Assembly (NCBI GenBank): GCA_024685535.1
Contig: JAIKVS010000040.1
Coordinates: forward strand, 1 to 52,805
Reading direction: 5' to 3'
Length of the DNA: 52,805 bases
Origin: Oscillospiraceae bacterium
GTDB taxonomy: Bacteria; Bacillota; Clostridia; Oscillospirales; Oscillospiraceae
Below are positions 1-52,805 of this stretch, in pieces. The notes under the pieces were generated by a model, which ran no database searches, was not told the DNA's origin, and saw only the letters and a list, made by a program, of their open reading frames with translations. Both the position numbers and the translations under genes were made by a program. How positions within the stretch are numbered: the first letter of the stretch is position 1; each line of letters starts with the position of its first letter.

Positions 1-177
1 TGCAAGATTGGCGAGTTTCTTTACCCTGTACTGCCGGTCAAGATTCTGCTCCGCATCCAACAGCCTGTCCTCCATTGCCTCTATCCTGTCTTTGCCGGTG
101 CCTTGCCTGACAGCAGCTTTTGCTCCTGCCAGATGTTTACCCCCTGTATTGCGTTTTGAAAAAATGTTTCTGTTCAT
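1..177 (-). CDS. Partial hypothetical protein (N-terminal 59 codons)
   Basis: An open minus-strand frame starts with ATG at 177 and runs off the left edge of the window. It begins MNRNIFSKRNTGGKHLAGAK and continues with a charged, probably helical stretch containing EAMEDRLLDAEQNLDRQY. The start lies 10 bases after the stop codon of the YwaF-like gene on the same strand, so the two are probably co-transcribed and perhaps translationally coupled. No clear AGGAGG precedes it. I do not recognise the family; the basic N-terminus followed by a likely coiled coil is all that can be seen. Confidence 0.45.
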   Translation of the reverse strand, partial: MNRNIFSKRNTGGKHLAGAKAAVRQGTGKDRIEAMEDRLLDAEQNLDRQYRVKKLANLA

Positions 178-187
178 GGGGAGATGC

Positions 188-1003
188 TTAGGATCTGCGC
201 CTGCGGGCAAGCATTGGGAGATAGAGGATTATGATCAGACAGGTCGCCATCGCTGCCCTGATCATCAGATACACTATCCACTGCCATTTTTCCGTGAGGA
301 TCAGACCGAGCGGATTGACATAGGAGGAAAAGAAGTTGATCCTGTGGCTTACTCCTACAACCTGATTTGCCATGTATATCTCACTTGAAAGCAGGGAGTT
401 AATATAAAATGTTGGCACGTCGAGAACCAGTATACCGACTACAGCCTTTTTCCAGTCACCGAAACGCAGTCCTGCCTCGTCACCGAAACCAATATAAAGG
501 CTCAGGGAGACTATCATTGAATGAAACAGGAAAAACTGCCATGCTCGGGGAGCGGAAAAGAACGCTGCGGTTGTTTCAAAATCACCAGCTATGGAAGACA
601 GGATTATACCCATCATACCGCCGATGGTACCGGAAACAAACATCAGAGCATAAAGACGCTTCTTCCACTTTTCGTCCTTTATGATAAGCGCCAGGGGCAT
701 GAAAAACAGATAGAGCGAGCATAGCTCCAGCGGCATATGCTCCATGGCGATGTAAGGAGTATATTCGCCGGTAGGTATCCATGCTATTGCCTGGCTGCCG
801 TTCTCGCTTGCTATCACCGGATCTACCATAGGCACTATCTGCGCAACCGAGAAAACTTTGATTACCTCTGAAACTATTCCGAGTATCAGGCAGACTTTAA
901 AAACATTTTTCAGAGCCGGTCTGCGTTTGAAGAGATACACGGATAAAACTGCGACAAGTACGGCAGAGATTAAAATCCATATCAGATGACCTTGAGAAAA
1001 CAC
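188..1003 (-). CDS. YwaF/TMEM164-family integral membrane protein
   Basis: This 271-residue protein is almost entirely hydrophobic, with six to seven probable membrane helices; the first is at about residues 8-24 (IWILISAVLVAVLSVYL). The pattern of polar residues between helices, with HMPLELCSLYLFFMPL in the middle, fits the bacterial YwaF (TIGR02206-type) membrane family, whose function is not established. The start is GTG at 1003, preceded by GAGGCGG at a suitable distance. It is transcribed away from the D-lyxose isomerase gene, so 1004-1167 holds divergent promoters, though I could not pick out clear boxes. The family name is moderately sure; the function is unknown. Confidence 0.75.
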   Translation of the reverse strand: MFSQGHLIWILISAVLVAVLSVYLFKRRPALKNVFKVCLILGIVSEVIKVFSVAQIVPMVDPVIASENGSQAIAWIPTGEYTPYIAMEHMPLELCSLYLFFMPLALIIKDEKWKKRLYALMFVSGTIGGMMGIILSSIAGDFETTAAFFSAPRAWQFFLFHSMIVSLSLYIGFGDEAGLRFGDWKKAVVGILVLDVPTFYINSLLSSEIYMANQVVGVSHRINFFSSYVNPLGLILTEKWQWIVYLMIRAAMATCLIIILYLPMLARRRRS

Positions 1004-1167
1004 TTTGATCCGCCTCTTTTCCAGCTGTTTATTGTCTGAATTAATTCTACAGTATCAGCAGTATGCGGGTCAAGAATAAATCAGAGCCTAATGATAAGAT
1101 GGTGTTGTTAATACGCTTATTCTCTGATATTATTTCTGAAAAAGATGATCTGAGGAGCTGGCTGTAT

Positions 1168-1860
1168 ATGAAAAGGTCGGAAATCAATGCGGCACTGAGG
1201 GAGATGGAGGCAATGTGCAGAAAAGAGCACTGCTATTTGCCGCCTTTCTGCTCTTTCACTCCGAATCAGTGGGAGAACATAGGCTGCGAATATGATGAGG
1301 TCCGTGACTGTATGCTGGGCTGGGATATTACTGATTACGGGCTTGGTGACTTTAATAAGGTCGGCATGTCGCTGATCACCATACGAAACGGTAACCGCAG
1401 CATTCCGGATAAATACCCGAAGGTCTATGCCGAGAAACTGCTGTATCTTAAGGAAGGACAGTACAGCCCAAATCATTTCCACTGGCACAAAACTGAAGAC
1501 ATTATAAACCGGGGAGGCGGTAACGTACTTATCAGAGTATTTAATTCTCTACCGGATGAGTCGATCGATCATGAGAAAGATGTCACTGTGCATATGGACG
1601 GCAGAACTTTCACCGTGCCCGCAGGGACACAGCTGAAGCTGACTCCGGGTGAAAGCATCCACATACAGCAGTTCCTGTACCATGATTTTGAGGTCGAACC
1701 AGGTACCGGGGCGGTTTTGCTTGGGGAAGTAAGCCAATGCAACGATGACAATACTGATAACAGGTTTGAACCTCCGGTCGGCCGTTTTCCTGCAATAGTG
1801 GAGGACGAGCCTCCTTACCGCCTGCTTTGCAACGAATATCCAAAAGCATCTAAGAAATAA
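1168..1860 (+). CDS. D-lyxose ketol-isomerase (D-lyxose/D-mannose isomerase family)
   Basis: The 230-residue product is a cupin-fold sugar isomerase that interconverts D-lyxose and D-xylulose and often also D-mannose and D-fructose. The segment NHFHWHKTED supplies metal ligands: His103, His105 and Glu110, with a later His at 172, close to the Mn-binding positions I recall for characterised D-lyxose isomerases. That agreement supports the ATG at 1168, preceded by GAGGAG ten bases upstream. A longer frame from 1063 would add 35 residues outside the family and has no ribosome binding site. A strong hairpin terminator follows directly. No transporter or kinase for the sugar lies next to it, so the physiological substrate is open. 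Confidence 0.88.
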   Translation: MKRSEINAALREMEAMCRKEHCYLPPFCSFTPNQWENIGCEYDEVRDCMLGWDITDYGLGDFNKVGMSLITIRNGNRSIPDKYPKVYAEKLLYLKEGQYSPNHFHWHKTEDIINRGGGNVLIRVFNSLPDESIDHEKDVTVHMDGRTFTVPAGTQLKLTPGESIHIQQFLYHDFEVEPGTGAVLLGEVSQCNDDNTDNRFEPPVGRFPAIVEDEPPYRLLCNEYPKASKK

Positions 1861-1891
1861 AAGAGCCTGGATCATAAGATCCAGGCTCTTT
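1860..1891 (+). terminator. Rho-independent terminator, probably the old tRNA-Pro terminator as well
   Basis: A perfect 14-bp stem (AAAGAGCCTGGATC with its complement) has an ATAA loop and ends in T residues; its 5' A-run can serve the opposite strand. It begins at the stop codon of the isomerase and abuts the left 45-bp repeat. Before the element inserted, the tRNA-Pro gene, read on the minus strand, would have run into this hairpin, so it probably served both genes. Confidence 0.85.
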
Positions 1892-1935
1892 GGTCGGAGT
1901 GCGGAGATTTGAACTCCGGGCCTCTTGGTCCCGAA
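1891..1935. repeat. attL: 45-bp direct repeat (tRNA-Pro 3' fragment)
   Basis: These 45 bases are identical to 11427-11471, which cover the CCA end, T arm, variable region and 3' anticodon stem of the tRNA-Pro gene. After 1935 the sequence departs from the tRNA (TTAACG instead of CCAAGC), so this copy cannot form a tRNA. It is the displaced chromosomal end of the target gene. Confidence 0.93.
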
Positions 1936-1969
1936 TTAACGAAGAAGTAGTGAAAAAAGTTGAAAAACC

Positions 1970-1998
1970 TTGATTTACTGCCATTTTCTTGGTATTAT
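1970..1998 (+). promoter_or_regulatory. Putative integrase promoter
   Basis: TTGATT at 1970-1975 and TATTAT at 1993-1998 are separated by 17 bp. Transcription would start near 2005 and give a leader of about 80 bases that contains the paired GTTGACAC motifs and the AAGGAGG ribosome binding site of the integrase gene. Confidence 0.55.
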
Positions 1999-2040
1999 AT
2001 AAGCGTAAAAATTACTATCTTTTAGCATCATTTAGTAAGT

Positions 2041-2068
2041 TTGTTGACACTTTTGTTGACACTTTTTT
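2041..2068. repeat. Left-end tandem GTTGACACTTTT repeats, putative integrase arm sites
   Basis: GTTGACACTTTT occurs twice in tandem at 13-14-bp spacing, just upstream of the integrase start. A pair of the same unit, in the same orientation, occurs near the right end at 11315-11340. Such shared sub-terminal repeats are expected for arm-type sites bound by the N-terminal domain of a tyrosine integrase. Confidence 0.6.
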
Positions 2069-2086
2069 CAAGGAGGATACCAAGAT

Positions 2087-3571
2087 ATGGCAACGATTAA
2101 GGCTAACAAGAATAAGGACGGAGATGTCATAAGCTATAGGGTGAGAGCTTGCATCGGCAGAGATGGTTATAACAAACAGATTTGGAGAACATGCACGATT
2201 GAACGGCCTGAAGGTCTCACACCTAAGAAGGAAGAAAAGGAGGTCATAAGACTCGCTGAGGCATGGGAAGAAGAACAGAAAAAGGATTATGCTCTTTCCG
2301 GGAACTCAGAGAAGAAGGTCGATAAGAATAAAATCACCTTCAGAGAGTTTGTAAATAACAACTGGATAAAGGACCACGTTCTTGACGGAACGCACTCTCC
2401 GAGCAGCGTATATTTCTTCAAATATATGGCAGAGGACCTTATAGAATACTTTGGAGATAAAAAACTGAGAGCCATAGACGGAGAGGCCGTGAAGAGATAT
2501 ATCTCCTATCTGAACAATGAAGCAAGGACCGCAGTATATGATTATCCGGAAGTCAGCAAGGTGAGCACAAGGAAGGCCAGCTCCGGAGATGTAACCATTA
2601 CATGGCCGAAGTATAAAGACGCTATATCCTACAAGGTCACTTGCAACAGAGGAAAAGCCTCACGCTATGTCTTTAAACCTATAGGAGAAACCACCGAGCT
2701 CTCGTTTGTCGATTCTCAGGCCACTGAAGGCTCGAAATACATAGTTAAAGCAAAGGTGAAGGGTGAAGGGGAGCCGTACAAGAAAAGCACCATACAACAC
2801 CATTTTGCGACACTGCGGAATATCATGGAATATGCTCGCAGATTTCACTATATAGACTTTGACCCTTGTCAGGACCTGTCCCAAAAGGAAAAGCCTCACA
2901 GAGATAAGAAAAAGGTCGATTTTCTAGCTCCAAAGGAGGCGGTCAGATACATGGATTGCCTGAAGAATGAGGAACTGTTTTGGAGAGTGTTTCAGAATGT
3001 GCTTATTACCACTGGTCTCCGGAGAGGTGAAGCGGTCGGCCTCCAATGGGGTGACATTGATCCGGAAAAGCTGACAATTACAGTGCAGCGTAATGTGACA
3101 GTTGATAAGGATAGCGAGAGCGGCTATCACATCGGAAATACAAAGACCGGAGAGAGCAGAACTGTTCCTATCAGCGAGAGACTATATAAGATGCTCATGG
3201 CCTTGAAGGCAGACCTTGAGAACAAGTTAAGCGAGAAAGACGATGATGGTAATATAGTCACTCAGGTCAGCATCTTTCCGAATGGCTTTATCTTCAATCG
3301 AGAACTTGACCCTTATACTCCGATATATCCGTCTACTCCTACAAGATGGCAGTCTGATTTTGTCAAACGGCACAACCTTCCGAACGTATCCCCGCACGAT
3401 CTTCGACATACTGCAGCGACACTTGCCTTGGAGAGTGGAGCCGATCTGAAGCAGGTGCAGGAGCTCCTTGGCCACAAAGACCCATCAACAACAATGGCGT
3501 TCTATGCCGGTGTGACAGATGAGGCAAAGAGAAGAACAGTTGAAGGTATAGAGAGTATAATAAATGGATAA
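2087..3571 (+). CDS. int: Tyrosine recombinase (integrase) with an inserted FN3-like domain
   Basis: The 494-residue protein catalyses site-specific integration and excision of the element. Residues 1-70 are an arm-binding-type N-terminus and the core-binding domain starts at about 84. The catalytic domain shows Arg312 in TGLRRGE, Lys353 in NTKTGES, His437 and Arg440 in HDLRH, His463 in LGH, and the Tyr473 nucleophile in FYAGV. All catalytic residues are present. The core-binding domain is split: between LNNEART (about 142-148) and YKKSTIQHHFATLRN (231 on) lie about 75 extra residues with the look of a fibronectin type III fold (VTITWPKYKDAISYKV). Most relatives are 370-400 residues long. ATG at 2087 follows AAGGAGG. 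The gene is beside attL, as expected for a self-mobilising element. Confidence 0.95.
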   Translation: MATIKANKNKDGDVISYRVRACIGRDGYNKQIWRTCTIERPEGLTPKKEEKEVIRLAEAWEEEQKKDYALSGNSEKKVDKNKITFREFVNNNWIKDHVLDGTHSPSSVYFFKYMAEDLIEYFGDKKLRAIDGEAVKRYISYLNNEARTAVYDYPEVSKVSTRKASSGDVTITWPKYKDAISYKVTCNRGKASRYVFKPIGETTELSFVDSQATEGSKYIVKAKVKGEGEPYKKSTIQHHFATLRNIMEYARRFHYIDFDPCQDLSQKEKPHRDKKKVDFLAPKEAVRYMDCLKNEELFWRVFQNVLITTGLRRGEAVGLQWGDIDPEKLTITVQRNVTVDKDSESGYHIGNTKTGESRTVPISERLYKMLMALKADLENKLSEKDDDGNIVTQVSIFPNGFIFNRELDPYTPIYPSTPTRWQSDFVKRHNLPNVSPHDLRHTAATLALESGADLKQVQELLGHKDPSTTMAFYAGVTDEAKRRTVEGIESIING

Positions 3572-3591
3572 CTGAATATATAAAAGAAATG

Positions 3592-3622
3592 AGCAGCACT
3601 GTAAAAGGTGCTGCTTTTTTAT
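3592..3622. terminator. Terminator between int and the convergent repressor gene
   Basis: AGCAGCAC (3592-3599) pairs with GTGCTGCT (3608-3615) and is followed by a run of Ts. It ends integrase transcription and overlaps the 3' end of the convergent repressor gene. Confidence 0.8.
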
Positions 3623-4293
3623 TTGCTTTGTTCATTTAGTAATTCTTTGTAATAATCAAGGCCTTGTCTTATAACAGTCATTTTCATTTCCTTATATAAG
3701 AAACCGAGCTTTAAAACCTCAGTAACCTCATCGCCTAGACAAACAGAGACAAGTTTGGAGATGTTCTCTGGGCCATACCTGACAGACAATTCGACGTTGT
3801 CAGAATGAACGTATTGATCCATATATGAGAATAACGTCTTAATATAAAACTCGTCACTTTTGGGAATATTGCTAGGATCGGACAAAACGAGGTTGATAAA
3901 GTTAAGAGTCCTTGAGCTCTCTTCATAATCCGATGTAGTGATAAGATGCAGCAAGTTAACAGCAGAGTCAGACAATCCGGTGTACTTACAGATAGCCTGA
4001 ACATCTGCGCTTGGAGAAAACACATCAGACTGACCTATGAGATAGTCCAACGAACAGCCAAAGAATTCAGCTATTTTTATGAGATTTGAAGTTTTTGGAA
4101 AGGTGCTGCCATCTCTATACTGTCCAATGGCCTGATCAGATACTTCGAGATGTTTGGCTAAATCTTGACGGACTTCAAGATCCTCAGTAAGGTCCTTAAA
4201 GCGTTTTTTGAAACCATTTTTGAGTATTTCATCGGTCAGTTTGTTTCTTGATACGTGCTTATCATCAATTAACTGATTCTTTTTCTCTGACAT
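3619..4293 (-). CDS. HTH (XRE/Cro-CI type) repressor of the element
   Basis: The 224-residue protein has a helix-turn-helix at about residues 42-85 (VRQDLAKHLEVSDQAIGQYRDGSTFPKTSNLIKIAEFFGCSLDYLIG), followed by a C-terminal region of about 130 residues that I cannot assign and that probably serves dimerisation or sensing. I chose the ATG at 4293 because GGGAGG lies eight bases upstream; a frame from 4341 would add 16 residues without a ribosome binding site. It is divergent from xis and the replication gene, the place occupied by the master repressor (Stl or CI-like) in satellites and prophages. Its promoter overlaps an inverted repeat (see the next entry), which suggests autoregulation. How the repressor is relieved is not visible; no LexA-type protease dyad was recognised. 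Confidence 0.85.
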   Translation of the reverse strand: MSEKKNQLIDDKHVSRNKLTDEILKNGFKKRFKDLTEDLEVRQDLAKHLEVSDQAIGQYRDGSTFPKTSNLIKIAEFFGCSLDYLIGQSDVFSPSADVQAICKYTGLSDSAVNLLHLITTSDYEESSRTLNFINLVLSDPSNIPKSDEFYIKTLFSYMDQYVHSDNVELSVRYGPENISKLVSVCLGDEVTEVLKLGFLYKEMKMTVIRQGLDYYKELLNEQSK

Positions 4294-4332
4294 AACTATA
4301 GCCTCCCGCAAAGCAATGCTTTCAATATAATC

Positions 4333-4391
4333 ATTATACAAATTATTACTTGAAAGTCAATGACATTATATGATACAAACTAATCAAGTAA
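4333..4391. promoter_or_regulatory. Divergent promoter region with inverted operator half-sites
   Basis: On the minus strand TTGACT and TATAAT are 16 bp apart (4360-4333), a near-consensus promoter for the repressor. On the plus strand TTGAAA at 4350 is followed 17 bp later by a weak ATACAA. TTACTTGA (4346-4353) and its inverse TCAAGTAA (4384-4391) form an inverted pair 30 bp apart; the first lies in the spacer of the repressor promoter. They are candidates for repressor binding. Confidence 0.55.
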
Positions 4392-4420
4392 AACTTTGAT
4401 ATAGGAGGTAATCAGAAGTA

Positions 4421-4621
4421 ATGCTTCAGAAGTTTGAAAATGCGGGTACATCGGTTAGTTGCCCAAAGATGATGACCATCAAGCAGGTCGCAAGCACTGG
4501 CCTTCTCCCGGAACATGCACTCCGTACCGGTGTAAAGGAAGGATGGATCCCTCACGTTAAGAGTGCTAGCAGAGTCTATATCAATTACGACAAGTTGGTC
4601 GAGAAACTGCAGCAGTGCTGA
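4421..4621 (+). CDS. xis: Excisionase-like helix-turn-helix protein
   Basis: The product has 66 residues and contains a winged-helix segment of the excisionase/MerR-like small DNA-binding type (MTIKQVASTGLLPEHALRTG followed by VKSASRVYINYDKLVEKL). Such proteins bend attachment-site DNA and direct the integrase towards excision. It is the first gene transcribed away from the repressor, as in satellites and ICEs. AGGAGG lies about 11 bases before ATG 4421. An internal start at MMTIKQ would give a more typical length of about 50 residues but has no visible ribosome binding site. The stop codon lies 21 bases before the primase start, so the two are in one operon. Confidence 0.8.
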   Translation: MLQKFENAGTSVSCPKMMTIKQVASTGLLPEHALRTGVKEGWIPHVKSASRVYINYDKLVEKLQQC

Positions 4622-4642
4622 AAGCAGGAGGAGGTGGCGAAA

Positions 4643-6868
4643 GTGCCAGCTATACAGAATAATCCTTCCGAAATGGCGCTGGCAGCTCTGGCCTATTGCA
4701 AGCAAGATGGCTGCCGGCCAGCCTTGAAGATTTTTCCGGTCGGCAAAGACAAAAAACCTTTGATTGCAGACTGGCCAAACAAAGCGACATCAGACGAAAA
4801 AACAATAAAAGATTGGTGGACACGCTGGCCTGATGCAAACATCGCCATGGCCACAGCCGGCTTCGTTGTAATCGATATTGATGAACACGACCCTGCTGCA
4901 AGTGGCAGCGAGAGTCTCCATGATCTAGAACTTCAATATGGGGAGCTTCCTGATACCCCGGAGCAGATGACTCCCTCAGGCGGGAGACACATCATTTTAC
5001 AATATAAAGGAACAGACATCACTGTAGGGACCGGACTAGCTCCAGGAATCGATTGGAGAGGTAACGGCGGGTACGTTGTAATCGCTCCGAGTGTTCTCGC
5101 TGATGGCAGGTCATATGAATGGGAGGCAGGTCACGATCCGAGAGATACACCTCTTGCAGAGCTTCCTGGATGGCTGCATGATCTGATAGTAGAAAAACGA
5201 ACTGCGAGGTCATCACAAGGGCCAGCCAGGGCCGCGCCAAAGATAGAATTACCGGAAACGATTCCCAAAGGTGAACGGAATGACACGCTGTTCCGGATGG
5301 CATGTTCCCTAAGAGAGAAGAATCTGACAGAAGATGAAATGCTTGTCACTCTGAAAGAGATGAACAGGACCCGCTGCGATCCACAGCTCACTGAGAGGGA
5401 GCTCAAGCAGATTGCATCCAGCGCGGCAAAGTATGATCCTGGAGATCTTCCAAAACTCCCGCAGGATTATCGACCTCCGGATCTCTCTGACGCGGGTAAC
5501 GCTGAAGCGTTTACCAAGACTGTAAAAGGTCGGATGCTGTGGTGTGATGCACTGGGCTGGCTCTGCTGGGATGGCATGAGATTTGCACAAAATGACCATG
5601 CTGCCACTGCGCTGGCGATTGAATGGGCGCAGCGACTTTTAGATTATGCTACCGAACAATACAGGCATGAGCTTAGAACAGATCCTGACACTGGCAAAAT
5701 CGTAGTATCAGAGGCTACAAAAAAACTGCTGCAGCATGCACAGAAAACCCGCAGCGCAGTATCAATACAGAACTTTATGAATCTGTCAAAAGCCTACCTG
5801 CATATCCGAGCAGATCAACTAGACTCGCAGTGGTGGAGCCTTAATACACCGGCGGGAATCGTAGACCTCCGGACCGGCAAGACAGGACCACACGATCCGA
5901 CAGCACTGTTCACGACCATTACAAAGTGCTCACCATCTGATGAAAATATGGAGATGTGGACGACCGCCCTTGATATTGCATCTTGCCACGATTCTGCCTG
6001 GATAGATTACGACAACATGACTGAAGGGTCGATGCTGTTTGGAAAGATATTCAAAGAAGGGATCCTGATAAAGAAGGGCCCAGGGAGAAACATGAAAAGC
6101 ACTCTCACAAATGCAGCACTTCAAGTGCTAGGAGACTACGGCGGGACAATAGACAGCGCGATCTTGACCACTGACCGGCAAAATCGAGGGGCAGCACTTG
6201 CAACACTGCGCGGGAAAAGGATGGTCGTATGTGGCGAGCTTGAGGAAGGGCAAAGGTTAAGTGTTGCCACATTAAAGAAACTGGCCAGCACGGACCCGCT
6301 GACCATCGAAGCAAAGTATAAACAGCCTGAGACGATAAATCCATCGCATCACCTGATCCTATATACAAACTTCCTGCCTAGAGTGGGCAGCACTGACACC
6401 GGGACCTGGAGAAGGATTTCGGTCCTTCCATATGATGCTACGATCCCTGAAGGTGATGGAGACATTCCAAACTACGCCGATGAACTGGTTAACAAGGCGG
6501 GAGGCGCGATCCTGAAATGGCTGATAGATGGAGCTGTAAAATTCTTTCAAGCCGGCTGCCGAATAGATGCACCTGAGTGTGTTCGCCAGGCTACCGAGGA
6601 TTACCGAGCTGGAGAAGACTGGCTGCAAGGATTCATATCTGAGCGGTGCATCGTTGACAGAGATGCCAAAGAGCGGGCTGGGGTCCTTTATGACGAGTAT
6701 AAAGACTATGCTGTTTCTATTGGAGACTACTGTCGCAGGGCTACAGACTTTGTGAAGGCTATGGAGCTCGCCGGTTTCCGGTCAGTGACTGTGAACGGCA
6801 AAAAGTACTGGCTGGGGATCTCAATCAACTACGCTGAAAGTAGCTCGGCTTCTTCTCGAGTGAGCTGA
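4643..6868 (+). CDS. Primase-polymerase / SF3 helicase replication protein
   Basis: The 741-residue protein combines priming and unwinding for autonomous replication of the element. Residues about 10-180 are a prim-pol domain with the DxD-type motif VIDIDEHD, SGGRHI and DWRGNGGYVVIAPS. A PriCT-like helical region (PKGERNDTLFRMACSL...) and a D5_N-like region follow. The C-terminal SF3 helicase shows a P-loop GPGRNMKST, Walker B-like GKRMVVCGELEEG, sensor-type LILYTNFLP and arginine-finger WRRI. The P-loop has Met where Gly normally precedes the Lys. GTG at 4643 lies eight bases after AGGAGG; GTG at 4634 is in frame but sits two bases from that site. An AT-rich repeat region just downstream may be its origin. 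Confidence 0.92.
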   Translation: MPAIQNNPSEMALAALAYCKQDGCRPALKIFPVGKDKKPLIADWPNKATSDEKTIKDWWTRWPDANIAMATAGFVVIDIDEHDPAASGSESLHDLELQYGELPDTPEQMTPSGGRHIILQYKGTDITVGTGLAPGIDWRGNGGYVVIAPSVLADGRSYEWEAGHDPRDTPLAELPGWLHDLIVEKRTARSSQGPARAAPKIELPETIPKGERNDTLFRMACSLREKNLTEDEMLVTLKEMNRTRCDPQLTERELKQIASSAAKYDPGDLPKLPQDYRPPDLSDAGNAEAFTKTVKGRMLWCDALGWLCWDGMRFAQNDHAATALAIEWAQRLLDYATEQYRHELRTDPDTGKIVVSEATKKLLQHAQKTRSAVSIQNFMNLSKAYLHIRADQLDSQWWSLNTPAGIVDLRTGKTGPHDPTALFTTITKCSPSDENMEMWTTALDIASCHDSAWIDYDNMTEGSMLFGKIFKEGILIKKGPGRNMKSTLTNAALQVLGDYGGTIDSAILTTDRQNRGAALATLRGKRMVVCGELEEGQRLSVATLKKLASTDPLTIEAKYKQPETINPSHHLILYTNFLPRVGSTDTGTWRRISVLPYDATIPEGDGDIPNYADELVNKAGGAILKWLIDGAVKFFQAGCRIDAPECVRQATEDYRAGEDWLQGFISERCIVDRDAKERAGVLYDEYKDYAVSIGDYCRRATDFVKAMELAGFRSVTVNGKKYWLGISINYAESSSASSRVS

Positions 6869-6883
6869 AATAACTGGCAGGGT

Positions 6884-6964
6884 GGGACATGGTGGGGGCT
6901 AAAACCAAAACTCTCTATATATATTTTCTCTATATATACTTTTGTATTTAGCCCTAACCATCCC
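6884..6964. other. Candidate replication origin: AT-rich repeats inside an inverted repeat
   Basis: Directly after the replication gene there are two direct repeats of TCTCTATATATA (about 6912-6940). They are flanked by an imperfect inverted repeat: GGGACATGGTGGGGGCTAAA at 6884-6903 and TTTAGCCCTAACCATCCC at 6947-6964. CCCTAACC occurs in slightly varied form three times at the right side. Origins of phage satellites usually lie next to pri-rep and combine AT-rich DNA with short repeats. No function is proven; it could also be a regulatory hairpin before the 7007 gene. Confidence 0.4.
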
Positions 6965-7006
6965 TAACCCTAAAAAATATATAGAAATATTAAGGAGATT
7001 GAATCA

Positions 7007-7435
7007 ATGAATAGGAACTATTTGGAGCACTTGAAGACCTGCCTCGATGTACTCGAAGGAAGGGTAAGACCACAGGGAGCAATCTATGAACGTTATTATG
7101 CCTCCAGGATGGAAAATGCACCGCAGAAATGGGCAGAGAGCACGGAGACCAGTCATATATCCCTGGTACTGAAAAAGCTGCTGGAAGCAGAGGAAAACAA
7201 CTACGAACGCGCAAAGACTTCTCTTCGGGACGAACACATACTGGCAGTGGAACGGATCAAGGACGAAGCAAATATAGCTTGTACTCTAGTCAGGTCCATA
7301 CTGGGAGACGATGCCCAAAAGCGTGATTTTGCAATCGGATATATAAAAGCAGAGCTTGCTGCCTGTCCTGAGGGCACTGATAACGGCAGCGATCTCAAAG
7401 CATATGATACAGAGACCGAATATGATTGGTCATAA
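7007..7435 (+). CDS. Hypothetical protein, 142 residues
   Basis: ATG at 7007 follows AAGGAG with nine bases between. The protein is acidic and mostly helical, with a central charged segment (LVLKKLLEAEENNYERAKTS) that could form a coiled coil, and a tail rich in Asp and Glu. It has no membrane segment, no cysteine cluster and no motif I recognise. It is the first gene of the downstream operon of the element, behind the AT-rich repeats, with 18 bases to the next gene. Its position suits a small accessory or replication-linked protein, but that is only context. Confidence 0.7.
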   Translation: MNRNYLEHLKTCLDVLEGRVRPQGAIYERYYASRMENAPQKWAESTETSHISLVLKKLLEAEENNYERAKTSLRDEHILAVERIKDEANIACTLVRSILGDDAQKRDFAIGYIKAELAACPEGTDNGSDLKAYDTETEYDWS

Positions 7436-7453
7436 AGGAGGTGATCCCGCAGC

Positions 7454-7675
7454 ATGACGATACCATCGCAGACAAAGCCGCTGCACGTTGAGAAAATTGT
7501 TTTCAATGACGGCAGCAGTATAACCGGCGCTGATGCTTTTCTCTTCAATGGCTTCCTGGTTGTGGATGATGGCCGGCACGAGGCTCCGACCTGGCACAAC
7601 GTGGACACTGTTGACCGCCTGGAAGATGTGACCTATGTAGAGGCAAGGCAGCGCGTATCACTGTCAAATTGGTAA
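7454..7675 (+). CDS. Hypothetical protein, 73 residues
   Basis: ATG at 7454 has AAAGGAGG upstream. The short product contains alternating hydrophobic residues (VEKIVFNDGSSITGADAFLFNGFLVVDD) that suggest a small beta-sheet protein. It ends with TYVEARQRVSLSNW. I do not recognise a family. It is tightly packed between two other small genes of the same operon, so it is very likely a real gene. Confidence 0.65.
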   Translation: MTIPSQTKPLHVEKIVFNDGSSITGADAFLFNGFLVVDDGRHEAPTWHNVDTVDRLEDVTYVEARQRVSLSNW

Positions 7676-7687
7676 TTGGAGGACACA

Positions 7688-7882
7688 ATGGCAAAAGCAT
7701 GTAACAACTGTGAGTTTTATAATCCGGAGCTAACGAAGCAAACCATCATTTTCAATCCCGGCACCGGCTGCGAGTATATGAAACGAACAGGCCGATATGC
7801 AATTGCAGTTAAAGGAAACTGCACCGATTTCAAACCTAAAAATAACGACAAGGAGATTAAAAACAATGGCGTACACAAGTAA
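7688..7882 (+). CDS. Small cysteine-containing protein, 64 residues
   Basis: ATG at 7688 is five bases after GGAGG; an in-frame TTG at 7676 overlaps that site and is not a likely start. The product begins MAKACNNCEFYNPE and has two further cysteines (GTGCEYM and GNCTDF). Four cysteines in 64 residues, one pair as CxxC, suggest binding of zinc or another metal. The 3' end overlaps the start of the next gene by 17 bases, which points to translational coupling. Function unknown. Confidence 0.65.
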   Translation: MAKACNNCEFYNPELTKQTIIFNPGTGCEYMKRTGRYAIAVKGNCTDFKPKNNDKEIKNNGVHK

Positions 7883-8450
7883 AACCTTAATCAAACAGAA
7901 TCTGAAGGCAGAGATGCACGATTACCGCATGGCACACGAACAGGCACAGGAAGCCTCCAAGGCTGCACGGCTCGCAGCCGGCAAAGCACCGATCTCCGGA
8001 AAGATTACCGAGGACAATCAGCGCAGATGGTTTATCAACAAAGGTACTGTGCTCAAAGATAAGGCGCTCAGAGAGCTGGACTATTGGAGAGATCAGGTAA
8101 CCCGCGCAAAAACTACAGCACCTTCCGAAGATGCACTCAGAGCTATTCAGGCCTTCAAGCTGAGATCACCCAAGACGATGACCCGCGAGGAATATCAGGC
8201 AGAAGCTCAGGAGCTGGCCGATTCCGTCAAAGATAACTATTCAGCGTATGCAACGATCTACGATATAGCGGCAGAAAATGGCGCTCACATTGCACTGCAC
8301 CCATTTGCTGAAGAGATAAAAGCTTTTGAGTCTGTTGAACACAATATCCGCAGCTACTTCAATCCGGTGATTGATGCCGGTGGCAGCGGCCCTTCTGCCG
8401 GCCGTGAAGCCCTTAACGCAATGATCCTGGATGAACTCATGGGAGAATGA
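7866..8450 (+). CDS. Hypothetical protein, 194 residues
   Basis: ATG at 7866 follows AAGGAGATTAAAAACA and gives MAYTSKTLIKQNLKAEMHDY. The N-terminal half is Ala-, Lys- and Gln-rich and helical (AHEQAQEASKAARLAAGKAP), the middle carries REEYQAEAQELADSVKDN, and the C-terminal third is less charged. No catalytic motif is evident. The gene overlaps the small cysteine gene before it and ends one base before the head-completion-like gene. A virion-associated or scaffold-like role is possible from composition and position, but I cannot support it by homology. Confidence 0.7.
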   Translation: MAYTSKTLIKQNLKAEMHDYRMAHEQAQEASKAARLAAGKAPISGKITEDNQRRWFINKGTVLKDKALRELDYWRDQVTRAKTTAPSEDALRAIQAFKLRSPKTMTREEYQAEAQELADSVKDNYSAYATIYDIAAENGAHIALHPFAEEIKAFESVEHNIRSYFNPVIDAGGSGPSAGREALNAMILDELMGE

Positions 8451-8451
8451 T

Positions 8452-8709
8452 ATGGCAAGGAAGAATGTAAAATTCGAACTCAATCTCAAAGGTCTAAACG
8501 AACTGATGAAGTCACCGGCGATGAAGTCCGTAGAGATGGAAGCCGCCCAAAGCATCGTGGGCCAGCTTGGACCGGGTTATACAGTGGAGCCCCCTAAGAA
8601 TATGTCATTTGTTGCGATCACTACTGTTCATGCAAGTGATCCAAAAGCTTTTCAGGATTGTCGTGAGAATGATGTTTTGAGAAAGGCAGCAGACAGCACT
8701 AAAATATAA
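8452..8709 (+). CDS. Phage head-completion / minor virion protein-like, 85 residues
   Basis: The product starts MARKNVKFELNLKGLNELMK, has MEAAQSIVGQLGPGYTVEPP in the middle and ends with a variant of the DNL-NNTLLKA-type tail (ENDVLRKAADS). This arrangement is seen in small structural proteins encoded in the head-tail connection region of Firmicutes siphophages (HK97 gp10-like or neck-type). ATG at 8452 is one base after the stop of the preceding gene. No other capsid gene lies in the element, so it may interfere with or substitute for a helper-phage component, or be a relic. The family call is a reading of pattern, not of a search. Confidence 0.55.
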   Translation: MARKNVKFELNLKGLNELMKSPAMKSVEMEAAQSIVGQLGPGYTVEPPKNMSFVAITTVHASDPKAFQDCRENDVLRKAADSTKI

Positions 8710-8830
8710 CAGGCTTCCTGGCTGAAGGAGTTAAGAAGGCCCTCCCTCCCTGGCTTCTCATGTTTTCGGTTGAAGGTGAAAGAGAATATTATCGGCAGAT
8801 GGATTATCAAAAAAAATATTTTATACAAAT

Positions 8831-8900
8831 ACCTTCTCCTGAGGGTGGGGAGGGACCCCCTCGGCCTCCCTTCGGCGCCCCCCTCGCGCAAGCGCCGATT
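8831..8900. other. GC-rich block before the terminase-like gene, candidate packaging (cos-type) region
   Basis: In an otherwise AT-leaning intergenic stretch (8710-8936), about 70 bases are runs of G and then C: GAGGGTGGGGAGGGACCCCC, followed by C-rich sequence. GGCGC (8874-8878) pairs with GCGCC (8892-8896). Comparable GC-rich blocks lie just upstream of small-terminase genes in many cos-type prophages of Firmicutes, as I recall. It could instead be a terminator or leader. The remaining intergenic DNA shows nothing else I can assign. Confidence 0.35.
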
Positions 8901-8936
8901 TCACGCACAGATCTAAATCACCAAGGAGGTGAAACA

Positions 8937-9200
8937 GTGAGTTTAGCAACAATAGTTGAATCCAACGATAATTTGGCTATGCTGCGAGCATTGCGCAGAA
9001 AGCTTGCAGAGACCATAGACACAACAACCAGCGCGCGTGATCTCCCGGCACTATGCCGGCAGCTTCAGAGTGTTTCCGAAAGAATCACAGAGCTGGAGGC
9101 GCAGCAAAGTGATGATCCTATAGGAGAGATCCTCAAGGAACGGAGCAGGCGGCCGCTGCGAGACAGCAACAGAAAAACAATATATCAGGATAACGAATGA
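8937..9200 (+). CDS. Small phage protein, small-terminase-like, 87 residues
   Basis: GTG at 8937 follows AAGGAGG at good distance. The core, LRALRRKLAETIDTTTSARD followed by LPALCRQLQSVSERITELEA, is the helical motif found in small proteins annotated as terminase small subunit or neighbours in actinophages and Firmicutes phages. In such phages this gene lies next to cos and before the large terminase; here the large terminase is missing. In satellites a small terminase redirects the helper's packaging machinery to satellite DNA. That role here is inference, and the protein is shorter than most small terminases. The in-frame extension upstream to 8760 crosses the GC-rich block and is unlikely to be translated. 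Confidence 0.5.
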   Translation: MSLATIVESNDNLAMLRALRRKLAETIDTTTSARDLPALCRQLQSVSERITELEAQQSDDPIGEILKERSRRPLRDSNRKTIYQDNE

Positions 9201-9210
9201 AGGAAATGAT

Positions 9211-9417
9211 ATGGAGATTATACGAAATTGCCCGCATTGTGGCGCTTCATGCAGCCTGGTGTTGAAGCAAAACCTTAAAGGTACAATGTATACATTTGTT
9301 CAATGTGATGGCTGCCGGGCGCAATCTCGAACTATACGGATTGTTGACTCGACCGAGGAAGCACAGGCAATGGCAATAACATTATGGAACCGGAGAGATA
9401 AACATAACGGAGATTAA
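9211..9417 (+). CDS. Lar-like zinc-ribbon protein, 68 residues
   Basis: Two CxxC pairs (NCPHCGAS and QCDGCRAQ) and a C-terminal AITLWNRRD match the restriction-alleviation Lar family of small phage proteins, in which a zinc ribbon is followed by a helix ending in WNRR. In lambdoid phages and the Rac prophage, Lar modulates a type I restriction system, but most Firmicutes members are untested. ATG at 9211 has a weak GGAAA site and lies ten bases after the terminase-like gene, so it is part of the same operon. Family likely; function in this element is inference. Confidence 0.7.
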   Translation: MEIIRNCPHCGASCSLVLKQNLKGTMYTFVQCDGCRAQSRTIRIVDSTEEAQAMAITLWNRRDKHNGD

Positions 9418-9441
9418 AACTAATCTTTCAGGTGAGTAATC

Positions 9442-10050
9442 TTGAACGATGTTTCACAGTTAGCTTTATCCATCCAGCGAGGCCGCGATGACCTGATCCC
9501 GGAACTATGGGAGGCCGTCCGCGGCCTTGTGGGATGGTTTGCAATGAGGTTTTATCTGCTCAGGGAAGATGAATGTAACCGGCATAAGATTGAAGTCGAG
9601 GATCTTGTCCAGGAAGGTTTTTTCGCATTGCTCGACAGTATCAGGAAGTATGATCCTGAGAAGGGAGCTTTCAGCACCTTCCTTGCCTGGGATCTCCGGC
9701 ACGGCTTCCAGGCTGCCATAGGGAGAACTACTCGACAACGTGGTGACATGCTTAATAATTGCCTGTCGCTTGATGCAGAGCTGGATTCCGAAGATCCTGA
9801 CAGTGAATCGTTGATTGACTATATTTCTGATGGTGTAGACTATGCCGCTGCGGTCGAGCACAAAGTCTATCTGCAGCAGCTCCGTGAAGAGCTTGAAAAG
9901 GTGCTGGCTGCGATCCCGGCAGAACAGGCTGAAGTGATAAAGGAATCATTCTACAACGGCAGAACACTAACAGAGATTGCTGCCGCTAAAGCTCAGACGG
10001 TCGAGAACATCCGCAGAAAAAAGGAAAACGGCCTCCGTGAACTTAGGTGA
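9442..10050 (+). CDS. Sigma-70-family factor, probably C-terminally truncated by an in-frame TGA
   Basis: The 202-residue product has region 2 (EDLVQEGFFALLDSIRKYDP, then FSTFLAWDLRHGFQAAIGR) and region 4 with a helix-turn-helix (LPVLAA-type segment IPAEQAEVIKESFYNG, then LTEIAAAKAQTVENIRRKKE). It would direct RNA polymerase to promoters of the element or of a helper phage. The start is TTG at 9442 after AGGTGAG. The same frame continues beyond the TGA at 10048 with SKYIHELERFVDLETNFYRP, which resembles the C-terminal tail of phage sigma-like proteins. The full form would end at 10212. The truncated protein still has both core regions, so it may be active. Confidence 0.8.
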   Translation: MNDVSQLALSIQRGRDDLIPELWEAVRGLVGWFAMRFYLLREDECNRHKIEVEDLVQEGFFALLDSIRKYDPEKGAFSTFLAWDLRHGFQAAIGRTTRQRGDMLNNCLSLDAELDSEDPDSESLIDYISDGVDYAAAVEHKVYLQQLREELEKVLAAIPAEQAEVIKESFYNGRTLTEIAAAKAQTVENIRRKKENGLRELR

Positions 10051-10212
10051 AGCAAATATATCCACGAGCTGGAGCGATTCGTTGACCTGGAAACAAACTT
10101 CTATAGGCCATCGTCAGTGAACCGCTTTAATGCTTCCCATACTTCCGTAGTCGAGGAGCTTGTCCTATTCCGAGAACGAAAGCGAGGTGAATACTATCGC
10201 AGTATATGTTAA
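10051..10212 (+). pseudogene. In-frame continuation of the sigma-factor gene beyond TGA
   Basis: Reading on from the sigma-factor stop gives 53 further sense codons, with HELERFVDLETNFYRP, SSVNRFNASHTS and VVEELVLFRERKRGEYY, then TAA at 10210. The composition and the ELERF...TNFYR...HTS.VEE.V..RE pattern look like conserved protein rather than random sequence. No ATG, GTG or TTG with a ribosome binding site opens this frame near the TGA. A single CGA-to-TGA change would explain it; stop-codon readthrough is the alternative. Confidence 0.55.
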
Positions 10213-10375
10213 AAACGGCGATCTTGATTCTGCACTTGAAGTATTCAAGAAGCAAACGTCAAAGGGCCATATAGTTGATGATTACAACGATCAGAGCTCT
10301 TTCAAGAGCGATCACCAGCGACGGCGGGATAAACAATGGCAGCGCGAAGTAAAACGGCGTAGAAAGCAAAAATAA
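10187..10375 (+). CDS. bS21-like small basic protein, 62 residues
   Basis: From GTG at 10187 the product reads MNTIAVYVKNGDLDSALEVF, then KKQTSKGHIVDD, and ends in a very basic helix (QRRRDKQWQREVKRRRKQK). This follows the plan of ribosomal protein bS21: a short beta strand, the DxALxxFKK helix, a KxG turn and an Arg/Lys-rich C-terminal helix, at the right length of about 60 residues. The central RKRExYEKP motif is not conserved, so it is divergent. Phage genomes are known to encode bS21 homologues thought to enter host ribosomes. The gene overlaps the readthrough end of the sigma frame by 26 bases. No strong ribosome binding site is visible. A longer TTG start at 10160 is less likely. Confidence 0.5.
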   Translation: MNTIAVYVKNGDLDSALEVFKKQTSKGHIVDDYNDQSSFKSDHQRRRDKQWQREVKRRRKQK

Positions 10376-10391
10376 TAGCGATTAATGGAAA

Positions 10392-10434
10392 GCGCCAGGA
10401 GGCCGAAAATATGCTTCCTGACGCGTGCTTTTGT
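10392..10434 (+). terminator. Probable terminator of the phage-gene operon
   Basis: GCGCCAGGAGG (10392-10402) pairs with CTTCCTGACGC (10414-10424), with one mismatch and one G-T pair, followed by GTGCTTTTGTT. It lies between the bS21-like gene and the convergent minus-strand gene. Confidence 0.55.
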
Positions 10435-10443
10435 TGATTCAGC

Positions 10444-10884
10444 TTAGAAATGCAGCTCTAAGCTATTATCTAATTTATCAAGATTCTCAGCAACAAGTGA
10501 TATAGCAGCATTAAGAAGTGAATAATACTTAACGGCCCAATCGGCGGCCTTATGAACGCGATCTTCGAGGCTGCCTGACCCTTCTGTTAAACTTCCGTTA
10601 AAGTCACGTTCATCAAAGCAGCTCTGCATTAAACCTACAAGCAGATCCCTGTTCAGTATGATTGCATATCTGACTTCTTTATCAATGTAATCGCTGTTGA
10701 TCCTGTCAAAGTCATTGTTTTCTACTTCGTTAATCTTTCCCATTGCATGAACACCGGCAGCATATGCCAGCTTGATGGCCTCATCCTGATCCGGAACCGC
10801 GGCAATAAGATGCAGCAGCTCATTCTGCTGAAGGGCAATCTCCTTAGGAATGTTGTTATATTCTGTCGTTTCAAGTTTTCTCAT
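10444..10884 (-). CDS. Unknown accessory protein, 146 residues
   Basis: ATG at 10884 has a perfect AAAGGAGG site. The protein is acidic and helical, with VPDQDEAIKLAYAAGVHAMG near the middle, DREVRYAII-type polar helices after it and a C-terminal LLNAAISLVAENLDKLDNSL. There is no signal peptide, membrane segment or catalytic motif that I recognise. It is transcribed against the rest of the element, divergently from a ribbon-helix-helix gene, in the right-end region where satellites carry accessory genes for defence, immunity or virulence. Its promoter contains a 14-bp palindrome, so it is regulated. Function unknown. Confidence 0.75.
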   Translation of the reverse strand: MRKLETTEYNNIPKEIALQQNELLHLIAAVPDQDEAIKLAYAAGVHAMGKINEVENNDFDRINSDYIDKEVRYAIILNRDLLVGLMQSCFDERDFNGSLTEGSGSLEDRVHKAADWAVKYYSLLNAAISLVAENLDKLDNSLELHF

Positions 10885-10922
10885 GTGCTTTCCTCCTTTT
10901 ATTTCGGCAATGCCGTTGCTTC

Positions 10923-10981
10923 ATAATAACACATATACCGGTATATACTCAATATTTCACTCTGCATAAATCTCTACCGGT
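10923..10981. promoter_or_regulatory. Promoter with palindromic operator between the divergent right-end genes
   Basis: On the minus strand TTGAGT (10952-10947) and TATTAT (10928-10923) are 18 bp apart. The spacer contains the perfect palindrome ATATACCGGTATAT (10933-10946). A second ACCGGT core occurs at 10976-10981. A ribbon-helix-helix dimer typically binds such short palindromes, and the gene for one starts at 11060. A binding protein here would block the promoter of the 10884 gene. Confidence 0.6.
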
Positions 10982-11059
10982 TGATTTGTAATGGTTGCCT
11001 AATGACCACAATGGAGCTGCTATGATAGAATAAACTATCTATCACTAGGAGGCGATCAC

Positions 11060-11287
11060 GTGGCAAGGCCAACAAAGCGAACGGCTGACGAAAAGAAAGA
11101 GCAGCAGAAGGCAGCACAAAAACGATATATTGAGAAGCTGGCTCGCGTTGAGATCACCATGCCTCCGGAACGGAAACAGCAGATTCAGGATCATGTTAAG
11201 GTAACAGGGGAGAGCATCAATCAATTCCTTAACCGAGCAGCAGAGGAAACCATTGAAAACGATATAAAAGACAAGGCCGAGGAGTGA
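11060..11287 (+). CDS. Ribbon-helix-helix (Arc/CopG-like) DNA-binding protein, 75 residues
   Basis: GTG at 11060 follows AGGAGG. A Lys/Glu-rich N-terminal helix leads into RVEITMPPERKQQIQDHVKV and TGESINQFLNRAAEETIEND. This is the strand (xVxITMP), helix, GESINxFLxRA helix order of the Arc/CopG superfamily. Such proteins are small repressors or antitoxins. Divergent placement to the unknown 146-residue protein and the palindrome between them suggest it controls that gene and itself. Whether the pair is a toxin-antitoxin module is open, because the partner has no recognised toxin fold. Confidence 0.82.
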   Translation: MARPTKRTADEKKEQQKAAQKRYIEKLARVEITMPPERKQQIQDHVKVTGESINQFLNRAAEETIENDIKDKAEE

Positions 11288-11314
11288 TTTCTCCCCGGCT
11301 TCATTTTGTCTCAA

Positions 11315-11340
11315 TTTGTTGACACTTTTTGTTGACACTC
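11315..11340. repeat. Right-end tandem GTTGACAC repeats, putative integrase arm sites
   Basis: TTTGTTGACACTTTT is followed at once by a second TGTTGACAC, in the same orientation and nearly the same spacing as at 2041-2068. The copies sit about 90 bases inside the right attachment site and about 105 bases inside the left one. Confidence 0.6.
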
Positions 11341-11388
11341 ACTGTTTTGCGGAAAACCACCATCTTTGAAAAGTTACAAAATGCAATA

Positions 11389-11421
11389 AAAAAGAGCCAA
11401 AACCTTGAAGTTTTGACCCTT
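11389..11421 (-). terminator. Element-supplied terminator of tRNA-Pro
   Basis: On the minus strand, just after the tRNA 3' end, an 11-bp stem (11393-11403 with 11410-11420, two G-T pairs, six-base loop) is followed by TTTTTT. It lies inside the element, so the restored tRNA gene ends at a terminator brought in by the insertion. Confidence 0.8.
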
Positions 11422-11426
11422 AAAAG

Positions 11427-11471
11427 TGGTCGGAGTGCGGAGATTTGAACTCCGGGCCTCTTGGTCCCGAA
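11427..11471. repeat. attR: 45-bp direct repeat within tRNA-Pro
   Basis: This copy is identical to 1891-1935 and forms the 3' half of the intact tRNA-Pro gene. The identity ends at the anticodon region (base 11472 differs), which places the strand-exchange point in or near the anticodon loop or stem, the usual target for tyrosine integrases. Confidence 0.93.
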
Positions 11472-11502
11472 CCAAGCGCGCTACCATCTGCGCTACACCC
11501 CG
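11427..11502 (-). tRNA. tRNA-Pro (anticodon CGG)
   Basis: The 76-base gene folds into a cloverleaf: acceptor CGGGGTG with CACTCCG, anticodon stem CTTGG with CCAAG and loop TTCGGGA, giving anticodon CGG, a T arm with GTTCAAATC, and an encoded CCA. It is read on the minus strand. Its 3' half was supplied by the integrated element. Confidence 0.95.
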
Positions 11503-11658
11503 TTTTTCGACAGCTTTGATATTATACTTTCTGTAAACAGTATTGTCAAGTAAAACAACTGCGTCGATCAGTATGAAAAAGCAGATAATTAACTTCTCAA
11601 GTTCGCTGCGATATGCTATACTAATTAAAATAAATTTATGGTAAGAGACAGGGTAATA

Positions 11659-12546
11659 ATGGACAGAATAATACATGCTACGGCGGCTGACGGCCTGATA
11701 AAGATGGAAGTGGTTGTTGCGCGCGATTCAGTTGAGAAGGCGCGCACAATACATGACTGTACACCTACTGCCTGTGCAGCACTTGGAAGAACTCTTTGTG
11801 CGGCCTCGCTTCTAGGCAATATGATGAAAGAGGATAACGGTACTGTGACTATCAGAATAAACGGCGGCGGACCGATCGGCAGTATCACGGCAGTTTCTGA
11901 TTCATCGGGCAATGTCAGGGGATTTGTAGATAATCCGCATACGGAGCTGCCGCTCAGGGCGGATGGAAAGCTCGATGTTGGAGCTGCGGTCGGAAAAGAC
12001 GGAACCATAACTGTTTCAAAGGATATCGGACTCAAGGAGCCTTATATCGGCTCGGTTGAGCTTGTCAGCGGTGAGATCGCGGAAGACTTTACTAATTATC
12101 TTCTTGTCAGCGAACAGGTGGCCTCAGCGTCTGCACTCGGCGTGCTGGTCGATACAGATCTTTCTGTCAGGGCGGCAGGCGGGTTCCTTGTTCAGCTGAT
12201 GCCGGGGGCAGGAGATGAGCTGATTACTAAACTTGAGGACAATATCTTTTTAATGGATGCCCTTACCACTGTTCTTGATGAGGACGGACCCGAGGAGCTT
12301 TTCAGACAGGTCCTTAAGGGTCTTGAATACCATATGGTCGGTACGGATGAAATAAGCTACAAATGCTACTGCAGCGAGGAAAGAGTCCTTGAAGCCGTCA
12401 GCTGTATCGGTAATGATGAACTGAAGCAGCTTTTCGGAGATGGAAAGACCATAGAGGTGAACTGCCAGTTCTGTGACAGGGTCTATTCCATTGGACCCGA
12501 AAAGATGAAGGAATATATCTTATCAAAAAAAGATAAGAATATATAA
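11659..12546 (+). CDS. hslO: Hsp33 redox-regulated chaperone
   Basis: The 295-residue protein holds unfolded proteins in the cytosol under oxidative stress. It starts MDRIIHATAADG, a typical Hsp33 N-terminus, and carries the C-terminal zinc-binding redox switch CYC...CQFC (within YKCYCSEERV and VNCQFCDRVY). All four cysteines are present. I chose ATG 11659, which has AGGG upstream, over ATG 11638, which lacks a ribosome binding site. A possible promoter TTCTCA-17-TATACT lies near 11600-11625. It is followed at 17 bases by the symporter gene, with which it may be co-transcribed. Confidence 0.95.
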   Translation: MDRIIHATAADGLIKMEVVVARDSVEKARTIHDCTPTACAALGRTLCAASLLGNMMKEDNGTVTIRINGGGPIGSITAVSDSSGNVRGFVDNPHTELPLRADGKLDVGAAVGKDGTITVSKDIGLKEPYIGSVELVSGEIAEDFTNYLLVSEQVASASALGVLVDTDLSVRAAGGFLVQLMPGAGDELITKLEDNIFLMDALTTVLDEDGPEELFRQVLKGLEYHMVGTDEISYKCYCSEERVLEAVSCIGNDELKQLFGDGKTIEVNCQFCDRVYSIGPEKMKEYILSKKDKNI

Positions 12547-12563
12547 ATGAACAGGAGACCGAA

Positions 12564-14075
12564 ATGAACGACGAGAAAGAAAAGCGAATAATCAAAAGAA
12601 ACCTTTTAATGTTTCCGCTGGGCACCGTAGGGCGCGATATGATGTACAACCTGGTGACGAGCTATCTTCTCACCTTTGTACTTTTCACCCGGCAGCTCAA
12701 TGCGGCTCAGCTATCCGCTATTACCGGAATAATGGTTGCAGCGAGGGTGTTTGACGCATTGAATGATCCCATCATGGGCAATATCATCGAGCGTACAAGG
12801 ACCAGAATAGGCAAATTCAAACCCTGGCTCATCATAGGCATACTTACAACTGCGGTCGTTATATATGCGACCTTCAATACAAAGCTGCAGGGCTGGGGCT
12901 TCGTCGTATTCTTCGGAGTGATGTATTTCCTTTATTCTATCACCTATACGATGCACGATATATCTTACTGGGGTATGGTCCCGGCTCTGAGCTCAGATGC
13001 AGACACACGAAATAAATTCACTTCCCGCGCAACTTTGTTTGCAGGTATAGGCGGTATGCTTGCAGCTTCATTCATACCCATGCTCACCGCCGGAGACAGC
13101 GCGATCGGCGGCGATGCTGTTACAGCATATGGGATTGTTGCATTCATCATAGCGGTTCTTGGACCGGTATTTCTCGCATTTACGGTTTTCGGAGTTAAGG
13201 AGCAGCGCGACTATAACGATGATCCTGTACCCCCTGTAAGTTTCAAGAAGATATGGACAACGATCTCCGGAAACGATCAGCTCCTCTGGATAGCACTTAT
13301 CTTCCTTCTGCAGCAGATAGGAAACGGCATAGTGCTCTCCGGTATAGGCCAGACTTTCATCTATGTGGAATTCGGATACAAAGGCAGCTTCTTCACTGTG
13401 TTCCAGATGCTCGGCATGATGGTCACAGGATTCCTTATGATCTTCTACCCGACTATATCAAGGCATATGCACCGTAAGAAGCTGATGGATCTGCTTATGC
13501 TTCTTGCAGCGATCGGCTATGTAATTATGCTCATTCCTTCTCTCTTCATCCCCAAGGGAGTAATGAACGTTGCAGGATTTGATATCAAGTTCATACTGCT
13601 CACTCTTGGCTACATGCTGGCAAACTTCGGCCAGTACGGTTTCTATCTCATCATGATGATCTCAATCATGAATACAGTAGAATATAACGAACTCAGACAT
13701 GCAACGAGAGATGAAGGCATAATCTCCTCGCTGAGGCCTTTTATCACCAAGCTTGCCTCAGCGCTCACGGTGGCAATTGCAAACATTACTTATATCACAT
13801 TCGGCATACTTGATTATACTAATGGCATCGCGAAACAGGAGCAGCTGGCTAATCAAGGCATCATAACCTCCGAAGCCAAAGGTGAGGCTGTAACGCAGCT
13901 CCTCTCCGGAGTACAGGCAAATCAGTCTCTGGGCCTGCTCTTCGTTATGACTGTGGTCCCTTGTGTACTCATGTTCCTTTCATATATCCTATATAAAAAG
14001 TTCTATAAGCTTGATGAAGAGGAATACGACCGTATCTGCGGTGAACTTGAAGCCAGAACGCAGGATACCATCTGA
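12564..14075 (+). CDS. Glycoside-pentoside-hexuronide:cation symporter (MFS)
   Basis: The 503-residue protein has about 12 membrane helices and the family marks of GPH symporters of the MelB/XylP type: an N-terminal LLTFVLFTRQL region, the motif DALNDPIMGNIIERTRTRIGKFKPW (Asp-rich cation site and loop 2-3) and NTVEYNELRHATRDEGI in the second half. It would import a glycoside or a sugar with Na+ or H+. The substrate cannot be read from the sequence, and there is no hydrolase beside it. Start at ATG 12564 with AGGAG. A strong GC-rich terminator follows. Confidence 0.88.
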   Translation: MNDEKEKRIIKRNLLMFPLGTVGRDMMYNLVTSYLLTFVLFTRQLNAAQLSAITGIMVAARVFDALNDPIMGNIIERTRTRIGKFKPWLIIGILTTAVVIYATFNTKLQGWGFVVFFGVMYFLYSITYTMHDISYWGMVPALSSDADTRNKFTSRATLFAGIGGMLAASFIPMLTAGDSAIGGDAVTAYGIVAFIIAVLGPVFLAFTVFGVKEQRDYNDDPVPPVSFKKIWTTISGNDQLLWIALIFLLQQIGNGIVLSGIGQTFIYVEFGYKGSFFTVFQMLGMMVTGFLMIFYPTISRHMHRKKLMDLLMLLAAIGYVIMLIPSLFIPKGVMNVAGFDIKFILLTLGYMLANFGQYGFYLIMMISIMNTVEYNELRHATRDEGIISSLRPFITKLASALTVAIANITYITFGILDYTNGIAKQEQLANQGIITSEAKGEAVTQLLSGVQANQSLGLLFVMTVVPCVLMFLSYILYKKFYKLDEEEYDRICGELEARTQDTI

Positions 14076-14095
14076 GATCTGACACAGTAATGCTA

Positions 14096-14131
14096 TGCTG
14101 CCGCGGCATTTTATCACCGCGGCGGCATTTT
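14096..14131 (+). terminator. Rho-independent terminator after the symporter gene
   Basis: TGCTGCCGCGG (14096-14106) pairs with CCGCGGCGGCA (14117-14127), with one T-G pair, and is followed by TTTTGATTCTTC. Confidence 0.8.
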
Positions 14132-14156
14132 GATTCTTCTTTCGACCGGAGCAGCC

Positions 14157-15992
14157 ATGGATAAACGCCTGAAAAGAATTCTTCCCAAAGTACAGAAGCC
14201 GTCGAGATATACCGGCGGTGAATACAATCAGATAATTAAAGATAAAGACTCCGTTGACCTGAGAGTCGCCTTTTGCTTTCCGGATACATATGAGATAGGT
14301 ATGTCTAATCTTGGCATGAGCATCCTTTATCAGACGATGAACAGCCTTGATTTCGTATGGTGTGAGAGAGCTTTTGCTCCATGGGGCGATATGTATGAGG
14401 AGATGAAGAAAGAAGATATCCCTCTTTATGCCCTTGAAAGCGGAGATGAACTGAAGAAGTTCGATGTGCTGGCTTTTTCCATAGGTTATGAAATGGCATA
14501 TACAACTGTACTGGATATGCTGGACATGTCCGGGATCCCGCTGCGCAGTGAGGACAGAAAAGATCTTCTTCCGATAGTTTTCGCAGGTGGCAGCGCCTGC
14601 GTGAACGCCGAGCCTATGACGCCTTTTATAGATATATTCCTGATAGGTGAAGGCGAAGAGATGGACAACGATGTTCTCCGACTTCTCCGTAGGGCAAAGC
14701 AAGAGGGATGGAGCAAAGACCGCTTTCTTGAAGAAGCGGCGAAGATACAGGGAGTTTATGTGCCTTCTCTGTACGATGTTGAGTATAATGAAGACGGAAC
14801 TGTGCGCTCATATACCCCCCGAAGCGGCGTCCCTGCAAGAGTGCTTAAAAGGATAGTTGAGGACCTTGATGCTTCACCTTATCCGGTAAATCCTATAGTG
14901 CCTTCCACGGAAGTGGTCCATGACAGAGTGAGTCTTGAGCTTTTCCGCGGATGTGTGCGCGGATGCCGGTTCTGCCAGGCCGGTTATATCTACAGGCCGA
15001 TAAGATCCAAAAAACCTGATACGCTGATCCGCCAGGGAATAGAAGCCATACAGAACACAGGACATGAAGAGATCAGTCTTCTGTCACTCAGCACGAGCGA
15101 CTACAGACCACTTTCCGGACTTTGTGACGGACTGCTTGAATACTGCGAATCAAGAAGCGTTGGCCTTGCCCTCCCGTCTCTGAGAGCGGATAATTTCTCC
15201 GTTGAAATTATGGAAAAGATTCAAAAAGTCCGAAAGAGCGGACTTACATTCGCCGTGGAAGGCGGCAGCCAGCGCCTTCGTGACGCAATAAACAAAAACG
15301 TTACCGAGGAAGATGTGCTCAATACCTGCGCACTGGCTTTCTCTGGAGGCTGGAACACAGTAAAGCTGTATTATATGCTCGGTCTGCCGACTGAAACGGA
15401 TGAGGATATAGTCGGTATCGCAGAGATGAGTGAGAAGATACTGCACTGCTGGAGAGTAAATGCCAAAAACAAAAACAGGGGTGTTCGGATAACTGTGTCC
15501 ACCTCCTGCTTTATACCGAAACCGCACAGTCCTTTCCAGTGGGAAGCTCAAATAAGCCAGGAGGAGTATCTCAGAAGAGTTAATCTTCTGCGTTCATCCA
15601 TAAAAGCAAAAAATGTTGTCTACAATTGGCACGATGCAGAAACAAGCGTTATTGAAGCTGCACTTTCCAGAGGCGACAGACGCATGGCAGATGTCATCGA
15701 GGAAGTTTTCCACAACGGAGGAAGGCTGGATGCCTGGACCGACTATTTCCGTTATGACAGGTGGAACCGGGCATTCGAAAAATGTGGACTTGACCGTGAC
15801 TTTTATGCTTCGCGCGAGCGGCAGGTGACAGAGATCCTGCCCTGGGATGTAATCGACGTAGGAGTAAGAAAATCGCTCCTGATAAGGGAAAAGGAGAGAG
15901 CTTACCGTTCTGAGCTCTCGCCTGACTGCCGGAAAAGCTGTTCCGCATGCGGAGCCGCCGCTCTGCTGAAAGGAGCAAAGTGCGATGAATAA
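14157..15992 (+). CDS. Radical SAM protein of the TIGR03960 (B12-binding-like) family
   Basis: The 611-residue protein starts MDKRLKRILPKVQKPSRYTG, as expected for this family, has an N-terminal cobalamin-binding-like domain and then the radical SAM cluster motif FRGCVRGCRFCQAG (CxxxCxxC). The C-terminus has an additional Cys-rich end (CRKSCSACGAAALL). Members are nearly always followed by a DUF2344 protein, as here, where the two genes overlap by eight bases. The reaction is not established; a role in RNA or ribosome modification is often guessed from neighbours. ATG 14157 is chosen over 14130 because the longer frame begins inside the preceding terminator. Confidence 0.9.
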   Translation: MDKRLKRILPKVQKPSRYTGGEYNQIIKDKDSVDLRVAFCFPDTYEIGMSNLGMSILYQTMNSLDFVWCERAFAPWGDMYEEMKKEDIPLYALESGDELKKFDVLAFSIGYEMAYTTVLDMLDMSGIPLRSEDRKDLLPIVFAGGSACVNAEPMTPFIDIFLIGEGEEMDNDVLRLLRRAKQEGWSKDRFLEEAAKIQGVYVPSLYDVEYNEDGTVRSYTPRSGVPARVLKRIVEDLDASPYPVNPIVPSTEVVHDRVSLELFRGCVRGCRFCQAGYIYRPIRSKKPDTLIRQGIEAIQNTGHEEISLLSLSTSDYRPLSGLCDGLLEYCESRSVGLALPSLRADNFSVEIMEKIQKVRKSGLTFAVEGGSQRLRDAINKNVTEEDVLNTCALAFSGGWNTVKLYYMLGLPTETDEDIVGIAEMSEKILHCWRVNAKNKNRGVRITVSTSCFIPKPHSPFQWEAQISQEEYLRRVNLLRSSIKAKNVVYNWHDAETSVIEAALSRGDRRMADVIEEVFHNGGRLDAWTDYFRYDRWNRAFEKCGLDRDFYASRERQVTEILPWDVIDVGVRKSLLIREKERAYRSELSPDCRKSCSACGAAALLKGAKCDE

Positions 15993-16647
15993 ACTGAGAA
16001 TGCTCTTTTCAAAAAACGGCAGAGCGGTCTATATCTCCCATCTTGATCTTATGCATACTATGCAGAGAGCAATATCCCGTGCCGGTTTTTCCCTGAAGTA
16101 TTCCGAAGGTTATAACCCGCACCCGCAGATATCCATAGCTCTGCCGCTTTCAGTTGGTATGTCGAGCTGCTGCGAAATAATGGACCTGAGGCTGAATGAG
16201 GACATATCGCCCGATGTATTTAAGCAGAGATTGAATGATGCGCTCCCCGAAGGCATACATGTGGAAGAGGTATATACTGCGGAAGAAAAGTGCTCCGGTA
16301 TAAAATGGCTCAGGGTAAAAGGCATATATGAATATGACAGCCGGGATGCAGCCATGGTGCTGCCGCAGCTGATCAGCTTTTTTGAGCGGGAAAACATTGT
16401 CGTTCAGAAAAAAACAAAACGCGGCGTTACAGATGCCGATATCCGGCCGATGATCCGGGAGATCAGCTTTGCATTTGCTGAAAAAGGCTTAATTGAAATG
16501 GAAGCTGTTATATCAGCTACGGAACCAACACTGAACCCGGAACTGATAACTGCTGCTCTGCGTGTTTTGAACCCTGATATTGCACCGGGTTTTGCCGCCT
16601 ATGAAAGGATCGGGATATACAGACAGGACATGACGGTTTTCAGATAA
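15985..16647 (+). CDS. TIGR03936 / DUF2344 family protein
   Basis: The 220-residue protein begins MNKLRMLFSKNGRAVYISHL and contains the family segment FSLKYSEGYNPHPQISIALP. It is the standard partner of the radical SAM gene upstream and overlaps it by eight bases; in some genomes the two are fused. The function is unknown. In many Clostridia the next gene is ribonuclease G (rng) followed by ribosomal protein genes; here rplS follows directly and no rng is present. Confidence 0.9.
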   Translation: MNKLRMLFSKNGRAVYISHLDLMHTMQRAISRAGFSLKYSEGYNPHPQISIALPLSVGMSSCCEIMDLRLNEDISPDVFKQRLNDALPEGIHVEEVYTAEEKCSGIKWLRVKGIYEYDSRDAAMVLPQLISFFERENIVVQKKTKRGVTDADIRPMIREISFAFAEKGLIEMEAVISATEPTLNPELITAALRVLNPDIAPGFAAYERIGIYRQDMTVFR

Positions 16648-16654
16648 AAAAAGC

Positions 16655-16779
16655 TTGCAATATCCTGTTACTTATGTTATATTACCAAAGCCTGTGCGGT
16701 TTATCGCACGAGAAAGGCGGTCCGCTGCCGAGGCTTTTGCCCGCCGGTAAGAACGTCTATATTGAAAGAAGGAAAGAAT
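16655..16779 (+). promoter_or_regulatory. rplS promoter and structured leader
   Basis: TTGCAA (16655-16660) and TATATT (16678-16683) are 17 bp apart, so transcription should start near 16690. The leader of about 90 bases contains a hairpin GTGCG...CGCAC (about 16693-16708) and a second GC-rich fold from GGCGG to CCGCC. Structured leaders bound by the product are known for rplS in several bacteria (L19 leader). I cannot confirm that this one fits a known covariance model. Confidence 0.5.
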
Positions 16780-17121
16780 ATGGATCTTGTTAAAGTTCTG
16801 AGCGAGCAGTACATGAAGCCTGAACTTCCCGAGATGAACGTCGGCGACACAGTCCGTGTCCTCGTCAAGGTCGTTGAAGGAAGCCGTGAGCGTACACAGG
16901 CATTCGAAGGCACTATCATCGCAAAAAAGCACGGTGGCATCAATGAGACCATCACCGTCCGCCGCATCTCCTACGGTGTAGGCTGCGAGAAAGTTTTCCC
17001 CGTACATTCACCTTCGATAGTATCTGTCACTACGATACGCAAAGGTAAGGTTCGCAGAGCAAAGCTGTATTACCTGCGTGACAGAGTCGGTAAGAAGGCA
17101 AAGGTCAAAGAGCGCCTGTAA
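16780..17121 (+). CDS. rplS: 50S ribosomal protein L19
   Basis: The 113-residue protein sits at the interface of the 50S and 30S subunits. It contains the family core [39 protein letters not shown] and [12 protein letters not shown] 16780 has GAAGGAAAG upstream; an in-frame TTG at 16762 would add six residues not found in L19. It has its own promoter and terminator, so it is probably a single-gene unit. Confidence 0.97.
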
Positions 17122-17133
17122 AAAAGTCTTTTG

Positions 17134-17169
17134 GCGGTATCCTTTATTTAGAGGATGCCGCATTTTTTT
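17134..17169 (+). terminator. Terminator after rplS
   Basis: GCGGTATCC (17134-17142) pairs with GGATGCCGC (17153-17161), with one T-G pair, and ends in seven Ts. Confidence 0.88.
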
Positions 17170-17254
17170 ATTGCCCGGAGATATGCTGCGGGTGTATAAT
17201 TAATAACCCTGTGTTTTATGGGAAGAGTCTTTGTTTTAGGAGACATGCGCAAAT

Positions 17255-17860
17255 ATGAAACGGGACAGAAAAGGAAAAAAGGAAAATCCTGAGAAGGAAA
17301 AACTGGACAAAGCTGTTAAGGAAACTGATGGCACAAAGGCAGCCAGAGATACATATGACTGGATACAGAGCCTGACTTCTGCGCTGATGTTCTGTGTTAT
17401 CGTTTTTGTGTTTTTTATCAGGCTTGTGTATGTAAACGGCAGCTCGATGTATCCCACGCTGAACAATAATGACCTGATGCTGGTATCAAGATTTCTCTAT
17501 ACTCCCGATGCCGGTGACATCGTCGTTTTTAAGAAGGACGCCTACGACGCGAACAAGGCACTTGTAAAGAGAGTGATTGCCACTGAGGGACAGGTCATAA
17601 ACATAAACTTCGAGACTGGACAGGTGTTCGTTGACGGTGTAGAGCTCAAAGAGGACTATATAAGGGATCTTACCCATAACAAACTCGATTTTATCGGTCC
17701 GCAGACTGTTCCCGAGGGCTGTGTATTCGTTATGGGCGATAACAGAAACGAATCCACTGACAGCAGGAATATTCTCATAGGCATGGTGGATGCGAGACTT
17801 ATCATAGGAAAAGTGCTGTACGTTGTCTATCCTCTTGATGAATTCCATAAAGTTCAGTAA
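17255..17860 (+). CDS. lepB: Signal peptidase I
   Basis: The 201-residue membrane-bound enzyme removes signal peptides from secreted proteins. A charged cytoplasmic N-terminus of about 35 residues precedes one membrane helix (about residues 41-60). Catalytic Ser64 is in NGSSMYPTL and Lys105 in LVKRVIA; box E reads GDNRNESTDSR. It is the first gene of a run with rbgA, rnhB and yraN, whose junctions overlap by one to eight bases (lepB TAA and rbgA ATG share an A). AGGAGA is 11 bases before the ATG. Placement between rplS and rbgA is common in Firmicutes. Confidence 0.95.
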   Translation: MKRDRKGKKENPEKEKLDKAVKETDGTKAARDTYDWIQSLTSALMFCVIVFVFFIRLVYVNGSSMYPTLNNNDLMLVSRFLYTPDAGDIVVFKKDAYDANKALVKRVIATEGQVININFETGQVFVDGVELKEDYIRDLTHNKLDFIGPQTVPEGCVFVMGDNRNESTDSRNILIGMVDARLIIGKVLYVVYPLDEFHKVQ

Positions 17861-18735
17861 TGAGCGACAGCACATATGAAAAAATGAATATCCAGTGGTT
17901 TCCCGGCCATATGGCCAAGGCGCGCAGGATGATCGAGGATAACCTTAAGCTTGTCGATGCTGTATGTGAGATCATCGACGCCAGGATCCCTGAATCGAGC
18001 CGCAATCCGGATATCGACAGGATAGCGGCAGGCAAGCCCAGAATGCTGGTTCTTAACAGGTCAGACCTGGCTGATCCCGCAATCACGGAGAGATGGACCG
18101 AACATTACAAGCGGCAAGGCTTTGCAGTTATCGAAACTGACGCAAAAAGCGGCAAAGGGATCCGCGCTTTCGGCCCCGCTGTGAGAAAGCTCCTTGAAGA
18201 GAAAATCAGGGAATTCGATGCCAAAGGGCAGAGCGGAAGAACGCTAAGAGTAATGGTGCTCGGCATACCGAATGTCGGTAAGTCCACTTTCATAAACAAG
18301 GTAGCCGGAAGAAAAGCTGCCATAGCCGGGGATAAGCCCGGGGTCACCAGAGGAAGACAGTGGATAAGCATTGGCGGAGGCCTTGAGCTTCTCGACACTC
18401 CAGGCATCCTCTGGCCTAAGTTCGACAGGCCGGAAGTGGGTGAGCTCCTCGCCATTACAAATGCCATAAAATCGGATATAATTGACAGAGAGACTCTCGC
18501 CGCTAATTTTATGCTCAGGCTGAGGGACTATTATCCTGATGCTCTCAAAATGAGATATAAGTTTTCTCCAGCACCTGAGGACAGCGGTTTTGATATGCTT
18601 GAGAAAGCAGCAGCAAAGAGAGGTTTCCTGATATCTAAGGGTGAATACGACATTGAACGAATGGCGAACACTCTATTAAATGAATACCATGAAGGAAAAC
18701 TCGGAAGACTCACTCTGGAGGTACCAGATGACTGA
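17860..18735 (+). CDS. rbgA: Ribosome biogenesis GTPase RbgA (YlqF)
   Basis: The 291-residue protein is a circularly permuted GTPase that acts late in 50S assembly. The motif order shows the permutation: G4 as NRSDLAD at about residues 67-73, then G1 as GIPNVGKSTF and G3 as LLDTPGILWP. The N-terminal NIQWFPGHMAKARRMI is a hallmark of the family. The C-terminal domain contacts rRNA. Its start overlaps the end of lepB and its end overlaps rnhB. Confidence 0.96.
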   Translation: MSDSTYEKMNIQWFPGHMAKARRMIEDNLKLVDAVCEIIDARIPESSRNPDIDRIAAGKPRMLVLNRSDLADPAITERWTEHYKRQGFAVIETDAKSGKGIRAFGPAVRKLLEEKIREFDAKGQSGRTLRVMVLGIPNVGKSTFINKVAGRKAAIAGDKPGVTRGRQWISIGGGLELLDTPGILWPKFDRPEVGELLAITNAIKSDIIDRETLAANFMLRLRDYYPDALKMRYKFSPAPEDSGFDMLEKAAAKRGFLISKGEYDIERMANTLLNEYHEGKLGRLTLEVPDD

Positions 18736-19327
18736 TCTTTGGGAAATCGAGAACAGCGTATATGAGAAAACCGGAGGTCCTGTCTGCGGAGTTGATGAAG
18801 CGGGGAGAGGACCGCTTGCCGGTCCGGTCTATGCTGCAGCAGTCATCCTGCCGAAAGGGCTTATGATTCCTGGGCTTGACGATTCAAAAAAGCTTTCAGA
18901 GAAAAAGAGAGAGGAATTATTCGCTGTAATTACTGACAGCGCGTTATCATTCGGGATAGCACGTGCCGAAGTGGAAGAGATAGAGACACTGAACATCCTG
19001 AATGCAACTTTCCTTGCAATGAACAGAGCGATATCAATGCTGGATCCCGCACCGGCAGTTTCTCTGATAGACGGGAACCGCAACTCGGGTATAGATACAG
19101 AAAGCATCTGCATTATCAAAGGCGATTCAAAATGTGCAGATATTGCTGCAGCCTCGATCCTTGCCAAAGTGTCGCGTGACAGATTCATGTATGAGATGGC
19201 AGATCGCTATCCGCAGTATGGATTTGATAAGCATAAAGGCTACGGGACAATGCTCCACTATGAGAAACTCAGAGAATTCGGGCCAAGTCCGATACACAGG
19301 CTGAGCTTCCTTAAGAAAATGCACTGA
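18728..19327 (+). CDS. rnhB: Ribonuclease HII
   Basis: The 199-residue enzyme cuts RNA-DNA hybrids and removes misincorporated ribonucleotides. The family motif VDEAGRGPLAGPVYAAAV carries the first Asp and Glu of the active site; further acidic residues are in LDDSKKLSEK, SLIDGN and KGDSKCADIAAASILAKVSRD. ATG 18728 has GGAGG seven bases upstream and overlaps rbgA by eight bases (ATGACTGA). A frame from 18680 lies inside rbgA and has no site. It overlaps yraN by one base. Confidence 0.96.
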   Translation: MTDLWEIENSVYEKTGGPVCGVDEAGRGPLAGPVYAAAVILPKGLMIPGLDDSKKLSEKKREELFAVITDSALSFGIARAEVEEIETLNILNATFLAMNRAISMLDPAPAVSLIDGNRNSGIDTESICIIKGDSKCADIAAASILAKVSRDRFMYEMADRYPQYGFDKHKGYGTMLHYEKLREFGPSPIHRLSFLKKMH

Positions 19328-19686
19328 TGGAAAAGCGGGATATAGGTTACTTTGGTGAAAACATAGCGGCTGATTATCTGAAAGCTAAAGGCTACCGGAT
19401 TCTGGAAAGAAATTTCTCTTGCCGTTTTGGCGAAGCGGATATAATAGCGACAGAAAACGGATATCTTATCTTTGCCGAGATAAAACTTAGAAAGGATTCC
19501 CGTTTCGCAGAAGCCCGTGAATTCGTGGACAGAAAGAAACAGGAGAGGATAATACTTACAGCGAAGTATTATCTTATGAAGCACGGATCTGATCTGCCGG
19601 TCAGATTTGATGTTATAGAGATTTACAGCTCGGATGTCCGGAATGGAAGGCCGCGGATCGAGCACATAGAAAATGCTTTTGAATAG
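19327..19686 (+). CDS. UPF0102 family protein YraN
   Basis: The 119-residue protein has the nuclease-like fold of the UPF0102 family, with GYFGENIAADYLKAKGYRIL, then RFGEADIIATENGYLIFAEIK, where the D and ExK correspond to an endonuclease-type metal site. Its cellular function is not known; the family is commonly beside rnhB, as here, with a one-base overlap. The end is 23 bases before the phosphoesterase gene. Confidence 0.92.
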   Translation: MEKRDIGYFGENIAADYLKAKGYRILERNFSCRFGEADIIATENGYLIFAEIKLRKDSRFAEAREFVDRKKQERIILTAKYYLMKHGSDLPVRFDVIEIYSSDVRNGRPRIEHIENAFE

Positions 19687-19709
19687 AAAACAGAAGACCG
19701 GAGTAAGAA

Positions 19710-20399
19710 ATGGCGCTTTATGCTGTGGGGGATTTTCACCTGTCGCTGTCCGGAGAAAAACCGATGGACATCTTTGGAGACAGATGGGCGGATCATACCG
19801 GTAAAATTAAAGAATCATTCAGTATGCTGAACAGTGATGATGTCTGCGTACTGTGCGGCGATCTGAGCTGGGCAATGTCTTTGGACGGGGCTGAGGAGGA
19901 TTTCAGATTTATTAATGATCTTCCAGGGAAAAAGATCATTCTGAAGGGCAACCATGATTACTGGTGGACAACGGCTTCAAAAATGAATGCCTTTTTCAGA
20001 AAAAACAGATTTGACACGATAAGCATTCTGAACAATAATTCATTTCCTTATGGTGACAAAGCTGTTTGCGGGACCAGAGGATGGTTCTTTGAAGAGGAAA
20101 CAGGCAGCCCTCATGACAGAAAAATGATCCTGCGTGAAGCAGGAAGGCTCAGAAGATCGCTCGATTCCGCCGGTAATGCTGAGAAACTTGTTTTCCTTCA
20201 CTATCCGCCGCTGTTTCAAAGCTATATATGCCGTGAGATGACAGATCTGCTTAGAGAATATGAGGTCAGGCTTTGCTGTTACGGGCATATCCACGGCAGC
20301 AGCTGCAAAGCCGCGTTCAACGGTTGGAACGGCGGTACGGAGTATAAGCTTGTTTCGGCAGACTGGCTTGGCTTCAAACCGTTGAAAATTGCGGAATGA
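19710..20399 (+). CDS. Metallophosphoesterase (calcineurin-like)
   Basis: The 229-residue protein has all the metal-binding blocks of the superfamily in order: GDFH (residues 6-9), GDLSWA, GNHDYWW and GHIHG. It belongs with bacterial proteins of the COG1768 type, whose substrate is unknown. AAGACCGGAGT precedes the ATG at 19710. It is probably the last gene of the lepB-rbgA-rnhB-yraN run; the trigger factor gene has its own promoter downstream. Confidence 0.85.
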   Translation: MALYAVGDFHLSLSGEKPMDIFGDRWADHTGKIKESFSMLNSDDVCVLCGDLSWAMSLDGAEEDFRFINDLPGKKIILKGNHDYWWTTASKMNAFFRKNRFDTISILNNNSFPYGDKAVCGTRGWFFEEETGSPHDRKMILREAGRLRRSLDSAGNAEKLVFLHYPPLFQSYICREMTDLLREYEVRLCCYGHIHGSSCKAAFNGWNGGTEYKLVSADWLGFKPLKIAE

Positions 20400-20412
20400 T
20401 AAACAAATATTG

Positions 20413-20441
20413 TTGATTTTGTCAGTTTTATCTGATAATAT
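20413..20441 (+). promoter_or_regulatory. Putative tig promoter
   Basis: TTGATT (20413-20418) and TAATAT (20436-20441) are 17 bp apart. The expected transcription start near 20448 leaves a short leader with the TTGGAGG ribosome binding site of tig. Confidence 0.55.
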
Positions 20442-20484
20442 ACTCAAGTGCGTTTTACAGACTTATTTTGGAGGAAATCATAGA

Positions 20485-21822
20485 ATGTTACTTAAGAACG
20501 TTGAAAAAAAAGAGGATAATACCGTTGTATTTCAGGTAGAGGCAGATAAGGCCGAGTTCGATAAGGCCGTAAATTCCGCTTATCTGAAGAACAAGGGGCA
20601 GATATATATCCCGGGATTTCGCAAAGGCAAAGCTCCCAGAGCAATTATAGAGGGAATGTACGGTCATGAGGTATTCTATCAGGATGCTCTCGATATCATA
20701 GCTCCCGATGCCTTTGAATTCGGAATGAAGGAAGCAGACCTAAAACTGGTGGGCGCTCCTTCAATCGTTGATTTCAACGTAACCGATGAGCATACTGCTC
20801 AGTTCAGTTTTTCCTGCGGCCTTTACCCCGAGGTCACTTTAGGCCAGTACAAGGGACTTGAAGCCGAGCGCAACGAGCTTCCCGTTACTGATGAGGACGT
20901 AGAAAGCGAACTTGACTCCATGCGCCGTAGAAACGCACGCAAGGTCAGCGTTGAGCGCGAAGCACAGATGGGCGATATTGCAAACATCGACTATGAAGGC
21001 CTCCTTGACGGCGTGCCTTTTGACGGCGGCACTGATAAAGGCCACGATCTGGAGCTTGGATCAAATTCCTTCGTCCCCGGATTTGAGGAGCAGATCGTGG
21101 GTATGAAGATCGGTGAAGAGAAAGATATCGACATTACATTCCCTAAGGATTATGTTGAAGACCTTGCAGGCAAGTCAGTGGTATTCAAGGTGAAGCTCAA
21201 CTCCCTCACAGTGAACGAGCTGCCTGAAGCTGATGATGAGTTCGCAAAGGATGTCTCTGAATTCGATACTCTCGATGAATATAAGGCTGACCTTAGAAAG
21301 ACAATAGAAAACAGACGCAAGGATCAGGCAGACAACGCCTTTAAGGCGGAGGTTGTCAGCAAGGCTGTGGATAATATGACAGTTGCGATCCCTGAGGTCA
21401 TGATCAGAGCAAAGGAAGAGGAGATGCTCAGAAATTATGCCGCGAATTTCGGTATGATGGATAGAGACATGTCCTTTGAGGATCTTTGTAAGATGATGGG
21501 CGTTGATGAGGCAACCATCAATAATTCGCTTCGTCCGGGTGCCGAGTTCCAGGTCAAATCCGACCTGTTGCTGGAAGCTGTCGTAAAAGCGGAAAACATC
21601 GAAATCACCGATGACGACAGAAAAGAGTATGTCGAGCGCGTTTCCTCCGGCATGGGAGTAACAGCCGAGCAGCTCGAGCAGTATTTCGGCGCTGAGTTCA
21701 TAGATAACGAACTGCGCAAAGAGAAAGCTACCAATATTATGGTAGAAAGTGCCGTTGTGAAAGCACCGGGTGAGGCAAAGGAAGAGCCGGTCGCTGAAGC
21801 AAAGGAAGAGGCTGCCGAATAA
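20485..21822 (+). CDS. tig: Trigger factor
   Basis: The 445-residue ribosome-bound chaperone and peptidyl-prolyl isomerase starts MLLKNVEKKEDNTVVFQVEA. The ribosome-binding signature GFRKGKAPR is present at about residues 44-52, followed by the FKBP-like domain (MGDIANIDYEGLLDG ... DLELGSNSFVPGFEEQIVGM) and the helical C-terminal domain. It ends in an acidic Glu/Ala tail. ATG 20485 follows TTGGAGG; the longer frame from 20389 crosses the promoter. It leads the proteostasis group tig-clpP-clpX-lon, a standard order. Confidence 0.97.
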   Translation: MLLKNVEKKEDNTVVFQVEADKAEFDKAVNSAYLKNKGQIYIPGFRKGKAPRAIIEGMYGHEVFYQDALDIIAPDAFEFGMKEADLKLVGAPSIVDFNVTDEHTAQFSFSCGLYPEVTLGQYKGLEAERNELPVTDEDVESELDSMRRRNARKVSVEREAQMGDIANIDYEGLLDGVPFDGGTDKGHDLELGSNSFVPGFEEQIVGMKIGEEKDIDITFPKDYVEDLAGKSVVFKVKLNSLTVNELPEADDEFAKDVSEFDTLDEYKADLRKTIENRRKDQADNAFKAEVVSKAVDNMTVAIPEVMIRAKEEEMLRNYAANFGMMDRDMSFEDLCKMMGVDEATINNSLRPGAEFQVKSDLLLEAVVKAENIEITDDDRKEYVERVSSGMGVTAEQLEQYFGAEFIDNELRKEKATNIMVESAVVKAPGEAKEEPVAEAKEEAAE

Positions 21823-21859
21823 TCTGAGGCGCCTGCTTAATTGTTAAGGAGTTGAGAAA

Positions 21860-22441
21860 ATGAGTCTTGTCCCGTATGTAGTTGAGCAGACAAGCAGAGG
21901 CGAGCGTTCTTATGATATTTTCTCCCGCCTGCTCAATGACCGTATAATAATGCTTTCAGAGGAAGTAAACGACGTCACTGCGAGTCTGGTGGTAGCTCAG
22001 ATGCTTTATCTCGAAGCTCAGGATCCGGACAAGGATATCCAGTTTTATATCAACAGCCCCGGCGGAAGTGTTACTGCGGGTTTCGCGATATACGACACCA
22101 TGCAGTATATCAAGCCGGACGTTTCAACTATCTGTATCGGTATGGCAGCGTCCATGGGAGCCTTCCTGCTCTCCTCCGGAGCGAAAGGCAAGAGGATCGC
22201 GCTCCCGAATTCAGAAATAATGATCCATCAGCCTTCAGGAGGCAGTCAGGGCCAGTGCACTGATATCCAGATCCAGGCTGAGCAGATCCTTAAAATAAAG
22301 AACAAGCTCAACGCCATTCTTGCACAGAACACTGGGAAGGAAATATCCGAGATCGAAAGAGACTGTGAGAGAGACAACTTCATGTCTGCCGAAGAGGCGA
22401 TGGCTTACGGCCTTATTGATAAGGTCATATATAAACGCTGA
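21860..22441 (+). CDS. clpP: ATP-dependent Clp protease proteolytic subunit
   Basis: The 193-residue serine peptidase forms the double-heptamer chamber that works with ClpX. The catalytic triad is Ser98 in MAASMGAF, His123 in MIHQPSGG and Asp172 in [10 protein letters not shown]. Length and N-terminus ([23 protein letters not shown]) are standard. TAAGGAG precedes the ATG. The gene lies 37 bases after tig and 66 bases before clpX. No CtsR-like operator was seen upstream. Confidence 0.97.
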
Positions 22442-22507
22442 GCGGATAGCTGATGGAGGGACATTTTGTTCCTCCATTGTTTTACTGCTGTTATATGAGG
22501 TGTAAAA

Positions 22508-23764
22508 ATGCCTAGATCTGATGACAGGAAAAGTATTAGATGTTCATTCTGCGGAAAACCGCAGGCACTTGTCAACAGGCTGATAGCCGGAAACGGCAGC
22601 TATATATGTGATGAGTGCGTCAGAATGTGCATGACAATAGTGGATGATCTGCCGGAGGAGGTGCCTTCGGATTATAGCGGAGCTCCGCTTGTTTTCGATA
22701 AGCTCCCTAAGCCGGGAATGATAAAGGCGTCCCTGGATGAATATGTGATAGGCCAGGAGTATGCAAAAAAGGTGCTTGCGGTTGCCGTCTATAACCATTA
22801 TAAGCGTATCCTTCATGCCTCCAGCGATGTTGAACTCCAGAAAAGCAATATACTCCTCATTGGCCCCACCGGAAGCGGAAAGACTCTCTTTGCACAGACG
22901 CTTGCGAAGATGCTCGATGTTCCCTTTGCCATAGCGGACGCTACCACTATAACCGAAGCCGGCTATGTTGGGGAGGATGTGGAGAATGTTATCCTGAAGC
23001 TGCTCCAGGCTGCAGACTTTGATGTTGAAAGAGCCCAGAGAGGGATCATTTATATCGATGAGATCGATAAAATAGCGAGAAAAAGCGAAAATACCTCCAT
23101 CACAAGAGATGTTTCCGGTGAGGGCGTTCAGCAGGCGCTACTGAAGCTACTGGAAGGCACTGTTGCCAATGTTCCTCCTCAGGGCGGAAGAAAACATCCG
23201 CAGCAGGAATTCATCCATGTCGATACGACGAACATTCTTTTCATATGCGGCGGTGCTTTCGACGGCCTGGATAAGATAATAGAGAAGAGAATGAATGATA
23301 AGACGATGGGTTTCGGCGCGGACATCAGGAGCAAGAGGGATAAGGAGACCAACATTTTCTCATTTATACAGCAGCATGATCTTCTGAAGTTCGGCATCAT
23401 ACCGGAACTCATAGGAAGACTGCCGGTAGTTGCAGCCCTCGATGCTTTAAGCAGAGATGATCTTGTCCGCATCCTGACTGAGCCTAAGAATGCCATAACC
23501 AGACAGTATATCAAACTCATGTCCTTCGATAATGTCGATCTCAGCTTTGAAGCCGCTGCTCTTGAAGCCGTGGCCGATAAGGCAATTGAGATGAATATCG
23601 GTGCCAGGGGACTTCGCAGTGTTATGGAGAATATTATGATGGATCTTATGTATTCGGTGCCGTCAGACCCGTCCATCGGATCCATAGTCATCAGAAAGGA
23701 TGAGAATACAGGTGAGATAGTTCCTGATATCCGCCGCAGGAACGAGACGGAGGCTTCAGCCTGA
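22508..23764 (+). CDS. clpX: ATP-dependent Clp protease ATP-binding subunit ClpX
   Basis: The 418-residue AAA+ unfoldase feeds substrates to ClpP. Its N-terminal zinc finger has Cys12, Cys15, Cys34 and Cys37. The Walker A motif GPTGSGKT is at 119-126, Walker B is [10 protein letters not shown], and the pore-loop and RKH-type region are recognisable ([11 protein letters not shown] follows). The start at ATG 22508 has a modest GAGG. All elements needed for activity are intact. Confidence 0.97.
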
Positions 23765-23800
23765 CATGAATTCATACGGTGGTTTTCACAGGAGAATAAC

Positions 23801-26191
23801 ATGGAAAACGTTATAAACAATCTGTTCTCTCTGCCGCTGATACCGCTCAGAGGACTCACCATATACCCAGGAATGCTCCTTACCTTCGAAGTGGAAAGGG
23901 CTGCTTCCGTCACTGCGCTTAATAATGCAGTCAACAGCGAGCGGCTGATCTTTCTTGCTTCCCAGATAAACATCGCGGATGATGTTCCTGAGGAAAACGG
24001 GATATATCATATCGGAGTCGTTTGCAGAGTGCGCCAGCAGCTCAGAATACCCCGCGGCAGCGGCTGCCGTGTAATGGTCGAGGGACTGTATCGCGCCGTG
24101 GCAACACAGTTAGAGACCGGCAGTGACGGATACACAGCCGTTATAAGGGCTCTTCCGGATAAAAAGGAGCGTGTGGCAGCAAACAGGCTTGAAGCGCTCG
24201 TAAGGAATGCTCTTTCCCTGTTCGAGGAGTATATACATTTCAATTCCGAGATGATGCCCGAGCATATTCTGGACGTGGTGGCAAATCCTGATCCCTCACA
24301 TATTTCATATTTCATTGCTCAGAATATTCGTCTGTCAGGAGAGGACAAACAGCAGCTTCTTGAGGAACTCAGCCCCTCAAAGAGACTTATCATGCTGGGC
24401 AAAATGCTGAATAATGAGTTGAATATACTCACTATAGAAAAAGAACTGAATGAGGCTACTCAGGAGGAGATAAACAGAAATCAGCGTGAATACTTTCTCC
24501 ATGAGGAACTGAAGGTCATAAAGAGCGAACTCGGTGAAGATACGCTTGACGATACTGACGAATACCGGGAAAAGATAAATGCTCTTCCCGTCAGCGATGA
24601 GATACGGAAGAAACTGCTCAAGGAAGTAGATCATCTTTCCAAACAGCCGTTCGGATCCTCCGAGGCGTCCGTTATCAGATCTTATCTGGATATCTGCCTT
24701 GAGATACCCTGGGGGATAAAGACGGAGGAGACTATAGATATCTCGAAGGCGAGAAAGATCCTTGACAATGATCATTTCGGACTCGACAAGGTAAAGGAAA
24801 GAATAATAGAATACCTTGCCGTACGTCAGCTTTCTCCTGACGTTAAAGGCGGACTGCTCTGCCTTGTTGGCCCTCCGGGTACAGGTAAGACAAGCGTTGC
24901 CATGAGTATTGCGCGTGCCACAAACAGAAAACTCGTCAGGATAGCTCTTGGCGGCGTGCATGATGAGGCAGAGATCCGCGGACATCGCAAGACATATATA
25001 GGAGCCATGCCCGGCAGGATAATAAACGGAGTTATCCAATCCGGAAGCTGCAATCCTCTTATGGTCCTCGATGAGATAGACAAGCTCGGTTCAGATTACC
25101 GTGGTGATCCTTCTGCCGCCCTGCTGGAGGCTCTCGACGGTGAGCAGAACAGCACTTTCAGGGATAATTTCCTGGAGATACCATTCGATCTTTCAGAGAT
25201 ATTCTTCATAACCACAGCGAACACGACAGACACCATCCCCAGAGCTCTTCTCGACAGGATGGAAGTAATAGAAATGTCCAGCTACACGGATGAGGAAAAG
25301 CTTCAGATAGCCAAGAGGCACCTTGTTCCCAAACAGAGAAAAAAGCACGGCTTGAAAGGTAAAACTCTCAGGATATCCGATGAAGCACTGAGAAAGATCA
25401 TAGTCTCTTACACCAGAGAATCCGGCGTTAGGATACTTGAGCGGGAGATAGCGCATGTCTGCCGTAAAGCCGCAACCGGTATTGCGTCGGGCGAGTATGC
25501 CTCTCTCTCGGTAGTACCAGCAAAGCTTGAAAAGCTTATCGGACCGGAGAAATTTAAACAGGAAAGCCTTCTAAGAAGGGACGAAGTAGGTCTTGTGAGA
25601 GGCCTGGCATATACATCTGTAGGCGGTGAAACGCTCGATGTTGAGGTCTCAGTGGTGGATGGAAGCGGAAAGATCGAGATGACGGGCAACCTTGGCGATG
25701 TCATGAAGGAATCCGTTTCTGCCGCCGTTACCGTGATAAGAAGCAGGGCGAAGCAGTTCGGCATTGCTCCGGATTTTTATAAGACTATGGATATCCATAT
25801 ACACTTTCCTGAAGGAGCAGTCCCGAAAGACGGCCCTTCGGCGGGTATCACAGTCTGCATTGCTCTGATTTCCGCACTCTCCGGCATGAAGGTGCGGCAC
25901 GATGTCGCCATGACGGGAGAGATAACTCTGAGAGGCCGCGTGCTTCCGATCGGGGGACTTAAAGAAAAGACAATGGCTGCGCTCCGCAACGGAATAAAGA
26001 CAGTAATAATTCCTAAAGATAATCTCACAGATCTTGAAGAGATCGATCAGACTGTCAGAAGATCGCTCGAATTTATCCCGGTCTCGGTGATAGATGAAGC
26101 CGCCGAAGCATCGCTTATCCCGATCCTTGCAGAAAACGCTTTGCCGCAGGGTCAGATCCAGAAACATATTCTTGAAACTGTCAGACAGTGA
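23801..26191 (+). CDS. lon: ATP-dependent protease Lon
   Basis: The 796-residue protein contains the N-terminal substrate-binding LAN domain ([20 protein letters not shown]), the AAA+ domain with Walker A GPPGTGKT at 357-364 and Walker [11 protein letters not shown], and the C-terminal peptidase with Ser680 in [10 protein letters not shown] and Lys723 in [10 protein letters not shown]. It degrades damaged and regulatory proteins. AGGAGAATAAC precedes the ATG. The clpX-lon-engB order is typical of Firmicutes. Confidence 0.97.
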
Positions 26192-26203
26192 CGGCGGTGC
26201 ATC

Positions 26204-26791
26204 ATGGCTTCGATCAATTTCAACAGAGCCGAATTCGTGCTGTCCGCCGCTGATAAGCGTCAGTTCATACATGACAGCCGTAGTAAGGCGGTTTTTGCCG
26301 GCAGATCGAATGTAGGGAAATCCTCGGTGATAAACAGACTGCTCAACAGGAAAAACTTTGCCAGAGTGGGATCAGAGCCGGGAAAAACAGTGCACATAAA
26401 CTATTTTCTTGCAGATGACAAGCTCTATCTCATAGACCTGCCGGGATACGGTTATGCAAAAGTTTCGGCATCTGAGAAAATGAGATGGTCCGGACTGATG
26501 GAATCCTTCTTTGCGGATGAGAAGATAGATGCAGCTGTACTTATCGTTGATGTGAGACATCTGCCCACAAAAGACGATAAGATGATGGCTGAATGGATGC
26601 AGTCTGCTGGCTTCCGTTTTGCAGTTGTTGCAAACAAGACTGATAAGATCAAAAAAAGCATGCTGGAAAACTGCATATCAGATATAAAGGGTTTCCTTGA
26701 GATTGATGATGATATACCGCTCATACCGTTTTCCGCTGAAAAGGGAGATGGCAGGGAAGCACTGATATCTTTCGTGGAATCATGTATGTGA
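26204..26791 (+). CDS. engB: Ribosome biogenesis GTPase YsxC/EngB
   Basis: The 195-residue protein is a TRAFAC GTPase needed for 50S maturation. G1 reads GRSNVGKSSVINRLL, G3 DLPGYGYAKVS and G4 NKTDKIKKS. The start at ATG 26204 lies 12 bases after the lon stop codon, with a weak GGCGGTG site, so it is translated from the lon transcript. A terminator follows. Confidence 0.95.
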   Translation: MASINFNRAEFVLSAADKRQFIHDSRSKAVFAGRSNVGKSSVINRLLNRKNFARVGSEPGKTVHINYFLADDKLYLIDLPGYGYAKVSASEKMRWSGLMESFFADEKIDAAVLIVDVRHLPTKDDKMMAEWMQSAGFRFAVVANKTDKIKKSMLENCISDIKGFLEIDDDIPLIPFSAEKGDGREALISFVESCM

Positions 26792-26800
26792 CAACATGCG

Positions 26801-26837
26801 GAGCAGGGCGAATTATTCCGTCCTGCTCTTGTTTTTT
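26801..26837 (+). terminator. Terminator after engB
   Basis: GAGCAGG (26801-26807) pairs with CCTGCTC (26822-26828), followed by TTGTTTTTT. It closes the tig-to-engB group. Confidence 0.8.
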
Positions 26838-26847
26838 ACGGGCTGTT

Positions 26848-26877
26848 TTGGTAGAATGTTAAAAACTGTGATATGAT
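26848..26877 (+). promoter_or_regulatory. scpA promoter, placed for a leaderless or near-leaderless transcript
   Basis: TTGGTA (26848-26853) and TATGAT (26872-26877) are 18 bp apart. The scpA ATG is at 26884, only six bases after the -10 box, where transcription would be expected to start. There is no AGGAGG-like sequence before the ATG. Confidence 0.5.
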
Positions 26878-26883
26878 ACTGCT

Positions 26884-27678
26884 ATGGAAGATAATGTACT
26901 GAATTTTCATCTGGGATCCCTTATTAAGGGTGAGGATACAACTGAAGACTTTGACGGTCCTCTTACACTTATCCTTGAACTGCTCAGAAAGAACAAAATT
27001 GAGATCAGAGATATCAAAATAGCCGATATACTTGACCAGTATCTTGAGTATCTCGACCGTATGCAGAAAATGGATCTGGAGATCGCAAGCGAATTTGTCA
27101 GAATGGCTTCATATCTCCTTATGATCAAAACAAAGATGATGCTATTCGGAGAGAAATCAGAGATAACAGAGCTCGATGAGCTTATATCTTCGCTCGAAAA
27201 GCTGCAGGCTAAGGATTATTTCGAATCGGTAAAAGGGGTGATCCCGGAGCTCGAGGGACGGCTGAAAGAGGGACTGCTGAGTTATACAAAAGGCCCCGAA
27301 CCCTCCCGCGAAAGCAAAGCTGCAGCGGAATATGAGATCACTGAAATTGGATTGCTTTCTGCGTTGCTTTCCGTCTATCTAAGAGATAATGCCAGGCCTG
27401 AAAAGGATGTTCATATCCGTCCGCAGTATCCGAGAAGAGTGCTTTTCAGCGTAAGAGAAAAGAGCAAAAGCATTGTAAATACATTGCGGAGCGGGCCTGT
27501 CAGCCTTGGTGTTATCTTCGGGAGCTGTACCAGCAGAACGGAAATAGTTGCGGCATTTCTTTCTATTCTTGAGCTGTGCAGTTTTGGAAGCGTATCTGTT
27601 GAAGATAACGAAGGAGGCTATATCGTCTCACTGATAGATGATGATATAGATGATATACTGGAAAAAATTTCAGAGTGA
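26884..27678 (+). CDS. scpA: Segregation and condensation protein A
   Basis: The 264-residue kleisin bridges the SMC heads in the condensin complex together with ScpB. The N-terminus NFHLGSLIKGEDTTEDFDGP and LTLILELLRKNKIEIRDIKI match ScpA; the C-terminal winged-helix is present. It is the first gene of the scpA-scpB operon and has three bases between its stop codon and scpB. No ribosome binding site is visible and the putative -10 box ends six bases before the ATG. Confidence 0.93.
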   Translation: MEDNVLNFHLGSLIKGEDTTEDFDGPLTLILELLRKNKIEIRDIKIADILDQYLEYLDRMQKMDLEIASEFVRMASYLLMIKTKMMLFGEKSEITELDELISSLEKLQAKDYFESVKGVIPELEGRLKEGLLSYTKGPEPSRESKAAAEYEITEIGLLSALLSVYLRDNARPEKDVHIRPQYPRRVLFSVREKSKSIVNTLRSGPVSLGVIFGSCTSRTEIVAAFLSILELCSFGSVSVEDNEGGYIVSLIDDDIDDILEKISE

Positions 27679-27681
27679 TTT

Positions 27682-28284
27682 ATGGATGATTTGAAATCAG
27701 CAATTGAAGCTGTCCTGTTCGCTTCGGGCGATAGTGTTCCCGTTGGCCGTCTCTCCCTTGCATTCGGATGCGAAGAGGAAGAAATAATCTGTTCCGCCAA
27801 GGATCTGGAAGATGAACTTGCCTCTGCCGGGAGAGGTATAAGGCTTGTTTTCCTTGAAAACAGGCTACAGCTGTGTTCGGCACCTGAATTTGCCCCGCAG
27901 ATAATCAAGGCTCTTGACGAACGGAAGAAACCGACTCTTACTAAACCGGCGCTTGAAGTGCTCGCGATAGTGGCTTATTACCAGCCTGTGACAAGAGCCT
28001 ATATAGATCAGATGCGTGGAGTTGACAGTTCTTATACAGTTGGTGTACTTCTTGAGCGAGGTCTTATAGAAGTGAGCGGGAAACTCGATGCGCCTGGAAG
28101 ACCCTCTCTCTTTAAGACCACGGAGTCATTTCTCAGAAATACAGGGATCTCGTCTATAGAAGAGCTTCCCATACTGCCGGACATGACTGTAAGCGACAGT
28201 ACGGAAAAACTCAGGCAGAGAGTAGAAGAGCTGCGTTCGGCAGTAGATAAGGATCAGATAACAATCAGCGAAATATCTGTTTGA
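27682..28284 (+). CDS. scpB: Segregation and condensation protein B
   Basis: The 200-residue protein has two winged-helix domains and forms a dimer that binds ScpA. KSAIEAVLFASGDSVPVGRL at the N-terminus and LTKPALEVLAIVAYYQPVTR followed by RGVDSSYTVGVLLERGLIEV are characteristic. It is translated right after scpA, and the DUF2953 gene follows at about 20 bases. Confidence 0.95.
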   Translation: MDDLKSAIEAVLFASGDSVPVGRLSLAFGCEEEEIICSAKDLEDELASAGRGIRLVFLENRLQLCSAPEFAPQIIKALDERKKPTLTKPALEVLAIVAYYQPVTRAYIDQMRGVDSSYTVGVLLERGLIEVSGKLDAPGRPSLFKTTESFLRNTGISSIEELPILPDMTVSDSTEKLRQRVEELRSAVDKDQITISEISV

Positions 28285-28305
28285 TGTATATTCCCTCGGA
28301 AAGGG

Positions 28306-29028
28306 GTGATGTGTTTGACTGCGTTGATAGTGATCGGTATCATAGCGCTTATCATTTTCCTTATAATGATGATTCCGGTTGGTGCGGACATAGGATACGC
28401 AGACGGTCAGCTCAGTCTTTCAGCCAAGGTGATGGGCATATTCCTGCAGCTTCTTCCAAAGGAAGAAGACGTGGAAAAGAAGCCGAAGAAGGAAAAAAAG
28501 CCTAAGAAAGAAAAGAAACCGAAAAAGCCGAAGAAAGAGGAAACTCCTGCCGAGGAGCCCGAAAAGGAAGAGGAAGGCAAAAAGAAGAAAGGTTTGCCGC
28601 TGGGACTTACCATAGACGACCTTCTTGACCTTGTTAAGGCGGTTTTCAAAGGCCTTGGAAAATTCCGCATATGGGTCGACAGATTTCTGCTCCATTATAT
28701 AGCTGCTGGAAAAGATCCCTATAAAACAGCCGTTACCTTTGGAAAGATCAATGCAACGCTCTGTGCATTGGCACCAATCTGCAGAAAGAAATTCAAATGC
28801 CGCGATACGGATGTATATACTGACATCAACTTTGCAGAAGAGAAGCCGTTCATTGAATTTGGACTTGGTTTCCACATTCGCATAGGCACTCTGTTTGCTG
28901 TTGCGAACGCCATCATCTTCAGAGCACTTTGGATTATCATAAGAAGCAAAACACGGCAGCTGTTTGATAAGATAAGAGGAAAGCTTGAACGCAAGCCCGA
29001 GGAAGCGCTTGCCGAAACCGAGCAATAA
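28306..29028 (+). CDS. DUF2953 domain-containing protein
   Basis: The 240-residue product has one N-terminal membrane helix (ALIVIGIIALIIFLIMMIPV), then a low-complexity stretch rich in KKPKKEKK and later Glu at about residues 55-95, and a C-terminal DUF2953-type region (DTDVYTDINFAEEKPFIEFG) with a further hydrophobic segment. Its place between scpB and gerW is the normal one for this family in spore-forming Clostridia, which suggests a sporulation-related role, unproven. The start is uncertain: GTG 28306, ATG 28309 or TTG 28315; GGAAAGGGG suits the last best. Confidence 0.8.
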   Translation: MMCLTALIVIGIIALIIFLIMMIPVGADIGYADGQLSLSAKVMGIFLQLLPKEEDVEKKPKKEKKPKKEKKPKKPKKEETPAEEPEKEEEGKKKKGLPLGLTIDDLLDLVKAVFKGLGKFRIWVDRFLLHYIAAGKDPYKTAVTFGKINATLCALAPICRKKFKCRDTDVYTDINFAEEKPFIEFGLGFHIRIGTLFAVANAIIFRALWIIIRSKTRQLFDKIRGKLERKPEEALAETEQ

Positions 29029-29073
29029 CAGATCAAAAATAAACTATAAACCATATGAAAGGATAATATAAAA

Positions 29074-29460
29074 ATGGAAAACATCAATCCTATCGGCGAA
29101 CTCATGAGATCTACCATGGAGAACGTAAAGAATATCCTTAAAGTTGATACAGTAGTGGGTGATCCCATAGTCACACCCGATGGTATAACACTGGTTCCCA
29201 TTTCGAAGATCAGCGTAGGCTTCGGCGGCGGCGGTGTTGAGTTCGGTAATAAAAGGTCTAATGAACAGAGACCCTACGGCGGCGGCAATGCAACAGGCGT
29301 GAAGGTGGAACCCTTCGGATTCCTTGTAATCAAGGACGGAGTCGTCAGAATGGTGAATGTTACTCCTCCTGCAAGCAATACTGTGGACAGGATAATCGAT
29401 CTTGTGCCTCAGGTGATGGACAGGGTGGACGCTTTCATTGCCAAGCAGAAGGAAAGCTGA
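29074..29460 (+). CDS. gerW: Sporulation protein GerW/YtfJ
   Basis: The 128-residue protein matches the YtfJ/GerW family: NPIGELMRSTMENVKNILKV, DTVVGDPIVTPDGITLVPIS, KISVGFGGGGVEFG and a conserved ending with NVTPPASNTVDRIIDLVPQV. GerW localises to the inner spore membrane and affects germination in Bacillus. The gene is strong evidence that the organism belongs to an endospore-forming lineage. GAAAGGA precedes the ATG. Confidence 0.92.
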   Translation: MENINPIGELMRSTMENVKNILKVDTVVGDPIVTPDGITLVPISKISVGFGGGGVEFGNKRSNEQRPYGGGNATGVKVEPFGFLVIKDGVVRMVNVTPPASNTVDRIIDLVPQVMDRVDAFIAKQKES

Positions 29461-29547
29461 GGTCTCAGACATAATATATAAATCATTATAAGCACTGTCA
29501 GTTGTACTGCAGTGCTTTTAAAAATTCTTGCAGTCCGGAGGTTTGAG

Positions 29548-30264
29548 ATGCCGGAAAGAATCCAGAAGTTGATCGCAGAGTACGGACTCATGTCCAGAAG
29601 AGCTGCGGAAAAGATCATTGCAGATGGCAGAGTATCTGTAAATGGCAGAATAGCATATCTGGGGGAAAAAGCAGATCTGGCGACCGATATCGTTCTTGTG
29701 GATGGAAAACCGCTGAACGGGGACAGGGAAAAGAAATATATATTGCTAAACAAGCCTCGGGGATATGTTACGACAATGAGAGATGAGAAAGGCCGGAAAA
29801 ACGTTTCAATGCTCATCGCAGATGCAGGTACAAGGATCTACCCTGTCGGAAGGCTCGACCTTAACTCCGAGGGGCTTCTGATAATGACAAATGACGGAGA
29901 TTTTGCAAACCGACTGATGCATCCGTCCAACAATATACTTAAGACATATTCAGTAACCGTAACCGGAGATGATATACCGGCTTCCGTAGAGATCCTGCGA
30001 GGACCGGTTGAGATCGATGGCACTTCTGTTAAAGCAAAAGCAGTCGAACTGAGTAATATAAGCGGAACGGAGGCCATGCTGCACATAACGATTGGAGAGG
30101 GAAAGAACAGAGAGGTCAGAAAAATGTGCGCTTTTGCCGGTCTCAAGGTACTTGGGTTGAAAAGAATAAAAGAAGGAAGTCTGGAACTGGGTGATCTTAA
30201 ATCCGGACAATGGAGATACCTGACAACGGAGGAGATCGATTCTTTCCGTATGGATGATGCCTGA
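29548..30264 (+). CDS. rluB: 23S/16S rRNA pseudouridine synthase (RluB/RsuA family)
   Basis: The 238-residue enzyme has an N-terminal S4 RNA-binding domain (PERIQKLIAEYGLMSRRAAE) and the RsuA-type catalytic domain with the aspartate in GRLDLNSEGLLIMTNDGD. The C-terminal block GKNREVRKMCAFAGLKVLGL is typical of RluB. It modifies 23S rRNA; RsuA on 16S is the alternative. ATG 29548 has CCGGAGG upstream, better than the frame opening at 29512. Confidence 0.92.
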   Translation: MPERIQKLIAEYGLMSRRAAEKIIADGRVSVNGRIAYLGEKADLATDIVLVDGKPLNGDREKKYILLNKPRGYVTTMRDEKGRKNVSMLIADAGTRIYPVGRLDLNSEGLLIMTNDGDFANRLMHPSNNILKTYSVTVTGDDIPASVEILRGPVEIDGTSVKAKAVELSNISGTEAMLHITIGEGKNREVRKMCAFAGLKVLGLKRIKEGSLELGDLKSGQWRYLTTEEIDSFRMDDA

Positions 30265-30265
30265 T

Positions 30266-31513
30266 ATGAACAGAAATGAAACGTTTTATGACCTTGCGGT
30301 GATCGGAGCCGGACCTGCGGGAATGATGTGCGCTTATACAGCTGCTGAGCGCGGGCTGAAAGTCGCTGTCATCGATCCCAACAGATATCCGGGAAGAAAA
30401 CTCAGGATAACAGGCAAGGGCAGATGCAACCTCACAAATGATTGCGATATCAGAAAGTTTCTTGAGAATGTACCGCGCAACGGAAAATTCCTGTACAGCT
30501 GCATCAATGCGTTTCCGCCATCGGCAGTGATTTCCTTTTTTGAAGAAAAAGGGCTCCATCTGAAAACAGAAAGGGGAGCGAGAGTTTTCCCCTTGTCAGA
30601 TAATGCAAATGACGTTGCAGATACGATAGCGCGTTTATGCAGGGAGAAAGGCGTAGTTTTCATCAGAGACAGAGTGAGGAAACTGCTGATCGGTGACGGC
30701 GCGGTTTGCGGCGTTGAAACAGCGGAGAGTACCATATACAGTCCGAATGCAGCACTGTGTACCGGCGGCCTCTCATATCCGCTTACTGGATCTTCCGGCG
30801 ACGGACACAGATTTGCTGCATCAGCAGGACATACAATTACACCCTGCAGGCCATCGCTGGTGCCGCTCGAGAGCAGCGATGACTGGTGCGGCGAAATGCA
30901 GGGGTTTTCGCTCAGAAACATTTCGCTTACTGTTTATGAAAACAATAAAGCCGTCTACAGCGATTTTGGAGAGATGCTATTTACGCATTTCGGCGTTTCA
31001 GGACCGGTTATACTAAGCGCCAGCGCGCATATGAGAAATTTCGGTACTGCATGCTACAGGCTTGAGATAGACCTGAAGCCTGCACTCGATGAAAAAAAAC
31101 TCGATTCAAGGATGCTGAGAGATTTTCAGAAGTATTCCAACAGAGAGATAAAAAATGCGCTTTCAGATCTGGCGGCAAGTTCCATGATCCCGGTGCTTAT
31201 CAAGCTGTCTGGGATTCCTGAGGATACAAAGGTAAATTCGATTACAAGAGAACAGAGAGAGAAGCTGCGTGATCTTTTCAAAAGATTTCCTGTTTCGGTT
31301 TCAGGTACGAGGCCGATAGATGAGGCGATCGTCACATCAGGTGGGGTAGATGTAAAGGAGATCGATCCGCGGTCTATGAGATCAAAGCTCGTGAAGGGCT
31401 TGTATTTTGCAGGTGAGATAATAGATGTTGACGCCTATACGGGAGGCTTCAATCTGCAGATAGCCTGGGCTACCGGCCATATGGCAGGTTTGTCTGCGGG
31501 AACTGATAAATAA
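30266..31513 (+). CDS. FAD-dependent oxidoreductase of the HI0933/YtfP (BaiN-like) family
   Basis: The 415-residue flavoprotein has an N-terminal dinucleotide-binding motif (GAGPAGMMCAYTAAERG), the family segment GRKLRITGKGRCNLTNDCDI and the C-terminal GLYFAGEIIDVDAYTGGFNL. Most such proteins are annotated simply as NAD(P)/FAD-dependent oxidoreductases; BaiN in bile-acid converters belongs to this group, but no bile-acid genes are near, so that role is not implied. ATG 30266 follows the rluB stop by one base; ATG 30254 in the same frame is equally possible. No strong ribosome binding site is visible for either start. Confidence 0.9.
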   Translation: MNRNETFYDLAVIGAGPAGMMCAYTAAERGLKVAVIDPNRYPGRKLRITGKGRCNLTNDCDIRKFLENVPRNGKFLYSCINAFPPSAVISFFEEKGLHLKTERGARVFPLSDNANDVADTIARLCREKGVVFIRDRVRKLLIGDGAVCGVETAESTIYSPNAALCTGGLSYPLTGSSGDGHRFAASAGHTITPCRPSLVPLESSDDWCGEMQGFSLRNISLTVYENNKAVYSDFGEMLFTHFGVSGPVILSASAHMRNFGTACYRLEIDLKPALDEKKLDSRMLRDFQKYSNREIKNALSDLAASSMIPVLIKLSGIPEDTKVNSITREQREKLRDLFKRFPVSVSGTRPIDEAIVTSGGVDVKEIDPRSMRSKLVKGLYFAGEIIDVDAYTGGFNLQIAWATGHMAGLSAGTDK

Positions 31514-31527
31514 CAGGAGGTGCAATT

Positions 31528-32208
31528 ATGGCTTATTATTCAATAGCGATCGACGGACCTTCGGGAGCAGGAAAGAGCTCTATGGCAAAAGCCGTCGCAA
31601 AGAAGTACAATTTCATATATGTGGATACCGGCGCGATCTACAGGACCGTAGGACTTGCTGCACACAGACGCGGCATTTCCTGCTCTGATGAGACAGAGGT
31701 GGCTAAGATCCTTCCGGAGCTCAGGATCGAGATGAAGTATGATGATAAGGGAGAGCAAAGGATGTATCTCGATGGAGAGGATGTCTCCTCAGATATTAGG
31801 CTCCCGGAGATCTCCATCTGTGCTTCGGATGTATCGGCGCTTCCTGCCGTCAGAGCTTTTCTGTTGGACATGCAGAGGGCTATGGCCAGAACGAACAGCG
31901 TTATAATGGACGGCAGGGACATTGGCACCGTGGTGTTGCCGAATGCTGATGTCAAGATATTCCTGACAGCAAGCAGTTCTGAGAGGGCGCGCAGACGGCT
32001 TCTTCAGCTGAAGGAAAAGGGAATTAATGAAGACTTTGAGAAAGTTCTTAAAGAGATCGAGTACAGAGATAAGCAAGACAGCAGCAGAGACATAGCTCCT
32101 CTGAAGCCGGCCGATGATGCGGTGATCATTGATTCCAGCGAAATAGATTTTGATGGAACTGTGGCGCTTATTTCGTCTGTCATCGAGGAAAGGCTTCATC
32201 AGAACTGA
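31528..32208 (+). CDS. cmk: Cytidylate kinase
   Basis: The 226-residue enzyme phosphorylates CMP and dCMP. It has the P-loop IDGPSGAGKSSMAK, the NMP-binding region YVDTGAIYRTVGLAA and MDGRDIGTVVLPNADVKIFL. AGGAGGTGCAATT precedes the ATG. The following ispH-rpsA gene begins two bases after its stop codon; cmk-ispH-rpsA is a familiar Clostridia arrangement. Confidence 0.97.
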   Translation: MAYYSIAIDGPSGAGKSSMAKAVAKKYNFIYVDTGAIYRTVGLAAHRRGISCSDETEVAKILPELRIEMKYDDKGEQRMYLDGEDVSSDIRLPEISICASDVSALPAVRAFLLDMQRAMARTNSVIMDGRDIGTVVLPNADVKIFLTASSSERARRRLLQLKEKGINEDFEKVLKEIEYRDKQDSSRDIAPLKPADDAVIIDSSEIDFDGTVALISSVIEERLHQN

Positions 32209-32209
32209 T

Positions 32210-34336
32210 ATGGTACCTTCCGGTTGTAATATACTATTGGCAGAGAGCGCAGGTTTCTGCTTTGGAGTGAAGCGCTCAGTTGAGATTGCTGAAAAGACTG
32301 TAAGTGAATACGGTCAGTGTGCAAGTTTTGGACCTCTTATCCATAATGCTGATGTGATTTCAAAGCTGGAGAAAAAAGGACTCAGAGTGCTGAATGATGT
32401 CAGCGATGTAAAAGAGGGAGAGAGGGTAATCATACGTGCCCACGGAGTGGCTCCCGAGATCTACACAGAACTGAATGATGCCGGTGCAGAGGTCATTGAT
32501 GCCACATGCCCCAAAGTGAAACTGATCCACAATATTGCCAGAAAAGCATCAGAAGACGGAGACTTCGTGATTATCATAGGGATGAAGAAGCATCCCGAAG
32601 TCGAGGCAATATCCGGATACTGCTCGGAATGCATCATTGCAGAGGATCCTTCCGAAACGGAAAAACTTCTGCGCGATGCTCTCCCTTCAATCGTGGATAA
32701 AAACATATGTGTGGTATCACAGACAACACAGACCAGAGATAATTACACCAAATGCTGTGATATGATAAAAAATATGTGTACAAACGTGAAAATATTTGAT
32801 ACAATATGTGTTGCTACGTCCACAAGGCAGGGAGAAGCGGAGAAAATCTCATCTGAGTGCGATGCTGTAATCGTAATAGGTGGAAAACACAGTGCCAACA
32901 GCATTCATCTTGCGGAGATATGCCGCAGGAATTGCGCAGATGTTCGTTTCATTGCGAACGCGGATGAACTGGATCTTACCGGTTTGAGCGGCGGGAAGAC
33001 TGTCGGTATCACGGCAGGCGCATCCACTCCTTCGTGGATAATTAAGGAGGTAATAAACAAAATGAGTGACGAGATCGTTAATGGCGAGGCCATAATCGAG
33101 GAAAAGCCCACTGCTGAGAAAGAAATGTCCTTCGACGAAATGCTGGAGGAATCTCTCAAGCCTATATATAATGGAGATAAGGTAAAAGGTATAGTTGCCG
33201 CGATAAGCGGAACTGAGGTCAGCGTTGACCTCGGAGCCAAGTATTCCGGATTTATTCCCACATCTGAATTCACCGATGCCGGCGAGAAAGTGGAGGATGT
33301 TCTTAAAGTCGGAGATGAGGTGGAAGGCGTAGTCGTCAGAGTGAACGACGTTGAAGGCACAGCACAGATCTCCAAAAAGCGCCTGGATGCAACCAAGATA
33401 TGGAGTGATCTTGAAGAGGCTGTTGAGAATGGAGAGGTTCTTGAAGGTGTTGTAACTGAGGAAAACAAGGGCGGTGTTGTTGTCAACATTAAGGGTGTCC
33501 GTGTATTTGTTCCAGCATCTCAGACCAATATCCCCAAGGATTCCGAACTTGCTCAGCTCCTGAAGCAGACAGTCAAGCTCAAGATCACCGAGGTAAACAA
33601 AGCAAGAAAGCGTGTTGTGGGTTCTATCCGCCGCGCTGTTCAGGCTGATCGCAAAGCTCTGCTCGAGAAATTCTGGGATGAGATTGAAGAAGGAAAGAGA
33701 TTCAAGGGCATCGTAAAATCTCTTACAGGTTATGGCGCTTTTGTCGATATCGGCGGAGTCGATGGCATGGTCCATGTATCTGAACTCAGCTGGGGCAGAA
33801 TCCGTCAACCTTCCGAGGTCGTTTCAGTCGGTGATGAGATAGAGGTTTATGTTATCAGCTTTGATAAAGAGAAGAGAAAAATCTCATTGGGTTACAAGGA
33901 TCCGAATGCTGATCCATGGAAGATCTTCATGAATACCTATAAGGTCGGCGATGTGGCTAAAGTCAGGATAGTCAAGCTGATGGACTTCGGCGCATTTGCA
34001 GAAGTGGTTCCAGGCGTTGACGGACTCATCCACATCTCTCAGATCGCAAACCGCCGTATCGAGAAGCCGTCCGAAGTGCTTACCGTTGGCGACGAGGTAG
34101 AGGCAAAGATCACGGCTGTCGATGAAGAGAAGCAGAAGATATCTCTCTCTATCCGCGCACTTTCCGAGCCTGCTCCGGCCGAGGCACCCGCAACCGAAGA
34201 GTCTGCAGAGGATGAGGTAGTATTTGAAATCTCCGAGTCCGGTGAGACCAGAGGCGAAGTAGAAGAAACAGAAGATGCTCCTGCGGAAGCAGCAGAGACT
34301 TCTGTGACTGAAGTGGCGGCAGAAACTGCTGAATAA
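32210..34336 (+). CDS. ispH-rpsA: Bifunctional HMBPP reductase (IspH) - ribosomal protein S1
   Basis: The 708-residue protein is a natural fusion. Residues 1-283 are IspH of the MEP isoprenoid pathway, with three iron-sulfur ligands Cys17 (AGFCFGV), Cys100 (DATCPKV) and Cys200 (DTICVAT). Four S1 RNA-binding domains follow, at about 319-394, 410-478, 492-565 and 577-652, and an acidic tail ends the protein. The S1 part helps mRNA bind the 30S subunit. The join has no stop codon or frameshift; a Met with AAGGAGG-like sequence upstream (AATTAAGGAGG at about 33040) lies at the boundary near 33062, so a separate S1 could also be initiated internally. Fusion is common in Clostridia. Confidence 0.95.
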   Translation: MVPSGCNILLAESAGFCFGVKRSVEIAEKTVSEYGQCASFGPLIHNADVISKLEKKGLRVLNDVSDVKEGERVIIRAHGVAPEIYTELNDAGAEVIDATCPKVKLIHNIARKASEDGDFVIIIGMKKHPEVEAISGYCSECIIAEDPSETEKLLRDALPSIVDKNICVVSQTTQTRDNYTKCCDMIKNMCTNVKIFDTICVATSTRQGEAEKISSECDAVIVIGGKHSANSIHLAEICRRNCADVRFIANADELDLTGLSGGKTVGITAGASTPSWIIKEVINKMSDEIVNGEAIIEEKPTAEKEMSFDEMLEESLKPIYNGDKVKGIVAAISGTEVSVDLGAKYSGFIPTSEFTDAGEKVEDVLKVGDEVEGVVVRVNDVEGTAQISKKRLDATKIWSDLEEAVENGEVLEGVVTEENKGGVVVNIKGVRVFVPASQTNIPKDSELAQLLKQTVKLKITEVNKARKRVVGSIRRAVQADRKALLEKFWDEIEEGKRFKGIVKSLTGYGAFVDIGGVDGMVHVSELSWGRIRQPSEVVSVGDEIEVYVISFDKEKRKISLGYKDPNADPWKIFMNTYKVGDVAKVRIVKLMDFGAFAEVVPGVDGLIHISQIANRRIEKPSEVLTVGDEVEAKITAVDEEKQKISLSIRALSEPAPAEAPATEESAEDEVVFEISESGETRGEVEETEDAPAEAAETSVTEVAAETAE

Positions 34337-34350
34337 TTTTGGGATATAAT

Positions 34351-34391
34351 AAAAAAGCACCGCAAATCAAAAGATCTGCGGTGCTTTTTTT
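34351..34391. terminator. Bidirectional terminator after ispH-rpsA
   Basis: AAAAAAGCACCGCA (34351-34364) pairs with TGCGGTGCTTTTTT (34377-34390). With A-run and T-run it serves both the fusion gene and the convergent PPC gene. Confidence 0.9.
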
Positions 34392-34401
34392 ACACACGAT
34401 T

Positions 34402-34824
34402 TCAAAATTGATAAAGGTTCAGCCCGGTGCTCTCCATATCCAGTTTGCGGCCGACAATTCCGTTTATTCTCCTTACGGCCATCTCACTTGTTGCCGATAT
34501 CCTGCATTCGTTGAGATGCCCGCCTACAACGCTCATATCTTCCCGGCAGAGATTTATATGCAGATGGAGATATACTTCACCATCTTTTCTTGAAATATTG
34601 CCAAGCAGGGAAGTGATTTCCATAGGTCCGTCGAAACTGTGTTTATAATACTGACGTGACTCTACATCATACAGACCTACAACAGCATGATCCGAAGCTC
34701 CTATCGCCTCAACAGTACCTAGCATGATTTTTTCATTTTCGCATAGTTCTTTAAGCGATGTCAGCAGTTCATCACCCCGGTCGAGACGAATAATATATAT
34801 GTTTTCAAAAAGTCTGTATTCCAC
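34402..34824 (-). CDS. PPC (DUF296) domain protein
   Basis: The 140-residue protein is a single PPC domain (plant and prokaryote conserved), the DUF296 type: GDELLTSLKELCENEKIMLG near the start, ITSLLGNISRKDGEVYLHLH and GGHLNECRI with metal-binding histidines. Bacterial members are putative DNA-binding or nucleotide-binding proteins, mostly untested. The start is GTG at 34824, with GGAG eight bases upstream. It stands alone between two terminator or promoter regions. Confidence 0.88.
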   Translation of the reverse strand: MEYRLFENIYIIRLDRGDELLTSLKELCENEKIMLGTVEAIGASDHAVVGLYDVESRQYYKHSFDGPMEITSLLGNISRKDGEVYLHLHINLCREDMSVVGGHLNECRISATSEMAVRRINGIVGRKLDMESTGLNLYQF

Positions 34825-34972
34825 AATGAAATCTCCGTTTCTTTTTTTGAAATACTAACATATGTGTCATTATTTAACAATATCAGCTTCAGATCGGCGG
34901 ATCTGTCATATGTAAATAAGATATATAGTAAAAAAATATCATAATAATATATTTCAAATATTTGTAATTACC

Positions 34973-35001
34973 TTGAAAAAAGGAATACAGTATGGTAGAA
35001 T
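34973..35001 (+). promoter_or_regulatory. Promoter of the abgT gene
   Basis: TTGAAA (34973-34978) and TAGAAT (34996-35001) are 17 bp apart. The rest of 34825-35093 is very AT-rich, with no hairpin or riboswitch-like fold that I could identify; the leader to the ATG is about 85 bases. Confidence 0.65.
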
Positions 35002-35093
35002 CCCAATATTATTTAGCATGATAGCTATTTAATGTATCAAAGTCCTGGATTGAATAGTTTCTGTTCAAAAGGACAAGAAAGAGAGGACAGAAT

Positions 35094-36668
35094 ATGGCAG
35101 ACATTCCCGAAAAGCCGGAAACACCGGAAGTCCCGGAAGCTCCTGTAGCTGTTAAGAAGAGCCGCCTTGACCGTATGCTCGACTCGATCGAGCGCGCCGG
35201 CAACAAACTACCCGATCCCATAACGCTCTTCTTATATCTGGCAATCATAGTTGTGCTGATTTCATGGCTGTGCAGCGCGCTGCATGTCAGTGCTATCAAC
35301 CCGGCAAACAATGAAGCGGTAACTCCCGTCAACCTCTTCTCCATATGGGGCATCCAGTATCTGTGGTCGAATGTTATCACAAACTTCTCTGGATTTGCGC
35401 CTCTGGGCATGGTACTTGTCGCGGTCATCGGTTCTACGGCAGCTGAGAAGAGCGGATTCCTTGTAGCTTTGATGGAGCGCTTCCTCGGCAAATCCAAGGG
35501 ATGGATAGTTACCATGGTGGTAATATTCCTTGGGATAAACCTCAATATCGCCGGTGATGCTGGATTTATCGTTCTCCCGCCGCTCGCGGCAATCCTTTTC
35601 ATGTCTATCGGGCGCCACCCGCTGCTAGGTATATATACAGGCTTTGCATCTGTTGCAGCAGGCTTCTGCGCTAACGTACTGCTCGGACTTTCAGATGCGC
35701 TTGCATATGGCTTTACCGAGAATGCTGCACGTATGATCGATCCGGGATACACCCAGTCGATCGCTATCAACTGGTATTTCCTGATAGTTTCGTGCATCAT
35801 CCTGACACTCGGCGGAACTCTTCTTGTTGAGAAGGTAATGGTGCCGCGTTTCCCGATATCCAAGGAAGAGCTGGCAAAACACGATTTTGATGAGAATGCT
35901 GCCATTATTACACCGGAGCAGAAGAAAGCGCTCAGAGCTGCCGGAATCGGCTTTGCGATATTCCTTGCAGTGCTTCTCGTTCTTTGCTTCACCGGTGTTC
36001 TGGCTGATGAAACCGGTTCACTTACAAACTCTGCAGCACCTTTCACAAAGGGTATAGTATGGACTGTTACTCTTGCCCTGCTGATCCCCGGTATCTGCTA
36101 TGGCGTTTCGATTGGCAAATATAAGAGCGACAAGGATGTGTGGGCTGATATTTCCCAGGGCTTCTCCGAGATGGGCAACTATGTGTTCATGTGCTTCTTT
36201 ATCTCTATATTTACGAATTTCTTCTCAGTTTCCAAGCTCGGTACCATCCTTGCGATAGCAGGCGCAAACGGACTCAAGGCCATCGGCTTCACAGGCGTTC
36301 CCCTTATGATCGGTCTTATTATAGTATCCTGCATAGTCAACATCTTCATCGGATCTGCATCTGCCAAGTGGGCTATCCTTGCTCCTGTTTTCGTCCCGAT
36401 GATGATGCTCATGGGCTACGACCCGGCTATCACTCAGGTTGTATACCGTATTGGCGACTCCATAACTAACCCGCTTTCTCCTTTGTTCACGTATATGCCT
36501 GTTGTTCTTGGTTTTGCACGCAAATATGATAAGAATGTAGGACTTGGTACTATTATAGCGAATATGCTTCCGTTCTCGGTCACGTTCATGATCCTCTGGA
36601 TTATCCAGGTGATTCTCTGGGTCGTCTTCAATATACCTCTCGGACCTGGCGGCGGCATCTATCTTTGA
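35094..36668 (+). CDS. AbgT-family transporter (p-aminobenzoyl-glutamate type)
   Basis: The 524-residue membrane protein has the family N-terminus LDRMLDSIERAGNKLPDPIT, followed by about 11-12 helices, and conserved segments such as NIAGDAGFIVLPPLAAILF and IGSASAKWAILAPVFVPMMM. AbgT proteins take up p-aminobenzoyl-glutamate, and some relatives export sulfonamides. An Ala/Pro/Glu-rich tail of about 25 residues precedes the first conserved part. The three M20 amidohydrolase genes that follow fit an uptake-then-hydrolysis route. AGAGAGGA precedes the ATG. A hairpin lies between it and the next gene. Confidence 0.93.
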   Translation: MADIPEKPETPEVPEAPVAVKKSRLDRMLDSIERAGNKLPDPITLFLYLAIIVVLISWLCSALHVSAINPANNEAVTPVNLFSIWGIQYLWSNVITNFSGFAPLGMVLVAVIGSTAAEKSGFLVALMERFLGKSKGWIVTMVVIFLGINLNIAGDAGFIVLPPLAAILFMSIGRHPLLGIYTGFASVAAGFCANVLLGLSDALAYGFTENAARMIDPGYTQSIAINWYFLIVSCIILTLGGTLLVEKVMVPRFPISKEELAKHDFDENAAIITPEQKKALRAAGIGFAIFLAVLLVLCFTGVLADETGSLTNSAAPFTKGIVWTVTLALLIPGICYGVSIGKYKSDKDVWADISQGFSEMGNYVFMCFFISIFTNFFSVSKLGTILAIAGANGLKAIGFTGVPLMIGLIIVSCIVNIFIGSASAKWAILAPVFVPMMMLMGYDPAITQVVYRIGDSITNPLSPLFTYMPVVLGFARKYDKNVGLGTIIANMLPFSVTFMILWIIQVILWVVFNIPLGPGGGIYL

Positions 36669-36707
36669 TCTTCTTAGTAAGGTCAGAACATAAGCTTAAC
36701 AGAGACA

Positions 36708-36742
36708 GCGGCCCGGATTTGTTTAAATTCGGGCCGTCTTTG
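36708..36742 (+). terminator. Hairpin between abgT and the first amidohydrolase gene
   Basis: CGGCCCGGATTT (36708-36719) pairs with AAATTCGGGCCG (36724-36735), followed by TCTTTGTC. The T-run is broken, so it may end only part of the transcripts and thus adjust downstream expression. Confidence 0.6.
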
Positions 36743-36759
36743 TCAGAGAGGATGCAATT

Positions 36760-37950
36760 ATGGATTATGCGGTACGTGCTCAGGAACTGAAGCAATATAT
36801 AATTGAGCAGCGTCATTTCCTGCACAGGCATGCTGAACTTTCCTATAAAGAGACTGTAACTACAAAGCATATTGCTGATGAACTCAGGTCATTCGGCATT
36901 GAAGTGATGACTTTTAATGATTATACAGGCTGTATAGGTATTATACGCGGTGAGACACCGGGTAAGACAGTGCTTTTAAGGGCGGATATCGATGCACTGC
37001 CGATTTGTGAAAACAGCGGTGTTGATTTTGAAAGTATAAATAATGGAGTTATGCATGCCTGCGGCCATGACTGCCATGCTGCAATGCTTCTCGGAGCAGC
37101 ACGTATGCTGCAGGAAAACCGCGCAGCGCTGAATGGAAATGTCAAACTTCTGTTTCAGGCTGGCGAAGAGGCATTTTACGGTGTGAGATACTATTGGGAG
37201 CAGGGGCTGGTAAATGATGTGGATGCTGCAATGGGCATGCATGTATGGCCGACTGTCCAATCCGGATATATTGCGGTTCAGGACGGGAACCTTATGGCCA
37301 GCTGCGATAATTTCCGGCTGACTGTTCACGGCCGGTCCGCCCACGGAGCCCGTCCGCACGAAAGCTGTGATGCCATAGTTGCAGCCAGCAGTATAATTCT
37401 GGGTATTCAGACTATAGTAAGCAGAATGACGTCTCCTCTTGAACCGCTGGTTGTTACCATCGGCTCTATACGTTCAGGCACTCAGTTCAATATTATATCT
37501 GATACAGCCGTGATGGAAGGGACTGTCCGGACCTATAATCCTGAAATACGTGCAAAGGTCGAACAGGAGATAAGACAGGTTATGAACAGTGCAGCCGCCA
37601 TGTCCGGCTGCACAGCAGAACTTTTTTATGATTATATAGAGCCCAGCGTATGCAACCGTGACATTGAACTGAACGATATTGCGAGAGCATCCGCTGTTAA
37701 GCTCTTTGGGGAGGATATTCTCAGACCTACACCGCAGTCGATGGGAAGTGAGGATTTCTCATTTCTTATGGAAAAGATACCTTCATCACTGTTCGTTTTT
37801 CTAGGCTGCTATGATGAAAACAGCGGCTGCATTTATCCTGTGCATAATGAGAAATTCAGGATCAATGAAGATATCCTTCCTATCGGGGCTGCTGAATATG
37901 CTCAGTTTGCCGAGGACTATCTGAAAAGTTCCGGGGGTGGATCTCTATGA
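36760..37950 (+). CDS. M20 family amidohydrolase (AbgA/hippurate-hydrolase type), copy 1
   Basis: The 396-residue zinc amidohydrolase carries the M20D motifs LRADIDALPI, GVMHACGHDCHAAMLLGAAR, LFQAGEEA and GMHVWPTVQSG, then the His in VTVHGRSAHGARPHES. A Cys and His in ACGHDCH and the catalytic Glu in AGEE are in place. Such enzymes release an amino acid from an N-acyl or aminobenzoyl group. The start is ATG 36760 with AGAGAGGA. It overlaps the next gene by four bases and is a paralogue of it. Confidence 0.93.
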   Translation: MDYAVRAQELKQYIIEQRHFLHRHAELSYKETVTTKHIADELRSFGIEVMTFNDYTGCIGIIRGETPGKTVLLRADIDALPICENSGVDFESINNGVMHACGHDCHAAMLLGAARMLQENRAALNGNVKLLFQAGEEAFYGVRYYWEQGLVNDVDAAMGMHVWPTVQSGYIAVQDGNLMASCDNFRLTVHGRSAHGARPHESCDAIVAASSIILGIQTIVSRMTSPLEPLVVTIGSIRSGTQFNIISDTAVMEGTVRTYNPEIRAKVEQEIRQVMNSAAAMSGCTAELFYDYIEPSVCNRDIELNDIARASAVKLFGEDILRPTPQSMGSEDFSFLMEKIPSSLFVFLGCYDENSGCIYPVHNEKFRINEDILPIGAAEYAQFAEDYLKSSGGGSL

Positions 37951-39116
37951 AAGACATTGCACAAGCGGCATTGAAAATCGAACAGCATGTAACGGAAATG
38001 AGACGTCATCTGCATATGCATCCGGAAGTAGGCTGTATGGAGACGGAGACCACGGCTTATATAAAAAAAGAACTTGCGGATATCGGAATTCCCGTCATCG
38101 CTTATGAAGATATTACCGGGTGCATCGGAATTATAAAAGGGGGAAGACCCGGAAAGACTCTGATGCTTCGTGCTGATATTGATGCTCTGCCAATTCAGGA
38201 AAACACCGGACTTCCTTACAGTTCTGTTAACGATGGAGTTATGCATGCCTGCGGTCACGACTGCCATACAGCAATGCTTCTGGGGGCGGCTCGCATACTG
38301 TGGGAAATCCGAGCAGAGCTTTGCGGTACCGTTAAACTCATATTCCAGATGGCTGAGGAGATAGGCAGGAAATCTGAAGAATACGTTAAAAGGGGAGCGC
38401 TTGAAGGCGTTGATGCGATTTTCGGCATGCATGTTTGGCCTGAAATGGTTTCAGGGACCTTCAATTTTGAACCTGGAGAAAGAATGGCCTGCTCCGACCG
38501 CTTTACTGTAAGGATCAAGGGAGTGTCAGCACATGGCTCTGCACCTCATCTTGGCAGGGATGCAGTACTTGCTGCCGCAGCTGTCGTTCAGGCACTTCAG
38601 ACGCTTACGAGTCGCGTTATGGACCCGCTTGATGCTCTGGTTGTTACTGTGGGAATGATGAACGGAGGGACTAAGCAGAATATCCTGGCTGACAGTGCGG
38701 AACTCGTAGGTACAGTCAGAACATTTAACAGCAGCTTCAGGGATTCAATGCCTGAAAGGATCAGAAACATCGCTGTTTCAACCGCCGCCGCTTATGGATG
38801 TGAAGCGGACTGTGACTATTATTTCGGACCGAGCCCGCTCATAAATGATGCGGAACTTGTCCGGATAGCAAGGGATGCAGGAGAAGAAGTCTTCGGAAGG
38901 GAGGCTTTCTGCAAGGTGGTAAAAACCATGGGAGCAGAGGATTTCAGCGTTTTCATGGAGCATGTGCCTGGAGTATATGGCTATATCGGAACAAGAAATG
39001 AAGAAAAAGGCATAACCTGTACCAACCATAATCCCGGATTTATCGTTGATGAGGATATACTTGTAAAAGGCACGGAACTATATGTCCGCTTTACAGAGAA
39101 ATATCTTAATTCTTAA
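37947..39116 (+). CDS. M20 family amidohydrolase, copy 2
   Basis: The 389-residue enzyme is close to the previous one; both share GVMHACGHDCH, GMHVWP and the GxxSAHGxxPH block, which suggests a tandem duplication followed by divergence. The metal-binding and catalytic residues are intact, with QMAEEIGRKSEEYV in place of copy 1's QAGEEAFYGVRYYW, which may change substrate choice. The start overlaps the end of copy 1 (ATGA). A small membrane protein gene follows. Confidence 0.93.
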   Translation: MKDIAQAALKIEQHVTEMRRHLHMHPEVGCMETETTAYIKKELADIGIPVIAYEDITGCIGIIKGGRPGKTLMLRADIDALPIQENTGLPYSSVNDGVMHACGHDCHTAMLLGAARILWEIRAELCGTVKLIFQMAEEIGRKSEEYVKRGALEGVDAIFGMHVWPEMVSGTFNFEPGERMACSDRFTVRIKGVSAHGSAPHLGRDAVLAAAAVVQALQTLTSRVMDPLDALVVTVGMMNGGTKQNILADSAELVGTVRTFNSSFRDSMPERIRNIAVSTAAAYGCEADCDYYFGPSPLINDAELVRIARDAGEEVFGREAFCKVVKTMGAEDFSVFMEHVPGVYGYIGTRNEEKGITCTNHNPGFIVDEDILVKGTELYVRFTEKYLNS

Positions 39117-39154
39117 GCGTACCAGCGGTGCAGTAAAATATTGACGGAGCATGT

Positions 39155-39652
39155 ATGAAACGGATCTCATATAAGAACGACAGAGCAAAATTCTGGCTTG
39201 CAGTTACGGCAGTTTCAGCATTGATATGGGCGCTGGGAGGACTGCTTGGAGCATTAATAAAAAATGAGCAGGCATCCCCGGTCTTCGCTGTTATCTCGGG
39301 TTCTGCTTCATGCTGTATACTTGCAGGCGCGGTGCTTACGCTTGCAGAGCGTCGCGGCAGAAAGGCACCCGGCAGGAAACAGCTTATGATAGAGATAGAG
39401 CTCGAGGCGCTGATGCTGGCCCTTGTGATCCTGGCCGAAGTTATCGCAGTCAGTACGGGAAATGTCAGTTTCGGACCGCTTGCTGTCATTGGAATGCTAT
39501 GCATTATATTCTGCATATGGATAGCAGGGCCAAAGCTTTCGGAACACATAAAGTTTGATACCCCTTCGATACTGCTTATATTGCTTCTGGGAATAGCCGG
39601 TAGCTGGATGATAGCCAAGTTCGTTTCCGTTGTTGTGGAACAGTTTTCCTGA
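39155..39652 (+). CDS. Small membrane protein of unknown function
   Basis: The 165-residue protein has about four to five hydrophobic helices: FWLAVTAVSALIWALGGLLG, VFAVISGSASCCILAGAVLT, a helix around LEALMLALVILAEVIAVSTG, then FGPLAVIGMLCIIFCIWIAG and a last one near ILLILLLGIAGSWMIAKFV. A basic segment (AERRGRKAPGRKQ) faces the cytoplasm if the N-terminus does. No family is recognised. It sits between M20 genes in one operon and could assist transport, but nothing shows it. Confidence 0.75.
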   Translation: MKRISYKNDRAKFWLAVTAVSALIWALGGLLGALIKNEQASPVFAVISGSASCCILAGAVLTLAERRGRKAPGRKQLMIEIELEALMLALVILAEVIAVSTGNVSFGPLAVIGMLCIIFCIWIAGPKLSEHIKFDTPSILLILLLGIAGSWMIAKFVSVVVEQFS

Positions 39653-39667
39653 GGCAGGTGGTTAAAA

Positions 39668-40975
39668 ATGGATAATATAGAAAAAAGAATAATCGAGCTG
39701 ATCGATGAACATGCGCAGGAACTCCAGGCATTAGCTGAAGATATCTATACGCATGCGGAGCAGGGTTACCATGAGTTCAGAACGGCGGCGATTGCTGCCG
39801 ATTTGCTCCGCGGTCTTGGCCTTGAACCCGAGACAGGACTTGCAATAACAGGAGTGAAAGCTGTGCTGGGGAAGAATGAAGGACCTAATGTTGCCCTGAT
39901 AGGTGAACTCGACGGGCTCGCTTGCCCGGATCATCCATTTGCAAATAACGGCTTTGCTCATTCATGCGGTCATTACGCACAGATGGTATGTCTGCTCGGC
40001 GCAGCAATTGCACTTTGCGATCATGAAGTAGCATCTGCACTCGACGGAAAGGTGACTTTCTTTGCAGTGCCGGCAGAAGAATTTCAAGACAGCTCCGTAC
40101 GAAAAGAGGTACGTGAAAAACACGATGTGCATTGCGGCGGAGGAAAGTGCGAACTGATTCGCAGAGGTCAGTTCGATGATATAGACATGGCTGTTACCAC
40201 TCACTCTCATATGGTGGCTAGAGACAGTGATGCCGATATTCTGCTCGGTAACAGCGCCTGCACCGGTTTTATCGGAAAGACCGTATATATGCACGGGAGA
40301 GCCGCTCATGCCGCTGCTGCACCGCATCTCGGGGCAAACGCCCTGAATGCCGCATGCCTTGGGATGTCCGCGCTTGGAATGATAAGGGAGACCTTCAGAG
40401 AAAAGGACTGTGTAAGAGTACATCCTTATATCCGAAAAGGCGGCCAGGCGATAAATGTCGTGCCCAGTGAAGTTGAAGTGGATATGATGGTGCGCGCAAA
40501 TTCTCAGCCGGTTATCGAGGAAGTATCCGGTAAGGTCGACAGATGTTTTCGGGGGGCTGCAATGGCCATTGGCTGTACATGCGATATAGAGGATTCGCAG
40601 GGATATATGCCATGCCCGGAGATCGCACCTAATGAATTGATGTTCAGTACCGCAGCGCTTCTCGGAGATGACGTGAAAATTGCATCCATTCCTCTTGGTG
40701 AATGCAACACGGCAAGCACCGATGTAGGTGATCTCTGTTCGGTTATGCCTGTAATGAATTTCACATTCGGTGGCAGCAGGGGGGATCTTCACTCTAAGGA
40801 TTACAGGATAGAGGATCCATATGTTGCACATATACTTCCTGCGAAATTGATGGCGCTTCTGACATATCGCTTGCTTCGTGACGGGGCAAAAGGCGCAGAG
40901 GAATTCATCGGAAGCTGCAAACCGACAATGACTATTGAAGATTATAAAGCCTATTGCGGTAAAATGAGTCCATGA
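39668..40975 (+). CDS. M20 family amidohydrolase of the AbgB-like subgroup
   Basis: The 435-residue protein is a more distant M20D member than the two upstream. It has ALIGELDGLACPDHPFANN, AHSCGHYAQM, FAVPAEEF, HGRAAHAAAAPHLGANALNA and FGGSRGDLHSKDYRI. AbgA and AbgB form the two-subunit p-aminobenzoyl-glutamate hydrolase in Escherichia coli; this gene together with one of the upstream paralogues could serve likewise. AGGCAGGTGGTT precedes the ATG. A bidirectional terminator follows. Confidence 0.9.
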   Translation: MDNIEKRIIELIDEHAQELQALAEDIYTHAEQGYHEFRTAAIAADLLRGLGLEPETGLAITGVKAVLGKNEGPNVALIGELDGLACPDHPFANNGFAHSCGHYAQMVCLLGAAIALCDHEVASALDGKVTFFAVPAEEFQDSSVRKEVREKHDVHCGGGKCELIRRGQFDDIDMAVTTHSHMVARDSDADILLGNSACTGFIGKTVYMHGRAAHAAAAPHLGANALNAACLGMSALGMIRETFREKDCVRVHPYIRKGGQAINVVPSEVEVDMMVRANSQPVIEEVSGKVDRCFRGAAMAIGCTCDIEDSQGYMPCPEIAPNELMFSTAALLGDDVKIASIPLGECNTASTDVGDLCSVMPVMNFTFGGSRGDLHSKDYRIEDPYVAHILPAKLMALLTYRLLRDGAKGAEEFIGSCKPTMTIEDYKAYCGKMSP

Positions 40976-41002
40976 AGAAAGCTAAGACTTAATGTATCTG
41001 AT

Positions 41003-41052
41003 AAAAACACCCTTCTGCGCATTATCATCATGCTGCATAGGAGGGTGTTTTT
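41003..41052. terminator. Bidirectional terminator between convergent genes
   Basis: AAAAACACCCT (41003-41013) pairs with AGGGTGTTTTT (41042-41052) around a 28-base loop that can itself form a short stem. It separates the M20 operon from the convergent Ldh-family gene. Confidence 0.82.
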
Positions 41053-41087
41053 ATGCAGTTTTACAGCTTAGGTACAAAACAGCCGGA

Positions 41088-42146
41088 TCATTTGAGCAGA
41101 TCTGTTAGTTTTTCGTCAGCACCAATTGCACCTATCTTATGAGCCAGATCTTCAAGCTCGGTCTGGAGCGCATCGGAATAATCCACGCCTGTGACTTTGC
41201 GTTCTTCAATAAGTCGAGCCTCAATCTCACCTGGCATGAATATCTCTTTCACTCCCGTGGCAGTCCTGCTGTTTTTGAGCATATCGGCATAAGCTGAAGC
41301 ATGTTCTTTAAAGCGGTCGACGTTGATAAAATGTGCGATATCAAGAAGAATAACGGCAAAGCCGGTCTCTTCAGGCTTCATGTCCTCAACGAATGGTATT
41401 TCAGCGCTTGTAAGAGCATCCGAGAGCACACCGCCGAACATATCTACAAAAACAGCAAGTCCGTAACCCTTGTGGCCGCCCATCGGGCGTACACAGTAGG
41501 CATTATTAGGATCTGAGGTAGGGTTGCCGTCATAGTCGTTGGCCCAGTCTTCAGGGATGGGCTTGTTTTCGCGGCGATATGCCTGTACTTTTCCAATGGC
41601 GACTCCGCTGGTGGAAATGTCTATAACTATTGGTCTGTTAGGGTTGGTTGTAGGGCAACCGAGGATTATGGGATTTGTTCCGATAAGCCGGTCTGCACCG
41701 CCGTACGGAGCCATGCAGGGATAGGTGTTGCTTACAACTATTCCTATTACGTTGTCTTCTGCCATGCGGTGTCCGTAATATCCTCCGCATCCGATATTTG
41801 CACTGTTACGGGCTACACCTGCAGCAACACCGTATTTTCGTGCCCTCTCGAGCACCGCGTCATAAACACGGTTTACAGCAACGATACCGGAACCGCCGCC
41901 GCAGTCAAACGCAAGTGACGCCTCAGAGTCCTTCACGCAGCGAAAATCCGGCTGAGCTACCAAAGCTCCTGCCATATACTGACGAAGATAGATACACAGA
42001 CGTGAAAGACCGTGAGAATATGTGCCGGTGAAATCAGAGTGTGTTACAACTGCTGCCAGAGAGGCGGCATCGCTCTCTGATACGTTCAGTGCTACCAGCA
42101 GCCTCTTTATAAGGGTGATCTGCTGATCATAAGATAGATGCATCAT
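41088..42146 (-). CDS. Ldh-family (malate/L-lactate/ureidoglycolate type) dehydrogenase
   Basis: The 352-residue protein belongs to the NAD(P)-dependent Ldh2/MDH2/YlbC family, unrelated to classical lactate dehydrogenase. It shows the N-terminal TGTYSHGLSRLCIYLR, GGYYGHRMAEDNVIGIV, NTYPCMAPYGG and PMGGHKGYGLAVFVDMF, in which the His of the first block is catalytic. Oxidation of a 2-hydroxy acid is likely; members act on malate, L-lactate, ureidoglycolate or sulfolactate, and the context does not choose between them. I set the start at ATG 42146, eight bases after GGGGGA; a frame from 42254 adds residues foreign to the family. Confidence 0.87.
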   Translation of the reverse strand: MMHLSYDQQITLIKRLLVALNVSESDAASLAAVVTHSDFTGTYSHGLSRLCIYLRQYMAGALVAQPDFRCVKDSEASLAFDCGGGSGIVAVNRVYDAVLERARKYGVAAGVARNSANIGCGGYYGHRMAEDNVIGIVVSNTYPCMAPYGGADRLIGTNPIILGCPTTNPNRPIVIDISTSGVAIGKVQAYRRENKPIPEDWANDYDGNPTSDPNNAYCVRPMGGHKGYGLAVFVDMFGGVLSDALTSAEIPFVEDMKPEETGFAVILLDIAHFINVDRFKEHASAYADMLKNSRTATGVKEIFMPGEIEARLIEERKVTGVDYSDALQTELEDLAHKIGAIGADEKLTDLLK

Positions 42147-42252
42147 ACTAGATATCCCCCAATATGAATAAGATATAAATAGTCTATCATAGGATTGTTT
42201 GTTAATCAACGAAAGAATGTGGACAAAAGCAGAACAAATCTTGATCAGAAAC

Positions 42253-42290
42253 AAAAAACCTCTTCTGTCATAACAGACAAAAGAGGTTTT
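42253..42290 (-). terminator. Terminator of the tRNA-Thr/tRNA-Tyr unit
   Basis: On the minus strand, directly after tRNA-Tyr, AAAACCTCTT pairs with AAGAGGTTTT around an inner TCTGT/ACAGA stem, followed by further Ts. Confidence 0.82.
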
Positions 42291-42291
42291 A

Positions 42292-42376
42292 TGGTGGGGG
42301 AAGGTGGATTCGAACCACCGAAGGCATTGCCAGCAGATTTACAGTCTGTCCCCTTTGGCCACTCGGGAATTCCCCC
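42292..42376 (-). tRNA. tRNA-Tyr (anticodon GTA)
   Basis: An 85-base cloverleaf with long variable arm: acceptor GGGGGAA, anticodon stem AGACT GTA AATCT region with anticodon GTA, GGTTCGAATCC T arm, and an encoded CCA. It is downstream of tRNA-Thr in the same transcript. Confidence 0.95.
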
Positions 42377-42386
42377 ATATATGATT

Positions 42387-42462
42387 TGGAGCTGGTGGAC
42401 GGACTCGAACCCCCGACCTGCTGATTACAAATCAGCTGCTCTACCGACTGAGCTACACCAGC
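42387..42462 (-). tRNA. tRNA-Thr (anticodon TGT)
   Basis: A 76-base cloverleaf: acceptor GCTGGTG with CACCAGC, anticodon stem GCTGA/TCAGC and loop TTTGTAA giving TGT, T arm GGTTCGAGTCC, and an encoded CCA. It is separated from tRNA-Tyr by ten bases. Confidence 0.95.
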
Positions 42463-42606
42463 ATCACACCAGCTCGAACATAATAACAAATGGGGCATAA
42501 TTTGTCAACATCTTTTTTGCGCTAGAGAGCAGGTATAAATGCAGTATTTGCAATATGTTGAATAGTATGCTAAAATAACCGCAATATATATTGTTTTGGA
42601 GCTGAA

Positions 42607-43455
42607 ATGAACAAAACATCAAGGTGCATTATAGCTATAACAATGGCCTTCGTGCTTCTTGCCGCGGCAGCATGCGGAAAGGAGCCGGTGGATGAACATG
42701 CAGGACAGGTCCTTGTAAATGACGGATTCAATGATGTATGGATCACTCCTGTCGAAGAAGTAAAAGTCAACCCCCTTGTGGAAGAGGACTTCGTTGTAGA
42801 AGAAGAGGGGAAAATAAAATATACAGGTGATTTCTATTCAATCAAGCTTGGAGTAGATGTTTCATACCACCAATTTGATATCGACTGGAGCAAGGTACCC
42901 GGGGCCGGAATTGAATTTGCTATGGTCCGGGTGGGATACAGAGGCTATACGGTCGGATCGATATTCCCGGATGAGTATTATCAGCAGAACCTCAAAGGCG
43001 CCAGAGAAAACGGACTCGATGTCGGAGTTTATTTCTTTTCACAGGCGATGAATGTTCAGGAAGCCATAGAAGAAGCTGAATTTACTATCGAACTTATCAA
43101 GGATTACGATATCACGCTCCCGGTTTATTTCGACTGGGAACAGGAAGCCGGTTTCCGCGTTGAAGGGCTCTCTTTTGAAACTATGAACGATTGTGCAGTC
43201 GCTTTCTGTGAGACCATAAGGAACGCAGGGTATGAACCCGGTATCTATTTCAGCAAGCAGCAGGGATATTATGCTTATGATCTCGGCAGGATAAGCGATT
43301 ATTCGTTCTGGGTCACAAATCCGGGTGATTTTCAGGATTTCTATTATGCCGGGGACATCTGGCAGTATTCCATGGATACAGCGTACATTGCAGGTATACC
43401 TACGCCTACCGACCTGAACATGATGTTCATAGAGCCGGACTATACAGTCGGGTGA
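42607..43455 (+). CDS. GH25 family lysozyme-like lipoprotein
   Basis: The 282-residue protein has a lipoprotein signal peptide with the lipobox LAAAAC (Cys23), so it is anchored on the outer face of the membrane. After a linker of about 45 residues comes a glycoside hydrolase 25 domain: LGVDVSYHQFDIDWSKVPGA, FAMVRVGYRGYT, VGVYFFSQAMNVQEAIEEAE and PVYFDWEQE with the catalytic Asp and Glu, then the C-terminal WQYS and DLNMMF. GH25 enzymes hydrolyse the glycan of peptidoglycan. TTTTGGAG precedes the ATG at 42607. It may act in wall turnover or, given the lineage, in sporulation. Confidence 0.9.
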   Translation: MNKTSRCIIAITMAFVLLAAAACGKEPVDEHAGQVLVNDGFNDVWITPVEEVKVNPLVEEDFVVEEEGKIKYTGDFYSIKLGVDVSYHQFDIDWSKVPGAGIEFAMVRVGYRGYTVGSIFPDEYYQQNLKGARENGLDVGVYFFSQAMNVQEAIEEAEFTIELIKDYDITLPVYFDWEQEAGFRVEGLSFETMNDCAVAFCETIRNAGYEPGIYFSKQQGYYAYDLGRISDYSFWVTNPGDFQDFYYAGDIWQYSMDTAYIAGIPTPTDLNMMFIEPDYTVG

Positions 43456-43502
43456 TTTCTGCTTGAATTATTGTCCTTTTAGTTATATACTCTGCTAAGC
43501 AA

Positions 43503-43588
43503 GCCGGTGTGTTGGAATGGTAGACGAGGCGGACTCAAAATCCGTTGCCAGCGATGGCGTGTGGGTTCGAGTCCCACCACCGGCACCA
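43503..43588 (+). tRNA. tRNA-Leu (anticodon CAA)
   Basis: An 86-base gene with a long variable arm: acceptor GCCGGTG with CACCGGC, anticodon loop CTCAAAA giving CAA, T arm GGTTCGAGTCC and an encoded CCA. It is followed by its own terminator. Confidence 0.95.
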
Positions 43589-43592
43589 GTAT

Positions 43593-43622
43593 AAAAAGAC
43601 GGTCCTTCCGGACCGTCTTTTT
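43593..43622. terminator. Bidirectional terminator after tRNA-Leu
   Basis: AAAAAGACGGTCC pairs perfectly with GGACCGTCTTTTT around a TTCC loop. It separates the tRNA from the convergent hydrolase gene. Confidence 0.92.
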
Positions 43623-43654
43623 GATATTGAACATGTTTTGTTTTTAAAGATGTT

Positions 43655-44593
43655 TCATTTTTCTATGATGTTTTCCTTCAGCCAGTTGAGGATATCGTTA
43701 TAAACATCAGCTTTATTGATTTCATTGAGCATTTCATGGCGGCCATCCGGATATAGCCTGCATGTAACGTTTTTAAGACCTGCTTTGCAGAAAGCCTGGT
43801 ATGCCTTATCAACGCCTTTTCCGTATTCACCGACAGGGTCCTTGTCTCCTGACATAAAGTAAACAGGCTTGTCCCGGTTCATCTTGTCTATGTTTTTCTG
43901 ATTGATGATAAAACGAATTCCGCTCATCATGTCTCTGAAAAGGCTGTTGGTGGCAACAAAACCGCAGAGCGGGTCTGCGATGTATTTATCCACAGTGGCG
44001 GGATCACGGGAGAGCCAGTCAAACGGAGTGCGGAGATCTTTGATCTCTTTGCAGTAGGATCCGAAGGCAACATTGTTCAGCATGGTCCCGATTTTGCGGG
44101 GCCCGCCGGTCTTAGTGGCAAGATTTGCCATTGAATATCCCGCAAAAGCTACCGGTGCCGGCTGATGCCCTGTTCCGCTTATAATAGCGCCGTCGTATTT
44201 GTCTGGAAAACGGATAAGATAGGTCCTGGTGAGAAAGCTTCCCATGCTGTGACCGAACATAACATAAGGCAGGTCGGGATATTCCTTCCTGACTAAACTG
44301 CGGAGTTCTGCCATGTCGTCAACAACATACTTCCAGCCGTTTTCCTCGGCAAAGAAGCCCTGATCTTCGCTTTCAGCTATGGATTTGCCATGGCCAAGAT
44401 GATCGTTTCCTACGGCTACTATGGCGTTATCTGCCAGAAAACTCATAAAATCTCTGTATCTGTCAATGTGTTCCGCTATGCCGTGTGCTATCTGAACGAC
44501 ACATACCGCTTCCTTTTCAGGGCGGCATATGAGAGCATGGATCTTTTTGCCCGGATATGTGGAATCAAAATAAAAATCCTCAAAAGCAGGCAT
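43655..44593 (-). CDS. Alpha/beta hydrolase, monoacylglycerol-lipase-like
   Basis: The 312-residue protein of the serine aminopeptidase S33/Hydrolase_4 type has an HG-type block (VVQIAHGIAEHIDRYRDF), the nucleophile elbow FGHSMGSFLTRTY, an Asp in MSGDKDPVGEYGKGV and the His in YPDGRHEMLNEINKADVY. The triad is therefore complete. Most relatives act on monoacylglycerols or lysophospholipids. AAAGGAGAATCGAC precedes the ATG at 44593. It lies 34 bases after the ackA stop on the same strand and may be transcribed with ackA. Confidence 0.88.
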   Translation of the reverse strand: MPAFEDFYFDSTYPGKKIHALICRPEKEAVCVVQIAHGIAEHIDRYRDFMSFLADNAIVAVGNDHLGHGKSIAESEDQGFFAEENGWKYVVDDMAELRSLVRKEYPDLPYVMFGHSMGSFLTRTYLIRFPDKYDGAIISGTGHQPAPVAFAGYSMANLATKTGGPRKIGTMLNNVAFGSYCKEIKDLRTPFDWLSRDPATVDKYIADPLCGFVATNSLFRDMMSGIRFIINQKNIDKMNRDKPVYFMSGDKDPVGEYGKGVDKAYQAFCKAGLKNVTCRLYPDGRHEMLNEINKADVYNDILNWLKENIIEK

Positions 44594-44627
44594 GTCGATT
44601 CTCCTTTTAATCAGTGTAAGTAAATGA

Positions 44628-45827
44628 TCAGAGTCCTACTATCTCTTTAGTATCGCGGGCGATAACGAGCTCCTCGTTGGTGGGGATAACGAATACTTTA
44701 ACTTTGGAATCGGGAGTGGAGATCATGATGTCCTCGCCACGTTTCTTGTTTGCTTCATCGTCGATCTCAACGCCCAGATAACCGAAGTATTCAGTGATGC
44801 CCTTGCGGGTGTCAGCGCTGTTTTCACCGACGCCTGCAGTGAACACTATAGCATCAACACCATTCATTGCTGCCGCATAGGAACCTGCGACCTTTGCCAC
44901 CCAGTACTGGAACATCTCCAGCGCAAGGGCGGCACGTTTGTTACCCTCAGCGGAAGCACTGTCCAGATCACGGAAGTCGGAAGAGACACCGGATATACCG
45001 AGAACGCCGGATTTCTTGTTCATGATGTTAAGCATCTCATCAATGGAGAGGCCGTACTTGTTCATAATAAACTGAAGTGCGCCGGCATCAACATCACCGC
45101 CGCGTGTGCCCATCGGTAGACCCGAGAGAGGGGTGAAACCCATGGATGTATCGACAGATTTACCATATTTTACTGCAGCTATGGAAGAGCCGTTACCCAT
45201 ATGGCAGGAGATTATCTTGAGTTCTTCGATGGGTCTGCCCATCAGTTCGGCACAGCGACCGGAAACATAGCGGTGCGAGGTGCCGTGGAAGCCGTAGCGA
45301 CGAATACCGTCATCTTTATAATATTTATAGGGCAGCGCGTACATATACGCTTTGCTCGGCATGCTCTGATGGAATGCCGTATCGAATACGGCCACCATTG
45401 GAACGTCACCCATAACTGCCTTGCAGGCATTTATACCTGTGATATTAGCGGGGTTATGCAGAGGAGCAAAGGGTGTACATTCTTCGATGGCTTTCATTAC
45501 TTCATCGGTAATGAGGACGGAAGATGCGAATTTCTCTCCGCCATGGACAACTCTGTGGCCGACTGCGTCGATCTCTTTCATGGATGCTACAACGCCGTAT
45601 TCTGCGCTGGTAAGTTTATCAATAACTGCAGAAATGGCTTCTGAGTGCGTGGGTAGGGAAATGTCCTCGTTGTAAACGGGTTTGTCACCTACAAGGGGAG
45701 TGTGCTTGAGATGACCGTCGATACCTATCCTTTCACAAAGACCCTTAGCCATGACCTTTTCAGTATCCATGTCTATGAGCTGATACTTGAGTGAAGAGCT
45801 TCCGGCATTGATGACCAATACTTTCAT
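44628..45827 (-). CDS. ackA: Acetate kinase
   Basis: The 399-residue enzyme converts acetyl phosphate and ADP into acetate and ATP, the last step of acetate fermentation. It starts [20 protein letters not shown] and has [31 protein letters not shown] and [13 protein letters not shown], all of the family's nucleotide- and phosphate-binding elements. AGGAAGGAAATCAATT precedes the ATG. There is no pta next to it, so phosphotransacetylase must be elsewhere. It is divergent from tmcAL. Confidence 0.97.
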
Positions 45828-45965
45828 AATTGATTTCCTTCCTGATATTATTGATATAAATATAATTGAATTTATGAGAATATTTTAATACAATTGATAT
45901 AAAACGCAAGAGTTTTTTGCCATTCTGAGGCCGGCACATGCCGGCGGTTGTTACGGGAGATATTG

Positions 45966-47168
45966 ATGAATGCTGTCGGTATAGTATCTGAATACAATCC
46001 TTTTCATCTGGGACATCTTTATCATCTGAAAAAGGTCAGGGAGCTCTGTTCTTGTGATGTGGTGCTTATCTGCGCTCTTTCCGGAGATTTCGTACAGAGA
46101 GGGGAGCCGGCTGTCATATCCAAATTTGCACGTGCAGAAGCAGCAGTCAGATCTGGAGCAGATTTGGCAGTTGAACTGCCGACAGTATGGTCGATGCAGT
46201 CAGCTGAGGCATACGCTGACGCTGCAGTTGGTATCCTGGGATCAATGGGCGTTGGGAGTTTAAGTTTCGGAACAGAGACTGATAATTATAATGCATTGGA
46301 AGATATAGCATCTATTCTTGCAGATGATGGATTTGAGGCGGAACTCTCTGCAGCTGTGAAAGAAAAAAACAGCCTTTCATTTCCCGCATTGAGAGAGGAA
46401 GTACTTCGTCGATTCGCAGGTGATAAGGCCTCTCTTATTAATACTCCGAACAATATACTTGCTGTGGAATATATGAAGACTGTTATCAAAAAATCATATG
46501 ATATCCGATTTTTACCGGTACAGAGAACAGGCGCAGGGCACGATGCTTTTTCATCAGGAACAGTGCGGTCTGCATCAGAGATAAGGGACAGGCTTTTGAA
46601 AGGTGAGGATATCTTAAGCTTTGTACCAGAAGAGTCATACAGGATTATCCGTGAAGAGATAAGGAAGGGAAGAGCTCCTGTATCTGCCGATTCGATTGAG
46701 CAGGCGCTGGTTTCAAGGCTGAGAGGACTTACAGTCGACGATTTTGCCGGAGTAAAGGACTGTGATAAAGAGCTTGCCTCAAGACTGACTGATGCAGTCT
46801 ACGGTAATTACACTCTTAAAGACATATACTTTACAGCTAAAACAAAAAAATATACTCTTTCGAGGATAAGAAGAGCCAGTATGTGCGCAGCCCTTGGGAT
46901 CACGAAAGAAATGCAGAATTCGGATATCCCGTATATAAGGATACTTGCGGCCGGGAAAAAAGGACAGGCATATCTTAGAGAACTGAAAAAAAATCGTCCG
47001 GATCTGCCGCTTGCAACAAAGGCGGCGGACATACTCAGAATGGGAGAAAAATGTAGGGAAGCCGTGATAAAGGATTCTGCAATACACGATATTTATGTTC
47101 TGGGGTATTCAGAGCCTAATGAAAAGGTGTGCGGTGCGGATTTCAGACGATCGCCTATTATGCTCTGA
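45966..47168 (+). CDS. tmcAL: tRNA(Met) cytidine acetate ligase (TmcAL/YlbM)
   Basis: The 400-residue enzyme acetylates the wobble cytidine of elongator tRNA-Met using acetate and ATP. It has the nucleotidyltransferase N-terminus VGIVSEYNPFHLGHLYHLKK (HxGH motif), the GDFVQRGEPAVISKFARAEA block and the family's FGTETDN. ATG 45966 follows ACGGGAGATATTG; the frame from 45948 begins at the site itself. A GCCGGCACATGCCGGC hairpin stands at 45930-45945 in the leader. Placement next to ackA is common in Firmicutes and fits the use of acetate. Confidence 0.92.
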   Translation: MNAVGIVSEYNPFHLGHLYHLKKVRELCSCDVVLICALSGDFVQRGEPAVISKFARAEAAVRSGADLAVELPTVWSMQSAEAYADAAVGILGSMGVGSLSFGTETDNYNALEDIASILADDGFEAELSAAVKEKNSLSFPALREEVLRRFAGDKASLINTPNNILAVEYMKTVIKKSYDIRFLPVQRTGAGHDAFSSGTVRSASEIRDRLLKGEDILSFVPEESYRIIREEIRKGRAPVSADSIEQALVSRLRGLTVDDFAGVKDCDKELASRLTDAVYGNYTLKDIYFTAKTKKYTLSRIRRASMCAALGITKEMQNSDIPYIRILAAGKKGQAYLRELKKNRPDLPLATKAADILRMGEKCREAVIKDSAIHDIYVLGYSEPNEKVCGADFRRSPIML

Positions 47169-47236
47169 TTATTATGGACGATTTGCGCCTTATGTGTTAG
47201 AATTACCGGGCAAAAATTGTGTGATCAGGTGTTGAA

Positions 47237-48307
47237 ATGTTCGAAAATCTGCAGCTGCTGCAGAAGCAGTATGAAGAGATAAAAGAGAGAATGGAGCGGC
47301 CGGAAGTATATTCAGATGCTTCTGCCTATTCCTCATATGACAAAGAGATCCGTGAGATAGAACCTGTTATCATCGCTTACAGGAATTATCTCAAGGCTGA
47401 AAGCGACATGGCTGCGGCCAGGGAACTGTTTGATGATCCGGAACTGAAGGAGCTTGCAAGGGAAGACTTCAGACGTGCAGAGGAGGAATTTGCCAGACTC
47501 GAGGATGAAATTAAGATACTGCTCCTTCCCAGAGATCCGAACGATTCAAAAAATGTCATAATGGAGATAAGAAGCGGCGTTGGCGGTGAGGAAAGCGCCC
47601 TTTTCGCATCGGATTTGTTCAGAATGTATTCCATATATGCTGAGAATAAAGGATGGAAAATTGAGATCGCAAATATCAACGAGACTGAGCTCGGAGGGGT
47701 AAAGGAGATCGATTTTATTATTGAGGGTGAGGGCGCATATTCAAGGCTGAAATTCGAAGCCGGAGGCCATCGTGTCCAGCGTGTTCCCGTCACGGAATCA
47801 GGCGGCAGGATCCATACCTCTGCTGCGACAGTTGCTGTTATGCCTGAGATAGATGATGTGGATTTCAAACTCGATATGAACGACGTCAGGATAGATGTAT
47901 TTAGGTCATCAGGCGCAGGAGGACAGAAGGTTAACAAGACTTCCAGCGCCATACGGGTAACATATATCCCCACAGGCCTTGTTGTAGAGTGCCAGGATGA
48001 AAGAAGCCAGTATAAGAACAAGGACAGAGCGCTTCAGATACTCCGTTCTAAGCTCTATGAAGAGGAAGTGGCAAAGCAGAACGCTTCCGTTGCAGCTGAA
48101 AGAAGAAGCCAGATAGGATCAGGAGACCGCAGCGAAAGAGTAAGAACATATAATTACCCGCAGAACAGAGTCACAGATCATAGACTGAACGGTGATGATA
48201 AAAACTTCAACCTTTCATCAGTGATAAATGGTGAACTTGATCCTGTCATAGATGCGCTCGTAACAGCTGACAGGGCAGAAAAGCTGAGACTGCAGGCGGA
48301 GGCATAA
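47237..48307 (+). CDS. prfA: Peptide chain release factor 1
   Basis: The 356-residue factor recognises UAA and UAG and triggers peptide release. The GGQ loop lies in SSGAGGQKVNKTSSAIR and the tripeptide anticodon-like PxT region is VPVTESGGRIHTSAATVAVM. GTGTTGAAATG gives a weak ribosome binding site. The stop codon overlaps the next ATG by one base. In most Firmicutes prmC, the gene for the RF methyltransferase, follows prfA; here it is missing from this spot. Confidence 0.97.
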   Translation: MFENLQLLQKQYEEIKERMERPEVYSDASAYSSYDKEIREIEPVIIAYRNYLKAESDMAAARELFDDPELKELAREDFRRAEEEFARLEDEIKILLLPRDPNDSKNVIMEIRSGVGGEESALFASDLFRMYSIYAENKGWKIEIANINETELGGVKEIDFIIEGEGAYSRLKFEAGGHRVQRVPVTESGGRIHTSAATVAVMPEIDDVDFKLDMNDVRIDVFRSSGAGGQKVNKTSSAIRVTYIPTGLVVECQDERSQYKNKDRALQILRSKLYEEEVAKQNASVAAERRSQIGSGDRSERVRTYNYPQNRVTDHRLNGDDKNFNLSSVINGELDPVIDALVTADRAEKLRLQAEA

Positions 48308-49527
48308 TGTACACGAAAGTATTTGAAAACTCCATCGGCAGTGCTGCAGAGATAATAAGAAACGGTGGGCTTGTCGCAGTTCCTACTGAGACTGTCTATG
48401 GACTCGCAGCGAACGGACTTGATGCTCTGGCTGTTGAGAAGATTTATGAAGTAAAAGGTCGTCCGGCTGTTAAGCCCTTGTCACTTATGGTCAGTTCTGT
48501 TGAAGAGATAGACCGCTACTGTATAGAAGTTCCGCCTCAGGCATATGCGCTTGCAAAAAGGTTTTGGCCCGGACCTATAACTATAGTTCTGAAAGCAAAG
48601 GATCTGATCCCGGATATAGTTCTTGCAGGAGGAAGCACGGTTGGACTGAGATGCCCGGACAGTGATCTTACCTTAAGGCTTATATCCGAAGCCGGTGTAC
48701 CGCTGGCTGCTCCATCCGCCAATCCGTCAGGCTGTAAAAGTCCGGATAGCGCAAATGATGTGCTTTCATATTTTGATGGTAAGATCGATGCTGTGATAGA
48801 CGGCGGAAAATGTGATCTGGGTATAGCTTCAACACTGATAGATATGGCTTCTTCTCCCTACAGGATCCTCAGACACGGAGCTCTTTCCGAAGCGATGATA
48901 AGGGAAGCTCTTTCCGACGAACTTACAGTAATCGGTTTGACGGGCGGATCTGGAAGCGGAAAAACCACCGCTCTGAACTGCCTTGAAAAACGGGGAGCTC
49001 TAGTAATAGACTGCGATAAGCTTTATCACAGTATGCTCCGGAATGATACGCCAATGAAAAGTGCTATATCAGAAAAGTTTTCTGGGGTTTCAGATTCAGA
49101 CGGAGAGATAGACAGAAAAAAGCTGGGCAGGATAGTGTTTTCTGATCCAGATGCGCTTCTTGAACTTAACCGTATTACCCACGGCTTCATAGCCCGGAGA
49201 GTACAGACTATGCTTGAGGACTTTGCGTTCTCCGGCGGCAGATTGGCGGCTCTTGATGCCGTTGAGCTCATGTCTTCCGGAATAAGTTCCGTCTGTGATC
49301 ACACAGTCGCTGTGGTCTCTGACAGAGAAAGCCGGATCAGACGTATTATGGAGCGGGATGGCATAAGAAGAGAAGATGCTCTCAGGCGGATCGAAGCGCA
49401 GAAGAGCGATGGATACTACATTGAAAAATGTTCACATGTTCTGATAAACGATTCCTCATTGGAGGAATTTGAAAATAAATGTGATGAATTATTCGGAGGA
49501 CTTATTGATGAGCGACATGAGAAATGA
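48307..49527 (+). CDS. Fusion of threonylcarbamoyl-AMP synthase (Sua5/TsaC) and dephospho-CoA kinase (CoaE)
   Basis: The 406-residue protein joins two enzymes without a linker of note. Residues 1 to about 203 are YrdC/Sua5-type: GGLVAVPTETVYGLAANGLD, KGRPAVKPLSLMV, RFWPGPITIVLKA and APSANPSGCKSPDSANDVL, the first step of the t6A modification of tRNA. Residues about 206-400 are CoaE: VIGLTGGSGSGKTTALNCLE with the P-loop at 213-221, DCDKLYH and the family's Arg-rich lid, the last step of CoA synthesis. Both active sites look complete. It overlaps prfA by one base and the M18 gene by 20. Confidence 0.9.
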   Translation: MYTKVFENSIGSAAEIIRNGGLVAVPTETVYGLAANGLDALAVEKIYEVKGRPAVKPLSLMVSSVEEIDRYCIEVPPQAYALAKRFWPGPITIVLKAKDLIPDIVLAGGSTVGLRCPDSDLTLRLISEAGVPLAAPSANPSGCKSPDSANDVLSYFDGKIDAVIDGGKCDLGIASTLIDMASSPYRILRHGALSEAMIREALSDELTVIGLTGGSGSGKTTALNCLEKRGALVIDCDKLYHSMLRNDTPMKSAISEKFSGVSDSDGEIDRKKLGRIVFSDPDALLELNRITHGFIARRVQTMLEDFAFSGGRLAALDAVELMSSGISSVCDHTVAVVSDRESRIRRIMERDGIRREDALRRIEAQKSDGYYIEKCSHVLINDSSLEEFENKCDELFGGLIDERHEK

Positions 49528-50890
49528 ACTGTTCTACGAGCAGAAAAACGGCTATGACAGGCTTCCTCTTTCAGAGAGAGTTAAGCTCGAGGATTACTGC
49601 CGATGCTATATGGAATTCCTGAACGATTCCAGGACTGAGAGAGAAGCGGTAAAAAATGCGGTCGCTGAAGCGAAAAAACGCGGCTTTGTAGAATTCCGGC
49701 GGGGAATGGATATAAAACCCGGCATGAAGGTTTTCATGAACAACAGAGGTAAGGCCCTGATGCTTGCCGTTATAGGCAGAAAGTTCCTTTCCGAGGGCGC
49801 AGTTATTGCTGGAGCGCATATAGATTCACCGAGGCTTGATCTCAAACAGCTACCTGTAATGGAAAACGAAGAGATATGTTATTTTAAAACGCATTATTAC
49901 GGTGGCATCAAAAAGTACCAGTGGGTGACCATACCGCTTGAACTGCACGGGACTGTGGCGTTGAAAAACGGGCGTACCGTGGATGTCTGCATAGGTAGAA
50001 AAAGAGAGGAACCCAAATTTGTTATAACGGATCTGCTCCCGCATCTTGCGGCCGATCAGATGAAGAAGACAATGGCTGAAGGTATAACCGGAGAAGGCCT
50101 GAACATCGTTATAGGGAGCGTACCATATGATGATGAAGGAAAAGACCGCGTTAAACTGGCTATACTCAGCATCCTAAACGATATGTACGGTATAAACGAA
50201 GAGGACTTCCTTTCGGCAGAACTTTGCGCAGTGCCTGCTTTCGATGTATGCGAGATAGGGTTGGATCGGTCCCTTATAGGCGGATACGGGCATGATGACA
50301 GGGTTTGTGCATATGCGGAACTGAAGGCTTTGTTTGATGTTAAGGATCCGGAGAAGACTTGCGTTTGTATACTGGCTGATAAGGAGGAAACAGGATCAGA
50401 CGGTGTAAGCGGAATGCAAAGCTCTGCATTCGATGATTTCATGGAGGATCTTTGCGCAGCGCAGAGGGTTGAACTGAGGCACTGCTTTGAGAAGAGCTTC
50501 TGCATCTCTGCGGACGTCACCAATGCTTTTGATCCGAATTATCCCGAAGTCTCCGAGAAGAGGAACGAGTCAAAAATAAATTACGGCATGGGAATATGTA
50601 AGTTCACCGGCGCTCGCGGTAAAGCCGGCACCAGCGACGCCTCGGCGGAAGTTGTCGCAAAGCTTCGCAGGATATTTGATGAAAAGGAAGTTACCTGGCA
50701 GATGGCGGAATTGGGAAAAGTCGATCAGGGCGGTGGCGGAACGATAGCCAAGTATATGGCGAACAGAAACATCGACACCATCGATGCAGGCGTTCCGGTA
50801 CTGAGCATGCACGCGCCTTTCGAGACTGTATCAAAATTTGATTGCTACATGACTTACAAGGGAGTTCTGGCAGTATACACGGATCGCTGA
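49508..50890 (+). CDS. M18 family aminopeptidase
   Basis: The 460-residue metallopeptidase is of the aspartyl aminopeptidase (M18) family: AGAHIDSPRLDLKQLPV provides the first zinc-binding His and Asp, LADKEETGSDGVSGM the catalytic Glu pair, and VLSMHAPFETVSKFD the last His. It removes N-terminal residues, usually Asp or Glu, from peptides. ATG 49508 has CGGAGG eight bases upstream and lies inside the end of the preceding gene; the frame that opens at 49469 has no site. A terminator follows. Confidence 0.92.
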   Translation: MSDMRNELFYEQKNGYDRLPLSERVKLEDYCRCYMEFLNDSRTEREAVKNAVAEAKKRGFVEFRRGMDIKPGMKVFMNNRGKALMLAVIGRKFLSEGAVIAGAHIDSPRLDLKQLPVMENEEICYFKTHYYGGIKKYQWVTIPLELHGTVALKNGRTVDVCIGRKREEPKFVITDLLPHLAADQMKKTMAEGITGEGLNIVIGSVPYDDEGKDRVKLAILSILNDMYGINEEDFLSAELCAVPAFDVCEIGLDRSLIGGYGHDDRVCAYAELKALFDVKDPEKTCVCILADKEETGSDGVSGMQSSAFDDFMEDLCAAQRVELRHCFEKSFCISADVTNAFDPNYPEVSEKRNESKINYGMGICKFTGARGKAGTSDASAEVVAKLRRIFDEKEVTWQMAELGKVDQGGGGTIAKYMANRNIDTIDAGVPVLSMHAPFETVSKFDCYMTYKGVLAVYTDR

Positions 50891-50920
50891 AAAGTAAACT
50901 GATTTAGTGCAATTATTTGG

Positions 50921-50958
50921 GCAATACCGCAATTTTTCTGCTGCAGTATTGCTTTTTA
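50921..50958 (+). terminator. Terminator after the M18 aminopeptidase gene
   Basis: GCAATAC (50921-50927) pairs with GTATTGC (50946-50952), with an inner GCA/TGC stem, then TTTTTATTT. Confidence 0.78.
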
Positions 50959-51007
50959 TTTGCTGATTATGGTAAACTAAATTACACATCGGGTTTTGGA
51001 GTTCACT

Positions 51008-51838
51008 ATGTCGATAATCAGAGCGATCATTATCGGACTGATCCACGGATTAACAGAGATCCTTCCTGTTTCCGGCTCCGGGCATCTGTCCGTTTTATAT
51101 AATATTTTCGGTTTATCGGTGTCTGAGGGGGAGATGTTTTTCGACGTTCTTCTCCATTTTGCTACGCTTGTATCGATAGTGGTGGTCTTCTGGCAGGACC
51201 TGGCCGACATGGTGTTCGGAGTGCTGGGAATATTCAGCTTCAACATACCTGCAGAGGACAAAAGAAGATATTATCCATCCGCCAGAATGTTTCTTATGTT
51301 CCTTGTTGGTGTGATCCCTCTTCTGTTCATAATCCCGGTAAAGAAATATGTAGATCAGCTGTATTACAATACTGTTTTTGTCGGCATATGCTTCATACTG
51401 ACAGGGTTGCTCCTTTTTATCTCGGACAGATTCATCGAAGGTAAGAAAACCGGAAAGAACATGTCGGTTCTTGATGCAGTGATTGTAGGTATCTGCCAGT
51501 GCGTTGCCATCATCCCGGGTATTTCCAGAACTGGCGTTACTATCACCGCAGGCATGGCAACTGGCCTGAAAAAGGAATTTGCATATAAGTTCTCATTCCT
51601 GCTTTCTATTCCTGCTCTTTTCGGAGTGAATATAATCAACCTTATCGCCGCTGTAAAGGAAGGCATACAATGGAGCTATCTTCCCGCTTATCTGATAGGG
51701 ATGGTAGTTGCCATGGTAGTAAGTCTCGGATCTTTAGAGCTCATGAAGAGTTTTGTAAAAAACAGGCACTTCAGTGGTGTTGCATATTACTGCTGGCTGA
51801 TAGGTGCGCTTACCATCATCCTGACATTTATTTTCTGA
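51008..51838 (+). CDS. uppP: Undecaprenyl-diphosphatase
   Basis: The 276-residue membrane enzyme (BacA) recycles undecaprenyl pyrophosphate, the lipid carrier of cell-wall synthesis. It shows GLIHGLTEILPVSGSGHLSV near the N-terminus and the second catalytic block IIPGISRTGVTITAGMATGL, with about eight membrane helices. ATG 51008 has TTTTGGAG upstream; TTG 50996 is in frame but lies within that site. Overexpression of UppP gives bacitracin tolerance in several bacteria. It is nine bases before ftsK. Confidence 0.95.
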   Translation: MSIIRAIIIGLIHGLTEILPVSGSGHLSVLYNIFGLSVSEGEMFFDVLLHFATLVSIVVVFWQDLADMVFGVLGIFSFNIPAEDKRRYYPSARMFLMFLVGVIPLLFIIPVKKYVDQLYYNTVFVGICFILTGLLLFISDRFIEGKKTGKNMSVLDAVIVGICQCVAIIPGISRTGVTITAGMATGLKKEFAYKFSFLLSIPALFGVNIINLIAAVKEGIQWSYLPAYLIGMVVAMVVSLGSLELMKSFVKNRHFSGVAYYCWLIGALTIILTFIF

Positions 51839-51847
51839 GGTCAATAT

Positions 51848-52805
51848 ATGGCAAAAGCTTCTGCAAAAACAAAGAAAAAAACTTCAAGGAAAACAACAAC
51901 TCCAAAGAAAGCACAAGCGCCAGTTATGCCGCCCGAACCCCCGAAAGGGTTCCCTTCTAGGTCTATCGGCGCTGTTGTTTTTGTATTCCTTTTTATCTTG
52001 GCCGTCGTCAGCTATTTCAATACAGACGGAGCTGTAATTAAACATTATAGTGATATAACAAAAGGACTTATAGGGTGGGGCTTTTGGATTATGCCACCTG
52101 TATTCATTCTTGTTGCTGCTATACTAGGCACTAATAAGGACCGACCTGTAGGATTCAGAGTTTTCTGCGCATTTATGCTACCTATTTTTTTATCAGCTAT
52201 GATTAGTCTTGCTGTTTATCCCGCTGAAAAAGTATCATTTTCTAGTGGTGACGTGTTATCAGAATTGTTTTTGCAAGGACAGCAAGGTAAATGCGGGGGA
52301 GTAATATCTGGCCTCATGGCAATTCTACTAAAGAACGCCTTTAGTTCATATGCTGCTTACCCCATATTAATACTTTTGTTCGTTTTCTTCTTATGGAGAA
52401 GTCTTGCTTTCGGGATCTCAAAGAAAATGGATAAAACCGCTAGAGAAGAAAAACTCTCAATGCGCGCTGAAGCACCTAAAGAAACAATTGCTCCGGTGAC
52501 TGTTTCTGAAAAAAGGAAAAGCAATAAGCGCCAGGAACCTGTGTATATTACCGCTTCTGATCCGAAGTCATTCGATATACCGCTCGGCAGTGAAAAAATA
52601 GACCATTCAGCCGTAATAGAGGATGACGCACTGTTTCGTAAGCCTGCTGCTACGTCTGGCAAGTCTGCGACTGTAAGGCAGAAGAACTCAAAACGTGTAC
52701 CGATAAGCGTTATCGACAGAGATAAGGGCTTTGCGGCAGAACCTGAGCAGTCTCCTGAACCTGCTCAGCCTGATATTGCGGCCAAACCGGAAGTAAAGAT
52801 AAAGA
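51848..52805 (+). CDS. ftsK: DNA translocase FtsK/SpoIIIE, N-terminal part (runs off the window)
   Basis: From ATG 51848 the frame stays open to the end of the window, 319 codons. A basic N-terminus (MAKASAKTKKKTSRK) is followed by four probable membrane helices: GAVVFVFLFILAVVSYF, GWGFWIMPPVFILVAAILG, VFCAFMLPIFLSAMISLAVY and, after a glycine-rich loop (GKCGGVISGLMAILL), YPILILLFVFFLWRSLAFG. A charged linker rich in Pro, Glu and Lys then starts. This is the arrangement of FtsK or SpoIIIE, which pumps DNA at the septum; the motor domain lies beyond the edge. Calling it FtsK rests on layout, as the ATPase is not in view. Confidence 0.82.
   Translation, partial: MAKASAKTKKKTSRKTTTPKKAQAPVMPPEPPKGFPSRSIGAVVFVFLFILAVVSYFNTDGAVIKHYSDITKGLIGWGFWIMPPVFILVAAILGTNKDRPVGFRVFCAFMLPIFLSAMISLAVYPAEKVSFSSGDVLSELFLQGQQGKCGGVISGLMAILLKNAFSSYAAYPILILLFVFFLWRSLAFGISKKMDKTAREEKLSMRAEAPKETIAPVTVSEKRKSNKRQEPVYITASDPKSFDIPLGSEKIDHSAVIEDDALFRKPAATSGKSATVRQKNSKRVPISVIDRDKGFAAEPEQSPEPAQPDIAAKPEVKIK

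Follow-up and report, generated by a model that had tools for sequence, protein, structure and literature searches.

A cos site paired with a cos-phage-type TerS gene in a 9.5-kb integrated element, a probable cos-type phage satellite of an Oscillospiraceae bacterium

A GC-rich block and the small gene behind it, both located in the window (the whole 52.8-kb stretch of Oscillospiraceae DNA that was analysed), are in all likelihood the packaging unit of a 9.5-kb integrative cos-type phage satellite. As judged by sequence comparison, the block (positions 8841-8901) is a cos site like that of phages whose gene order is HNH-cos-TerS-TerL. Since the island carries this cos site, a terminase small subunit (TerS) gene and a neck gene while lacking any further packaging or particle gene, it is very probably packaged, and spread, by another phage. 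The initial annotation had proposed a candidate satellite packaging unit at this place, a reading which is supported by the att repeats, the size and gene set of the element, and the existence of partly parallel elements.

The element comprises 9,536 bp and is bordered on both sides by a perfect 45-bp direct repeat. As expected of a phage satellite, a specific att site (the 45-bp repeat at tRNA-Pro) is combined with an integrase of its own, and genes for its own regulation and replication accompany an incomplete set of particle genes (Table 1). All annotated island genes are open frames. TerL, portal and capsid proteins were not found among the island proteins scanned against Pfam, PHROGs and NCBIfam, and no reading frame of the window was matched at E <= 10 by the large-terminase and HNH profiles of the cos phage group, in agreement with the earlier statement that no large terminase is present.

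Table 1. Features of the integrated element, with positions in the window and the evidence for each assignment.
Feature	Position	Strand	Evidence
attL	1891..1935		45-bp copy of tRNA-Pro 3' end; 100% identical to 11427-11471, spacing 9536 bp
Tyrosine integrase	2087..3571	+	Pfam Phage_integrase 4e-27; PHROG 1 integrase 6e-67
Repressor (HTH, RstR/Cro-like)	3619..4341	-	NCBIfam RstR 1e-10, under its cut-off; PHROG transcriptional regulators
Small DNA-binding protein, candidate excisionase	4421..4621	+	Weak PHROG DNA-binding match and position
Prim-Pol / D5-type primase-helicase, replication module	4634..6868	+	Pfam Prim-Pol 9e-37, D5_N 2e-17; TIGR01613 P4-family primase 1.7e-52
194-aa protein upstream of neck gene	7866..8450	+	Open reading frame; no family match at E <= 0.01 (Pfam, PHROG, NCBIfam scans)
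Type I neck / head-tail connector protein	8452..8709	+	PHROG 387 neck protein 4e-7; cos-phage-group profile E = 1e-17; AlphaFold pLDDT 89
cos site (by profile match)	8841..8901	+	Phage cos profile E = 1.6e-8, only window match; R1 39.2 bits; 0/3000 shuffles
cos left arm GGGGAGGGACCCC	8847..8859	+	Conserved in phage cos alignment
Predicted cohesive end CCCCTCGCGCA, 11 nt	8880..8890	+	Between GGCGCC (ends 8879) and AGCGCC (starts 8891); boundaries from phage contig ends
Terminase small subunit (TerS)	8937..9200	+	PHROG 1459 1e-10; profile of 42 phage TerS (window's excluded) E = 2.6e-17
Lar-like zinc-ribbon protein, restriction alleviation family	9211..9417	+	Pfam Lar_restr_allev 9e-10; TIGR03655 over cut-off
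Phage-type sigma-70 family factor	9442..10050	+	PHROG 351 7e-24
Arc-like DNA-binding protein, common to window and L374	11060..11287	+	46.6% identity to L374, E = 8.7e-14; PHROG 13890
attR	11427..11471		Inside tRNA-Pro(CGG) 11427-11502 (-); right repeat copy = tRNA 3' end

The block had been described as GC-rich in an AT-leaning context, and this was confirmed: it contains 75% GC as against 37% and 43% in the flanking 100 nt. All 61-nt stretches of the window that reach 75% GC fall within 8832-8908, and the block is part of this maximum. The initial route to its phage counterparts was a search for the neck protein in the host family, which led to phages L040 and L041. In both, HNH is followed by a GC-rich block, a small gene and TerL, and their blocks resemble that of the window. 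A single copy of the motif GGGGAGNNACCCC-(20-45 nt)-GCGCC is present in the window, 100 shuffles having yielded none, and the pattern GGGGAGNNACCCC-N20-45-GCGCCRAWWT was present in ten viral contigs, with the site located 3' of an HNH gene in nine of them. The looser pattern GGGGAGNNACCCC...GCGCC gave mostly chance matches in viral contigs and genus genomes, and a reversed-pattern control matched the genus too. As this pattern proved unspecific, only the full cos profile was used. For its construction, 80 viral contigs were picked by their HNH protein alone and the DNA 3' of the HNH stop codon was excised. Fifty non-identical regions anchored at the right arm were then aligned, and the window was left out to avoid circularity; the anchor requirement excluded some HNH regions, and the profile represents the majority type.

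When run against the 52.8-kb window, the profile yielded a single match, namely the block, the runner-up having E = 1.3. All 3000 shuffled versions of the block stayed below 30.3 bits (highest value, 7.5), and the sequence-only model R1 recognized the site as well (Table 1). The arms characteristic of the phage sites are present in the same order and orientation, i.e., the left arm GGGGAGGGnCCCC, GGCGNC, a gap of 11-12 nt (11 nt in the window) and the right arm AGCGCCGATTT, while the right flank is less conserved in the window (TTTCACGCACAGATC vs TTTACACACAAGG). The closest cos match in blastn, phage contig MT839591 with the order HNH-cos-TerS-TerL, is 79.5% identical to the block over 71 nt. 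Similarity to phage cos regions, chosen beforehand as the test on which the proposal could fail, is thus strong by profile, R1 and blastn. The TerS gene follows the window cos at normal spacing. The HNH gene expected on the other side in phages is absent from the window, as is to be expected of a satellite.

Positions of the predicted cut were read from the physical ends of public contigs. Fifteen of the 80 HNH-selected contigs terminate less than 80 nt past the HNH stop codon, ten of them directly after (G/A)GCGCC, GGCGAC or a close variant, and 24 of 80 TerL-selected contigs begin exactly at AGCGCC. The gap between the two boundaries is 11-12 nt in most phages and 11 nt in the window (GGCGCC(8879) - 11 nt - AGCGCC(8891)). 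The absence of these 11-12 nt from both contig ends would fit 3' overhangs that were lost in library making, and the boundaries predict that the island is cut at 8879/8891. Because contigs of the phage group often begin or break off at cos, public assemblies can be used for reading cohesive ends, and a cos consensus with cut positions obtained in this way allows elements to be located from their packaging signal alone. Contigs with a start or stop exactly at cos include L291, L383, L195 and others in IMG/VR.

The gene behind the block, for which a terminase-like pattern (LRRKLAETID...SARDLPAL) had been noted, turned out to be a real gene with a GTG start codon at 8937, an AAGGAGG ribosome-binding site just 5' of it and a product of 87 amino acids assigned to PHROG 1459 ('terminase small subunit'). 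A profile iterated from two phage seeds to 42 proteins, the window protein not included, matched this product only among all frames of the window. The relatives are encoded directly before TerL in 42 of 42 cases and behind cos in 39 of 42; the distance from the start of the cos match to TerS is most often 75-120 nt in relatives and 96 nt in the window. Similarly, a scan with the TerS alignment recovered 43 viral loci, 41 of which have the TerL motif downstream; the other two (L405 and L420, without TerL motif by regular expression) carry a large-terminase-like gene with a portal-like gene behind it. This usual context with adjacent TerL is lacking in the window, where the Lar-like gene and the sigma factor gene occupy the place 3' of TerS instead. 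Membership of the window protein in PHROG 1459 hence rests on homology and not on a neighboring TerL, and the missing TerL beside TerS marks a satellite.

Direct tblastn of the window TerS against the phages gave no match, viral contigs scanned with TerS and primase as single proteins yielded nothing, and blastp of the window TerS against that of phage L193 produced no alignment, the link being made by profile. Since single-sequence searches came back empty, profile methods were needed. Of the genomes searched, a single one contained the TerS of this element. Its structure model is helical and of moderate quality (pLDDT 75.5) and was left out of the evidence.

Upstream of the block lies a neck gene that was not part of the initial annotation. 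Its product was the only window frame matched by a neck profile built from phages of the cos group. In Foldseek, its AlphaFold model matched viral neck/connector proteins, with no match of the model in the PDB. In phage L266 (3639-4418), HNH and cos are immediately preceded by a neck-like gene that is 38% identical in the alignment. An L266-like genome end may have been the source of the neck-cos-TerS arrangement.

The window was further compared with HNH-cos-TerS-TerL phages from the host family and from viromes (L040, L041, L193 and L273), in which the cos architecture is as in the window. The TerS family is common to the window and phages L193 and L273, the neck family to the window and phages L040 and L041. 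HNH and TerL genes are present in these phages, as are portal and capsid genes if the stretch is of sufficient length, whereas the window has none of these. In a scan of 401 host-family genomes with R1, strong sites were obtained in phages of the HNH-cos type and in L374 (G374:C27, 503-8163). The latter is the end of an island with a cos site at 4647-4715 (E = 3.6e-10) and an adjacent tRNA-Gln; its left part is lost at the contig end, so that no integrase or attL was seen. Primase, sigma factor and Arc-like protein of L374 are 46.6%, 35% and 46.6% identical to those of the window, respectively, and no terminase or HNH gene is among its listed frames. L374 is probably a cos-only satellite. L051 (IMGVR_UViG_3300021387_004035, 1-11116) is circular (11,009 bp), as judged from a terminal repeat of 107 nt, and carries cos, TerL, a TerS-like gene, part of a scaffolding protein gene, and genes for a sigma factor, a primase/helicase and an integrase; it is a probable satellite with more packaging genes. 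Both parallels are partial: gene order differs (the sigma factor gene of L374 precedes cos), and in L051 the TerS-like protein and the primase belong to families other than those of the window, the only window matches being the sigma factor and, weakly, the integrase. Weak R1 matches were also seen in the genus, and the four inspected (E 6e-5 to 4e-3) were not phage cos regions.

Capsid-forming PICIs (cf-PICIs) carry phage morphogenesis genes, including connectors. They have capsid, portal and TerL genes of their own, none of which was found in the window element. The canonical gene order of Gram-positive PICIs is int and stl leftward and xis-pri/rep rightward; in the window, by contrast, int (+) and the repressor gene (-) converge. 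As in PICIs, cos and TerS come after the primase/rep module. The primase is of the type found in P4-like satellites (TIGR01613), a domain common to many phages, and the names psu, sid and delta did not occur among the matches of the general Pfam, PHROG and NCBIfam scans.

PICIs use either TerS or a helper-like cos (PMC6092414), and PICMIs package concatemers (PMC10803314). Like the window element, the cos-type SaPIs SaPIbov4 and SaPIbov5 are small integrative satellites; they carry the helper cos and depend on packaging by a helper cos phage (PMC5052747). To this scheme the window adds a neck protein, a Prim-Pol/D5 primase and a sigma factor, and no ccm-like capsid gene was found in the element. 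Of the pac packaging operon, SaPIbov5 retains only the 3' part of terS (PMC5052747), whereas the window TerS is intact and of the cos-phage kind. EcCICFT073 and other Gram-negative PICIs, for which full-size heads were argued, are likewise cos satellites without capsid genes; EcCICFT073 has no TerS and two cosN sites (PMC6092414), as opposed to TerS and one cos in the window. In pac SaPIs with terS, the satellite TerS together with the helper TerL favors satellite DNA (PMC5052747, PMC6092414). However, it recognizes pac for headful packaging, while the window TerS is of the cos-phage type and encoded beside cos. A limited literature search found no description of cos combined with a cos-phage TerS in the absence of TerL, and the element is best read from its sequence as a variant of the cos-type satellite with this combination.

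In the proposed cycle, a helper phage would induce the satellite, which would excise at tRNA-Pro and replicate by its own primase-helicase. The satellite TerS would recruit the helper TerL and HNH nuclease to the satellite cos, and cutting at 8879/8891 would create 11-nt cohesive ends. One or several units would then be packaged into helper heads (the element measures 9.5 kb, the phage contigs ~30-37 kb), the satellite neck protein would act at head-tail joining, and late satellite genes would probably be under the control of the sigma factor. Several points count against this reading. The host's own assembly (~81% complete) contains no prophage with this TerL or cos, and related TerL proteins in the genus belong to other packaging types without this cos. 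The right flank of the block is less conserved, the truncated L374 shows neither integrase nor attL, and the TerS of the element was found in a single genome of those searched. An own TerS is encoded in the window, whereas known cos satellites have none of the cos type. It is suggested only tentatively, and may well be wrong, that a lineage of cos satellites hijacks its helper twice, in the choice of DNA (own TerS-cos) and in head-tail joining (own neck protein). If so, an own neck protein could cause satellite-filled heads to be tailed preferentially or phage heads to be denied tails, and members of the lineage would differ in their packaging set: none (L374), TerS and neck (window), or TerS, TerL and a scaffold piece (L051). 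With cos and a cos-phage TerS but neither TerL nor HNH, competition with the helper's own DNA becomes directly testable.

That cos, TerS and neck gene are leftovers of a decayed prophage, the rest of which was deleted, is unlikely. All three derive from one phage group, and the position of the neck-like gene of L266 directly before HNH-cos means that a deletion could have made them neighbors; yet the att repeat is still perfect, the annotated reading frames are open, fragments of TerL or HNH are missing throughout the window, and primase and sigma factor resemble those of another small cos island (L374). Very improbable is an anti-phage island in which TerS and neck protein only interfere with phages and cos serves as a decoy: satellites often interfere at packaging (PMC5052747), and phage TerS and neck are indeed carried without the rest of the particle, but the combination of cos, att, integrase and replication module is the one needed for transfer, and the accessory genes scanned contained no known defence family, the sole match being the repressor via its HTH. 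A transcription terminator or other RNA structure, named in the initial annotation as the alternative that would overturn it and suggested by the GC-rich GGGG...CCCC dyad in an intergenic gap, is hardly credible given the lack of a stem plus T-run and of an Rfam family at the block, a fold no better than that of shuffles (z = -0.19), and the specific match to phage genome ends.

Two minor observations concern the integrase of the probable satellite. Its Pfam SAM-like matches are split (residues 84-142 and 228-261), and at residues ~148-226 it has ~80 additional residues, of fibronectin type III-like reading, between the SAM-like and the catalytic parts. Tandem 16-nt repeats TTTGTTGACACTTTTT are located at 2040-2067 and 11315-11343, close to both att sites, and are possibly integrase arm-binding sites.
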